From positions 25,066,272-25,130,271 of the forward strand of contig NC_026659.2 in assembly GCF_000004075.3 (NCBI RefSeq): a stretch of 64,000 bases of DNA, given 5' to 3'. The DNA is from Cucumis sativus. Its lineage: Eukaryota > Streptophyta > Magnoliopsida > Cucurbitales > Cucurbitaceae. The stretch's first letter is position 1; each line of letters starts with the position of its first letter. Shown one piece after another: positions 1-64,000 of the stretch. The position numbers were made by a program, and so were the translations under genes. The notes below the pieces were generated by a model. It was not told the origin of the DNA. It searched no databases and saw nothing but the letters and a program-made list of their open reading frames with translations.

Positions 1-138
1 TCAGATTAGAGCATTCTAGAGAAACTAATTGAGATTCAAAACGATGTGGCTGTGTTTTAGAAAGAAAAGTTGAATTTCCATCCGTTACAGTTCAACGTCA
101 CACCATTTCAGATCCCAACTTTAAAGGCGAGATTAACA

Positions 139-168
139 AAGAAGAAGAAGAAGAAGAAGAAGAAGAAA
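139..168. repeat. GAA/TTC microsatellite in LHT1 intron 1
   Basis: About ten GAA units in a row on the plus strand, just inside the first intron of the LHT1-like gene (TTC on the gene strand). Confidence 0.9.
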
Positions 169-180
169 GAAAAAAAGTAC

Positions 181-362
181 CATCCAAGCTCGGACATGGC
201 ATAAGGAAGGCTAAGAACACCAGCACCAACCATGGCAGTAACATTATGAAAAGCAGCATACCACCATTTAGCATTCCTTGAAGAAGTAATTGGAAGCCAA
301 TCATCAATGGCTTTCTGATTTGCATCCTTTCCACTCTGCTCTGCCATTTCCAGTTGAGTCAT
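181..362 (-). CDS. LHT1: LHT1-type lysine/histidine amino-acid transporter, first exon only (gene runs off the left edge)
   Basis: The first exon encodes an acidic N-terminus followed by [20 protein letters not shown] and then [20 protein letters not shown], ending at LGW. This is the hallmark start of the plant LHT branch of the AAAP amino-acid/proton symporters, which import neutral and acidic amino acids across the plasma membrane. [11 protein letters not shown] lies in the first membrane segment. A GT donor follows directly at 180-179, and the intron opens with a polypyrimidine/GAA tract. Two ATGs are possible: 362, or 347 (MAEQ..), which fits the family better. The rest of the gene lies to the left of the window. 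The family call is firm; the exact member is not. Confidence 0.88.
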
Positions 363-2488
363 ATCTTCTTGATTATTCTTTTACACAAAAACAAGAATCT
401 ATGAAATTGAGAAAGAAGAAGAAGAAAATGAAGGAATATAATAATCAGTTTAAAGAAATTGTGTTTGATGGGACTTTACAAAACAAAAACAAGTTTTGAG
501 CTTTTAACTTCCTCACTCGAAATGGCCATATTTAAAGGATCTTGAGACACAATCCTATAATTAGACAGTTGTTAATTTGTATGGTCAACATCTCATGAAT
601 GTGTGTATATGGTCTGTCGTTATTTTTTTAACATTGTTACCATTTTCAAATCACTTTTCTTTTTTCTTTTGAATCTAAGAGTATTCGATTTCTGAGGTGA
701 TCTTTCACAGCACACTTATGTCTCACCACATTTTTCACCTTCTTCTCCCTCTTTTTCGTTCAATGCTTGGTCTCTATTCAGCCCCCCTTTACTCCCCTTT
801 TTGGTAATTTAATTACTTTTTGTTTGGTTTACTAAAAACACTCCATTACCCCTCCATGGTTATGGCAGTATGGGTTCTGTTTTCCCTCTATAATCTTACT
901 ATTGGTACTACGAGTTTGTTTCAGCCGAGTTTCGTTTACGTTGTTGTGGAAATAAGGATACGTTTGCGTCCCCAACTTGTTTATGTTATAATAGTTGAAG
1001 TTTTCATAACAATGTTATTCGAAAATATCTTAAATTAATTTACCTAATGTTTCAACGTTGAGTTATTTCCTTTTAATGGTATGTGAGGGGAACATCACAC
1101 AAACATTGGTTAAGAATGAGGAAAAAACATTGCATAGACCAAAAAAGTATTGGGCATGGGCATGGTATCTTTTAGAGTCATGGGTTAGGATGGAAAAATG
1201 CTATACTCACATGATTGGTTTTAGATGCCTAACTCTTTTATTTATGGAATGAAGAATGAACCCTCTTTTGTGTCATTCAAACAAGATTAAAAGTTAAATT
1301 TACGTTATCTATTCTCAAAATAATTAATGCTTCAAATTGTAATAATTCACATTGAAGAATCTTCGTATAACAAAAATACTCGACCGTTACCGCATTATGA
1401 GTAAGATGTGTCATATTGTCATAATACCTTGAATTTGGTGTGTAACGTTATGAATGACGATGCATATTTCTCAACTTAGTTTAGGGGTTTAATTGATATA
1501 ATTAAATTTCTTACGCGTGGTTTTTTCAAATGGAATGTAACAGATGATGTATTGAGACATTTATAAAAGTTTAGGGTTTAAATTAATATCATTATTAATT
1601 TGGAGTTTAGATTTATACAATCGGTAAGTTTAGGACTATACATTGATATTTAAAATATTATTGCAAATAACAAAACTGTTAAACATATTTATCGATATGT
1701 AATTATAATTTTTGAACACACACCTAAAGGTGTCACATTGGTCACAGTTTCTTCACATGATTATGTAATGTTATGAACAATTTATATGTAATCATGTATG
1801 AAACATCAAGGACAGTTTTCTTCATAATAGTCACTTTAGAGTCATGGCAATTAATTTTCTCAATTGTCTTTTTCAAGTTGAAGGATGGATCTTGGAAGCA
1901 CAAATTTTAAATTTCATTTCTAGATGTCTTCACCTAACTAGCAATCTATCTTCCCTGTTTCCTATTAAAATTTTTGGGTAGTTACCATCTTTTCGTCAAA
2001 TAGTTGTTAAAATTGAAATCTGAAACTTGCAGTAGTTTAAAACTTACACCTTTGAAAGATAAAAATTAAAACTCTACGTTTATACTATGGCTACAATTTA
2101 GAGTTTTATACTATGGTTACAATTTTTGATATTAACGAGACTAAAACAACTCGTAGGAAATTAAATCCAAGATAATACCATGAATTGAACCAATAACTTT
2201 TTTACCATTTACTGAGATTTTGTCCTTTCGTTTTTTTACTAGTAAGGCAACTCATGATTGACGATGTAGTAGTATAGCCTAGATTAACTTCCTCTCAAAA
2301 CCAACACTTCTTGTGCTTCCAGATTCAAAGGAAGTGATAAAAACATTGGCCTCTCATGCAACCAAATTAAAATCGAGACGACACTCAACGACATCACGAA
2401 CAGTCAACTTCATACGACGATCGTGTGATGCAAATCCAGAATTGTAGACTTGCATTTTCCACACCACAAAGGTTTGTTACTTGTAAGC
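363..2488. other. Intergenic: LHT1 promoter side and PPR 3' side
   Basis: No convincing gene. AT-rich DNA with T-runs. The left part (about 363-800) should hold the promoter and 5' UTR of the leftward LHT1-like gene. Short open frames at 820-1038 and 1058-1252 show no recognisable protein. The 2280-2488 stretch is somewhat GC-richer and is probably the PPR gene's 3' UTR. Confidence 0.6.
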
Positions 2489-4048
2489 TCACAATTTCTT
2501 CATAATACCTTCAATCCTATCAGCAACTCCATCCATATTCTTCTGTTTAAATTCATCCAAAAGCAGTTGACATGTAAGATACCTTGGCTTTATATCTTGA
2601 CTAATCATCTTCTCAAATAACTGGTAAGCCCAATCACACTTGTTCGCTCTACAAAGACCATGAATTAAAAGGGAATAGGTTGAAATATCAAGACTCAGGT
2701 GATGTTTATTTATCATCTCATCCAATAAATTGCTTAGATCATAGTCTGTCTTTCCAGTTCTAAAGCAGGATTTAAGCAATGGGTAATATGTCTGGACATC
2801 AGGTTTACAATGCTCTGATTTCTGCATCTCCTCAAGTAGTTTCATAGCCTTTTCTTCTCGTGCACGACGACAGTACATGGCTATCATAGAATTGTAGGTT
2901 GATGTATTTGGTAAAACACTCTTGCTTGGCATTTCAACTTCAAATACATGAATAGCTTCCCGTACCTTACCTGCTCTCCCCAATGTGTGGATCAAACAAT
3001 TATAAAATAGTGTATCGGGTTCGTATCCAGCAGATTTCATTCTTTCAGCAATTTGCAGAGCTTCCTCGAATTCTTCCGACTTTGTTAGTGAGCACATGAT
3101 AGTGGTGTAAGTGATAACATTTGCAGGGCATCCTTGAGCATCCATTTCATCCAGCAACTCATAAACCTTATTAAAATTGCAACGATGACAATAAAATAGG
3201 ATAATCGTTGAATAACTAATAACGCAAGGACGATGACCGTAACCTTTCATCTCTTCTAACGTCCAATGGGCTTCATCAATCTTATTAACTTTACACCAAC
3301 CATGAATGAACATGTTAAACGTGTTTGCATTCGGGGCAATATGTGATTTGAGTTCCAAATACATCTGTCGTGCTTTCTCAACCTTCTTCTCTTTGCACAG
3401 AGTATCAAGCAACACATTCATTGATTCGGTGTTCTTCTCCAATCCATAAGTTTCCAAATCATCGAATATCCTAACAGCATTTTCCCATTGTCCAGCACCA
3501 GCAAACCTTCGCATGGCCTTAGCTACAGTATCAAGTGTCACAAGACGAGCTTCCTTCATTTCTTCAAGCATACCTCTCATCTTAACCAATTGCTTTGTTT
3601 TTCCCAATGTATCGATTAAAATGTCATATAAATCTGGTGTGTGCTTGAATCCAGAGAGTGACTCTGCCCATCTAAAAACACCCAAAGCAGATTTCCAATC
3701 ATCTTTGAATCGTTGGAGCAACTTGTAAACAAGATCATGGGAGAGTTGTATGCTGTTACACACTGGATCTTGCAAAAGAGACTGAAAAACCTCATCCTCG
3801 CTGCTACCCACTTGAACTTTAGCAATGATGAAGTCAATATCTGATTTTTTTTTCTGAAATTCAGATGGTACTCTTTGTTGCAAATCTCTAGCTCCTACAG
3901 AGATATTAGGTTCCAGCGGATACAAAATATTTGCAGGGGAGAGGGCATCGGAACAGCGTTGAGAGGATACATGAAAATAGGCAAATGATTTACAACGATC
4001 AAGAACACCCCAAATGCCCTTAGAACTCTTCTGAATATGCAAGAGCAT
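2489..4048 (-). CDS. P-class pentatricopeptide repeat (PPR) protein, probably mitochondrial
   Basis: One intronless frame of 519 aa from ATG 4048; an upstream in-frame GTG at 4057 is not a likely start. The first ~45 residues are rich in Ser, Arg and Lys with few acids, as in a mitochondrial presequence. From about residue 139 to 495 roughly ten 35-residue PPR motifs follow one another, for example TFNMFIHGWCKVNKIDEAHW and TYTTIMCSLTKSEEFEEALQ. All are of plain P type with no E, DYW or SMR tail. P-class PPRs bind organelle RNA in a sequence-specific way to stabilise, splice or help translate it. The lack of introns is typical of the family. The RNA target cannot be read from the sequence, and organelle targeting is inferred from composition only. 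Confidence 0.92.
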   Translation of the reverse strand: MLLHIQKSSKGIWGVLDRCKSFAYFHVSSQRCSDALSPANILYPLEPNISVGARDLQQRVPSEFQKKKSDIDFIIAKVQVGSSEDEVFQSLLQDPVCNSIQLSHDLVYKLLQRFKDDWKSALGVFRWAESLSGFKHTPDLYDILIDTLGKTKQLVKMRGMLEEMKEARLVTLDTVAKAMRRFAGAGQWENAVRIFDDLETYGLEKNTESMNVLLDTLCKEKKVEKARQMYLELKSHIAPNANTFNMFIHGWCKVNKIDEAHWTLEEMKGYGHRPCVISYSTIILFYCHRCNFNKVYELLDEMDAQGCPANVITYTTIMCSLTKSEEFEEALQIAERMKSAGYEPDTLFYNCLIHTLGRAGKVREAIHVFEVEMPSKSVLPNTSTYNSMIAMYCRRAREEKAMKLLEEMQKSEHCKPDVQTYYPLLKSCFRTGKTDYDLSNLLDEMINKHHLSLDISTYSLLIHGLCRANKCDWAYQLFEKMISQDIKPRYLTCQLLLDEFKQKNMDGVADRIEGIMKKL

Positions 4049-4700
4049 GAAGCACACTAGCTGAATAAAAACGAAAATAGATTTTCTGGGCGGCTAATAT
4101 AACACAGTAAACTTAACAATGGAAATGTTTATCCACTTCCTGATTGATTGAATAGAGACAAACCCTAGGATTGAAAATCAGCAATAGCCCAAAATTGATT
4201 CAACAAAATCCGCGCACCTGAGAAGTCGTAATGAACTATCAAGGGAAGTAATGCAGGTACCTATCTTCCTTTTTCTTCTTCTTCTGCAATAATTCGTCAA
4301 ATTGAAACTATAAAAGAGGAAATTACGAATCCATAGAGAATGAGAACAGTAGCACCAGTGAAGAGAAGTGTGAGTTTTTCACTAATCACTTGGAAAGGAA
4401 ATGGTTTCTAAAAGTTTCAACTCCTTATATAGAATGAAATTCAAAACACCGAACTCGGAACCTAGGGTACTTTTCCGATCGATGAGTCTTCGAAGCAAGT
4501 TGTCGGCGACGGCAGGTAGGAGAGTAGGTTTCCGGGAATTTTGAGCTCCGACTCCGACTAAGATAAACCATTGGATAAATAATACGAAGAATCAAGCGGT
4601 TATTAGATTTAATCGACATGTCGTTTTTGACAATACAAAATACGACACATATCGTTTTATTCTTTCTCAATAAATAAAAGTTTCATTTCTTATCTGTATA
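4049..4700. other. PPR 5' region
   Basis: Upstream of the leftward PPR gene. It is GC-richer than its surroundings down to about 4560 and probably holds the 5' UTR and promoter, possibly with a 5' UTR intron. The open frame at 4425-4670 (minus) resembles nothing known. Confidence 0.45.
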
Positions 4701-6309
4701 CTTCGGTACACAATCATTTTTAGATCATTCTATCTTTGTTTAAATGTACAATATTATTATTTGATTTTCTATCTTAAATAGTTCTCTAAAACAATTTTTT
4801 CTCTTTTCTTTCTTCTTTTTTTAACAACCATTCAAGAGTTTCTTTTTTCGTTTTTTGAAAAAAAAATCCTATTGTAATAGTTAATATTACTTATTATTTC
4901 ATTAATAAGATCTTATAAAGTATAGTTCGTCCAAATATTTATTCTTAATTTTAAATATATCTCTCATTAAAATCTATAAAAAATTATATAATTACGTTAT
5001 TCTTTCAAATTTTAGGACCAATTTGGGTTTAATGTTATATTCATTGATTCATTGGTCCTTAAGTTGATTTTAAATTCTATACTATTGATTTCATAATAAT
5101 AAAAAATGTGGTTTTAAATTTTTGTTGGAAGTTTTTTTTTCAAAAGATATATAAAAAGTAATTATTTATATTATTTTGATATATCTTTATTAATCAAATT
5201 ATATAAAACAAAAACCAATTGAAATATCCAACTTAATCTTTATAAATAGTCTCATGCATGGTTATGGATTTACAAAAAAAATTTAAGGAAAAAATGATTT
5301 TTTGGTGTCAAAATGGTTGATTTAAGACAAATCTCAATATTTTAGTTTTAACTTTACCTTTATTTTTTATTTTATTTTGAGTAACTGTATTTATATTTTT
5401 TTTGTTCATGATAAATATATTTGATAATTTAAAATATTTATTTTTATACAAAATATATTTATTTGAAATACTTGAAATCTTGGATTTGTTGTGTCTAGAT
5501 TAAAAGAAAAAAAACGAATTTTCTTTTTAAAAGCTAAAGATTTTATTCTCATTTTCGAAATTGTTATAAAACTTATAATAACATTATCACACGTGTATTT
5601 TCTAGTATTCTAAAGTCTAATTACATACTTTTATTAAACATGACTTTTGTTACATGTAATTTGTGATTTGAATATTTGAGTAAGTTGTACAAAAATAGAT
5701 ACAATCCTATATGCACTAAAATATATTGAAAAGGAATGTAGTGGAGGTTTAAACCATAGACTAAAAGAAGCTGAGAGACAGATATATCAATAGACTAACT
5801 TTTAGTAACTGTATTATTTGAACATAAAGTTAAGAGGAGCTGAAACTCTATATTAAATTTATCGGTGATTCCACACCATACCATACCACCCATCAATGAA
5901 GCATTTTTTAATGTGATGACCAAGAAGATTGGAATTTGGAAAGATCAAATAATATCATTCACTGCTCTGTCGCATAAAACTTGTATTATGCAGGCAAGAG
6001 AGTTCCCTAATACATTGATTATCAATGGTGAAATGAAAAACACTTTCAATTACATTAAGAAAGAAAAAAAAAGTAATAATAAAACTATGGTTAACACCTG
6101 AACAACTAATGTTCTATATCTATCTCATCAGCTATTGTTAGAAAGCTTGTCAATGGTATTTGTATGGATCTATTGCTTTACATGATCTACTGCTTTACAA
6201 GATCTTCAGCCTATGGAGTTAGTGTGAAAGCCAATCAACAGTTCTTCATAGTATTGGCAAACGAGTGTTTCCCCCTCCAATCTTTACATTTGATCAAATT
6301 CAATGAAGT
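4701..6309. other. Intergenic AT-rich spacer and ABCC 3' UTR
   Basis: Very AT-rich, with no gene seen. The last few hundred bases (about 6100-6309) are less AT-rich and adjoin the ABCC stop codon, so they are probably its 3' UTR. Confidence 0.55.
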
Positions 6310-11929
<5,620 letters not shown>

Positions 11930-12071
11930 GAAAACTGTGATTAAAATTGGAAAACAACAGGCATTGAGAAGAAGATGAATAAGAAGCAGGAAACAGAGTA
12001 AATTGAGAATACGAAATGTGGGTTCAGATAGAAACAGGGGAGGAAGAGAAATCAAAATCCATGGATATCAA

Positions 12072-12099
12072 TAACAAGAAGAAGAAGAAGAAGAAGAAG
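12072..12099. repeat. GAA/TTC microsatellite in the ABCC leader
   Basis: Run of about eight GAA units just upstream of the ABCC coding region (TTC on the gene strand), probably in the 5' UTR. Confidence 0.8.
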
Positions 12100-12115
12100 C
12101 CCGTGAAAATGGAAA

Positions 12116-12121
12116 CACGTG
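12116..12121. promoter_or_regulatory. G-box upstream of ABCC gene
   Basis: Perfect CACGTG palindrome about 190 bp upstream of the ABCC start codon. bZIP and bHLH factors commonly bind this core; use in vivo is inferred. Confidence 0.4.
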
Positions 12122-14481
12122 GGTTTTACAAAAATGGCGAAAACTGAGAAGAAATTTAATGTAAACCTGGTGGATTTATCGCAGTGGCCAATTAGCATGT
12201 TCTTAAAAATTGGAATCGCGAATTTAAAATTTAAACAAATATATATAGTGAATTTCTGTCGCTTTTCAGTCTAATCTTTGTCTTCATCTTCCACAATCTC
12301 TATCCTTTTCAGTATAATTAAAAAATCGCTGAAATAAGATTTTACAATTTCCCCATCCCATCCCAACAGTTCCTTCTCAGTCTCCATTGCTCAAACATTT
12401 TACACATCAACTTCTAATTCAAATGATGTCCTCATCATGACTCCATTTTATCATACTTTTTTTTTTATTCCCATTAATTATCTACCTTTTTAAATGGAAT
12501 CTTTTTTCATATAAAATTTTATAATTCTTTCCTAATATTTCCTAAATAATTTCAATTATTTGCTATATATTAAAAATGTCTCGATTTCATATTCAATATC
12601 CGTAATAAGTCTATATTCTTATTATATTTGTAACAATATTTAAAAACGTCACTTTTTTATAATTTCACTATAAAACTAAAATAAACATTTTAAAAATAGA
12701 TGAATTAATAAAATGAATCAAAACCAAAAATATATAGATGAAAGTAGTAATTAACTCCTATATATCTCTACAAAATAATAATAATAACAACAAACCTCCT
12801 CGAACATCATTTTATTGTCAAAAATATATACTAATATTTATATAATAAAAAAAATTAAGTGTAATGAATTATACGTAGTTTAGAACTTTTTCTATTAGTG
12901 AAAAAACTCCCCTAACTTATTAATTAATTCTTTAAAAACTTGCTATCATTGTCATTTTTACTATAAATATTCGAAAATACAATTCACAAATTACATTTAT
13001 TTGCATGAGAGATATTATTACCATTTAAACATTTTCATAGAAATCAATTTAAAAATTTTTAATTTAAGATTTATTAAAAATGTATAGACTAAAAATAAAC
13101 CAAAATTGATAATGAATGATTAGGGAAATTTTCAACATGTTTTTAAGAGTGAAGATTTTATATACTATTGTAGTAGTATCCGTAGGATCACATAATTAAG
13201 ATTGCAAGGACACAATTAATAGTTTATGAAAAATAGGAAAAGGTAAAGTACATACATATATATATAAATGGTTAGAAAAATATTAATAATGAATATGAAA
13301 GGTAAGTGAAGATAAAAACAAAAGGTAAAACTAAGAAAAAGATAATTTTGTGATGAATCATTTAGAGATATGGTCCACACACACTAAATAAAGTAAACCA
13401 TGAAAATACTCAAACCCTACAAAAAGGAAAAGTGTTTTGGTAATATATGTATATTCATAAACTAAAAAGTGTTCAAAATTAGTTGCAAAAGCAAATATGT
13501 TCACCAAAATTTATAATCCCCACTAAGTAAAAGTGAAACATATAGCCAATTTTGTTTCTTTTTGCTTAAAAAATGTATGGTATTGATTAACATTAATTGA
13601 TTAATTTGGGTTTTAATTTGAAATGTAGGGTTTATTAGTAATCATTCCGATTATATTTGATAACGTTTTTGTTGAATGAAGTCTACTTTGTATATGATAT
13701 ATTGTTTGAGTAGAAATGATAGAATTTTTGGACAAATTTTAAAAGCAAAAACAAATAACAATGAGATCGATTTAGTAAATATCCAAACCAATCTCAATCA
13801 CGAATGAGTAAAAGTCGTGTTCAATCCTAATACTTGAAAATCTTATTTTTATTTTAGTAATTTGGTTAGGAACTCATTTTTTTAATTAGAAAATATGAAA
13901 ATATTAGTTTAATGCTCTATTTTGGAACCTCAACATTTTGAATGGATTTAGCATATATTTTAAAATCTAAAATGATTTCAAAATCTTGTTTTTACCAAAA
14001 AAAAACGTTTCTAACCCAGATTTCGTTTATTAATTTTCAATTAACACATTCATGGTAAAATCTCTTCACAATTATTCTTTTACCTAATTAGTAATAAATT
14101 CTTAACTTTCATTTTCTCTTTTCCTTTTCCATCACCCTCCAAACATAAAGAAGAAAATAATTTAAAATCATTACTTCAACTTTTTATATTCCAAACAAAG
14201 TATAATATAATTCGCAACAACATTCTGAATAGACTAACCAAAAGTATTAATTAAAAAAAAACAAAACCTTAATAAATAAAATGGCCACCAGTCATAAGTT
14301 ACTCAAATCGGATCAAACTCATAAATTTCAAAATTCAAAATCAAAACCTAATTTATTATACTGATTTGGTAATAAATGCAATTTTTTTTTTTCTAAAAAA
14401 AGAGAAATGGTAATAAATAATAAATAAAAACATTCCTTTTTGGAATTGAGGAATAAGAGCTTTATTCATCACAAAAGGGAA

Positions 14482-14690
14482 AACTGATTTGGTCCCGACT
14501 CCCGGAGACTGTTAATGCTTATTGAGTCCCGTGCGCCACTCAATTAATGACACCTGGACTAACTAATGACGTAGACACAAGTCGTGTGGCTGACTAGTGG
14601 CTCCAAGTCGCCAACCTGGCCCGGTACGTGTCCCACTACCTCCAAGCGTCTGCTCTATGCGTGACCCTCACCTGCCCCTTCCTCCTTCCA
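14482..14690. other. GC-richer island with ABRE/TGACG-like motifs
   Basis: About 200 bp whose base composition differs sharply from the very AT-rich flanks. It contains TGACGTAG and GTACGTGTCC, cores like those bound by bZIP factors. It encodes no protein I can recognise. It could be a promoter of a non-coding transcript, a distal regulatory element or a relic. Confidence 0.4.
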
Positions 14691-16504
14691 TTCATAACTT
14701 TTCACTTCAATTCATGTTTATTACAACAATAATTTGCTACATTTAAATTTGATTTTTTTTCCTTTAAAATTTAGGATTCAGATTGCAGTTTTTTTTTTTT
14801 TTTTAATACAACTTGATAATTTTAGAATCAATTTCTTTTTCTGTAAATAAAAAAAAAATCCAATATATATATATACATTTATCCTAATGATTTCAAATCT
14901 CCAAACAGTTTGATTTTTTTTTTTTTGTAATATTTATGAAATTGAGGAGTAGATTGGATTTATTTAGTTAGTTATAAATATTGTTCCTGCCTTAAAATGG
15001 CAACAAAGAGTCAAAAGACACACAAACCTATACCAACTTTAATTAATTAAGATGTTATAAAGTACATATAAATAAAAAAAAGATTAATTGGAGTTTGAAA
15101 TTTAACTTTTCACATGTAATTAATTAAAGCTAAAAAGAAAAATAATAATAATGATACCAATCTTCCCCTTTTGTTTTATTTTATTTATTAAGACCAAAAA
15201 GCCTATCCTTTTTTACTTCTACTCCCTTCTCTCTTACTCCATTAAATATTCAAACATCTCATTATATTTATTTAATCAGTAAAATAGATTGGTTTTTTAC
15301 TCCAAAATACGTTAATTTTAATATTTTGCACGTTGAAATGACCGGGTTTCCAAAAGTATAAAAAATTTATAATAACAAAAGGTATAAAAAATTTATAATA
15401 ATAAAGTTCATGTCACCTCATTTTCTAAATTACAAAAATAGTTGATGATTAGATATATCTAATTACTTTATATATATTATATTGCTATTTTTTTTATCAT
15501 TAGATACAACTTTCTTTGAAATTATTTTGTTCAATAAATATGAAAATTATATATATATATATGAATTTAAAAGAAATTGTCAAAAATGATAATAATAAAA
15601 AAGTATATTTGAGCTTAACTAAGACCTTTAAAAGGAAAAAGAAAAACACTATTCAATTGTTGACAAAAGAAAATCATTTTTCAACACGTGCAACAACTGG
15701 GATAGTTCCAACATTCTTCGTGGATACTTCAGAGAAAAAAAGCATCCCTCATGGCCAACTTTTTCTAAAAGTAGATTATATGAAGTAGATAGAAAACCAT
15801 ATGAAAATTAATTTACATATGAAATAAGATACACTTAACCAGTGTCGATCTAACACTAAATAAATAGAGTAAGTCTCATATTTCTTTAGTTTAACGTAAC
15901 CTTTTTAAATAATCGAAGCATCTTCTTTTAAAATAGATGCATTTTCAAAAATTTACAAAAACATAATAAATTTTTAAATTTATCATTGATACGATATGAA
16001 ACATTTTAGTTTAATAATTTATTACCAAATATATAATATAGAACTATAGTTTCATGATTATAATAATATAATAGAAGAAATCTCACTAAAATAATACACA
16101 CAAACAAACAAATTTGGAAATTATGAGAGAGTAAGATAAATAAATTTCCCACCCCATTTTGACCTTGACTTTAATTTAATATTTTATTAAAATCATTCTA
16201 TAGAAATTAAAAGTCTTTAAAATTTTATATGTTTTGGAAAATTTTGGTAAAGAAATACAAAAATTAGTTAAAGAATAAACATTGTATAGAAAAACAATTT
16301 TGTGGAATATTTTGAGTATGAAAAGTTGAAACGTAATTAAACCTAAAGAAAATGAAGAGAAGACTAAATATTGATAGTTTTTTTTTTTTTTCCTTCTATT
16401 ATATCAATTGATACCTAATTACTTTTTTTTAAACTAAGACTCTTTTAGAAATTGCTTTTAAACTTAAAAGGAAAATAAAAATCATATCCAAATTTAGAGA
16501 TAAG

Positions 16505-17065
16505 GATTGACAAGAGAATTTTTCAAAAATAGAATATTTACTCTCGATAAAAATATCAAGTTTAATTAATTAAGAAAAAAAATAATAAAAGAATATTTGA
16601 CCGAATAGTTACACTCAACAAAAAAATCAATTTTAATTAATTACAAAATTTTGTTAAAAGTAGAACATTTGACAAGATATTTACCATTAGCAATAAAATA
16701 GTTCAATTAATCAAAAAAATATTTTTAAAATAGAATATTTGGCTAAATATTTAGCCTTAATAACAAAATCAAGTTTAACTAATTAGGAAAAAATTTCAAA
16801 AATAAAAAGTTTGGCAAAATATTTACCCTTACTAAAAAAACCAGTTCAATTGTTTCACGAAAATTTTCAAAAATAGAATATTTGACAAAATATTTACACT
16901 TGGAAAAATTGATTTTTCCAAGTATAACAAATTTTGTTTGGAGTAGTTTTTGTAAATAATTTATCAATTTTCTATTTATGGAAAAAAAATTCTTTAATTA
17001 ATTTTGTCTTTTTTTGTTTTATACAGTGTAAATATTTTATCAATTTTTTCTATTTTCAAAAAATC
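16505..17065. repeat. Degenerate ~70-bp tandem repeat with inverted arm
   Basis: Six imperfect units are anchored by the core AATAGAATATTTGACAAAAT near 16524, 16587, 16657, 16727, 16798 and 16870 (spacings 63-72). They are followed by a perfect 12-bp stem with a 2-nt loop (16898-16923) and then by reverse-complement copies of the same core up to about 17065. The array could fold into a long AT-rich hairpin. Confidence 0.7.
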
Positions 17066-17087
17066 TCATTTATTTAGATCGTAATGA

Positions 17088-17161
17088 ATTACTATAATTT
17101 GTGTCTATTATTTCACTATATAGAATAGATTACTATAATTTGTGTCTATTATTTCACTATA
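17088..17161. repeat. 41-bp tandem duplication
   Basis: The segment starting ATTACTATAATTTGTGTC at 17088 is repeated at 17129 without visible change up to about 17161. Confidence 0.85.
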
Positions 17162-19838
17162 TCAACAAGTATAGTAATTTAGAATATGATATTTTGTTAT
17201 ATTAGTAAATATCATTAAATCTAGATATATATTAATAGATATGGCATGGGATAATATATACACGTGGGGTACCAATTTTAAGTTTAGGAAAAGTCTCAGT
17301 CTTAGAGATTTTAATTTTCTTTTTGGTATTAATTGATCTAATGCAAACAAATATATAGTAATAATGTTTGGGTTTTGTGGATGAAAATGACAAGTGTGAC
17401 AACCAATATATGATGGAATTCCATTAATATTCTCCTATTCCTACAAACTTTCATCATTCCCCCATTATCCTTAAAAGTACATAAAGGAATCTTTTCCAAT
17501 TTTGTTTTCTTTTTCTAAATAAATTCCACTTTGATGACGTGGCCAGCCCTATCTCATGATCCCACTGTCACCTTCCTAGAAAATTCTATTTCCATCCACA
17601 ATTTTCTATTTTACCTCTTTCACATTATATATTCTTTATAACAATGTTATTGCAATAGGATCATACACTTAATTACATTATATTAATCATGTTAACTGGA
17701 GTACAATTTTTTATATTTTTTATTTTGGACCTCTAACCATTTCGTGGTAAATATTTGGTTGTATTTTTTAAAAAACTTCTATATAATAATTGTATTATAG
17801 TTTACGAAAAAAATATATCACACACGAGTTATTTTAGATAAATCGATAAATCCATAATCAAAGTAACCCGTAAAATTTTCATTTATTCGAATCTAACATC
17901 TCAATCGAAAACTCGAGGTTATCTAATTTTTTGAAGTGATAGAATTTTTTTAAAGACTCATGATGTGAGAGTGCAGCCATGTCACCAGCTGTTTCACACT
18001 CACACCATCCATCTTGTTCCACGTGTCGTACAGTTCATACGGTAGGGGTTTTATTTTAGTGCTTTATTTTTAAAAGTTCCTTTTGACAAAAACCTTTATT
18101 ATTGTTTGTTATTTTATTTCTCTAAAGTTAAGTCAAATCTATCCATACACCTAAACTATAAGAATGCCTTTTGTCATCCTTTCAAACTTTCCCTTTAATC
18201 AACCTTATCAAATTACGAAAATTCTAAACTAAGTCGTTATATATATTGATTACGATAACTTAAAATCCTCAACTTATAGAGTTGTTAGAGTTAAAAGCTC
18301 TTGATTCCTTATTAATCATTTATACAATTAGATTTGTTTTTTTCTTTAAGTATAACCACTATACGGTGGAAGACACCAAACCTTTGATGACTGACTTGGG
18401 ACAAAGTTTATGGCATTACAACTAAGTCATGTTCACTTTGACGATCAAATTTGACCTTAATTTAGTAGGACAAAAAAAAAAAAATCAATCTCATCTTAAT
18501 CAAAAGGTAAATTCTAAGGCAACTCCGACCTCAATTTTATTTTAATAAAGTATATTAATTTATTTAATATTTTTACATGTTTACAACAACAAATAATCGA
18601 ATTCATAAACAACATTTTTTCTTGCAAAAAGCGTAAAGAGTAGTGATCAATATGAATACATTCATTTGGACAGTTTACAATTTTAATATTAAGAATTGAG
18701 AGTGATTAATTATGAGACTTACAACCTGACTTGAAAATACATTTTTGATAAATCAAAATAAAAGGGTGATAGATAAACCATTGCATGCAGTTGAAAAGAA
18801 AAAGAAAAATAATTTGAGAGTTGAATGAGAAATGAAAGGGGAAGGATATATACAATGAAACAAAGAAGGTGATGGTGGCAGACATTAAAAAGAGGATCAT
18901 AATATTAAAGTAACGTTTCTTTTACATATCAACTATACCACGTGACTAAGATGGTTCAACCAAAATTCCACCGCCGACGCCCCGCCCGCCCGAACTTCAG
19001 CTCCAAGTGGTCAAAATTGTGCATCTCCCAAACCAAACCCCTTTTAGTTTTCTTTACTATTATTATTAGTCAAGGGAAAAGGTTAATTTAATTATTTAAT
19101 CATTGAACTACATTATGTATACAAAAATATCTTCACTTTGAGGTATGTTTTAATTTTAATAATGTCTTTGTGAAATTTTATTTTATTTCCAATCTTACAA
19201 CATAATATATAAATACTTATATTAATCTCGAAAAGGAGTACTTAATTATCTACCATTTCAAAAGTAATTTTTTTTTTTATAATTCAACGTTCAGATTTAG
19301 AATAAAATAAAAATGACTTTGTCTGTTTTGATTAAAATAGAAAAAAATCACAAAATTGGGAAACTATTATGGATCAAAACAAGTAAAGTATTAATTATTT
19401 AATAAATTTAATTAAGGAAAAGAAAGATGGGGCATTAGAGAAGTCATAGAGAGAAAAAGGGATTTTGGTATAGCAAAATTAATTGAGTAGTGGAAAGAGA
19501 GTGTAGTGGGTTTGGGTCAATAATATTACAACAAGACAACAACCCATTTCCCCCATACTTTCCTTTTTCATTCAAACATTTTTGTCTTCTCAATTTTTTC
19601 ACCATATTTTTCTTCATGCAAGTGCTTATTACAAAAGTTGTTTCTTTCTTCTAAAATCATAACAACCGTGGGTACTTTCGCTTATCTAAAAAGATTGCTC
19701 GTTACATAATTTGGTTTTTGTTTTTCTTCCATCTTAAAACATGTCGGGTGAAATTGGATCTACGACATTTTAAGTTAATTTTAGATATTGTTTTGTGACT
19801 TGTTAGTTCATTTGTTTTATTGCGAAGTATACTTCTAC

Positions 19839-19844
<6 letters not shown>

Positions 19845-19874
<30 letters not shown>
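19845..19874. repeat. (GT)n(AT)n microsatellite
   Basis: GTGTGTGT followed by about a dozen AT units. Confidence 0.9.
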
Positions 19875-21471
19875 TTTACATAAATAAATAAAACCCTAAA
19901 ATAATAAATTTATCGAGATTTAAACTTTCAATATTAATAAATGTGTTAATGGATACTTCGTGGTGTGCTTCATTTTCATAAACATTACGTAAGATTAATA
20001 ATTCGATTTTTGTTTAAAATCTGTCCTACGTCATTTTTAATAATCCATTTCATTAGTGAAGGAATGAGTTTTTTTCTTATTAAGGATAATAAAAAAAGTA
20101 AACTATTTAACATTCACCATAAAAAATCAACTATTCTCTATTTTACTCACTTTGTCATTTTTAATTTTTTTCCTATAAAATATATATATATTTATTACGA
20201 TCTATTTGTGAAATTTTGCTATATATATATATATTTGTAGTTTTAACGTTTAAAATAAATTTTCTATTATTATACTATAAATATTTACAATTCTTATAAA
20301 AAATTCACCATGGTTTGTTCATTTAATTTCCAGTACATTTTGATTAAAGGTGTCCAATTTTTTATTTTTTATTTTTTATTTTAGAATTTTTGTTTCGAAC
20401 TATTTTCTTTTAGAAATTGAAATGATCGATTTGCACATTAATTTGACCTTTTGTTCCTCTTTTCATTACATAAAGTTAGCCTTTTTTATTCTAACTTTGC
20501 CACCTTTTATGTTTATTTTAAGTTTTAATTACTTGATTATGAATTATTAATGAAGGTTTATTCTCTCCACAGCATTTACTAAAAATAATTAAATCCCCAT
20601 TAATATTTGTTGGCTTGTTGACTTAACTATAAATTAGCAACATTCCTAAAGGGTAATTAAGTCAAGTAGAACATTAAAAAAATACTTTAATAAAAGAAAC
20701 ACCGCTAAAATCATTTTTATCGTATTAAAGTTTACCGAAAAACATAAATTTAATCTCTAAAAAACAATTGGAGGTTCTAATTTTACGTTTTTTTTAGTAA
20801 AAGTAATATATGTTCAAGTGACTTTTAAAACCGTAGAAGTGATTTAAACTATTTTAGAATAGAATTACTTCTAAATATACATTTAAAAGTAAAACTTAGA
20901 TCATTTGAGTAAAAAAGAGAAAAATTATAGAACACGTTAATAATTATTCCATGTGATAAGTACGTAGATCGGTAAATGCTTATATTATTGTTCCATACGA
21001 TAGATAGATATATAGCTAGACGTCTAATTACCATTTCTATTATGTTGTTTATAACATATTCATCTTTCCATTGACATTTCTCCATTTTTATAGAAAAAGT
21101 CTACTAAATATAAAAACCAAAAGTAAAATAATTTCACATATGTAAAAAGAAAAAAAATAAAAAATAAAGTGTTACATCAATTAATTTTATTATTTGTGCG
21201 GGAGTAGAATAGATATTTATTCTAAAAACAACATTATTTCATCATTTTATTTTATTTATTGAGAGAAGTGATATCTCTCAAATTAAGTAAACCTAAGTGG
21301 AAGTTATGCCACTGAAAGAAGATAAGCCACGTAAAGAAAGACCATATCAAATAATATAAGTTCTAATAAAGCAAACAAACAAGGTACGTCAAAATGTGAC
21401 TGCAACCATATTTGTTCTCACCTCAAGAACCAAAACCCAAAACCAAATGATGGTTGAGGAAAAGTCCAAAT

Positions 21472-21476
21472 AAAAA
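21472..21476 (-). terminator. Pol III terminator of tRNA-Leu
   Basis: First run of five T on the tRNA strand, about 13 nt past the discriminator base. Confidence 0.6.
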
Positions 21477-21488
21477 TATTTAGTATTT

Positions 21489-21496
21489 TGTTGAGA

Positions 21497-21529
<33 letters not shown>

Positions 21530-21569
21530 ACCTTAATCTGGCGCCTTAGACCAACTCGGCCATCTCAAC
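21489..21569 (-). tRNA. tRNA-Leu (anticodon AAG)
   Basis: On the minus strand the 5' acceptor arm GTTGAGA (21569-21563) pairs with TCTCAAC (21496-21490), followed by discriminator A at 21489. The anticodon stem CCAGA/TCTGG encloses loop TTAAGGT, so the anticodon is AAG, reading the Leu codon CUU. The T-arm contains GGTTCAAATCC (B box), and the A box TGGCCGAGTTGG is near the 5' end. A long variable arm, as expected for a type II tRNA-Leu, separates them. There is no intron and CCA is not encoded. A T5 run on the tRNA strand at 21476-21472 can end Pol III transcription. Confidence 0.95.
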
Positions 21570-22022
21570 ACCTTTGACCATAAAGTGCTATTTATATATA
21601 TATACTCTTAATCTATCCTTTACATACTCATATAATGATTTTCAAACTTTAATATTAGTTTCCTATTTTATCAAATTAAGCTTTAAATTTTGAAAGATTC
21701 AAATTTTATGAATGTGATATTGATAAACACTAATAGAATTCTATTAATATGTATCAGTATCATTAATGATAAAAACTTGTAATGTGATTAATAGAATCTA
21801 GAAAATTTATGTATTTTTGTAAATATTTTTAAGTTTTAATCATTATAATATTTTTTTTTGTTAGGAAAAGAATTTAATCTTTACGCAAAAATTGGATATT
21901 GTTATTCTCATAATTAGTGTAAACTTCAAAACGGATATAAATTGATTTTTTTTTCTTTAGAGTTCAATTTGTTATAATTTCCAAAATTTAAAATGTAAAT
22001 CAAGATTTATATATAAACTTTT
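21570..22022. other. Intergenic between tRNA-Leu and MAD2
   Basis: AT-rich DNA with nothing recognisable apart from the MAD2 promoter at its right edge. Confidence 0.6.
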
Positions 22023-22118
22023 AACGGAGCCGGCTCCGGAACCAATATCCTACCGTTAGGGTGCTAACGGTAGATTACGGCGTAAATTTTAAAAATGTTT
22101 CCGTTGGAAAGAGCCGTT
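22023..22118 (+). promoter_or_regulatory. MAD2 promoter: five MSA-like (AACGG) cores
   Basis: AACGG at 22023-22027 and 22066-22070, and CCGTT (AACGG on the other strand) at 22053-22057, 22101-22105 and 22114-22118. Two of them form a perfect inverted repeat, TACCGTTAG / CTAACGGTA, with a 4-bp spacer. A 12-bp palindrome GGAGCCGGCTCC overlaps the first. AACGG is the core of the mitosis-specific activator element bound by three-repeat MYB (MYB3R) proteins in G2/M genes, which fits a spindle-checkpoint gene. Occupancy is inferred. Confidence 0.65.
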
Positions 22119-22329
22119 GCCTCTCCACTCAATGTTCTCTCGGAGACGAACCCTTCGTCTTTTACTTTTAATCACTTTCTGCGTCTCAAAGTTGTCAAAT
22201 TTTCTTAGTTCCTCTCCTTTTCTCTTTGTCCATTTGATTTCTCGATTCATCGACTCCAATTTTTCTTTCAAATTTGGTTTCCCTCTGTTTCGATTACTAG
22301 CCCTAAATCCGCTCAATCCAAGATTTGAA

Positions 22330-23995
22330 ATGGCTTCGAAAACAGCGACCAAAGACATAATCACTCTTCGCGGTTCTGCGGCAATTGTCAGCGAGTTCTT
22401 CGGTATATTTATTGCAATTTTCTGTTTAATATGGTTGATGATTGATGAATAATATTGGCTGATTTTTTTTCCTTTTTGTTTTCTTCAATTAGGGTATGCT
22501 GCGAATAGGTATGAATACTGGGTGTTCTTTCTTTATTCTTATTTTTGTCTTTATGATCGTGTAAATTTGGAATTTTTCACTTACGAGAGATGTCGATCGT
22601 AACTGTGTAGCATCCTTTACAATCGTGGGCTTTATCCGGAGGAAAGTTTTGTTAGGGTTAAGAAATATGGACTTCCTATGTTGCTTACTCAAGATGAAGG
22701 TGTTAAGACCTTCATTTCTAATCTAACTGCTCAGCTTTCTGGTTAGTTCCCTTTTTCTGATTGAAAGATTTGTAACTTCTAACAGTTCAGAATTGTGTTT
22801 TTTGTTTCTTTTTTCTCTTGCAGTAGATCAGGTTGTAGTGTGATTTATACTTTCATGAGAACTGTATTTATTGGTGAGTTTTTAAATTGTGAAATTGGTT
22901 TTAGAATGGCTGGAAGCTGGGAAGTTACAAAGGGTTGTGCTCGTTATAATGAGCAAATCCAACAATGAGGTCCTTGAGAGGTGGAATTTTAGAATTGAAA
23001 CTGATGGGGAGGTGGTGGAACAAGGGTAATTCAACAAAAAAACTCCTCTTCCCCCTTTCCTAAATTTAGTGATCTTGTGTTGATCAGATGACATTGTTGC
23101 AGTGTATCGAGGGAAAAGAGTGATAAAGAAATAATGAGGGAGATCCAAGCAATTATGAGACAGATTGCTTCAAGCATCACCTACTTGCCCTGCCTAGATG
23201 AACCCTGTAAGTGCTGACAAAATACATCATTTTACGGATTGGTATAACATGATGTGTGATGTTGCTTGCCCACGTTCTTCTAAGTCCATAGGATGTCTTA
23301 CCATTATGAAATCATTTAGCAGATCCTGTAAGTTTTTCTCCAATCATCACTTGCTCTGCTAGATGATGAGCTGTAGGGGGTTAGCAAGATTACCATGATG
23401 CTGCATTTGCTATTTTGGGGATTAGTTTCACATATGAAGCCTTATATTTTAGGCTGAGTTATGAATCAGCGGGATGTCACAATAGTTCCACCGTGAAATC
23501 GTTACTTTTTATAGATGATTTGAACATAACTTTGAATGGCTATGCATAGGTGTATCTTTCTTATGGGATTTAAGTTCAAATCATGTCCTCAATTAAGATG
23601 ATTTGAACATAGCTTTGAATGGCTATGCATAGGTGTATCTTTCTTATGGGATTTAAGTTCAAATCATGTCCTCAATTAAGTGTTCTCGATGTTTTTGTTG
23701 TCTCAGGTGTATTCGATGTGTTAGCATATACTGATAAAGATCTTGCAGTTCCATTTACTTGGATGGAGAGTGACCCTAAACTGATTGCTAATCCACAAAT
23801 GGTGAAGCTGCATTCTTTTGACACAAAGGTGAGAGAATGGGACTTCGTGCAAGCAAATAAGATCAAACTTATTCGTTCAACTAATCTCGATCCACTGCAA
23901 GCAAATAATTGAACTTTTAAATGGTGTGTGTATTGCAGATTCACAAAGTGGACACTCTTGTTTCTTACAAGAATGATGATGATGACGACGAGTAA
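22330..23995 (+). CDS. MAD2: MAD2 mitotic spindle assembly checkpoint protein (HORMA domain)
   Basis: Seven exons: 22330-22402, 22493-22508, 22611-22741, 22905-23025, 23103-23206, 23707-23828, 23939-23995; 624 nt, 207 aa, all junctions GT-AG and in phase. Arabidopsis MAD2 is about the same length. The whole protein is one HORMA domain, starting MASKTATKDIITLRGSAAIV, with SILYNRGLYPEESF early and FDTKIHKVDTLVSYK near the end, where the mobile safety-belt segment lies. The C-terminus is a run of acidic residues. MAD2 binds CDC20 at unattached kinetochores and holds back the anaphase-promoting complex. Exon 2 is only 16 nt. An in-frame ATG at 22132 lies upstream with no stop between, but the conserved family start is 22330. 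Intron 5 (about 500 nt) carries an 83-bp tandem duplication. Confidence 0.96.
23515..23680. repeat. 83-bp tandem duplication in MAD2 intron 5
   Basis: Copies at 23515-23597 and 23598-23680 differ at a single base (A versus G in ACATA[A/G]CTTTG), so the duplication is recent. Confidence 0.95.
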
Positions 23996-24442
23996 ACACG
24001 AAAGTGAACTTCATTTTCTTCAATTTGTTGATGGTTTCTGAATCCTCCAACCTGATCTCTCGCTTTCCAAGGTGGCATTGTGAATCATTTATTCACATTT
24101 TGTATTGTACTCTAACACTGGAATGAACAATGTTGTTTTGTGTGTTCGATTAGAATTCCACCTAAATGAAATGGTTGAAGATTGTTATTGTTTCTCTATA
24201 AAGAAAACGTGTTCTCGACAAGAACAAGGCTGTTTGTTGTTGTGTTTTTAAGAACAAGAGTGGACGACCAAGTCTTTGAATCCACTCAGATTATCCAAAT
24301 TCTTCGGTCGAACCAAAGAATTTTGTTCTCTAAAAATAACAATTTATCCAAAATTAGAAACTTTGCAGGTAAATTTAATTTGAAAATTCCAAAAGTTAGA
24401 CGTGAAAACCAAGAGAAGCCGTTGAAGAGAAAAAGAAGAAGA
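23996..24442. other. MAD2 3' UTR and short spacer
   Basis: Contains the probable MAD2 3' end, then the leader of the next small gene. No further gene is seen. Confidence 0.5.
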
Positions 24443-24628
24443 ATGGGTTTAGATGGTGGTCTGTCCTGGGCAGATCAATGGGATTACAACCCTGACCCCC
24501 CACCATCGTCATCGGAAAATGAGAAGAAGAAGAACAAAGATGGATCTTCAGACAAGAGCAAATTTAGGAAGACAATCTTGGGCTTCAAGTGGATGAAAGA
24601 ATTGCGAAAGAAATCTGACAAATCTTGA
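24443..24628 (+). CDS. Small conserved plant protein of unknown function (61 aa)
   Basis: The ATG at 24443 opens a 61-aa frame with MGLDGGLSWADQWDYNPDPP, a Ser/Glu/Lys-rich centre, and a basic end (FRKTILGFKWMKELRKKSDK). The GLSWADQWDYNPDPPP block looks like that of a small uncharacterised protein family found in many flowering plants; this is from memory. No signal peptide or membrane segment. The frame stays open upstream to about 24182, but that part is basic and unlike the family, so 24443 is preferred. It lies ~450 bp downstream of MAD2 on the same strand and is probably its own transcription unit. Confidence 0.7.
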   Translation: MGLDGGLSWADQWDYNPDPPPSSSENEKKKNKDGSSDKSKFRKTILGFKWMKELRKKSDKS

Positions 24629-26485
24629 AAAAAAAAAAATCTGTACTTTTGTTGCTTTTAAGCTTTGTGAATGAGCATAAAAATCATTCAGGGTTTCCCA
24701 AACCCCATATCCAATGAAATCTGATACAGTTATTATTACATTACTCGATTATTCTTCTGTTTTCTTTCTTCTTCCAAACTCAGCATCCAATGAATTCTAA
24801 TATATATATCATAGATAAATGTTTATGAGATGTTTTAAAATGACCGAAGGTTAGTTGAGTAGGAGACCACTATGAGTGACAAAAATGATTATTCGATATT
24901 GCATCACTGAATTATGCTACCGTTTTCTTCTTCTTCCAAACAAATTGTGAAGGGTTGGGGGGGTGGGTTGAGGATAAAAAAAATGAATATCTTGTTTCCA
25001 AAATATGTCCGAAAAAATGAAGTAGTTCCCTTAGATTTCATCCCCAAAAACAAGGAGGTTTTGTTTCTCCAAACGAGAAGGATATCTTATTCTCAACCTC
25101 TCACTTATGAAATATGTCCAAAAACGGATCTTAGATTTCATCTCAAAGACAATGAAGTTCTGTTTCTCTAATGAAAAACGATGATAAATGTTCTATATGA
25201 AGTTCTGTTTCTCTAATGAAAAACGATGATAAATGTTCTATTCACAAACAATTTTGTATCAAAATTTGTTTTATTTTGACCACCACCTCTTATTCACTTC
25301 AAGTCCATGCCTGAGTGCATTTGAAGAAAAAAAAGTTAAAAACTAGCACAATTTGCACTATTTTTAATGACAGAAATGACACCAAACTTCAAAATATAAC
25401 ACTAGTTTTCAAAAGAGAACAATTAGGATAAGGAAATTTGAACCAAACCTCACATGGTTAATAGTAATGTCAGTTAAGTCAATGAGTCTATTTAACAATA
25501 TAAAGAAAAGAGTGAAAATGGAATGGAAGCACTTTGTAAAGTAAAATAACATATCATCAACCAAGATTGAAACCCCATGCCTTCAACTTAACTCGAGCAT
25601 AAGTCAAATTATTTAGTGAAAATCATATTCCTACGTGCTAAATTAATAATAATTATAAAAAAGATATATGTCAAAGAAGTTGTACAAATCTACAACTATT
25701 GATCAACCAAAGAGTAGATGCAGAATGAATCCTAGCGGAAATTGGAGAAATTGAAGTTTACAGGAACGTTCGACTTCATTTATTTCATTATTGAAACACA
25801 TCCCAACAACAACATGACATTAGGATTCCCACAACGCAATAGAAGTAAAAAATAGGACATCAATCAAAGTCGTAAGACCAACAAGTTCGTAGAAAATTAA
25901 AGAGAGGGAAGGAACAGAGCATAACATGAACTGTCTGACACAAAAAGCATAACTTCGACATACTGAAGAACCACCACAATGACAAGAAACAGGACGTAAT
26001 GAATAATAAAGACGACCAAATCCTATAGATAAATGACATCTTCTCTCCTGACTTCATCAACAGTCGAACGTTCTGAATTGTGTGCACGGATGATGATAGT
26101 CTTCAACAGGCAAGTTCCCAGTAGAGCTTGAGGAAGAAAAACGGAGAGCCGACGTCAAGATGACTAAATCGGAGAAGCAGAAAGTTATTTCCAGAACCAT
26201 GGCACCAATTCAGATACCAGGAGTCTGTCTTTTTCTTTTCTTTTTTTTTTTCTTTTTCTTTTTCTTTTTTTCTTTGGATTCATTCAAAGGTCTAAAAAGA
26301 TCCAACATTTGGATTGAGATAATGCCAATCAATCCTACGATCATTGGCTGTTCAAAATAGGTTTCTGGCAAGAACCAATCTGAAAATTTTAACTTATATG
26401 CACATATAATATAACCAAGAAGCAAAAAGGCTGCAAGAATTGATTCAGTAAGGATAGATGAACCCCGGTTGGCGTTCCTCCCTCT
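24629..26485. other. Intergenic, with local duplications and SKIP14 3' side
   Basis: No gene recognised. Between 25001 and 25241 sequences recur: AAATATGTCC with the following ~60 bp appears at 25001 and, diverged, at 25110. A T/C-rich tract at 26227-26275 and the stretch to 26485 probably belong to the 3' region of SKIP14. Confidence 0.5.
25152..25241. repeat. 45-bp tandem duplication
   Basis: Copies at 25152-25196 and 25197-25241 (ATGAAGTTCTGTTTCTC...) appear identical. Confidence 0.92.
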
Positions 26486-28902
26486 TTATTCACATTTGGA
26501 TATCTCCTTCCCACAATCAATGCAACGCAAGTCCAGACAAAATGTCTCCTCATGTACTGTCTCATCAATGCAGCGTCCACACCAGTTGCACCGAGGTATA
26601 CAAATGGTGCATGCCCTGCATCGCGCCATGTTGGTGTCAGGGTCGGTGTCACCTTCTTTTATTCCCTTACAGCCAACCACCGGGCAGTCATAAACGATCC
26701 TCATATTCATACATTTTGGACATCTTTCTATGTCAATGGCACGCCCACCATCACTTGATGGAAAACGAGGTTCACCTCCTCGATAAAATCGAGGCTGGCA
26801 AGTATCTAGTTGAGTTAAGTTCTCAATACCTACTAACAGCTTCTCCAACTCTTTATAATGCACTTCTGTTACTCCGTATATTCCTGCTACACTTAAATGT
26901 TTTATTCCTGGTCCACCTCTTGATTTGAAGGCTTTCAAATTATCAACAATACCTCCAATTGTGAGTCTTGTGCATCCTGGAACACACAACTACAGAAAGA
27001 AGTACAATTAAAATCCAACTACAATTGGAAATTGATATTTATGTAACATGAAAATTGAAAAGGAAGTTTTTGTACAGTAACGGTACAAAACTTATTTCCT
27101 ACCTTCGTGACTTTAGGATTATTGAGAAGCACCTTGTTAAGACCATCATCACTTATCATTACGCAGTTTACAAGGCTCAGACTTTCCAGACCACCTTGAG
27201 CCTTGCTAGTCAATCTTAAGAGAACATCGTCTGTAATTTTCACATCCGGCTTTCCACATATGTTAATGTTTCTCCAAAAGAAAGGATCCCCTTCTGCAGT
27301 TGACTGCAGGAACTTGCAAACTGATTCAACAAGAAGAAGTTCCCGCGTGCCAAGATAACCAAGCACAAAACTAAAAGCTGCATGAGGAGGTCCACTTGCA
27401 TCAATCGGGACACAGTCTTCCTCGTGAAGAACTACAGGTTGCACCCCAGAAGTTTCAGGTTCAGTACCAAGAGTCTGACATGTATCCACTAAATATGGTG
27501 GTGATTCTGGAACAGTAAAATAGGACATGACACCAGATTTTCTACCGTCAGACCATGTAACGAAGACCCCTCCAGGAAATTCAGATTCAATAGTATGAGT
27601 ATGAATTGAATCCATAACATATGATGATTGAGGATCAGTATGGCAGGTTAGACCACCTGTCTTTCTCCCATCTGACCACACACTGAATCCCTCTCCAGAA
27701 AACTCAGGTTCAACACCAAAAGTCTGAATTGTATCCACAACATATGTGGGTGAATCAGGTTCAGCAAGGCAGGACACACCACCTGCTTCCATCCCACCAG
27801 ACCACACACTGAATCCCCCTCCAGAAATTGCAGGCTCGATATCAAGAGTCTGAATTGTGTCCACAGCATATGATGATCGAGGATCAGTATGGAAGGATAC
27901 CGCACCTGCTTTTCTTCCATCAGACCATGCACTGAATCCACCTCCAGAAATTTCAGGTTCCATACCAAAAGTCTGAATTGTATCCACAACATATGATGAT
28001 TGAGGTTCAGTATGGCAGGATAAACCACCTGCCTTTATCCCGCCAGACCACGAACTGAATCCATCACCAGATTCAGGTTCAATACCAAGAGTCTGAAATG
28101 TATCCACAAGATATTGTGATTCAGGATCAGAGTGGCTGGATAAACCACCTCCTTTTGTCCCATCGGACCACGAACTGAATCCATCTCCAGAAATTTCACG
28201 CTCAATGCCAAGAGTCTGAAATGTATCCACAAGATATGTTGATTCAGCATCCGAATGGCAGGATAAAGCACCGGCTTTTATCCCATCAGACCACGAACTG
28301 AGCCCATCTCCAGAAATTTCAGGTTCAATACCAAGTGTCTGAATTGTATCCACAAGATACGGTAATTCAGAATCAGAATGGCAGGATGCACTACCTGCTT
28401 TTCTCTCATCTGACCACGCACCAAATCCCCCCAGCTCACCAGTACCGTGAAAATTTCCTCCATTTCCAAGGGGAAACGCCTGGAACCTAAAAGCATTGTT
28501 CCAAATATAGTTCAATCCAGCAAAAAGCTCATAATTCTCATCAACTGGGACTCTCTCATCTCTCCCATATCCACTACCATAGTCAACATTCAAATCATCA
28601 AGCCAGCCTGTGATCGCTGTCACAGTAGTACTTATATCCATATCAAAGGGATCTGAAGGCAAGAGATCCAAAACATCCCCCGGGACACAATCTCGCGTCC
28701 CACCCCCTTCGCAGGTATCCTCTAAAAAATTAAGGCAATCCACGAGCTCCCGATTAATCAGCCAGGACGTCCCATAAACATCAAAATTCCTCTCGGAAAC
28801 ATCATCGACAACAAAACCACTTGAAATGTTCATCGAAGAAACCAAATTCTCCTCCGTAAGATGAGAGGGAAAAATCGGTCGATGTGAAAAATTCAAAGCC
28901 AT
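26486..28902 (-). CDS. SKIP14: SKIP14-type F-box protein with an eight-copy internal repeat
   Basis: Two exons, 27103-28902 and 26486-26989; 767 aa. Arabidopsis SKIP14 is much shorter, about 470 aa. The N-terminus (1-157) is acidic and holds SLI-like motifs (YGTSWLINRELVD, DPFDMDISTTVTAITGW). Residues 158-486 are eight tandem repeats of 40-42 residues with consensus GFSxWSDGRKAGxxSCHTDPxS then YVVDTIQTLGIEPEISG. Next is a degenerate F-box (about 507-550, AFSFVLGYLGTRELLLVESV), then leucine-rich segments (ITDDVLLRLTSKAQGGLESL, DDGLNKVLLNNPKVTK). A Cys-rich tail (about 690-767; CPKCMN, CRACTICIPRCNWCGRC) may bind zinc. F-box proteins link targets to SCF ubiquitin ligases through SKP1/ASK; the target is unknown. 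The repeat accounts for the extra length. Confidence 0.93.
27445..28431 (-). repeat. Coding tandem repeat: eight units of 40-42 codons in the SKIP14-like gene
   Basis: The units begin at residues 158, 199, 240, 280, 321, 362, 404 and 445 of the protein. The phrase WSDG/WSGG and the phrase VDTIQT/VDTFQT recur in nearly every unit. Units 2-4 are closest to each other, and units 7 and 8 are the most diverged. The frame is kept through all eight. Confidence 0.95.
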
Positions 28903-29700
28903 TACATATACACCCTAACCCAATAATTTTCCTATTGCTACAAGGAAAAGTACAAAAGGGGAAAAAAAAGAAGAACTAATAGAGAAGATCCCACCTAAAA
29001 GAAGAGGGAAAAAGAACTCTCAATTTCGGATAGCAAACAAAAACACAGCACACCAAAATTTCACGGAGTTTTCTCGCAATTATAAGGTAAACCCAGATCG
29101 AATCACAGGTGAATGAACAAAAAGGGAACTAAAAAGGAAGCACCCAAATCAAATATACCCAAATCAAAAATTACGACAATCGAATTTTTTAATTTTTTTC
29201 AATTTTTTTTCAATTTTTTTTTGGGTTCCGATCAACAAAAACAAAACAAGAAGAACAAAAAACCAGAATGGAAATCCAAAAGGCGAAGAAACAAAAGAAA
29301 GAAGTAGAGGAAGAAGATATGAGAGTAACAGAGAAAGAAATATGAAACCCTAAGAAATACAATAGGGAAAATCTGGCGGAATCGAATGTCCCCACAAACG
29401 TAGCTTACTGAGAAATGGAAAAACTGGAAATGAATTGATAAGCTGCGGCAAGGTTTAATGACGAATGGGAGAATTCAACCAGAGCAAGAGAGAAGATGCA
29501 GATTCGAGATTTTAGAGAGAGAGAGAGAGAAAGAGAGAGGGAGAGGGGGGGGAGGAGGGGATTTGTGAAACGGAGAAGGAGAAGAAAAAGGGGGAAAAAA
29601 TAATAAGAAAGTTAGAAAAATAAGAAAAAAGCGGTGAGAAAGACACGTGTCGGTTACCTAAGAGAGGATTCTGTTTAAGGGTAACCTAAATGTGGCGGGA
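28903..29700. promoter_or_regulatory. SKIP14 leader and promoter, GA-rich with a G-box
   Basis: Upstream of the leftward SKIP14 gene. It has a GA microsatellite (29513-29550; CT-rich on the gene strand, as common in plant 5' UTRs) and the perfect palindrome GACACGTGTC at 29642-29651, a G-box/ABRE. Several short frames here encode nothing recognisable. Confidence 0.5.
29513..29550. repeat. (GA)n microsatellite
   Basis: Run of GA units turning into a G-tract, upstream of SKIP14. Confidence 0.9.
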
Positions 29701-31453
29701 GACGGAGCCCTAATTGGCGCCTCCTCCTCTATATCCCCACTTTATACTTTCTTCGTTTTATACCGTTGGATTTCCATCTGACGGTTGTTTTTCCTTTCGA
29801 GGAACTTGTGGGCCATTCTCCTCTTCTTTAGGTTCAGTTTCAAATTCTAACTGCCGTCAACCACGCGCTTATCCCTACTTTTCTCTCTCTCCACTCTCAC
29901 GCGCCTAAATTGGATACATCAAATAAATTAACTTCTTTCTTCTTTTTTCTAAAAATAGCATTACAAATTTTAATTATATAAAACCAAAATAGCATTAAAT
30001 TTGAGATTTATCCGTGGTGAAGTGTGAAAAATAGCATCAAATTCTCATAATTATCTATGTTTTAATTTATTTGAACTAATATATGAATGATATTTTAATC
30101 CAAAAAAATTATAGTATAATCTAAGATTTAAGGTTTAGAAAGAAATATTTTATAATATAAATTAATTTTATAATTGGATAAAGACTTGTTAATCCAATGA
30201 ATAGTCTCAACTTAGAATGGGATGGAAAGATATTTATAGTTGTATTTTTGTGTATTCTTATTACTTGTATTTAGTTGACATGAACCAACTAATTCGATTG
30301 AGCTAGATTTGTGTTGGTATTTGTTAAACTAATTCGATTGTTGTTGTTATTATTATTTTACCTAACACTTAATTGTTTAAGTTTGGAAGATTGAATAACA
30401 TTGTAGACTTTTAAGCTTCCTTACATACATAGCCATCTTGGGGAGTTATTATTGGCATTATCATAATGTAGCAAATTGTGCAGGAGAAATATGGATGAAA
30501 AGGGCAGTTGTGTAAAATAGCAAAAATTCAAGTAAATTGAAAGAGACCAAATTTGGTTGGGTAAGAAAAGTTGGTTATTTATTAATAAATATATAGAGAG
30601 AGAGAAGTTAGAAGAGAATCTGTTGGGATAACTTGGAGGATAAGATTGGCATAGTTTCATTGGTATTTGCTAAATGATTTTCCTAGCAAATCCAATAGGT
30701 TGGTAAAGGGTCCCATTTTCTCGTCTCCCTTCAATTTCCTCCCATCAAAATTTCAATTCAAACCCAAGTTTTAATTATTTAGTCAAATCCCTACCTTTCT
30801 TGTTTCATTTAAGCAATGAATCATTTGTCATTTTTTAGGCTGAAGATACTCCTTTAGAAATTTGATATCAAAGTCTCGACACCTTTGGATGCCATTTTTA
30901 GTCTAGGTTAGAATAGCATGTGTTTGAGATCCATGAACTATCTTACAAGCATAGCTCAAGTAAGGTCAAGTTGTACTATTAACCTCGAGGTTGGATAACT
31001 ATGTCATGTAACTTGAAAGGAACTTGCATGAAAGGAAAAGGTTCGGTAATTTGATAATGTATAATTATATCAAAGCTTTCTCAGTCACAACTTGGGCGTC
31101 AAGTCAGACCTTTTCTTTCTTGTATTGCACGAAGAAGCATCTCCTCCACATGCAATCTACGAAGCTTTCTTCAAGTAATTCAAGCTGAAACTTCCATGGA
31201 AATCTTGTCTAACAATTCAAGCAACGTTCTGAGGATAACATTAACTCAAAACTACACAATTGATGTGGTCTCATTAAAATTTTGAATTGCACTGTTAAAA
31301 TCGTTAATATCTTAATTCAAAGAAAACAGATGGTGATGTGGTGACAAAGTATTTAGAATGTGCTCACTAAAACATATAACATAAATTGTTCAAATACCAG
31401 ATTTTCCAAAAAAAAAGAACAGAATCCCAAAATTTGAACCTGGATTTCTTAGT
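29701..31453. other. Intergenic
   Basis: The left end (29700-29910) is GC-richer and may be part of the SKIP14 promoter. The rest is AT-rich with no gene. 30840-31240 is of more even composition but has no open frame or repeat structure I can name. Confidence 0.5.
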
Positions 31454-34400
31454 TTAATTCCTAGACTTCTTTTTCGAAGACTTTGATGGAGGCTTAGATT
31501 GTTCAGTGTTTTGGTTGGTTCCTTTCGAGCTCATTGCTTGGTTAGATTTTGAATTTGCATTGTTGGAACTGCCTCCAGAGACACTAGTTTCATGTTTTTC
31601 TCTAACCATTGCACCTTGAGAACCTCTCACCTGGGCAGCTCGCTTATCTTTTCGCTTCGGTCTATAGCTTGATCTCTCTCTCCTGGGAAGCCACCTTTCT
31701 GGATCTGGGGGAGGACCTGGATTTGCAGGGTCAAATCCTTTAGGATATCTTGGCTTTCTCTTTCTCTTTTTCTTTGATTTGGTTTTGTTTTTATCCACCA
31801 TGTATGCATCAGATGCTCCATGATCAGCACCATTCTCAACATGTTTTGCTCCGGAAGTCCTCTCCAGATTCTCCACATCAACCTCCTTCAAGCCCGGTAA
31901 TGGCTTCAACTGCTTCTCGTAAGTTTCTGCCTTCTTAATATCCACACGAGCAACTGTCTTGACCAATCCAGCCAATGCTTCTATACTTCCATGAGTTTTA
32001 ACAAGTTCTTCGTATAATTTGGCTGCATCTTCTTCACGGCCATGCTTCAGCTTGAAGGAAGCTGCTTCTTGCAAAACAATATCAAGCTTGTTGTCTTCAC
32101 TCATGGCATTTGACCACCATTTGACTGCAGAGTCAAGCACAGCAATAGCTCCATCAACATCGCCAGCGCGTTCTTTGAGAGACACAAGTGTAGCAATGGT
32201 AGCAGGCATGTGTTGAATATCCTGTATTTTAGAAAGGGACTCGAATGCAATATGAGGATGGCCTGCAGCAGCAGCAACCTGCGCCCTTGCTAGGAGAACC
32301 AATTTTGACTTGTCTGGGAAATTTTCAGCAAATTGACCCAAAATTTCTTCAGCTTTCCCGGCTTTATTCTCTCTTACTAATACAGCCGCTTGAAGCAGTA
32401 CAGGGGTCACACTGTTTGGAAACATATCTGCCATATTTGCAACCATTTCTCGAGCCTGGAACATGTAAAAAGTTCTTTCAAGCAGATGCAATCCACAAAA
32501 TTTATTATGTACAAGAATAATCAATATGCAGCCACAAGGAATTTTCTATTCCCACTAACCAATATTTCATTCAAACTTTTATACATCCATAAAATTGCAG
32601 AAAGGTATGAACCAATAAGTTCTAAAGAAAATGCAGGATATAAACAGACCTGGTCCATCTTATTAGCATGGAGAAGGAGAAGGAGACGATTTGCATATAT
32701 TGTTTCCCTTTGTTTTTGAGAAATCTTTGGTTCAAGTCCATGAGCAAGTCGGAAGTTTGGTGCATCTTTCTCTTTTAGCTTATCGAGTTTTCTAAGGCCA
32801 TCAGAAATATCTTTTGGACCTTTCAATGCAATGAGATTGTTCACCGCCACTGCAAGCGAAGATTCATCTGCCAAATCTCGATTAATGATGTCTTTGTAAG
32901 CTTCAGAGGCGTCTGATGTGTGACCAAGAAGCTGATTAATAGATAAAGTGGTATTACATCACTGAATGCCTCAAGTGCTCAAGGAAAAGAAAAGGCGTTC
33001 ATTTTGTCAGTGACGGTACCTGCTGCAAGTATGCCAGTTGGACGGCTATTGGGGCTAGCTCAATCTCAATATCTTCATCAGGCAAATTCTCTTCCATGAG
33101 CGTTTCTTGACCAATTCTGACAAAATCATGCAGAGTATAACCAAAAATGTTAGTTTAAGGAAATAATTTTTATGATAAATGGAGAACTTCAAGTAAAACA
33201 AAGATACAAGACAACCACTTAAAAAACATTTCCAACAACAAGCAACAGTAGGTGTTAAATACATATGTAAATTGACACTCAAATACGTCACTTGTCTGTC
33301 ATGCCATCATTGAGCACCAAAAAACTAGAAACCAACTATTTTTGTGAACTTATATATTTATAAACGTATTACCTTCGAGCTGACAGCAACAGTTGTTCTG
33401 CATCTGTATACTTGTTCACGTCAACCAAGGAACATGCAGTATTGTATGCCAACTCAAAGCTACTAGTAGCTTTCACCCTGAGAGCCTCCATGGCTCCTTG
33501 TACTTCAGAGGCCCGACCAGCTACAGTTAAAGCTGCAACATAATTTATTTCTAATGAATCGATCTTTGATTTTGCGAGCTTCTGATAAGTGTCCACACAA
33601 GCATCCATTTTTCCTAAACGATATAAGATCTGGGATTCCAATAGCATCGTCATTGAGTTTCTCTCTTGGTCTCTCAAGGAACTCAAAGCTTCATCTAACT
33701 TATTTTGCCTGTATAGGCAGTATGCCTAATTTTTAAAAGGAAATGTAAACAATGAAAAATGAGTTAGTTAGTTGTGTGCAGGCTTACATAACTACATGAA
33801 TCTAAAGAAAGAAGATAAAAAGAATCAATCAAGTTTCGTTTGGTCTTCAGGAGTAGTCGGGTGTTTTCAAGAATTTGATGGTTGAAACTCCTTGATTTTG
33901 GAAAGGAAATACATAAACAAGAACAGAAACAGACTGAACAAAAGACATTAGTTTCAAATCTTCATTTACTAGCGAGTACATTTAAAATTTGCATCAAACC
34001 AACAACGGTAATATAGATGTTAATCTTAGGTACTCGAGCTATATCTTCACTAGTAACCTTAACCGTAATTTCATTCAAGTTAATTAAGACTAAAGATTCA
34101 ACATTCCCAACAACATTACAATTTGTAAACCGTCAAGCTCCATAAAATCAAAGACAGAACAAGATGAAAGTAAAATTTACTATCCTTAGACCATTTTAAA
34201 TTCATAAATACACTGTTGCAGTTTATTTAATTACTCATTAGTTTCATTTTATTTTGACTGTTGTTTTCAGCTGCATCAAAAAAAATTAAGAAGAGACTAA
34301 AAATGGGCAAAAAAAGATCCAAGTTCCTCAAAAACACAATCCAACGAATAATGTCCCCCCAAAATACTCAATTCATCCATGTTTAAAACAGCCAACGTAA

Positions 34401-34772
34401 TTCCTAAAATCCCATCTACCTTGAAGAAGCTAAAATCAGCGGTCTTAGAAGATTGAATAGCTGAAAGAGCATTATCGATTTTATCATCCTTGATCAACGC
34501 TACGATTTTGCATCGAAGGGCATCTTCGTCACCAGGAGCAACTGAAAGAACTGAGACATAATCCAAGAGATGTGAATTTAGGAAGTACAAAGAAATGGAA
34601 CAAAAAATGTTGGAGAAAAAGAAGACTACTGACTTTGATCTGCAACTTTGACGGCCTGAGAGAATTCAGATCGCTGGATGTGTCTGTTAAGAGAAGTGAA
34701 TTGATCTTCAATGGGTGGAGGCGGCTGGGAAGACGGGGATGCCTTCGGCTTGTCTTTCGATTTCGGAGCCAT
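31454..34772 (-). CDS. SRP72: Signal recognition particle subunit SRP72
   Basis: Six exons: 34634-34772, 34420-34550, 33373-33725, 33020-33116, 32650-32931, 31454-32455; 2004 nt, 667 aa, all in phase, near the usual length for plant SRP72. After a short Pro/Lys-rich start come tetratricopeptide-like helical repeats (from about residue 25: FTSLNRHIQR, SVAPGDEDALRCK, FSFFKAYCLYRQNKLDEAL, RRIGQETLM). The basic tail holds YPKGFDPANPGPPPDPERWL (about 571-590), the conserved SRP72 RNA-binding motif, followed by a Lys/Ser-rich end. SRP72 pairs with SRP68 on the SRP RNA in the cytosol and helps bring ribosomes with secretory nascent chains to the ER. The promoter carries four site II elements (separate entry). 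Confidence 0.96.
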
Positions 34773-34884
34773 TTTTCTTCTTCGCCAAAGCGAAAGCTCT
34801 GATTTTTGTTTCTCCCTCGCCTAACAGGCGGATCGATCTATCGTGTTGCTTCCTGTAATCGTAAAGGGCTTCTCGACAAGATGA

Positions 34885-34939
34885 GGCCCAAACTCTTAAT
34901 CTCTAGGCCCATATTTGAAGCCCAAAATATATTTGGGCC
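34885..34939. promoter_or_regulatory. Four site II (TGGGCC/T) elements upstream of SRP72
   Basis: GGCCCA at 34885-34890 and 34906-34911, AGCCCA at 34919-34924, and TGGGCC at 34934-34939, all 113-170 bp upstream of the SRP72 start. Such clusters are typical of plant housekeeping and translation-related promoters and are bound by TCP factors. Confidence 0.6.
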
Positions 34940-35415
34940 GATCTAATTGATATAAGTACAATTTGTTTATAACTCTTTTGTTTCTCATTCTATTTGTAAC
35001 ATCCTTATTTTAATTTAAATGCAATCAAAGTATTACTTAAAAGATATTTTGATAGAGAAGGAATATTTATAAGCTAAATATTTTCAATAACTTTTTTAAA
35101 ATTAAGTATATAATTTTTACTTCACCACCGGGGAACTTAATCTAGTTAGCTTTTCCCCACATGAAATGGATGTCGTATATCGGCATTAGATAGAGTTCGT
35201 GGTGAAAGAGCAAGGAATGAGCTTACTAGCATGGGATTGAGTTGTCGTCTTCTTCATGGAATCGGGAATTTAAAGCTTTCTTGAAGCCTTTTGAGATAAT
35301 CTTTCTCGATCTTCACTGTTTCATCTGCTTGCTTGCTTTACAATATCATAACAATACTCTTCGTTAAGAATCTTTTTCGAGAGAACTGGAAATATAGTTT
35401 GGTAATAGTTTTTGA

Positions 35416-35666
35416 TAGGGATGTAATCAAGTTGGGTTGGGAGACATTATCAACTCAACCCATATTTTCAAGTTACATGGGTTGGCAACCCGAATAACCC
35501 GAATTTAGTTTTCAACCCAATCCAACCAAACCCGTAAAATATGGGTTGGGTTGTTGAGTTGTGTTTTCTTTTTTTTTTCTACTTTCTAATGAAAACGGAG
35601 GTGGACGACAAGATCGTGAGAGAGAAGATCAAAGACCAAGGTGAGACGAAAGAGAATGATCGAACA

Positions 35667-35737
<71 letters not shown>

Positions 35738-35857
35738 TAATTCGGGTTATGCTGGGTTGACCCGAATTTTTCAACATTCCAACCTGAGACCCAACCCTTA
35801 TAGTATGGGTTGGATATTTTGAATTATTCGGATTCAATCCATATTCTTATATCCCTA
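35416..35857. mobile_element. Non-autonomous hAT-like MITE inside the BAHD relic
   Basis: Ends are the imperfect inverted repeats TAGGGATGTAA and TTATATCCCTA. The flanks GTTTTTGA (35408-35415) and GCTTCTGA (35858-35865) agree at 6 of 8 bases, as expected for an aged 8-bp hAT target-site duplication, and the living BAHD paralog has one such site (GTTTCCAA) at this point. The body has GGGTTGGG/CCCAACCC motifs in both orientations and a long central (AT)n. It has no coding capacity. Confidence 0.75.
35669..35732. repeat. (AT)n microsatellite within the MITE
   Basis: About 30 uninterrupted AT units. Confidence 0.97.
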
Positions 35858-35945
35858 GCTTCTGAATGCATGATAAAAAATAGGGGGATCAAGTCTTGAC
35901 CATCTGTTTACAAAGTGACATAAAATATCTTCTTTTCTAATTTCT

Positions 35946-36724
35946 AATTTTAATTTTTCAACCCATTGTCTTCAAACATGTCATGAAATAACTTCTATAG
36001 GAAGATAATGAACAAGGAGAAGAAGTGATATGATCTTATAAATTCACAATGTCTTATTAGAATAACTTTTTTCCATATACGATGGTGAAAAAAGTTATTA
36101 AAAGTTGTCTAACGAGATAGAACAAATTAACTGCTTATAAATGCTTCAACCACAATACTCAACAACTACCATAATATATGAAATTATATATAAAAATACA
36201 ACGAGATTTGAATGAATAATTTTTTATAGATTATATGTGAATATTTATATAGTTACATCTCTTGGTTTTATTTGGGAGAGAAAACGTATCCTTTCAATAA
36301 GACAATATATCATATTAGAGAAAAATACACTCTCTTATCAAGAATTGCTGTAATTTTTTACAAAAAGAAACAAATTTATTAAAAACACATTTAAATTTGA
36401 TAAAACAGAAAATCAAATGATGCATTTTTTAAAAATAAAAACCAATTGATTATCAAACAGTTTCCATAGATCTTTATCAACCAAAGGGACTGTACATTGT
36501 TCATTTCTTTCATGTGGCACGTTTATCTTTTGATCCAATACACATTCATCAAATAAAATCATACTTTTATTGGTTTTTTAAATTTTGTTTGATTGGACAA
36601 ACACAATCAATAATTAACTTAACGAACATGTATTTCAATACATTGAAGATACAATTTCAAATCCATGTATATAACAACCCAAATATATATGAGTTAGTAC
36701 TAAAAAGAATGGACATTCAAATTA
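35946..36724. other. Spacer between BAHD relic and BAHD copy 1
   Basis: AT-rich with no gene. The right end is the probable 3' UTR of BAHD copy 1. Confidence 0.55.
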
Positions 36725-38135
36725 TTAATTAGAAGGCAACTTGGCATACTTGAGGAACTCTTCATCCACTTCAAACTTATTCATGTGCTCTTCTTTGAGA
36801 TGAACATAAATATCAACTCCATCACCATCTTTTTTGTCAATGAAGACAAAGAGATTCTTAAACATCAAAGCTGGGGAGCTGATCCAAGCGGGTTTGCCCC
36901 ACCCAAAATCGGCGTCGTAAATAGGCATCCGACAGAGGCTAGTGAAGGAACAAGAGACGAGTTCGCCGGTAGAGAATTGTGTAGCCGTCTTCTTCATGGA
37001 GTCGAGGAATTTTGAACCTTCTTGAAGCCTTTTTAGATAGTCTTTGTCGATCTTTCCAATTTCGTTCCTCGCCTGCTTCACAAGATCGTAACAGTAATTG
37101 TCATTGAGAATATTCTCAGAGGGAACTGCAAACGTGGTTCGATAATAGTTTCCAAATGCGTAATCTACAACCGGTGGGTCGAGTCTTGAACGTATGTTTA
37201 CCGAGTGACATACTAGGAATATCTTCTTCTCCGATCCCGACTTTCCATTCTCCAACTCAGAACTAGAGACCTATCGATATATAATAGAAAATTAATCAAT
37301 TTTAGAATTAACTATCAGTGTGTAGAGTGAGCTCATACTTTGTTTAGAAGCTGTAGGGACTTACGGCTTTAATGGCGGCAATAAAACGACTATAGATGAA
37401 GGCAGACAATGCTTCAACTCTCGAAGGCCGCCTCTGGTTTTCCATGGCAGAGCACTCTGCATATTTAGCTCTAATACTTTCAACATTCTCACCATCTATT
37501 TCATATCGTCTCGCCACTCTTTGTCTGAAAATACTCGTCCTCGTGTTGTAAAGCCCCGTCTTCGTCGGAGGAAATAGCTCCGCCGACGACAAATGAGCCC
37601 GCACCACCTCCTTCTCCCCCCGGCAATAAGCAGCCCACTCATTAACCACAATGAACAACGACAGAGCATCGCTGATCTTATGAGAAACACAGATCCCAAT
37701 AACAACGCCGCCGCATTCGAACACATTCAACTGAACCCCCATTGAAACTTCGTCAAGCTGGTCCAATTCGAACGGAAGAAATTTGTTTACTTCAGAAGGA
37801 AACGGTGTGTTCATAACATCGGACAGCCGGCAGTTTATTTTGGTTTCAATGAAAGGAACACCGTTGTCGTTGCAGTCTATGAAAAACTCGTCGTAGTTTA
37901 CTTTACCAGCGAGTGGGTAGTAATGGGTCAAGACATGGGAGAGGGATGTTTTCAGGTGGTCGGAGATTTCGGCAGGGGTGGCAGAGCCGCCCGCTGGATA
38001 GAAATAGACCATTGGGTTGTAGACATCAACGGTGACTTGGTCGAGGAAGGATAAACTGTAACGACGGAGATGCTCCGGCGTTGGAGAAGAGGGTTTGATT
38101 GTTTCTTTAGAAACGATTTCAATTTCCACAGCCAT
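36725..38135 (-). CDS. BAHD acyltransferase, vinorine synthase-like (copy 1)
   Basis: Exons 37365-38135 and 36725-37270; 438 aa, the usual BAHD length. The catalytic HxxxD is HKISD at residues 152-156, and the structural DFGWG is at 378-382 (DADFGWGKP). Both are intact, so the enzyme is probably active. BAHD enzymes are soluble and move an acyl group from acyl-CoA to an alcohol or amine of a specialised metabolite. The N-terminal pattern (IKPSSPTPEHLRRYSLSFLD) fits the branch with vinorine synthase and related O-acetyltransferases; the substrate cannot be read from sequence. The single intron falls right after ..FIAAIKA. Copy 2, 4.5 kb to the right, has exactly the same exon lengths, and a decayed third copy lies to the left. 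Confidence 0.94.
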
Positions 38136-39193
38136 AATTGATTGAAATCTGAAAAGTGAAAGAACAACGTGAAGAAGATAGACGCAGGGGGTGGAAAACG
38201 AAGCTCTGATTTGGATTCAAATTTATGGACATGAAATTGAGTCGAAGTCAAATGGAGACGATAACACGTCATGATTATAATATACATTAACAAAGGTTTA
38301 TAAGTTTAACTTCTTAAGCAAACAAAAATATTTGCATTTACTATTACTAATCGATTCATAACACAAATAACAATCATAGAGCCAACGAGAACTTAGGTGA
38401 ATTATATATATATTAATAGTTGTCATTAACGTATATTTTAGTTTATCTTTGAAGAAAAATGTAGTATTAATTTTGTTTAAGAGTAATACAAGTTTGGGTA
38501 TGTGTTTTTTCTTTATTTAATTGTTTGTTGAATAAGTTGTGCATGGATTGCGTATTCCTTTCCCATTCACCTACTCTTGTAATTGGTTGTAAAAGTGATT
38601 ACCACTAAACCATAATTTAAAATTCCAATTAACCCAAAATTCAAATTTAAACCCCACAATTATGAATTTAGTTTAAATTGTATTAAATTTCATTTTTACA
38701 TCTTGACCTTTTATTTTTTAAGCAAAATAGGTTGAAAAAATTATATTACCAACATTTTTTGAATTAATATGTTCGATGCAACGGATTTTTTAGTTTTAAA
38801 TTTGAATATGTCATCTTTTAGTAAAAAATACTATACAAAAAATAGGAAAATTTTATTATTATTTTGATTCTCAATAAAAGAAAAATATATCTTGAAAAAA
38901 ATAGTACTATATGCAGAAATGACAAAACAAATTATAATAATTAAATCTATAGTACACATACTTTATTATTTATAAAAATAATAAAAAATAAAGGCGAGTT
39001 CACATATATAAAAACTTGAATTTGATTGTTTTTGTTATATTTGCAAAATCACATACCTAAATATCTAAACTAATTTGTCATTCAATACAATTTTTTTTTA
39101 AAAAAAATCTAGCGTAATTTACATTAAAAAATAAATCTAATAAATAAAAAGTATATACATACACATATGATTCACGTGAAGAAGACAAATCAC
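38136..39193. other. BAHD copy 1 promoter and AT-rich spacer
   Basis: The first ~150 bp (38136-38290) resembles the same region upstream of BAHD copy 2 (ATTTATG..., GATAACAC.TCAT), so the duplicated unit included the proximal promoter. The rest is AT-rich with nothing recognised. Confidence 0.55.
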
Positions 39194-42067
39194 CACTACA
39201 AGAAAAACTCTCTACTATGACATTTATTTATATCACAAAATAGAGGGAGGAAAAAAATGTTACAAAAGGGAAAAAACGCGTTTTTGGCGGAAAAAACGAA
39301 AATTTTCGGAAAATATTTTTCGCGACAGTTATTTGATGTCATAAAACAAAAATAAAACAATATATTTAATATATGAAAAATAATAACTTTTTTTTAGAGA
39401 TTTTTAACTTATTCTCTTCTCCCCTTTCTTTCGTCTTTCTCCCCTTTCGCCTCCCAATCTCCAAACTCCTTGAACTCCCTTCTTCTGACGACAACGAGGT
39501 CCATCATCAGCACTGCACCCTCGTGGCCATCTCCCCACTCCAACGCCACCTGTACCTCTTCTACTACACGACGAACGAGCTACGACCACTCTTTGGAGTC
39601 TGCCATTGAAGCCTCCAAATCTCGCCTTTCTCAGATTCGCTCCACCTCTTATCCTCATTTCCAGAAGGCAATTGTAATTCCTTCATCCCTTATTATTACT
39701 ATTGGTTTTTTTACCTCTCCTGTTGTTCTTTGTTTAGTTTCCAATTAAGGATGAATGTTAGTTTAGGTCTCTAAGAGAAAGAGTTGAAAGGTTTTGAATC
39801 GTTACTCTCTGTACTTTTCTTTGAATAAGTCATCCCAAAAAAGATAGTTTTATGGCATTTGAATAAAGCTTTAGGCTATTTGCTAAATTGCAAAGTGGTT
39901 TTTGAACACAAAATCTCATGGTCGAAATTTAAGAAGAATCGAGTTCTTGCTCCTGCCGATTTTTTCAATACTAATGAAGCATTTAATTATTTGTATTACC
40001 TTATCAACACTATATAGTATCTAGCTACTATTTCTGTTTTTTTTTTTTAGCTCCATAACATAACCTCACTCACAAGTCTTGTGTGCAATGAATGCAACTA
40101 CTTGGTGTTCTATTCTTCAATATTTCTTATTGTTTATTTGTCATGAGATTATTGGTGTTCTATTCTTCAATATTTATCTGTTTTGTAAGTTTAATCATGC
40201 TCTAAGGTTAGTTGCCAATATTATACAAACTTCACATATATGACTAACATTTAACTGATCTTAAGCAAAATATTTTTTCTTTTTTCTTTATTTCTTGCTG
40301 AGGGGTGTTTGATATCATTTGTGAATGTGTATTCTACCATGGTGGTGACTCCTGAAAAATATCTTTATAAGTTGACTCCATAGTAAGCAACTATAATTTT
40401 GTTGGCACACCATGCCAAATATTTTCATTCATACATCTTGTCTTCTTTGGGGATATTGCATTTAGGGACAAGGATTATAAAAATGGTCATTGAGTACTAC
40501 TCAAAGGTGCTTTCTACGCTTTTGACTTCATAGCTTTGATATATTGTTGTGATATGAATAACATAACGACTAGTTCTCAAAGTCGTTGAAATTCAAGACT
40601 TTGTTTTTTGTTCATGTCAATGGTTAACATTATGACCATTTTTGAAACTGCTGCTAGTATCAATGATATCAGTTCCTTCTGGTAATTTCAACCAACTAGT
40701 ATCAAACTGCAAAATTGAGTTTTTTTCCTCTCATCTGTTCTTCTTGTGAAATCATGCTCATAAAAGTTACTCATTTGTTTACTTTCTCAAGGGTATCGCT
40801 ATCAAAAGAAGATTCTTCATAAGGTAAGCACTTTGTTTTCCCCGCCCCTAAAAGAAAAGGATGGAAGTGATAGTCTTGCACTGAGATGATCTTGTAGTTA
40901 TCATTGTTGTGGTATGTAGCTTTTCTTACTCTTTTTTTATGACATAATAAACATAATCGATCATCATGTTTTTTCTTATAAGCGAGGATAGAACAAAATG
41001 TTCACCAATTAGACACAATGGAGTGATTTTTTTTATTTTTACAGTTTCTATTGGAGTTCTGGTTTCGTAGTCCACGGTTTAAGTTGCCTTGGGACCTATA
41101 TAATTGATGATGATGTTTTTTATTGTAGTATTGCTCATACTTTAGAAGTCACAAAGATAAAAGTCACGACTACAACTTAAAACATGGGTAGAGTTGTGAA
41201 ATGAACTATAATAAATAATATCATATCCAATAGGTGTCATATATTTTTCTTCTTTTCCACTTGTCACTTGACTATACGCTAAGTATGGTTCTTCAGGAAT
41301 ATTATCTTATTTTTTATGTTATTTTTCAAGGTAAGTTCGTGACAAAAGGAAACAAGTAGTACATAAGGAATGCGGGAAACGGTAGAAACAAAGAATATTT
41401 TCAAAAGTGAAGGATTACCGATTGATTGTTTATGTTTGTACAGAAAATCATGTTATATGTATTATGATGGTATTTACACTGGTTTTGATTGAGGGTTGTA
41501 ATTTCATACTTGTAAATTGTTCAAACTTGATTGGAAATATATGAATATTACAAGTGTATTTATATTAAAGTGTCGATAATTTGTTTCTATATGAGTGTTA
41601 TGTATTATAACATTATTGTCGCTCAAATGGTTCGTGTAATGGCGGAGCGACAAGGAGAACAGAGAAAAATGATAGTAATTGAAGAATTTGCAACATAAAA
41701 TAAATATCATAGTATATGAATTCGTTACACTCCATAATTGTCGTCAATATCAAAACAATGACATTTTTTTTATAAGAAAAACTGTCACGATTGTTCTATA
41801 TTTGACAGGAAAAAAATGTCGTCAATAGCAAAACAATGACATTTAATTTTAAAATAAACTGTCACGGTTGACATATCCTTGACATTTAAAAAATGTCATA
41901 ATAAACGAATTTACGACATTTTTAAACTGTCGTTAATACGCAAATGATGACAGTTATTTGTTGTCATAAAATAGTAATTAATGACATTTATATTACTGTA
42001 AATAATTGTCATGAATTTTATTCGCGACAGAGAATAACTGTCGTCGTAGACCACTTTTCTTGTAGTG
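39194..42067. mobile_element. Non-autonomous CACTA (En/Spm-type) DNA transposon, ~2.87 kb
   Basis: The 5' end CACTACAAGAAAA at 39194 is matched by TTTTCTTGTAGTG ending at 42067, a 13-bp terminal inverted repeat of classic plant CACTA form. Both ends carry many subterminal motifs of the type TGTCGT, ATGACA and CGCGACAG, densest at 41720-42050. A 3-bp target duplication is not evident (CAC and TGC flank it). The interior has no transposase. An open stretch near 39420-39680, partly GC-rich (SYDHSLESAIEASKSRLSQI), may be a captured host fragment. The element separates the two intact BAHD genes. Confidence 0.88.
39410..39690 (+). other. Possible captured host-gene fragment in the CACTA element
   Basis: A C-rich, open stretch unlike the AT-rich rest of the element. 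One frame (39470-39748) reads SYDHSLESAIEASKSRLSQI followed by RSTSYPHFQK, which looks like real helical protein; another frame (39373-39609) is also open. I cannot name the source gene. Confidence 0.35.
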
Positions 42068-42615
42068 TGCATTCTATTATTTATTTTTAGAATCAAGCAT
42101 AAAATAAAAAAGTTTTTAAAAAATAAAATTTATCCTTAATTAATTTTTACAAAAATGATTTTAAATCAAAATTTTTTGTTTTATTTTGTTAACAAATTCC
42201 TCTCTCTCTTTTCTTTTTAGTTTTAATTTGTTAATTAACGATATACATTCTTATTACATACACATTATTTTTTTTCTTATTATTTAACATCCTAAATGTG
42301 TAAGACCTTTATTTCAACTTATTACACATATTTGATTTACTTCAAGGCAATTTGTTAGACCTAGTAAATAAATAAAAAGTGAATCACAATTTCTTTAATC
42401 CAACACATCCAATCATTAAACAATAAATTAATGCCAAATCACAATTTAATCTTACATTACAATTGTCCCTAACAACTTCACAAACAAACATTGCTCTTAT
42501 TGGTTTCTTTGTGTTCTTCTTTCAATTGACAAACGAAATCGATAGCTAATGAGATATTCAAATGATCCGTGCAATACTCAAATATTAATTGTACTAATAT
42601 TGGATAGCAAAATGA
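42068..42615. other. Spacer and BAHD copy 2 3' side
   Basis: AT-rich with no gene. The right end holds the probable 3' UTR of BAHD copy 2. Confidence 0.55.
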
Positions 42616-44041
42616 TTAATTAGAAGGCAATTTTGCATACTTAAGAAACTCTTCATCCGCTTCAAACTTTTTCATGTGCTCTTCTGTGAGATGAACATAG
42701 ATCTCAACTCCATCACCATCTTTCTTATCAATGAAGACAAAAAGGTTCTTGAAGATCAAGGCTGGGGAGCTTATCCAGTCGGGTTGTCCCCATCCAAAAT
42801 CGATATCGTAGATTGGCATCCGACAAAGGCTAGTGAAGGAGCAAGAGATGAGTTCGCCGGTGGCGAATTGGGAGGCCGTCTTTTTCATGGATTCGATGAA
42901 TTTTGAGCTGTCTTGAAGCCTTTTTAGATAATCTTTGTTGATCTTCCCAATTTCTTCCCTCACCTGCTTCACGAGATCGTAACAATACTCGTCGTTAAGA
43001 ACCTCCTCTGAAGGAACTGCAAATGTGGTTCGATAATAGTTTCCAAATGCGTAATCAGGAACCGGTGGGTCAAGTCTTGAGCGTATGTTTACCGAGTGAC
43101 ATACCAAGAATATCTTTTTCTCCGAATCTGAGCTTCCATTTTCCATGCGATCGTTTGAAACCTATTACAAAGGTAATAGAAAATTAATCCCAGTTGAACT
43201 TTCTTTTCTTCCTAATTAAACTTGTAATCATTTAGTCCATAAAGTTAAACAAAGTTTAAAAGGGTGTTACCGCTTTAATGGCGGCAATAAAACGGCTATA
43301 GATGAAAGTAGACAAAGCCTCAACTCTCGAAGGTCGCCTCTGGTTTTCCATGGCAGGACAGTCTGCATATTTAGCTCTAATAGTTTCAACGTTTGCAGCA
43401 TCAATATGATACCGTCTCCCTACTCTCTGTCTAAAAATACTTGTCCTCGTGTTGTGAACCTTAGTCTTCGTCGGTGGAAACACCTCGGCCGACGACAAAT
43501 GAACTCGCACTGCCTCCTTCTCTCCTCGGCAATACGCAGCCCACTCATTAACCACAATGAAAAAAGACAAAGCATCACTAATCTTATGAGAAACACAGAT
43601 CCCAACTGCAACACCGCCGCATTCGAACACATTCAACTGAACCCCCATTGAAACATCGTCAAGCTTGTCCAATTCAAACGGAAGCAATTTGTTCAATTCG
43701 GAAGGAAACGACGTGTTCATTACATCAGAAAGTGGGCAGTTGACACTGGTTTCAATGAAGGGGACACCATCGTCGTTGCAGTCAATGAAAAGCTCGTCGG
43801 AGTTGAGTCTACCGGCGAGAGGGTAGTAATAGGTCAAGAAGTCGGAGAGAGATTTTTTTAGGCGGTCGGCTATTTCGACAGGGGTGGTCGCGGAGCCGGC
43901 AACATAGAAATAAACCATTGGGTTGTAGACATCGACGGTGACTTGGTCGAGGAAGGATAAACAATAGCGGCGAAGGTGGTCCGGCGTCGGAGAAGAGGGT
44001 TTGATTATTTCTTTAGAAACGATGTCGATTTGGACGGCCAT
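42616..44041 (-). CDS. BAHD acyltransferase, vinorine synthase-like (copy 2)
   Basis: Exons 43271-44041 (771 nt) and 42616-43161 (546 nt), exactly as in copy 1; 438 aa. HKISD is at residues 152-156 and DIDFGWGQP carries DFGWG. Most residues match copy 1. Differences cluster at the exon junction (VSNDRMENGSSDSE against VSSSELENGKSGSE) and around residues 90-110 (SVNCPLSDVMNTSF against KINCRLSDVMNTPF). It is a tandem duplicate with an intact frame and catalytic motifs, so it probably works; whether the substrate differs cannot be told. Confidence 0.94.
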
Positions 44042-45249
44042 GATTGATTGAAATTTGGAGAGTGAAAAAAGAAGAAGAATGTAAAGAAGACAAGCTGATG
44101 AGAGGAAGGGGTTGAAAATTGAAGCTGTGTTTTGGATCCAAATTTATGAAGAAATGCATGAAACTAAGTCAAAGCAAAATGAAGAAGATAACACATCATC
44201 ATATAAATAATATAAAGACAATTTTATTTAATTCTTTGTTGAATCAGTTACAATATATATATATATAAAAAATATAAGTATAAGTATATGTATTAATGTA
44301 TATGTGCATTACAATTTTTGTTTCCCACTCACCTACTCCTTGTAACAATGATTGACACACCAAAGTATAATTTGATACAATGAAATATAATCTTTTGGGT
44401 GTCAATGGTGATTTGTTAGTATAATATTGTTGTTATTATCATTATACAGGTGTTTTGTTTTCAATTTTCAATTAATTTGAACTTAATTATATAAATGGAT
44501 GTTGATAATTTAATACGTTTTGAAATTAATTAGTATTAGTTAAGTTTAATTATTAATTTACACGTTTTGGCATTTTTTATTTAGATTTTTGGAACGTTGA
44601 CATTGAAGTAAAAAATTTGTATTTGTTTAAAAAACTACAATTACGGCTCGATTTTTAATTTTTTAAAAAAGAAAAACACAACTTGAGATTAAATTTAACA
44701 AATTCAACTTTGTACATTAAGTGTACAATGAGAAAATATGAGTTTTTCTTTTTCTTTTCTTTCTTTATAATTAAAACTTCATGCAAACTTGGATACTTTA
44801 CCTACAAAATAAGTTAGCTCAATTTTTAAATTAAATAACTTAACTTATTCATTCTTCCACGAACCTCCTCAATGATAGTTTAAGCCCCCATTGAATCACT
44901 TGTACTAATCTTTAATAATCATAATGGAATGAGAATTTGAGAAATGTCAATTGTAATCTACAATTCATGTTCGAATTGAATGTTTTGGATCTTAGAATTA
45001 CGATTGACTTTCGATCTAATTTATTATTATTATTATTATATTTTTCTCCTTCATTTTGTATTTTAATTTTTTTCTTTATAATAGTTATTTCATTATTGTT
45101 TTTGGATTTTGTTTCTTACGAAATTAATGACATAAACTATTTTTTATAATATTATTTTTTCAAATATATATATATATATATATGTAGGCACCAAAACTTT
45201 CTCAAAGTTTGCATCATTGTAAGGACTCCATGACTATGAAACAATCTTG

Positions 45250-45289
<40 letters not shown>

Positions 45290-48200
45290 TATCAATTAAG
45301 GAGAAATTTAGTAAGAGAAATATGTCTAATCCATAATATCTATCAATAATATTAACAAACAAAAGTATGCATAATGTTTAATAAAAGCACTCAAATTTGC
45401 AAGAAAAATAATTAAAATTATAAACTAAAAAAGAACATATCATCACAATATCTAGTCATAACAAAAAAAATATTTCAATAATTTTATTTTATAATTAAAT
45501 CAAAATTTTACTCCCAAACTATAATTGGTGAAAAATACATTGAATTTTAAATTTTGTACTATTAAACATAAACTATTTGTATTTAAATATAATGTAAAAT
45601 GTTGATCATATCTAATTTATTGAGAAAATAAGTAATCATATTTTATAATTTACAAATAAATGTAAATAATATGTAATTTACAAACAATATAATTGAAGAA
45701 AATGACAATATTATTTTCTCTCTATTTAAATATAGAAAAATTAAGGTAATAAATTCTTGTAATTAAGTATTATATAATTGCCAATTTACTTTTTAAATGG
45801 TTTATATTGCTATTAACAATAAATTTCTACTAAAAAAGTCAATGATTAATAACTTGCTTAATTAAAATAGTATGTGTAGAAAACATAACAATTTGTATAT
45901 TGGTAATAATAACATATAAATAGAAAAAAAAAAAAAAAAAAAAGGAAAGGAAGGAATAGAATGGATGTGTTTTTGTTTGAACATTTCAATTGCTTTGTGA
46001 TTGGGACTAAATCAATTTTATATTGCAATCTTCATATAGTTCATAGCATATCTTTGATATGAAGAGTATTAACTTAAACAAATCTTCCAACTTGTAGTGA
46101 GAAATCAAAGCCTATAGTTAATTGATTATATATTGTAGGAGACTTTTTCAAGTGTAATATAATAATCACGTTTGGCGTATTCATATTTTCATATTTATAA
46201 TCTAGCTTAATTAACTAAACTAATTAAGATGTATATCATTTGATTTTTGTCGAATGTTTGAACGTCTCAATCTCGTATTGTTGATGGAAAAAAATGTTAT
46301 CAAAATTGTCTATATTTTCCTATCTCGCTGCGCGTTATTGTTTTTTTTTTTTATATATATATATATATAGTTAAGATAACTTTTATATGAAAATAGTTAT
46401 GACAATTCGATGATATCTTGTAAAATTCAATTGATCGTACATGTTATGTTCCGTTGATTTCTTCGTAGTAGCAATTTAATATTTGTCATTCATTCATGAA
46501 GATTGACTCGCCACCAACTCCTTTACATTTTATATATAGTTTATCACTTTCATATTCCTTCAAAAACTTGATTCACAAGAAAGTTTAATTTAAACATCTT
46601 GATCACAAGAGCGATATTGATGATTTTACTCATTCTCTCCATTTGTTAATATTTAATTTGGGTTTAATAACATATTATTAATGTGACTGTGTATTATCTC
46701 TTAACTAGGTCGATAATTTTGGATTTGACTAATCAAGAAAAAGGTAAATTTCAAAGACTGGTTTTCTATGCCCTAGCTCGTTAAGTAACTTTTCTCTAAG
46801 GGAAAACTTAAACATATTCTAAGCGAATATTATGAGAAAGAAAAACATAATCTCTTATCACGAATGTTATCGTGGATATGATATGTTATTACTTTAACTG
46901 AAAACCATCTAGTTCAAATATCTTAACCAATTTATTAGTTTATATAATATGCGATGGTCGTTTTATTAAAAGTTATTTAAATATTTTAATTCGTTTACAA
47001 AGAGACAACATAGATTTGGAAATTCAATCCTATAATAAAAATTTAGTCAAGTATAGCAATGTCTTAACCACAATACATGAATACAATGAAGTAGGACAAT
47101 ATGTAATGATAGTATATGGAAAAGTAATATATTATGTGATATCGATATCTCCTCGGTTATTCACTATTAGATATATCTTTTGAATGTTCCGTGTCAATAA
47201 ATTGACAATTCAATCGAAAGAATAGTAGTACTCAATCAACGAGGAAATGTTTTTTTTTTTGTTCTTATATAATTATTATTATTATTAGCTGTGATTGAGT
47301 ATATATAATTAAATTGGGATGCAAAGTTTCTTATAATTAATACAAATATTTCGTGGTAGTGGAAGACATTTCCAATTCAAAATATCTATGAACATATTTT
47401 ATTTAATTAATGACAGATAATCCTTTTGACTTCAATTATAAATTATGTCATTTTCTTTTCCCATTTTTGCACCATAAATTAAATACAGTGTCATCTATCT
47501 TTCGCCAAAGTGCATAAGAATTCTATAAATGAAATGGTTATCTTTCGAATTTTTCCAACAATTATAAGATTTCTAAATTTCTGAAATCGACCGCTCTTTG
47601 AAGATACAAATCTTTTGAATATACAAACATTTTTCTAATACTTAGACTTCAAAAATATAATGCATTCCATTTTCTCAAATCAAAAGTATGCATTCAACCG
47701 AGAGATAATAAAATAAATACATGTTCAACTTTATTTATTTTTTAAATAATGTTACTATTTTATTAAGCTATATTATTATTATTATTTTGAAAAAGAAATA
47801 ATTACTTTTTTTTTTTTAAGGAAATCGCTAATGGGCTGGCCCATAGTTGGTGTTAGTGAGAAATTGTAGGAAAGTTCATGTTGGAAGAGGTCAAAAATTG
47901 GGATTCAAGTATATTGTAAAATTTAAATTAAAGCCTCATTCTATTCTCCATTTAAGAGATGTTAGGGTAATCTATTATCTATCTCTACTATATATATACA
48001 CTCGTAGAAGTAGATTTTACTTTTTACATTTTCTTTTTGCCCTTCTCTTTTGTCTTTTTTAGTAAATGACTAATGTACAACTTTTCATTTGGTGTTAGGG
48101 TGATCATATGATGAAATCTCGAGCTAATTTTAGTGTTTTTTTACTGAAAATGAGTAAAAAAGTTAAGTTTACTCTACCGATGTCGAGGTTGAGTTTGAGA

Positions 48201-48390
48201 GAGATTGACACAAAAGGATATAAATTCGGATCATTCATACCTACTTTTCCGATGTGGATGCTCACCTTAGAACCATAAAAATACAACCTCGTGTGTAGAG
48301 ATACACACAAATCATTAGATGCTTCTAGGAGATGTGTAGTTGATATATTCAATATAGAAAATAGAGGATAATTCTGTTGGATGGCTCAAA
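44042..48390. other. 4.3-kb AT-rich intergenic region
   Basis: The first ~200 bp shares sequence with the BAHD copy 1 promoter. The rest holds (AT)n runs (about 45168-45182, 45253-45283), an A21 run near 45928-45948 and poly(T), with no recognisable gene. At 47831-47844 ATGGGCTGGCCCAT is an inverted pair of site II cores with no obvious gene next to it. 48070-48360 is of more even composition but uncoded. Confidence 0.5.
45251..45284. repeat. (AT)n microsatellite
   Basis: About 16 TA units. Confidence 0.95.
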
Positions 48391-48410
48391 TTTCTGGAGA
48401 GATCTAGAAC
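48391..48410 (+). promoter_or_regulatory. Imperfect heat-shock element upstream of the sHSP gene
   Basis: Four alternating 5-bp units (TTC, GAG, ATC, GAA in the centres) fit nTTCnnGAAnnTTCnnGAAn with two mismatches, about 200 bp upstream of the small heat-shock gene. Confidence 0.35.
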
Positions 48411-48606
48411 GAAAGGAGGTTCCAGTTCTTTCCATCTCCAGACCCTCCTTCTCCATCCTTTAATAACTTCAACAATGGCGATTTTCTCATCACCTAAACG
48501 TTCCTTAACACAATCCTCATTCCTACTACTTCCTCCAACTCAATTCGAACTTCACATTTCTCTTTTAGTCCACAGATTCCTACATAATCCACAAAGTTCT
48601 GTTTGA

Positions 48607-49403
48607 ATGGCTCAAGCTGTATCAAATCTGACTCGATTCGTCTGCTTCACTCCTACCAAAGCCTCCAATGATCCCAAGAAGTTTGTTCGTAAAAGTAGCG
48701 TCAAAGCCGTGAGAGGGGATGGCAGAGAGAATCTCGATCACTTACAGAGAACTATCGAAAAGGAAAAACAAACAGCTCAGCCACCGAAGAAACGAGTAGC
48801 TCCTGTTGCTCCAATTGGTAATTGATCTGACCTTGTTGCTGGTTTTAATTAATGGGCAGCTCTTCTTTTTGGTTTTGGTTTGATTTTGTTTTTTGTTTGT
48901 GTTCGTTTTTTCTAGGGCTTTGGGATCGATTTCCGACGGCGAGAACTGTACAGCAAATGATGGAGACAATGGAGAGGATAATGGATGATCCTTTTGCTTA
49001 CTCGGGAGCATGGCCATCGCCTCCATTTACCAGCGATGGTGCTGGGTACAGTAGGGGAAGAACTCCATGGGAGATCAAGGAAGGGGAAAATGAGTATAAG
49101 ATGAGGTTTGACATGCCGGGTATGACGAAGGACGATGTGAAGGTGTGGGTGGAGGAGAAGATGTTGGTTGTGAAGGCTGAAAAGGCTGAGAAGGTGAAGA
49201 AGGCTAGTGAAGAAAATGGGAAGGTTGAAGAAGAAGAGGGAGATTGGTCTGCTAAAAGCTATGGGAGATACAGTAGCAGAATTGCTTTGCCTGAGAATGT
49301 TCAATTTGAGCAGATTAAGGCAGAGGTAAAAGATGGGGTTTTGTACATAACAATACCAAAGGCTATGGCTACAAGTAAAATTGTGGACATTAATGTCCAG
49401 TGA
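48607..49403 (+). CDS. Small heat-shock protein, probably plastid-targeted (HSP21-like)
   Basis: Exons 48607-48817 and 48916-49403; 232 aa. The first ~45 residues are Ser/Thr/Lys-rich with few acids, as in a chloroplast transit peptide. The segment RTVQQMMETMERIMDD recalls the Met-rich helix of plastid HSP21. The alpha-crystallin domain runs from about residue 125 to the end: TPWEIKEGENEYKMRFDMPG, DDVKVWVEEKMLVVKAE, a Lys/Glu-rich loop, then SSRIALPENV and the GVLYITIPK motif. These ATP-independent chaperones form oligomers that hold unfolding proteins during heat stress. The intron sits before the Met-rich helix. The Glu/Lys loop is longer than usual. A mitochondrial location is an alternative. 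Confidence 0.88.
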
Positions 49404-50672
49404 AGAGTTGAGATTAGATTTCGAGAGTAGGTGTAGTTATTTTTTTATCTGCTTTCAGTTTCAAAAGAACCTGATGTAAACAGTTATGAAGATGAAGTTC
49501 TTGCAATTTCATCCTGGCTTTTGTAATCTATTTTCAACAAAGCTTCGATGTAAACATTTGGCATTACTGATGGAATGATACCTTTAGTTACCTGTTAAAC
49601 GCAACTGCTTTGAATTTTGTTTTAAGAGAATTGGTTCATCAGAATTTTGAAGAACCGTGGTTCCTTCTGTTATTGTCTGGATTGAATATTAGTAGCTGAA
49701 ACGTTACTTCAGGAGTTATGTTCTTACTTTCTTGCTTTCAGAGAACCAAGCTCAACATGAAAGCCATGTAGTTTTAGAGAGATGAATCGGAATGCCAACC
49801 TTCAGGTGTGAGTTGTTTTCAGATGATTCTCTTATCTCTATCTGTTGCCTAGTTAAGTAGTAGAGCCATTTCTTCTGTATGAACAAAACCCTCAATGGAT
49901 TATTTAGAAGCAAGAAACTTTCACTATTTTACAACAATTTAAGCAGACCCAAGTTTCCTATTTGGACAGATAAATTTCATGAACAACAAGCCAGTTTTTT
50001 CTTCACTGAATTAGTCTGTTATTTTATGATTGAAACAACAGTATATGCGATCCCACAATAGGATGAAAATGCATCTGGGGTATAAGCTCTCTCAAGAATG
50101 GCTCAGTGTCTCGTAGTTGTCTGAACTCAACACGAGCCACCAGTGGTATCAATTATCACACTACATAACGTTAGTCTTAATCTACCTTCATTGATATGGC
50201 CCCATCTGTATTATGTTGAATTATTTACTTAAAAATTAAAGTTGATTTCCTTTTTGAAATGACAATGCTCTATCAGTAATTCATGTTGTATAAGGTCACA
50301 GAACATGTTCAGACACGTTGATTTTGTACAGGGTAACTGAATGCAAACACTGAGAAAGGAGAAAAGAAACCATTGGACTAGCTGTAGGAATCGTACAGTT
50401 AAATGCTTTCTCATTCTCTCTCTCTATCTTTCTATCTTGCAATCTCGTGAATCTATACAGATGATATTAGCAGAGAATCAAGCTTACACAATAGTTTGGA
50501 TATGATCTAGATGACTGTCTCGTACTCGAGAAGCCATTGTTTTGACATCTCCCACTATCAAATTTGTAGATTTCCAGAATCTTGCTCCCATGTTGTGAAG
50601 GGGGTTCCTCAATTGAAGTTATATATACAAGTCTTGTCTAGGAGTCGGATAATGTTTCTTTCTTCTGATGGA
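49404..50672. other. Intergenic between sHSP and RING gene 3' ends
   Basis: Two genes converge here. It holds both 3' UTRs; no other gene is recognised. The open frame at 49879-50061 matches nothing. Confidence 0.55.
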
Positions 50673-52065
50673 TCACAACATATAATCTGGTATAAAAATA
50701 TTCATGTCTGGTTGAAACAGTGGGAGGCTTTCGGTGTAAAGATAGAAATGTAGTAGATTTTCCTTGGCAAGAGTTTCGGAGTCGATGATTTCGGTATCGC
50801 TTGTAAGAATCCATAAATCCCTGGTGCTCAACCTGTTTAGACAGTTACGACAGAACGGACAGGAACGTGATCTTGCATTCCTGAAAACATGATTACCAGA
50901 GGGAGATTTCTTGTTAACTAATGATAAGAAAGGCGTACAACAGTAATTTTGAAGTTAGGAAGAAAGAAAATTTGGTGTAAATTGGCCACTAGTGAGATTA
51001 CCAGTCTTTAAAGCAGCTGAGGCACATCGAATGACCACAATTTGGCAAGACGACATCTCTACAGTTCTCCATGCATATCCCACACTCTTCATCTCTCTGA
51101 AGATCTTCATTAGACAGCTTTTGTTCATCCTCTGTTATCTTTCTAGACGAAGTCTCTTCTTTTGACTCGACACGTCCACTTTGAAGTTGCCTAAGCGAAG
51201 GGTATATTACAGCTGCCATGGTTTTGATAGTAAATAATTTTGAACTAATCTGTTTGACTCTGGAAAAGAAGTTAGGAGAGAACTACGGACCATAGAACTC
51301 CTTGAGGGTGGTTTTCCTTTCTCTTGGCGACACCAACGGTTTTCCATCGACGTATACCTGCATACTTGAGTAAACATTGAAGGGGCTTTAGATTTCTTTA
51401 AAAAGCTAGAAACCTTCAGGCGAGAAAGAGAATTTTCCCCGAGGCTTGGGAATATGGAAGTGAAGTTGTCATATGCCTCAAAAATTGAGGGAAACACCTT
51501 ACCTTGTACAAGAGTATATGGAAAAGGCCCAAGAAACTCGGAACAGGATCTGTGCAATTGAAATCCATCCATTCAATCCAATGAAGAAGAAACGGAGCAA
51601 ATGGGCTGTAATGCAATCTCATCTGAATACAAAACCCGCCATATTCTCTCGGTAGCATAGCGGCCCTGCAAATGCAAAACCAAAATGGTTCAAACCCCAG
51701 ATTTCAATGTCAATACTCAACCAGTGTAACAACAATGCTTGTATATCAGAAGTTCAGAACCATGGCAATCTTTTGGATTCTAGAATATAAAGTAGGGTTT
51801 GTGGACAGAAGATGGAACTTGCGAAGAAGTCTTAAATTTAGGGAAAATGATGGAAATATCGCCAACAATTGAAGACTATCAGCAGAAAATTGGAGGAGCA
51901 TTGAAATATATCAAAGCTGCCTCCTTATATTGCGAGGTATTTTATTTACATTTCTTGGATTGAGCCTATGTATTATACTTACAATGTATTTGCATGTCTT
52001 ATATCAGCTTCGACAGCTTTAAGAGATTCTTTAAATGAATTCCTTTCGGGTTGTTCTGGCCACAT
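50673..52065 (-). CDS. AIRP2-like RING-type E3 ubiquitin ligase (copy A)
   Basis: Five exons: 51983-52065, 51503-51665, 51291-51357, 51002-51212, 50673-50880; 732 nt, 243 aa, all in phase. Arabidopsis AIRP2 is of about the same length. The N-terminus MWPEQPERNSFKESLKAVEA is followed by the family's conserved block (AAMLPREYGGFCIQMRLHYS, WIEWMDFNCTD, LGLFHILLYK). A C3HC4 RING follows: C148, C151, C163, H165, C168, C171, C182, C185. Family members are cytosolic E3 ligases; AIRP2 promotes abscisic-acid and drought responses, but the role of this copy is inferred. A paralog with the same exon phases starts at 63198 on the other strand. Confidence 0.93.
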
Positions 52066-54874
52066 TCTTTATCCTTTGAATTTGACAGAACAGAAGAACA
52101 AATGATAAAGAAAAAGACAAAAAGGAAGATGATCTAGAGAAAAAAAAGTGAAATGTTTTTGAGGAAAGGCTTTGTCCTGTCATCTGAGAATTATAAGGGG
52201 GTAATCAAAACGAAAAGAAAACAAGAAAAGTAAAAGAATGGGGAGATGGGTATTGCTTTGATTTCAAACTTCAAACCTGGTAACACTTTAAGACAAGAAA
52301 AGGATAGGTTCTCTTGTTAAGTCTTTACCCTTTTGTTTTTCTTAACTTTCTCAACTGCAATTGGGGATTGCATTGTTTCCAAGTCAGACTTTCCTTCCTT
52401 TGCTAAACAAAACCCAAAACCCAATAACTAAGCATTGTTCAGATAAACATAGGATTAACTAATTCCTTAACCCATTGATTGATTGTTAAAAGTAAAACAA
52501 ATAGAGGGGTTATGAATTCACAAACAACATAATTGTGATTCTTCTTAACTAAGTTTGATCTCATCTCGCCACTTCATTCCTCCGAAAAGTGGGCAGTGGT
52601 TCTTGACCAGCAACACAACACCCATCTTATTTTAATACCCCAAACAAATTTTATTAATAGCCACCAATACCCTTTGTATTAGCCTATTACAAACTCTATC
52701 AATTTTATTGATATAATTCAAAATTTTGTTATAATCAGTAAATATTTTAATATTTCAAACAAATTTTTTTTTTAAACATTGGCTATATACTTTAATTACT
52801 AAAATTGCTAACCATTCTAATTACATTACTCGTTACATTATTTGGTAGCAAAAGACCGTTTTTTATTCTTTAAAAAACTTGGGCCAAAATTCTGTTGGGC
52901 CCTCAGAAAGAGATCATCTCTACAGTGTAGGGATTTCAACTATCAATTGGGCACAAATCCTTGCCTTATTTATATATATATATATATTTGTGTTTCATAT
53001 GTATATCTTGTTGGCAACTTTGTTTGTGGGAATATTTACATGAAATATAGGTAAATTTTTTCTGGGTTTGCCCATCACATTGGTGGGTGTATTTTTGTTA
53101 TGAGATTATACCATTTAGAGTGTGGGTATCTCTTTGTTCTTTAATCCTATAAATATACTATGCCACGTATTATATATACAAATTTATATATGTTGAATTT
53201 AATAGGAAATATGTTTGGTGTAAAGTTATTCTCTGGAGGCTATAATGATTTGTGCAGAGGCTCCAACAATATTGAAAAAAAGAAAGAACAATATCGTAAA
53301 TTGAAAATGGGAGATGGAAACAAACCAAGATCCAAGTAATAAAACATGGTTACTTAAAATCTGTTCTAATGGTTGTTGGTTTATCATACCATATCAATTT
53401 ATCGATTTATTGTTTATGATTTAATATTTTTGTTGTTGTATGGCCATCATTGATAATCGATATCAATAATAACAACTAATAGCATATTTTTCAGATTGAG
53501 AGCTATAACGATAACAACTATTAATTAGTAACGATGACCATCAATGATAACGGATATCGTATAACTGTGTCAATCATGTGTCGTAGTACTAGAAATTTGT
53601 TCATAGTTTAAAAAAAAAAGGAGAAGGAAGGAAAAAAGTGGGAAATTGATTCCTTGACCAATTCAAAGGTGAAAAAAATGGAAGTAGATTTCGTCATTGA
53701 GAGGGAGCAAAGGCAAAGCGAATCCGTGTGTGCAATTTTTTTCAAAGCTTGAAAAAGCTGCAGACAAGCTGTCCCTCCCAAGTGGAGAAAAGAAAAGCAC
53801 TTATTTTGTAATTTTAACCAAAAGCAAAAGTTGATTAAAGCCCACAAGAATATATTATATTGAACCTCTTTCCTCACTTTATATTATTCATATATTTATT
53901 TTATTTTATCTTTTTGCATGGCTCTCTCTATCAATCTACCATGCCCCATCTATCTTCATAAAATCTTGTGAATTTAGAAGTGTAGTGTAGTGCACCATCA
54001 TTTTCAATTTGTCACTTCTCTTTATCTTTTTCTTTCTAAAAGTTTATGCTTTTTCCATATTCTTCACTGTTCCATGAGGCTTTGAATGAATGCCCTCACT
54101 ATCTCTCTTTCTCTATTTCCATATGAAAACAAATCATTTTATCTTTGTTTCTTTTCCCATAAACATTTAGTCTCACTTTGTTATATTGCACTCATTTCCA
54201 AATAAATAAAAAACAAAAGGAGCCAAATGGAGATAAAAGCTTCACAACCAGTCTTGACATGCTAACTTTACTTTTAAAGTTTATGTAAATGTTATTGAAG
54301 TTTGCATATTTATCTAGAATTTCATTTTTTTTCGATTTTTTACTTTCGTCTTTACCTATTTCTCCACTCTTTTTTTGTATATGTATTGAGTAACTTCATT
54401 TTATAACTCTATATTTCAAACACTTTTATTAGTTAACTACACTTATTAGTTATTAGTTAGGTAGTTGAAAGGATACCTGAAATTTTGTAACGAAGGAGGC
54501 AATTCTTGAGGTGGTAAAGGTGAAATGACTTGATCCTAAAATTGGCGAGGAGGAGTTGCAAGGGGTAGAGTGGTTGATGACGTTAATAAAAAGTAAGTTT
54601 GATAGATTTCTAGGATTGGACCAACAAAAGTCTAAAAAACTTGCCAGTGAAAGGTTTTGGGTTGGAAAAAGACGATTCCATAACCCAAAATCTACGCCAA
54701 GGGGAGGATATGATTGAACACTATGGACATAGAAAGCACAGACCCATCTAAAGTTGGAGGACACCATGTGACTTTGAAAGTGAAGCTCAGCTCACTGTTG
54801 TCGTTATAACGATCACTGTTATGCATAATCATCGATAAAAATCAGTGGGTTTCTTCATTTTCTTTGTTCTTCAA
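52066..54874. other. Intergenic between divergent RING gene and receptor kinase
   Basis: Holds the promoters of both flanking genes. TGGGCC cores lie near 52880-52910. (AT)n at 52971-52987. No gene is recognised; an open frame at 54453-54767 (minus) matches nothing I know. Confidence 0.5.
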
Positions 54875-57800
54875 ATGGGGTTTCCTCTTTTTTGGGGTTT
54901 GATTCTTCTTCTCGTCGTTTCTTCTGTCCATTGTCAGGTTAAAGGTATGTTCTTTCTTTCTTCTCTCTCTCTGTTCCTCATTTTGTTTTTCCCCGTTTGA
55001 TGTTTTGAAACGCGTACGCATTTTGTTTAAAATGAACCCAACAACACTGATTTCTCCAAAAAAACAGAGTTCATCAGTATAGATTGTGGAGGGACAAAGA
55101 ATTACACCGACCCAGTTACAGGGCTGGCATGGATTTCCGACGCCGGAATTATGAACGCCGGTGGGTCATCACCGGTGGAAAACCCAAATGGAAACTTGAT
55201 GCAGTACCAAACACGGCGAGACTTTCCAATCGACGACAAGAAGTACTGTTACACTTTGAAAACAGAGGAAAGAAGAAGATATTTGGTTCGAGCAACTTTT
55301 CAATATGGGAGTTTGAAAGATGAAGAAACTTACCCTAAATTTCAGCTCTATTTGGATGCAACTAAGTGGTCTACTGTTACTATTTTTGATGCTTCGAGAG
55401 TTTATGTGAAGGAGATGATCATCAGGGCACCTTCAAATTCATTTGATGTTTGCATATGCTGTGCAACTACTGGTTCTCCATTCATATCCACTCTTGAGCT
55501 TCGCCCTTTTAATCTTTCAATGTATGCAACAGACTTTGAAGATAATTTCTTCTTGGAAGTAGCTGCTAGAGTGAATTTTGGTGCGTTAACCAAGGATGCG
55601 ATAAGGTAAGTTAGTTTGAAGGGTTCTGCCCCGAAACCTAAGTTGTATTTGGATTTGTCATATTTACATTATTTACGGTTTGAGGCATCTCCGGTATGTA
55701 ATCTGGCTTAGTAGTAAACTATTCCCCTCTGTTCAAGTGAACGTAGCTAACACACAACCGCGTAATTCAATGGCTTCAAGTGTTGGTTTGAATGGTGAGG
55801 AAACTACTTATTTGGTGTACTTGAATCTGTTTTTCTTAGGTACCCAGATGATCCATATGACAGAATTTGGGATTCAGACCTTGAGAAGAGGCAGAATTAT
55901 CTTGTGGGGGTGGCTCCAGGAACAGAAAGAATTAGCACATTGAATAATATTAATGTAATGACTAGAGAATATCCACCTGTTAAAGTGATGCAAACTGCAG
56001 TTCTTGGCACTAAAGGAGTGCTCAGCTACAGATTGAATTTGGATGATTTTCCTGCCAATGCTAGGGCTTATGCATATTTTGCTGAGATCGAAGATTTGGG
56101 TTGGAACGAGACTCGGAAGTTCAAACTAGAGGAACCTAACATTCCGGATTCGAGCAATGCAGTGGTGAATATTGCAGAGAATGCCAATGGGACATATACT
56201 CTTTACGAACCAAGTTATATGAATGTGACTCTGAGTTTTGTGCTTTCGTTCTCGTTTGTCAAGACTCGAGATTCGACTCGTGGACCACTTTTAAATGCAT
56301 TGGAAATTAGCAGATATGTTGAAATTGCTCCCAAGACTGATGGGCGAGATGGTAGATCCTTCATCATCACATCTTATTATGAAGATTCGTGATAACATCA
56401 AAGTTTTTATCTGTGACAGATTATAAATTTTCCCTACTGAAGTTGATTGACTTCTGTTTTCTGTCTCAAATTGTAGAGGCTGTTGCGAATATCTTCCGTA
56501 ACGTGTCAGCAGAGAATGTCTGGACAAATATAGGCGATCCTTGTGTTCCAACAAGCTGGGAATGGGTGACTTGTTCTGCCACGCAACCACCAAGAATAAC
56601 TAAAATGTAACTTTCTTCATCACTTCAATGGTTCTATTTTTATCCTTTTAGAGGTTCAAACCATGCATTTCTGGTATGTAGCTAGTTGAGAAATCTCCTG
56701 CTTGAAAAAGGAAATGCAAGATTCAAGCCTTTTGTGCCAATTGAAAATTTAAGAAGTTGAATATGTATTCAAGTAAATTAAGCATTTTACCTACGCATGC
56801 ATATCTATCCTTTCACCTCTTATGCAGAGAGCTTTCCAGAAAGAATCTCAAGGGAGAAATTCCACCAGAGATCAATACTATGGATGGGTTGGTGGAATTG
56901 TAAGTCCAACTTGCTTCAAGCAAAGCACTTCGTAACCTATCCTCATTGCAACTCATTGTCATGTCCTCCTTTTCTTCAGGTGGTTGGATGGAAATTCTCT
57001 TGCAGGGCCACTTCCTGACATGAGTAATCTAATAAACTTGAAGATTTTGTAAGCACTTGAGGTTATCTACAATTTTCCATTCATGAAACAAGACATTATG
57101 TTTCATCGTGATTTAGCATTGTTATCTTTGAACATGCAGACATCTTGAGAATAACAAATTAACAGGGACATTGCCTTCTTACCTGTGTAGTTTGCCCAAC
57201 TTGCAGGAACTGTAAGTTCAAATCTCTAACTTTGAGCGTTGTATGTCAAATAGGTTGAATAGAAAGTTAGGTTATTGTTTCTCTCATAACATTTACGAAA
57301 AGCTTGCTTGTTATATTGACCGTGTGAATTGTGTGTGGCAGATATATCCAAAACAATACATTTTCTGGTGAAATACCCTCAGAATTATTGGCCAAGAAAC
57401 TCATCTTTAAGTAAGTACTCCAACTGATGCCCCACCATAAGGCTTTAACTGCCTTTGAGAATGTGGTTTTCTTTTTTTAGAGACAAAGCATAAAAAAATA
57501 AGTTACAAATGCCTTAAGAGTCAGGACTCATCTAGAGGGAGTCATGGCTTTATGGATGACTGCGTTTTTGTTAGTAGAAATGAATCTGTTGGTCCCTATT
57601 TCTTGCACGAAGTATATGTAGATTGTGCACTGTAAGACCTGATAAAACCACTCACGTGTTTGAAGTTGCTATTTCTTATCGAAGAGGAGCAGTCTTAATA
57701 AGAACGACAGGGATGGGACATGAAGAGGGGTCCTGATGTGTTTGTTTTACTTCTTTGTGATCTTACCTTGCAGGTATGATGGTAACGTGGGGCTGCACAA

Positions 57801-59683
57801 AACTGAACGATACAAGGTGCATTCTAAGCTTATATTAGGAGTTTCATTGGGGGTGCTTGTGCTTCTGGTTATTCTACTTTTAGGAAGTTTGCTGTTACTT
57901 CGCAAGCTTCGAAGAAAAACAGCACCTTACCAGAAAAAAGGTTCCCACTCGAGAAACCTGCTTAATATTTCTATTATAGCGCTACCTTTTCTAAATTATG
58001 TCATGTCTTGTGGGCTTTAGGTGGTTCTCTGAATATCAGCACGAAACGCTCTTCTGCATACTCGATCGGCAAGGGGGACGAAGGCATGGCCTATTATTTA
58101 TCCCTCTCCGAGCTGGAAGAAGCGACAAATAACTTCTCTAAGAAAATTGGTAAAGGCAGCTTTGGGTCAGTCTTTTATGGGAAAATGATTGATGGCAAAG
58201 AAGTTGCCGTCAAGATCATGGCCGAGTCATCTACACATGGGAATCAACAATTTATGACTGAGGTAGGTCGTTGGCCTATTATTGGATGGATCTCGTTGTG
58301 TTTACATAATTTTATATTGCTAAAAATGAATCAAACGTTTACGCATAGATTAGTCCATTTAAGATGCCTGTGGTTCTTATGTTGCCAAGAGAGAACTATA
58401 TACTCTTAACTCAACAACTTTAAAAAAGAAAACGAGGGAGAGTGAATACAGTTTACATGTAAAATAGTACTCGATTTTACCAAACCTGTAAATATCAACA
58501 GGTTGCCCTCTTATCAAGAATTCATCACCGAAATTTGGTCCCTTTGATCGGATACTGTGAAGAAGAACATCAACGGATACTGGTATATGAATACATGCAT
58601 AATGGGACATTGCGAGATCACTTATATGGTTTGTTCTTCCATCCCGTCTTAAGAAAAGTTCACTTTTCCAGTCCTTCTCCATTAATCATTCATCGGCAGG
58701 TTCTACGACTCAAAAGCACTTGGACTGGCTGGCTCGCTTGCACATAGCAGAAGATGCAGCTAAAGGTTCATCCTAGTGAAAAACTATAATTTTTTCTCTG
58801 AATTTTGGCTCTCCATCTTCAAGCCTTGCCTTCTGCTTCTTCTTCTTCTTTTTAATTTTTTTTTCTGAAATGAATTTATCATTTTTCAGGGCTTGAGTAT
58901 TTGCACACAGGATGCAGCCCGAGTATCATCCATCGAGATGTAAAAACTAGCAACATACTCCTGGACATCAATATGAGGGCAAAAGTTTCTGACTTTGGCC
59001 TCTCAAGGCAAGCTGAGGAGGATTTGACCCATGTTTCAAGCGTTGCTCGAGGAACCGTAGGCTATTTGGATCCTGAGTATGCCAAACTTTATTGCTTTTC
59101 CATGACACATTTCACCCCCTTCCCCTGCTCATAAGCATAACTATAGACATATCAAAATAACAGGTATTATGCTTGTCAACAACTCACCGAAAAGAGCGAC
59201 GTATATAGTTTTGGGGTTGTGCTGCTCGAACTGATCTCTGGGAAGAAACCTGTCTCACCAGAAGACTATGGGAATGAATTGAACATTGTTCACTGGGTAT
59301 GTAAGATCTTCACTTTTAATGCGTCATCACAGTTCTCGAATCTTTAGACAATTGATTTGATTTCACAGGCAAGGTCCCTGGTCCATAAAGGGGACGTGAC
59401 GAGCATCGTAGATCCATTTTTAGAAGGAAAAGTGAAAATAGAATCGGTGTGGAGAATCGCCGAAGTTGCCATACAGTGTGTGCAACAGCATGGAGTTTCC
59501 AGGCCAAGGATGCAAGAAGTCATCTTAGCCATACAAGATGCAATCAAGATTGAACATGGTACTGAAGGGAACCAAAAGCTATCTTCAGAGAATTTAAAAG
59601 CACAATCATCTCGAAAAACTTTGCTGACGACCTTTCTTGAAATCGAGAGCCCCGACGGTTCCCTCCTTCCTTCTGCAAGATAA
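54875..59683 (+). CDS. Malectin-like/LRR receptor-like Ser/Thr kinase (At1g67720 type)
   Basis: Fifteen exons: 54875-54944, 55068-55605, 55840-56351, 56477-56606, 56828-56899, 56980-57048, 57140-57211, 57342-57410, 57774-57940, 58021-58262, 58502-58628, 58700-58765, 58890-59076, 59164-59296, 59369-59683; 2769 nt, 922 aa, every junction GT-AG and in phase. Order: signal peptide (1-21), malectin-like ectodomain (from [14 protein letters not shown]), the GDPCVP..W.WVTC motif, a few LRRs with one 69-72-nt exon each (about 417-511), membrane helix (about 530-552), kinase. The kinase has G-loop GKGSFGSV 610-617, Lys631, HRD 726-728 and DFG 746-748, so it should be active and of RD type. Such receptors sit at the plasma membrane and sense cell-wall or peptide cues; the ligand is unknown. 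The end ([17 protein letters not shown]) is typical of this subgroup. Confidence 0.96.
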
Positions 59684-62600
59684 GGCCTCAACAACTCCGA
59701 CATGACTTCCAGGTAATGTACGATAAAACGATACAGATACGTGACTGAAATATTGTTTGATAGAAACACAAAGAGTAGGAACACTGACAACACATTTTTA
59801 CCTTTCATCATTCTCTTATTTCTTGAATTATCATACTTTTTAATATGATTTTTTGAACAGATGAGACATAACTTTGGTTATAGTGAACATGGGGAATATA
59901 ATTTGAAGTTGTTCATAGGGGAAGTGGTTGATATCTATGTATATTTTAGTTAAGTTCTGCTGCAGCTGAAGCATCTATTTAGCCCATAGTTTTAATTAAT
60001 AGCAATAACAATATAATCTTGTGGAACTAATTCAACTCCAATAACTTTCTCATTGACTTAAGACTATCATTAAAATAAAAATTATAATATTACAACTTGA
60101 TTTTAGAATGTAGTGAATTTGTTTGATTTATTTGTTTATTTTGTTCCTTTCTCTCCAAAGATTCTCTTAAGATTGCCATTGCTTTACATGTACGTTTTAA
60201 ATCAATCACCATTAGATAGAATCACAATTATTTTTTAATAACAATAGAGGCAGATAGATTTGAACCAAATGTTTTATATAAAAGTTAAGCTACTCTATTC
60301 TAAGTCTATTCTAAGTTAGATTTTAAATGTGGTATTTTGTAAATACTTTGTTTCATTTTGTTATATATATATGTATATGTAAATAGTTCGTTTTCTTACT
60401 TCTTGTTTATTTTTATAACTTTGGTAAGGGAATTTCTGTTCTAGTATTGAAATCTTCATAATAATCTATAGCCATAAGTATCTGTTAATAGTTATAGAAG
60501 TGATAATTACAAAGCTTCACTTGCAAATTTCTTGTAAATTTAGTGTTTCAAGGTGGTTTTGAAGAGACAAAAATGACTTTAAACATTTTAAAATCATTCT
60601 TAGGTGTGTTCATAAAAACTTAAATATGTCAATTAAAGTAGACGTTTCGAATAATAATGAGTTAAAATACTCGTTTAATTCATATATATATATATATATA
60701 TATCTCTGTGAAGGCTCCATACAACCACTTAGGAATGAGGTGAGGGGATTTAAACACAGGAAATTAAATAATTAGTCACTATACATATAAATCTTTAATT
60801 TAATCATTCAAAATTAAACATATCATTAGTAATTAAATGTGTTATTGAAATGGAAAGTAAGAAGTAGGTAAAGATATGGGATTGATTTGAAAGCAGAAAG
60901 CAGAAAGCAGAAACAGTGCTTTCGGCCATGTGCTAAGAGTCATAGAGAGTACATACAAAAATGTTAGTAAAAAGAGAAATAAAGTGACCATTTGTTAAAT
61001 GTTAATATGACAAGTTTGTTTGACCATATATACACATTGAAAAACGAGAAGATTATAAAATCTAATCAATAAATTAGGTTGCATAAAACAAATTAAACAA
61101 TGCTTAAAAACATTACTAAAGATTCATCATATCTATTAGTTCAAATTGTGGGACTGCACATGTGGATCATTAGAAAATCCGAGTAGGAAGTTTGATTCTT
61201 CTAAATTCAAATGTATAATTGAAAGTCAAGCTTATAAGTTTTTGTTAGATGACATATATCTCGAACAAATTAAGGTACGTTTGAATTAGCAATCGAATTA
61301 GGTGTTATCAAAATTTTATTTATAAATATGTGAAGATTTTTTTTTTTTTTTTTTTTTGTGTGTGTAGGTTTAAGTCAAATAGAGGATTTGATATCACCAA
61401 ATAATGATGTAGACATTTGGTTCCATTAAATTAACAATATAAAAGTATTATTGAAAACTATTAGTTTTTTTAGTGATTATGATGGGTTAGATAATTAAAT
61501 TAATGAGATTGACGCTTATAAAAATAGTAATTTTTTTAATGATAATATGGGCTATGCCACTATATTTTATAAATTAAAAAAATACCTAATTTAAAAGTCG
61601 ATAGCACTCTAACAGTGATATGATATCACTTATTTTATAATATGAAAAAAATAGGTGTCATGAACGATTTTTTTTAGATGTTTTTTGTCATCTAATACAT
61701 TTTTTATTAAAAAAAAGACCAATTATTTAGACTCCGTTGAACATAACAACTAAAATACATATTTTATTACATATGATTTTCTATGAACCATAAATATTTT
61801 GTCAAATATTCTATTTTTGACCATTTTTTTAAATATATTAATTAATTATTAACCGTTTAAAAAACTTACATTATATTCAAAATGACAATATTTATTTATT
61901 AATCTTAGTTTTATTCTAAAGAAATTAGACACCAATACCTCTCAATTGACTCTTAAAATCACGAAGAAAACGAGAGTAATTATAACATATATATTTAGAG
62001 GTAATATTGCATCAAATTAAATTTCAATAATATCTAATTCTACTGTTAATTCAAGCATACTTTAAATGTTCGAGACATACAAAAGACTACAAAGTTTGAC
62101 TTTTAACTCTAAGGATTGAATTCAAAAAGAGAAAAAGAAAGAGAGAAAAAAAAAAAAAACGAGCATCGTTTGTTTTTCAACATGTTTAATTTTAAAATCA
62201 TTCCTTTAGAAACGCAAGCGGATTGGAAGTCGTGTGTAATCATTAAGAAAACCAATTTCAAATAAAGAAAAACCTTTTTTTTTTCTTTCCAAATCTTATT
62301 CCTTGTGATCAAAGCATAGAAAAAAGTTAACAATTTTATAAATCAATTAATGATTAGTAGGTGAAATTCAATTTCTAACATCTATAAATTTGATAAAAAT
62401 TAAAACTTTATTGTGCCAAACCCATCCTTTTGATTTATAGCATTAGGACAGCATCATAGTTCTTCAATTAGCTCAACTAATCATCAATATAATTAAGTGG
62501 GCATAGTTCATTTTCATTAAAAATAAAAATTAAATTAAAAATTACTAAAATAATTATTATACTTTTCAATAATGGAAGGCAGAAATTTATATATATTATA

Positions 62601-63197
62601 TGAGTTAGGAAAAAAATTATTCTTATTTGTTTATTTTGTTATTAAAAAGAAAAACTAAAGGCTTCAGAAGCAATAAAGGAATATGTTTTGGATGGATAAG
62701 AATGAAAAAAATCAAAGCTTTATCAAAAAGGAAAAAGGAAATAAAATAAAATTTGAAGCCATCCTCCAACAAACCCATAATGAACTCTACCATTCATTCA
62801 TCTTCTTCTTCTTCTTCTTCATCATCATCATCGTCGAATTTCAGCTGAAACTTGTTCTTTCTTGTATGAAAGTTTTTTTTTTTTTCCTGATCACAAAGAC
62901 TGAGCGAAGGTTTAATTTCACTGCCACCCGCCATTGACTAAAGGACAAAGCTTCTATAAAAGCTAGAGAGAAATTAAAATAACAAAGAGGCTTTCTTTTT
63001 GGTTTTGGAAAGTGGGTTTGGGGCTTACCTTCTTCATTTTTCAGTCTCTTCTTTTGTTGGGGATTTTGGGTTGTAGGTTTTTAAGCTAGGGTTTCTTCTT
63101 TTGTCATACCCCATTTGAGAAAACCAGCTCCAGGCTTTGGGTTTCTCTCTTGTTTTCATCGGTTTCTTGCAGAGGAGGGAAGAGAATCTTTCAGATT
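59684..63197. other. 3.5-kb AT-rich intergenic region
   Basis: The kinase 3' UTR lies at the left. Then AT-rich DNA with (AT)n at 60681-60704 and a T-run followed by GTGTGTGT near 61338-61366, with no gene. From about 62760 rightward, CTT repeats and a less AT-rich stretch make up the leader and promoter of the next RING gene. Confidence 0.55.
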
Positions 63198-64000
63198 ATG
63201 TATTATCAGCTCGAGAAATTCTCTCATCAGGATTCTTTGGAAGTCTTGGAAGCGGATATTCAGTATGCTAATTCTTTGTGAGTTTTCTCTTTTAATTGTT
63301 TGTTAAGTACTTTTCTTAATTTTCCCCTTTTCAGTCGCGATGATCGACGTCTTGGTTTTGTTTCTGTCTGGAAGTGATTGTAAGGGGAGTCGTTTGGTTT
63401 TTCCCAAAATGGAAAGAAATAAATTGTTGTTTGTTGGGGTTTTGATGATTGTATTCTTAGATATCTGATTGTTTTTTGTTTGATTTTTTTTGGTCTTTTA
63501 GGGCAGCTGCAATCCCCATGGCAAAAGGGGGTGTGTATCTTCAAATGAAGTTGGTTTATAATCACTTGGCTCCCATTGTTCTGTTTTTGCTACAATGGAT
63601 GGATTGTTCTTGCACTTGCTTGCTTCCAAGATATTTGAACCTCTTCCACATACTTGTGTACAAGGTCTGTTGGTTTTTTGTAGTTGTAGACAATTGATGA
63701 TTATATTAAGTTTTTTTCCAGTATCGGTATGGTTGTGATATCTTATTGTTGATCATTGTATCAATTCAGGTACATCCGGAAGGGAAACAAAAACAAAATA
63801 TATCAAGGCATGGAAGGAAGGCAACTATTAGGGATTTCTATGGTACTGACTTATTAAGTTTGTTAGCTAACGATTTGTCCTTTTTTAGTAGTTTTGTATA
63901 TTCTGATATTGTGTTTTTCCTCGTGTTTTGAATTCCAGCTATAATATTGCCTTCGCTTCAGCGAATCCATGGTAGCTTGGATAAGTTGGATGATTGCAAG
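63198..64000 (+). CDS. AIRP2-like RING E3 ligase (copy B), 5' part, cut by the right edge
   Basis: Exons 63198-63277, 63502-63664, 63770-63842, and 63939 to beyond 64000. Start MYYQLEKFSHQDSLEVLEAD, then IQYANSL, AAAIPMAKGGVYLQMKLVYN, LLQWMDCSCTCLLPRYLNLF, HILVYKVHPEG and RKATIRDFYAIILPSLQRIH. It follows copy A block for block; the second exon is 163 nt in both and all splice phases agree. The RING domain lies beyond the window, so ligase function is assumed from the family. Confidence 0.9.

Follow-up and report, generated by a model that had tools for sequence, protein, structure and literature searches.

An eight-unit in-frame repeat expansion in the linker of one of three related F-box genes of cucumber

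Related proteins and the structure of gene A

The gene described here, called gene A, is provisionally placed with the F-box genes of the SKIP14 type, following a label proposed in an earlier sequence-only reading of the same DNA; Arabidopsis SKIP14 is an F-box protein by name, and the two are likened by this proposed label only. To our knowledge the repeat array of gene A is absent from Arabidopsis SKIP14, and the Arabidopsis locus At3g26000 is presumably that of RIFP1. Degradation of the ABA receptor RCAR3/PYL8 is attributed to RIFP1. SKIP14 appears as At3g26000 in a table of PMC5440562. A buckwheat gene that carries the name SKIP14 in PMC8086092 is described as SLY1-like in the part of that paper that deals with it, and because of this description it was set aside as a comparison. 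Two other kinds of protein resemble gene A in part. The FBXL2-type F-box/LRR proteins (solved chain 6o60_C) share an LRR-like match directly after the F-box, while the array and the cysteine-rich tail of gene A gave no match to FBXL2 in the searches made. The plant ST proteins (DUF2775), in the portion of PMC3499167 used here, are also plant proteins with repeated units of tens of residues, but both their sequence and their host gene differ from those of the array in gene A. Literature searches returned no title on gene A or its array among the matches listed.

The window, by which we mean the whole stretch of 64,000 nucleotides of Cucumis sativus that was analyzed, contains gene A on its minus strand. 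The features of the predicted gene are as follows, with positions counted from the first letter of the window:

28902-27103 and 26989-26486, minus strand: gene A, two exons, 767 amino acids, predicted from sequence alone
27103..28902, minus strand: exon 1, codons 1-600, with the ATG at 28902 and an open frame from the ATG to the donor GTAGG after residue 600
28432..28902, minus strand: conserved N-terminal region, residues 1-157, of which residues 1-144 are 50% identical to paralog B
27259..27366, minus strand: F-box-like region, PF12937 at 21.1 bits, aligned to the F-box region of paralog B
27136..27243, minus strand: LRR-like stretch 3' of the F-box, phmmer match to FBXL2 (6o60_C), E 0.001
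26990..27102, minus strand: predicted intron of 113 bp, GT...AG, phase 0; the frame of exons 1 and 2 is open when they are joined
26486..26989, minus strand: exon 2, cysteine-rich C-terminal region and stop codon, open frame; two paralogs at 55% and 40% identity

The genome searched (G000) is very probably that of cucumber. One of its plantacyanin frames agrees with cucumber basic protein (2cbp) at 61 of 65 aligned residues, the four mismatches allowing for a close relative or a different gene copy, and among 53 listed Cu_bind_like matches 51 fall on contigs C1-C7 and two on C56 and C73, as would be expected of seven chromosomes; cucumber has 2n=14 and C. hystrix 2n=24 (PMC7917098). Three related F-box genes were found in the genome, namely gene A, paralog B and a third copy. 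Paralog B (G000:C2:17388794-17390920, 497 amino acids) is the closest relative of gene A in the genome, and in the searches it was 50% identical in the N-terminal region, 53% in the F-box and 55% in exon 2. The same comparison made outside the array, with B only, gave 49.7% for the N-terminal region and 54.1% for the cysteine-rich C-terminal region. Paralog B resembles gene A, at 50-54% identity, in its N-terminal region, its F-box/LRR region, its cysteine-rich tail and its intron position (B can be spliced at the position of the gene A intron, after LTK), and it differs in having a linker of 71 residues without an array, a stronger F-box score and a (GA)n-like N-terminal insert of its own. 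The third copy lies on contig C5 (23402084-23403254) and is 40-41% identical to gene A, with no match to the N-terminal region of gene A. In the N-terminal region of B (L015:1795-2757), the low-complexity (GA)n-like insert stands before FAxxNxIWNNA, and the sequence of A at that place is unrelated to it; in this gene family, in-frame insertions may be tolerated at two or more positions.

The F-box profile PF12937, with a curated cut-off of 24.3 bits, scored 35.8 bits on exon 1 of paralog B and 26.9 bits on the third copy, both above the cut-off. Gene A gave the weakest score of the three copies, 21.1 bits (E 2.7e-4) when the C-terminal piece of exon 1 was searched and 17.6 bits on the whole of exon 1. 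Because the F-boxes of the homologous paralog B and third copy exceed the cut-off, gene A is by homology probably an F-box gene. Its protein would presumably work as an ordinary SCF subunit. The F-box score at 27259-27366 is clearly lower in A than in both paralogs, and SKP1 binding of A may be altered. The searches made with other parts of the gene added little: the cysteine-rich tail had no match in Pfam, exon 2 had no relative in scans of the non-plant collections genome_contigs and viral_contigs, the PDB search gave a single chance-level match for exon 2 (E 1.6) and, beside FBXL2, a single one for the F-box piece (E 1.3), and a scan for prokaryote-type promoters and terminators gave nothing useful.

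Another reading takes gene A for a copy in decay whose F-box has weakened, or else supposes that the repeat block is spliced out of its transcripts; we regard this as improbable. The score of gene A is, at best, below a cut-off that both paralogs exceed, which counts in favor of this reading, but the 767 codons run without a frameshift or a stop codon. Outside the array, gene A and paralog B differ by a dN of 0.34-0.36 and a dS of 1.58-1.69, which is near saturation, and the resulting dN/dS of approximately 0.21, a ratio that averages both copies, is alike in the N-terminal, F-box and exon 2 parts, which also speaks against decay. As to splicing, a scan of the block found no GTRAG donor-like site and no polypyrimidine acceptor-like site; the scan is a crude one, since the real donor of gene A is GTAGG.

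Anatomy of the repeat array

The array lies between the conserved N-terminal region and the F-box/LRR region, and its units follow each other head-to-tail and in frame:

27445..28431, minus strand: tandem array of eight units, residues 158-486 (TRF and unit alignment)
28309..28431, minus strand: unit 1, 41 amino acids
28186..28308, minus strand: unit 2, 41 amino acids
28066..28185, minus strand: unit 3, 40 amino acids, one codon missing
27943..28065, minus strand: unit 4, 41 amino acids, closest to the other units by mean nucleotide identity, 0.81
27820..27942, minus strand: unit 5, 41 amino acids
27694..27819, minus strand: unit 6, 42 amino acids, one extra Pro codon
27571..27693, minus strand: unit 7, 41 amino acids, which resembles the paralog B linker more than any other unit does
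27445..27570, minus strand: unit 8, 42 amino acids, one extra Pro codon, more diverged than any other unit, with a mean nucleotide identity of 0.70

TRF, run on the window, reported the array at 27446-28428 with a period of 123, 8.0 copies and 77% matches. The best TRF score of exon 1 was 1029, whereas none of 200 codon shuffles scored above 53, so the in-frame head-to-tail units of gene A go beyond chance; the best score in paralog B was 65. The length differences between units are three in all, each of a single codon, and the nucleotide identity between units ranges from 65 to 86%. When the block was used as a nucleotide query against the genome, in a search that skips very common words, one match was returned, the block itself. 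No Pfam family passed its cut-off on the block; DUF992 came up with an E of 0.0011, below its cut-off and with no stretch passing alone, and it was taken as a chance match. The search of exon 1 against solved chains gave one chance-level match (E 0.87). Glycine and serine together make up 30% of the block, and its charge-hydropathy value of +0.036 places it at the boundary, as computed with disorder and hydropathy scales and a boundary formula.

The linker of gene A comprises 358 residues (145-502), of which 329 are array, against the 71 residues of paralog B. Because the closest paralog lacks the array, we interpret the array as an expansion that one paralog has undergone. The sequence-only reading had proposed an F-box gene enlarged by eight in-frame units of about 41 residues, at residues 158-486 (27445-28431), between the N-terminal region and the F-box; the unit count and the coordinates proved exact, the position was confirmed in the 767-residue model, and the gene is of the F-box/LRR type with a closest paralog that has no array. 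Its statement that the protein was nearly doubled relative to Arabidopsis SKIP14 is too strong when measured against paralog B, since 767 against 497 residues is a 1.54-fold difference. The two phrases it had seen recurring do recur, if not always exactly: WSDG is exact in five of the eight units and VDTIQT in four, while WS is found in all eight and DTxQT in seven. Eight residues (W6, S7, G13, Y26, D29, T33, E37 and G42, numbered by alignment column) are identical in every unit. The in-frame repeat expansion in the linker of this one gene copy is thus real.

Selection on the units and the role of the block

The ratio pN/pS, pooled over all 28 pairs of units, is 0.72. By columns it is 0.46 for columns 1-14, which contain the WSDG part, 1.22 for columns 15-25 and 0.83 for columns 26-42, which contain the VDTIQT part; since pS is lowest in this last part, the likeness of the units there is owed more to low divergence than to selection. 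Between pairs of units the three codon positions differ almost equally, by 0.24 at the first, 0.20 at the second and 0.25 at the third. A codon model fitted to all eight units gave an omega of 0.62 (profile interval approximately 0.4-1.0; 2dlnL of 4.4 against an omega of 1), and an omega as low as this was reached in 5 of 400 neutral simulations. A two-class site model, which placed about 41% of the sites at an omega of 0.26 and the rest at 1, fitted better by 2.2 log units, and the eight invariant residues have posteriors of 0.81-0.93 for its constrained class. When unit 8 was left out, the omega of units 1-7 rose to approximately 0.75 (2dlnL of 1.3 against an omega of 1), which is not distinguishable from neutrality, and units 2-7 gave a 2dlnL of 0.94. 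The codon models and the simulations assume one tree, which is contradicted by the recombination signal described below. Constraint on the array is therefore detectable only with unit 8 included, and on these sequence comparisons it looks weak, weaker than in the rest of gene A.

These results bear on two claims of the sequence-only reading. Its suggestion of some constraint on the protein finds weak support in the eight units together, and this is lost when the most diverged unit is omitted. It had also named non-synonymous change as frequent as synonymous change as the outcome that would speak against its view, and the nearly flat codon positions come close to that outcome. That phrases recur in the array is no proof of selection, since units 1-7 are indistinguishable from a neutrally drifting sequence.

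The same reading had suggested that the repeated short motif could be a multivalent docking site for targets. In the form considered here, each unit would carry one motif around W-S-D-G and/or Y-x-V-D-T-x-Q-T, giving the SCF complex several contact points, and with them avidity, for a partner or substrate. We consider this unlikely. The presence of the eight residues in all units, with their posteriors for the constrained class, and the regular spacing of the units at 40-42 residues agree with it, but at least eight invariant residue columns arose in 67 of 400 neutral simulations (nine were observed, one of them a column present in just two units), the signal of constraint goes when unit 8 goes, and the two phrases are exact in only five and four of the units. 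On the block no Pfam family passed its cut-off, and exon 1 matched no solved chain beyond chance; no known docking motif was found, and the claim that the array docks targets is left unsupported. More specifically, a paralog of the cucurbit lineage could have turned one linker motif into an eight-copy docking array that gives the SCF complex avidity beyond that of the non-expanded paralog, with a few residues per unit constrained and the rest drifting; we hold this version to be less probable still.

One specific form of docking concerns LC8 (DYNLL), for which VDTIQT would serve as the docking motif in a ladder through which the F-box protein is dimerized. An anchor-like xQT is present, with the Q in seven of the eight units and the T in all eight, and genes of the LC8 family are present in the genome, all 16 of the PF01221 matches listed being over the cut-off. 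Section 9 of PMC6607443 states that, among the binders known so far, none carries a hydrophobic residue bulkier than Ala at position -4, and that a hydrophobic residue at +2 is poorly accommodated. In the array, every unit has V or M at position -4, and seven have L or F at position +2 (H in unit 7). The reading of the units as LC8 clients was rejected on these rules and seems to us extremely improbable. As a separate observation, Dynein_light (PF01221) has at least 16 matches over the cut-off at ten places, on contigs C1, C2, C3, C5, C6 and C7 of the genome, which suggests roughly ten LC8-family genes or gene pieces among the matches listed.

The explanation that we favor, as a reasonably probable one, is that the array is a tolerated lengthening of the linker with a few retained residues. 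The flat differences over codon positions, the near neutrality of units 1-7 and the lack of an array in paralog B were counted in its support, and the omega below 1 for all units, together with the constrained class of sites, counts against it in that the block is not purely neutral. The block would most likely act as a flexible spacer rich in glycine and serine, with its flexibility and its tolerance both presumed. Since the F-box and the C-terminal region follow the block in one and the same protein, an open frame has to be maintained through it. The eight invariant residues would be kept more than the rest, perhaps because some of them were already needed in the old linker. Gene A and paralog B form a clean pair of an expanded and a non-expanded copy in one genome, on which the effect of linker length and multiplication in an SCF subunit can be tested.

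Origin, growth and age of the array

The tolerated expansion would have begun after the duplication that gave rise to A and B, with the linker of A lengthening to 358 residues from the 71 that B has. A piece of the old linker probably supplied the first unit. Residues 172-192 of paralog B align gap-free to unit columns 8-29, best with unit 7, to which 10 of 21 residues are identical. Shuffles reached the observed score in 42 of 2000 cases for the best unit, 224 of 2000 for the summed score, 127 of 2000 for an ungapped profile and 157 of 2000 for a profile-HMM. Of the 21 residues, 7 match the unit consensus, and these matches lie on constrained columns more often than expected by chance (permutation p of 0.016, for a stretch that was preselected as the best alignment). 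These mixed scores are suggestive of a unit-like stretch in the linker of B that is a possible ancestor of the array unit.

Growth would then have proceeded by in-frame unequal crossing-over, with later exchange of sequence among the units. A PHI-type permutation test was applied to the 23 informative sites; its p value was 0.003 at a spacing of 3 sites, 0.004 at 5, 0.079 at 8 and 0.041 at 12, and the units seem to be recombined, which fits unequal crossing-over with later exchange (or conversion) and bears out the mode of growth that had been proposed from a first look at the sequence. Mean nucleotide identity to the other units is 0.70 for unit 8 at one end, 0.81 for unit 4 in the middle and 0.78 for unit 1 at the other end, with 0.76-0.77 for units 5-7; the divergence of both ends expected of unequal crossing-over is only half present, in unit 8 and not in unit 1.

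The dS between units ranges from 0.12 to 0.76 overall; it is 0.12-0.48 when units 1-7 are compared with each other and 0.56-0.76 when one of the two is unit 8, and single values are noisy, as a pair of units has only about 29 synonymous sites. As these values are smaller than the A-B dS of approximately 1.6, the growth of the array would postdate the duplication into A and B, provided that no older divergence was erased by exchange among the units. The opposite order, in which the SKIP14 family had the array from the start and both B and the third copy lost it, has a low probability in our judgment: exchange could lower the dS between units, yet even unit 8 is still far below the A-B value, and the linker of B has no more than one stretch that resembles a unit.

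Under the LTR-based rate of 4.5e-9 that PMC6856369 uses, in the part drawn on here, the dS values correspond to ages of approximately 13-54 My within units 1-7 and 62-84 My where unit 8 is one of the pair; these ages depend on a rate for LTRs that may differ from the synonymous rate, and they would be minimum ages if sequence exchange between units lowered their divergence. The same part of that paper dates the cucumber-melon split to approximately 10 My and gives 18.1 My for the separation of wax gourd and watermelon from the Cucumis clade. From these sequence divergences the array is probably younger than the A-B duplication and older than the cucumber-melon split. Most of the array is predicted to be common to melon, and the number of units to be stable among cucumber accessions; a fixed eight units is expected across accessions because the units are only 65-86% identical in nucleotides.

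Other repeated features were seen in the window. Two similar Transferase-family (PF02458) genes, apparently a tandem pair, lie on the minus strand at 36725-38216 and 42616-44143; their Pfam matches are in the ORFs at 37344-38216 and 43256-44143, and the downstream ORFs at 36725-37270 and 42616-43161 are also alike. Two-copy repeats are found at 25152-25241 (45 bp at 100%) and at 23513-23680 (83 bp at 98%), both outside ORFs of at least 140 amino acids, and they look like recent duplications. An AT-rich repeat of 71 bp, with 5.2 copies and 73% matches, occupies 16533-16901.
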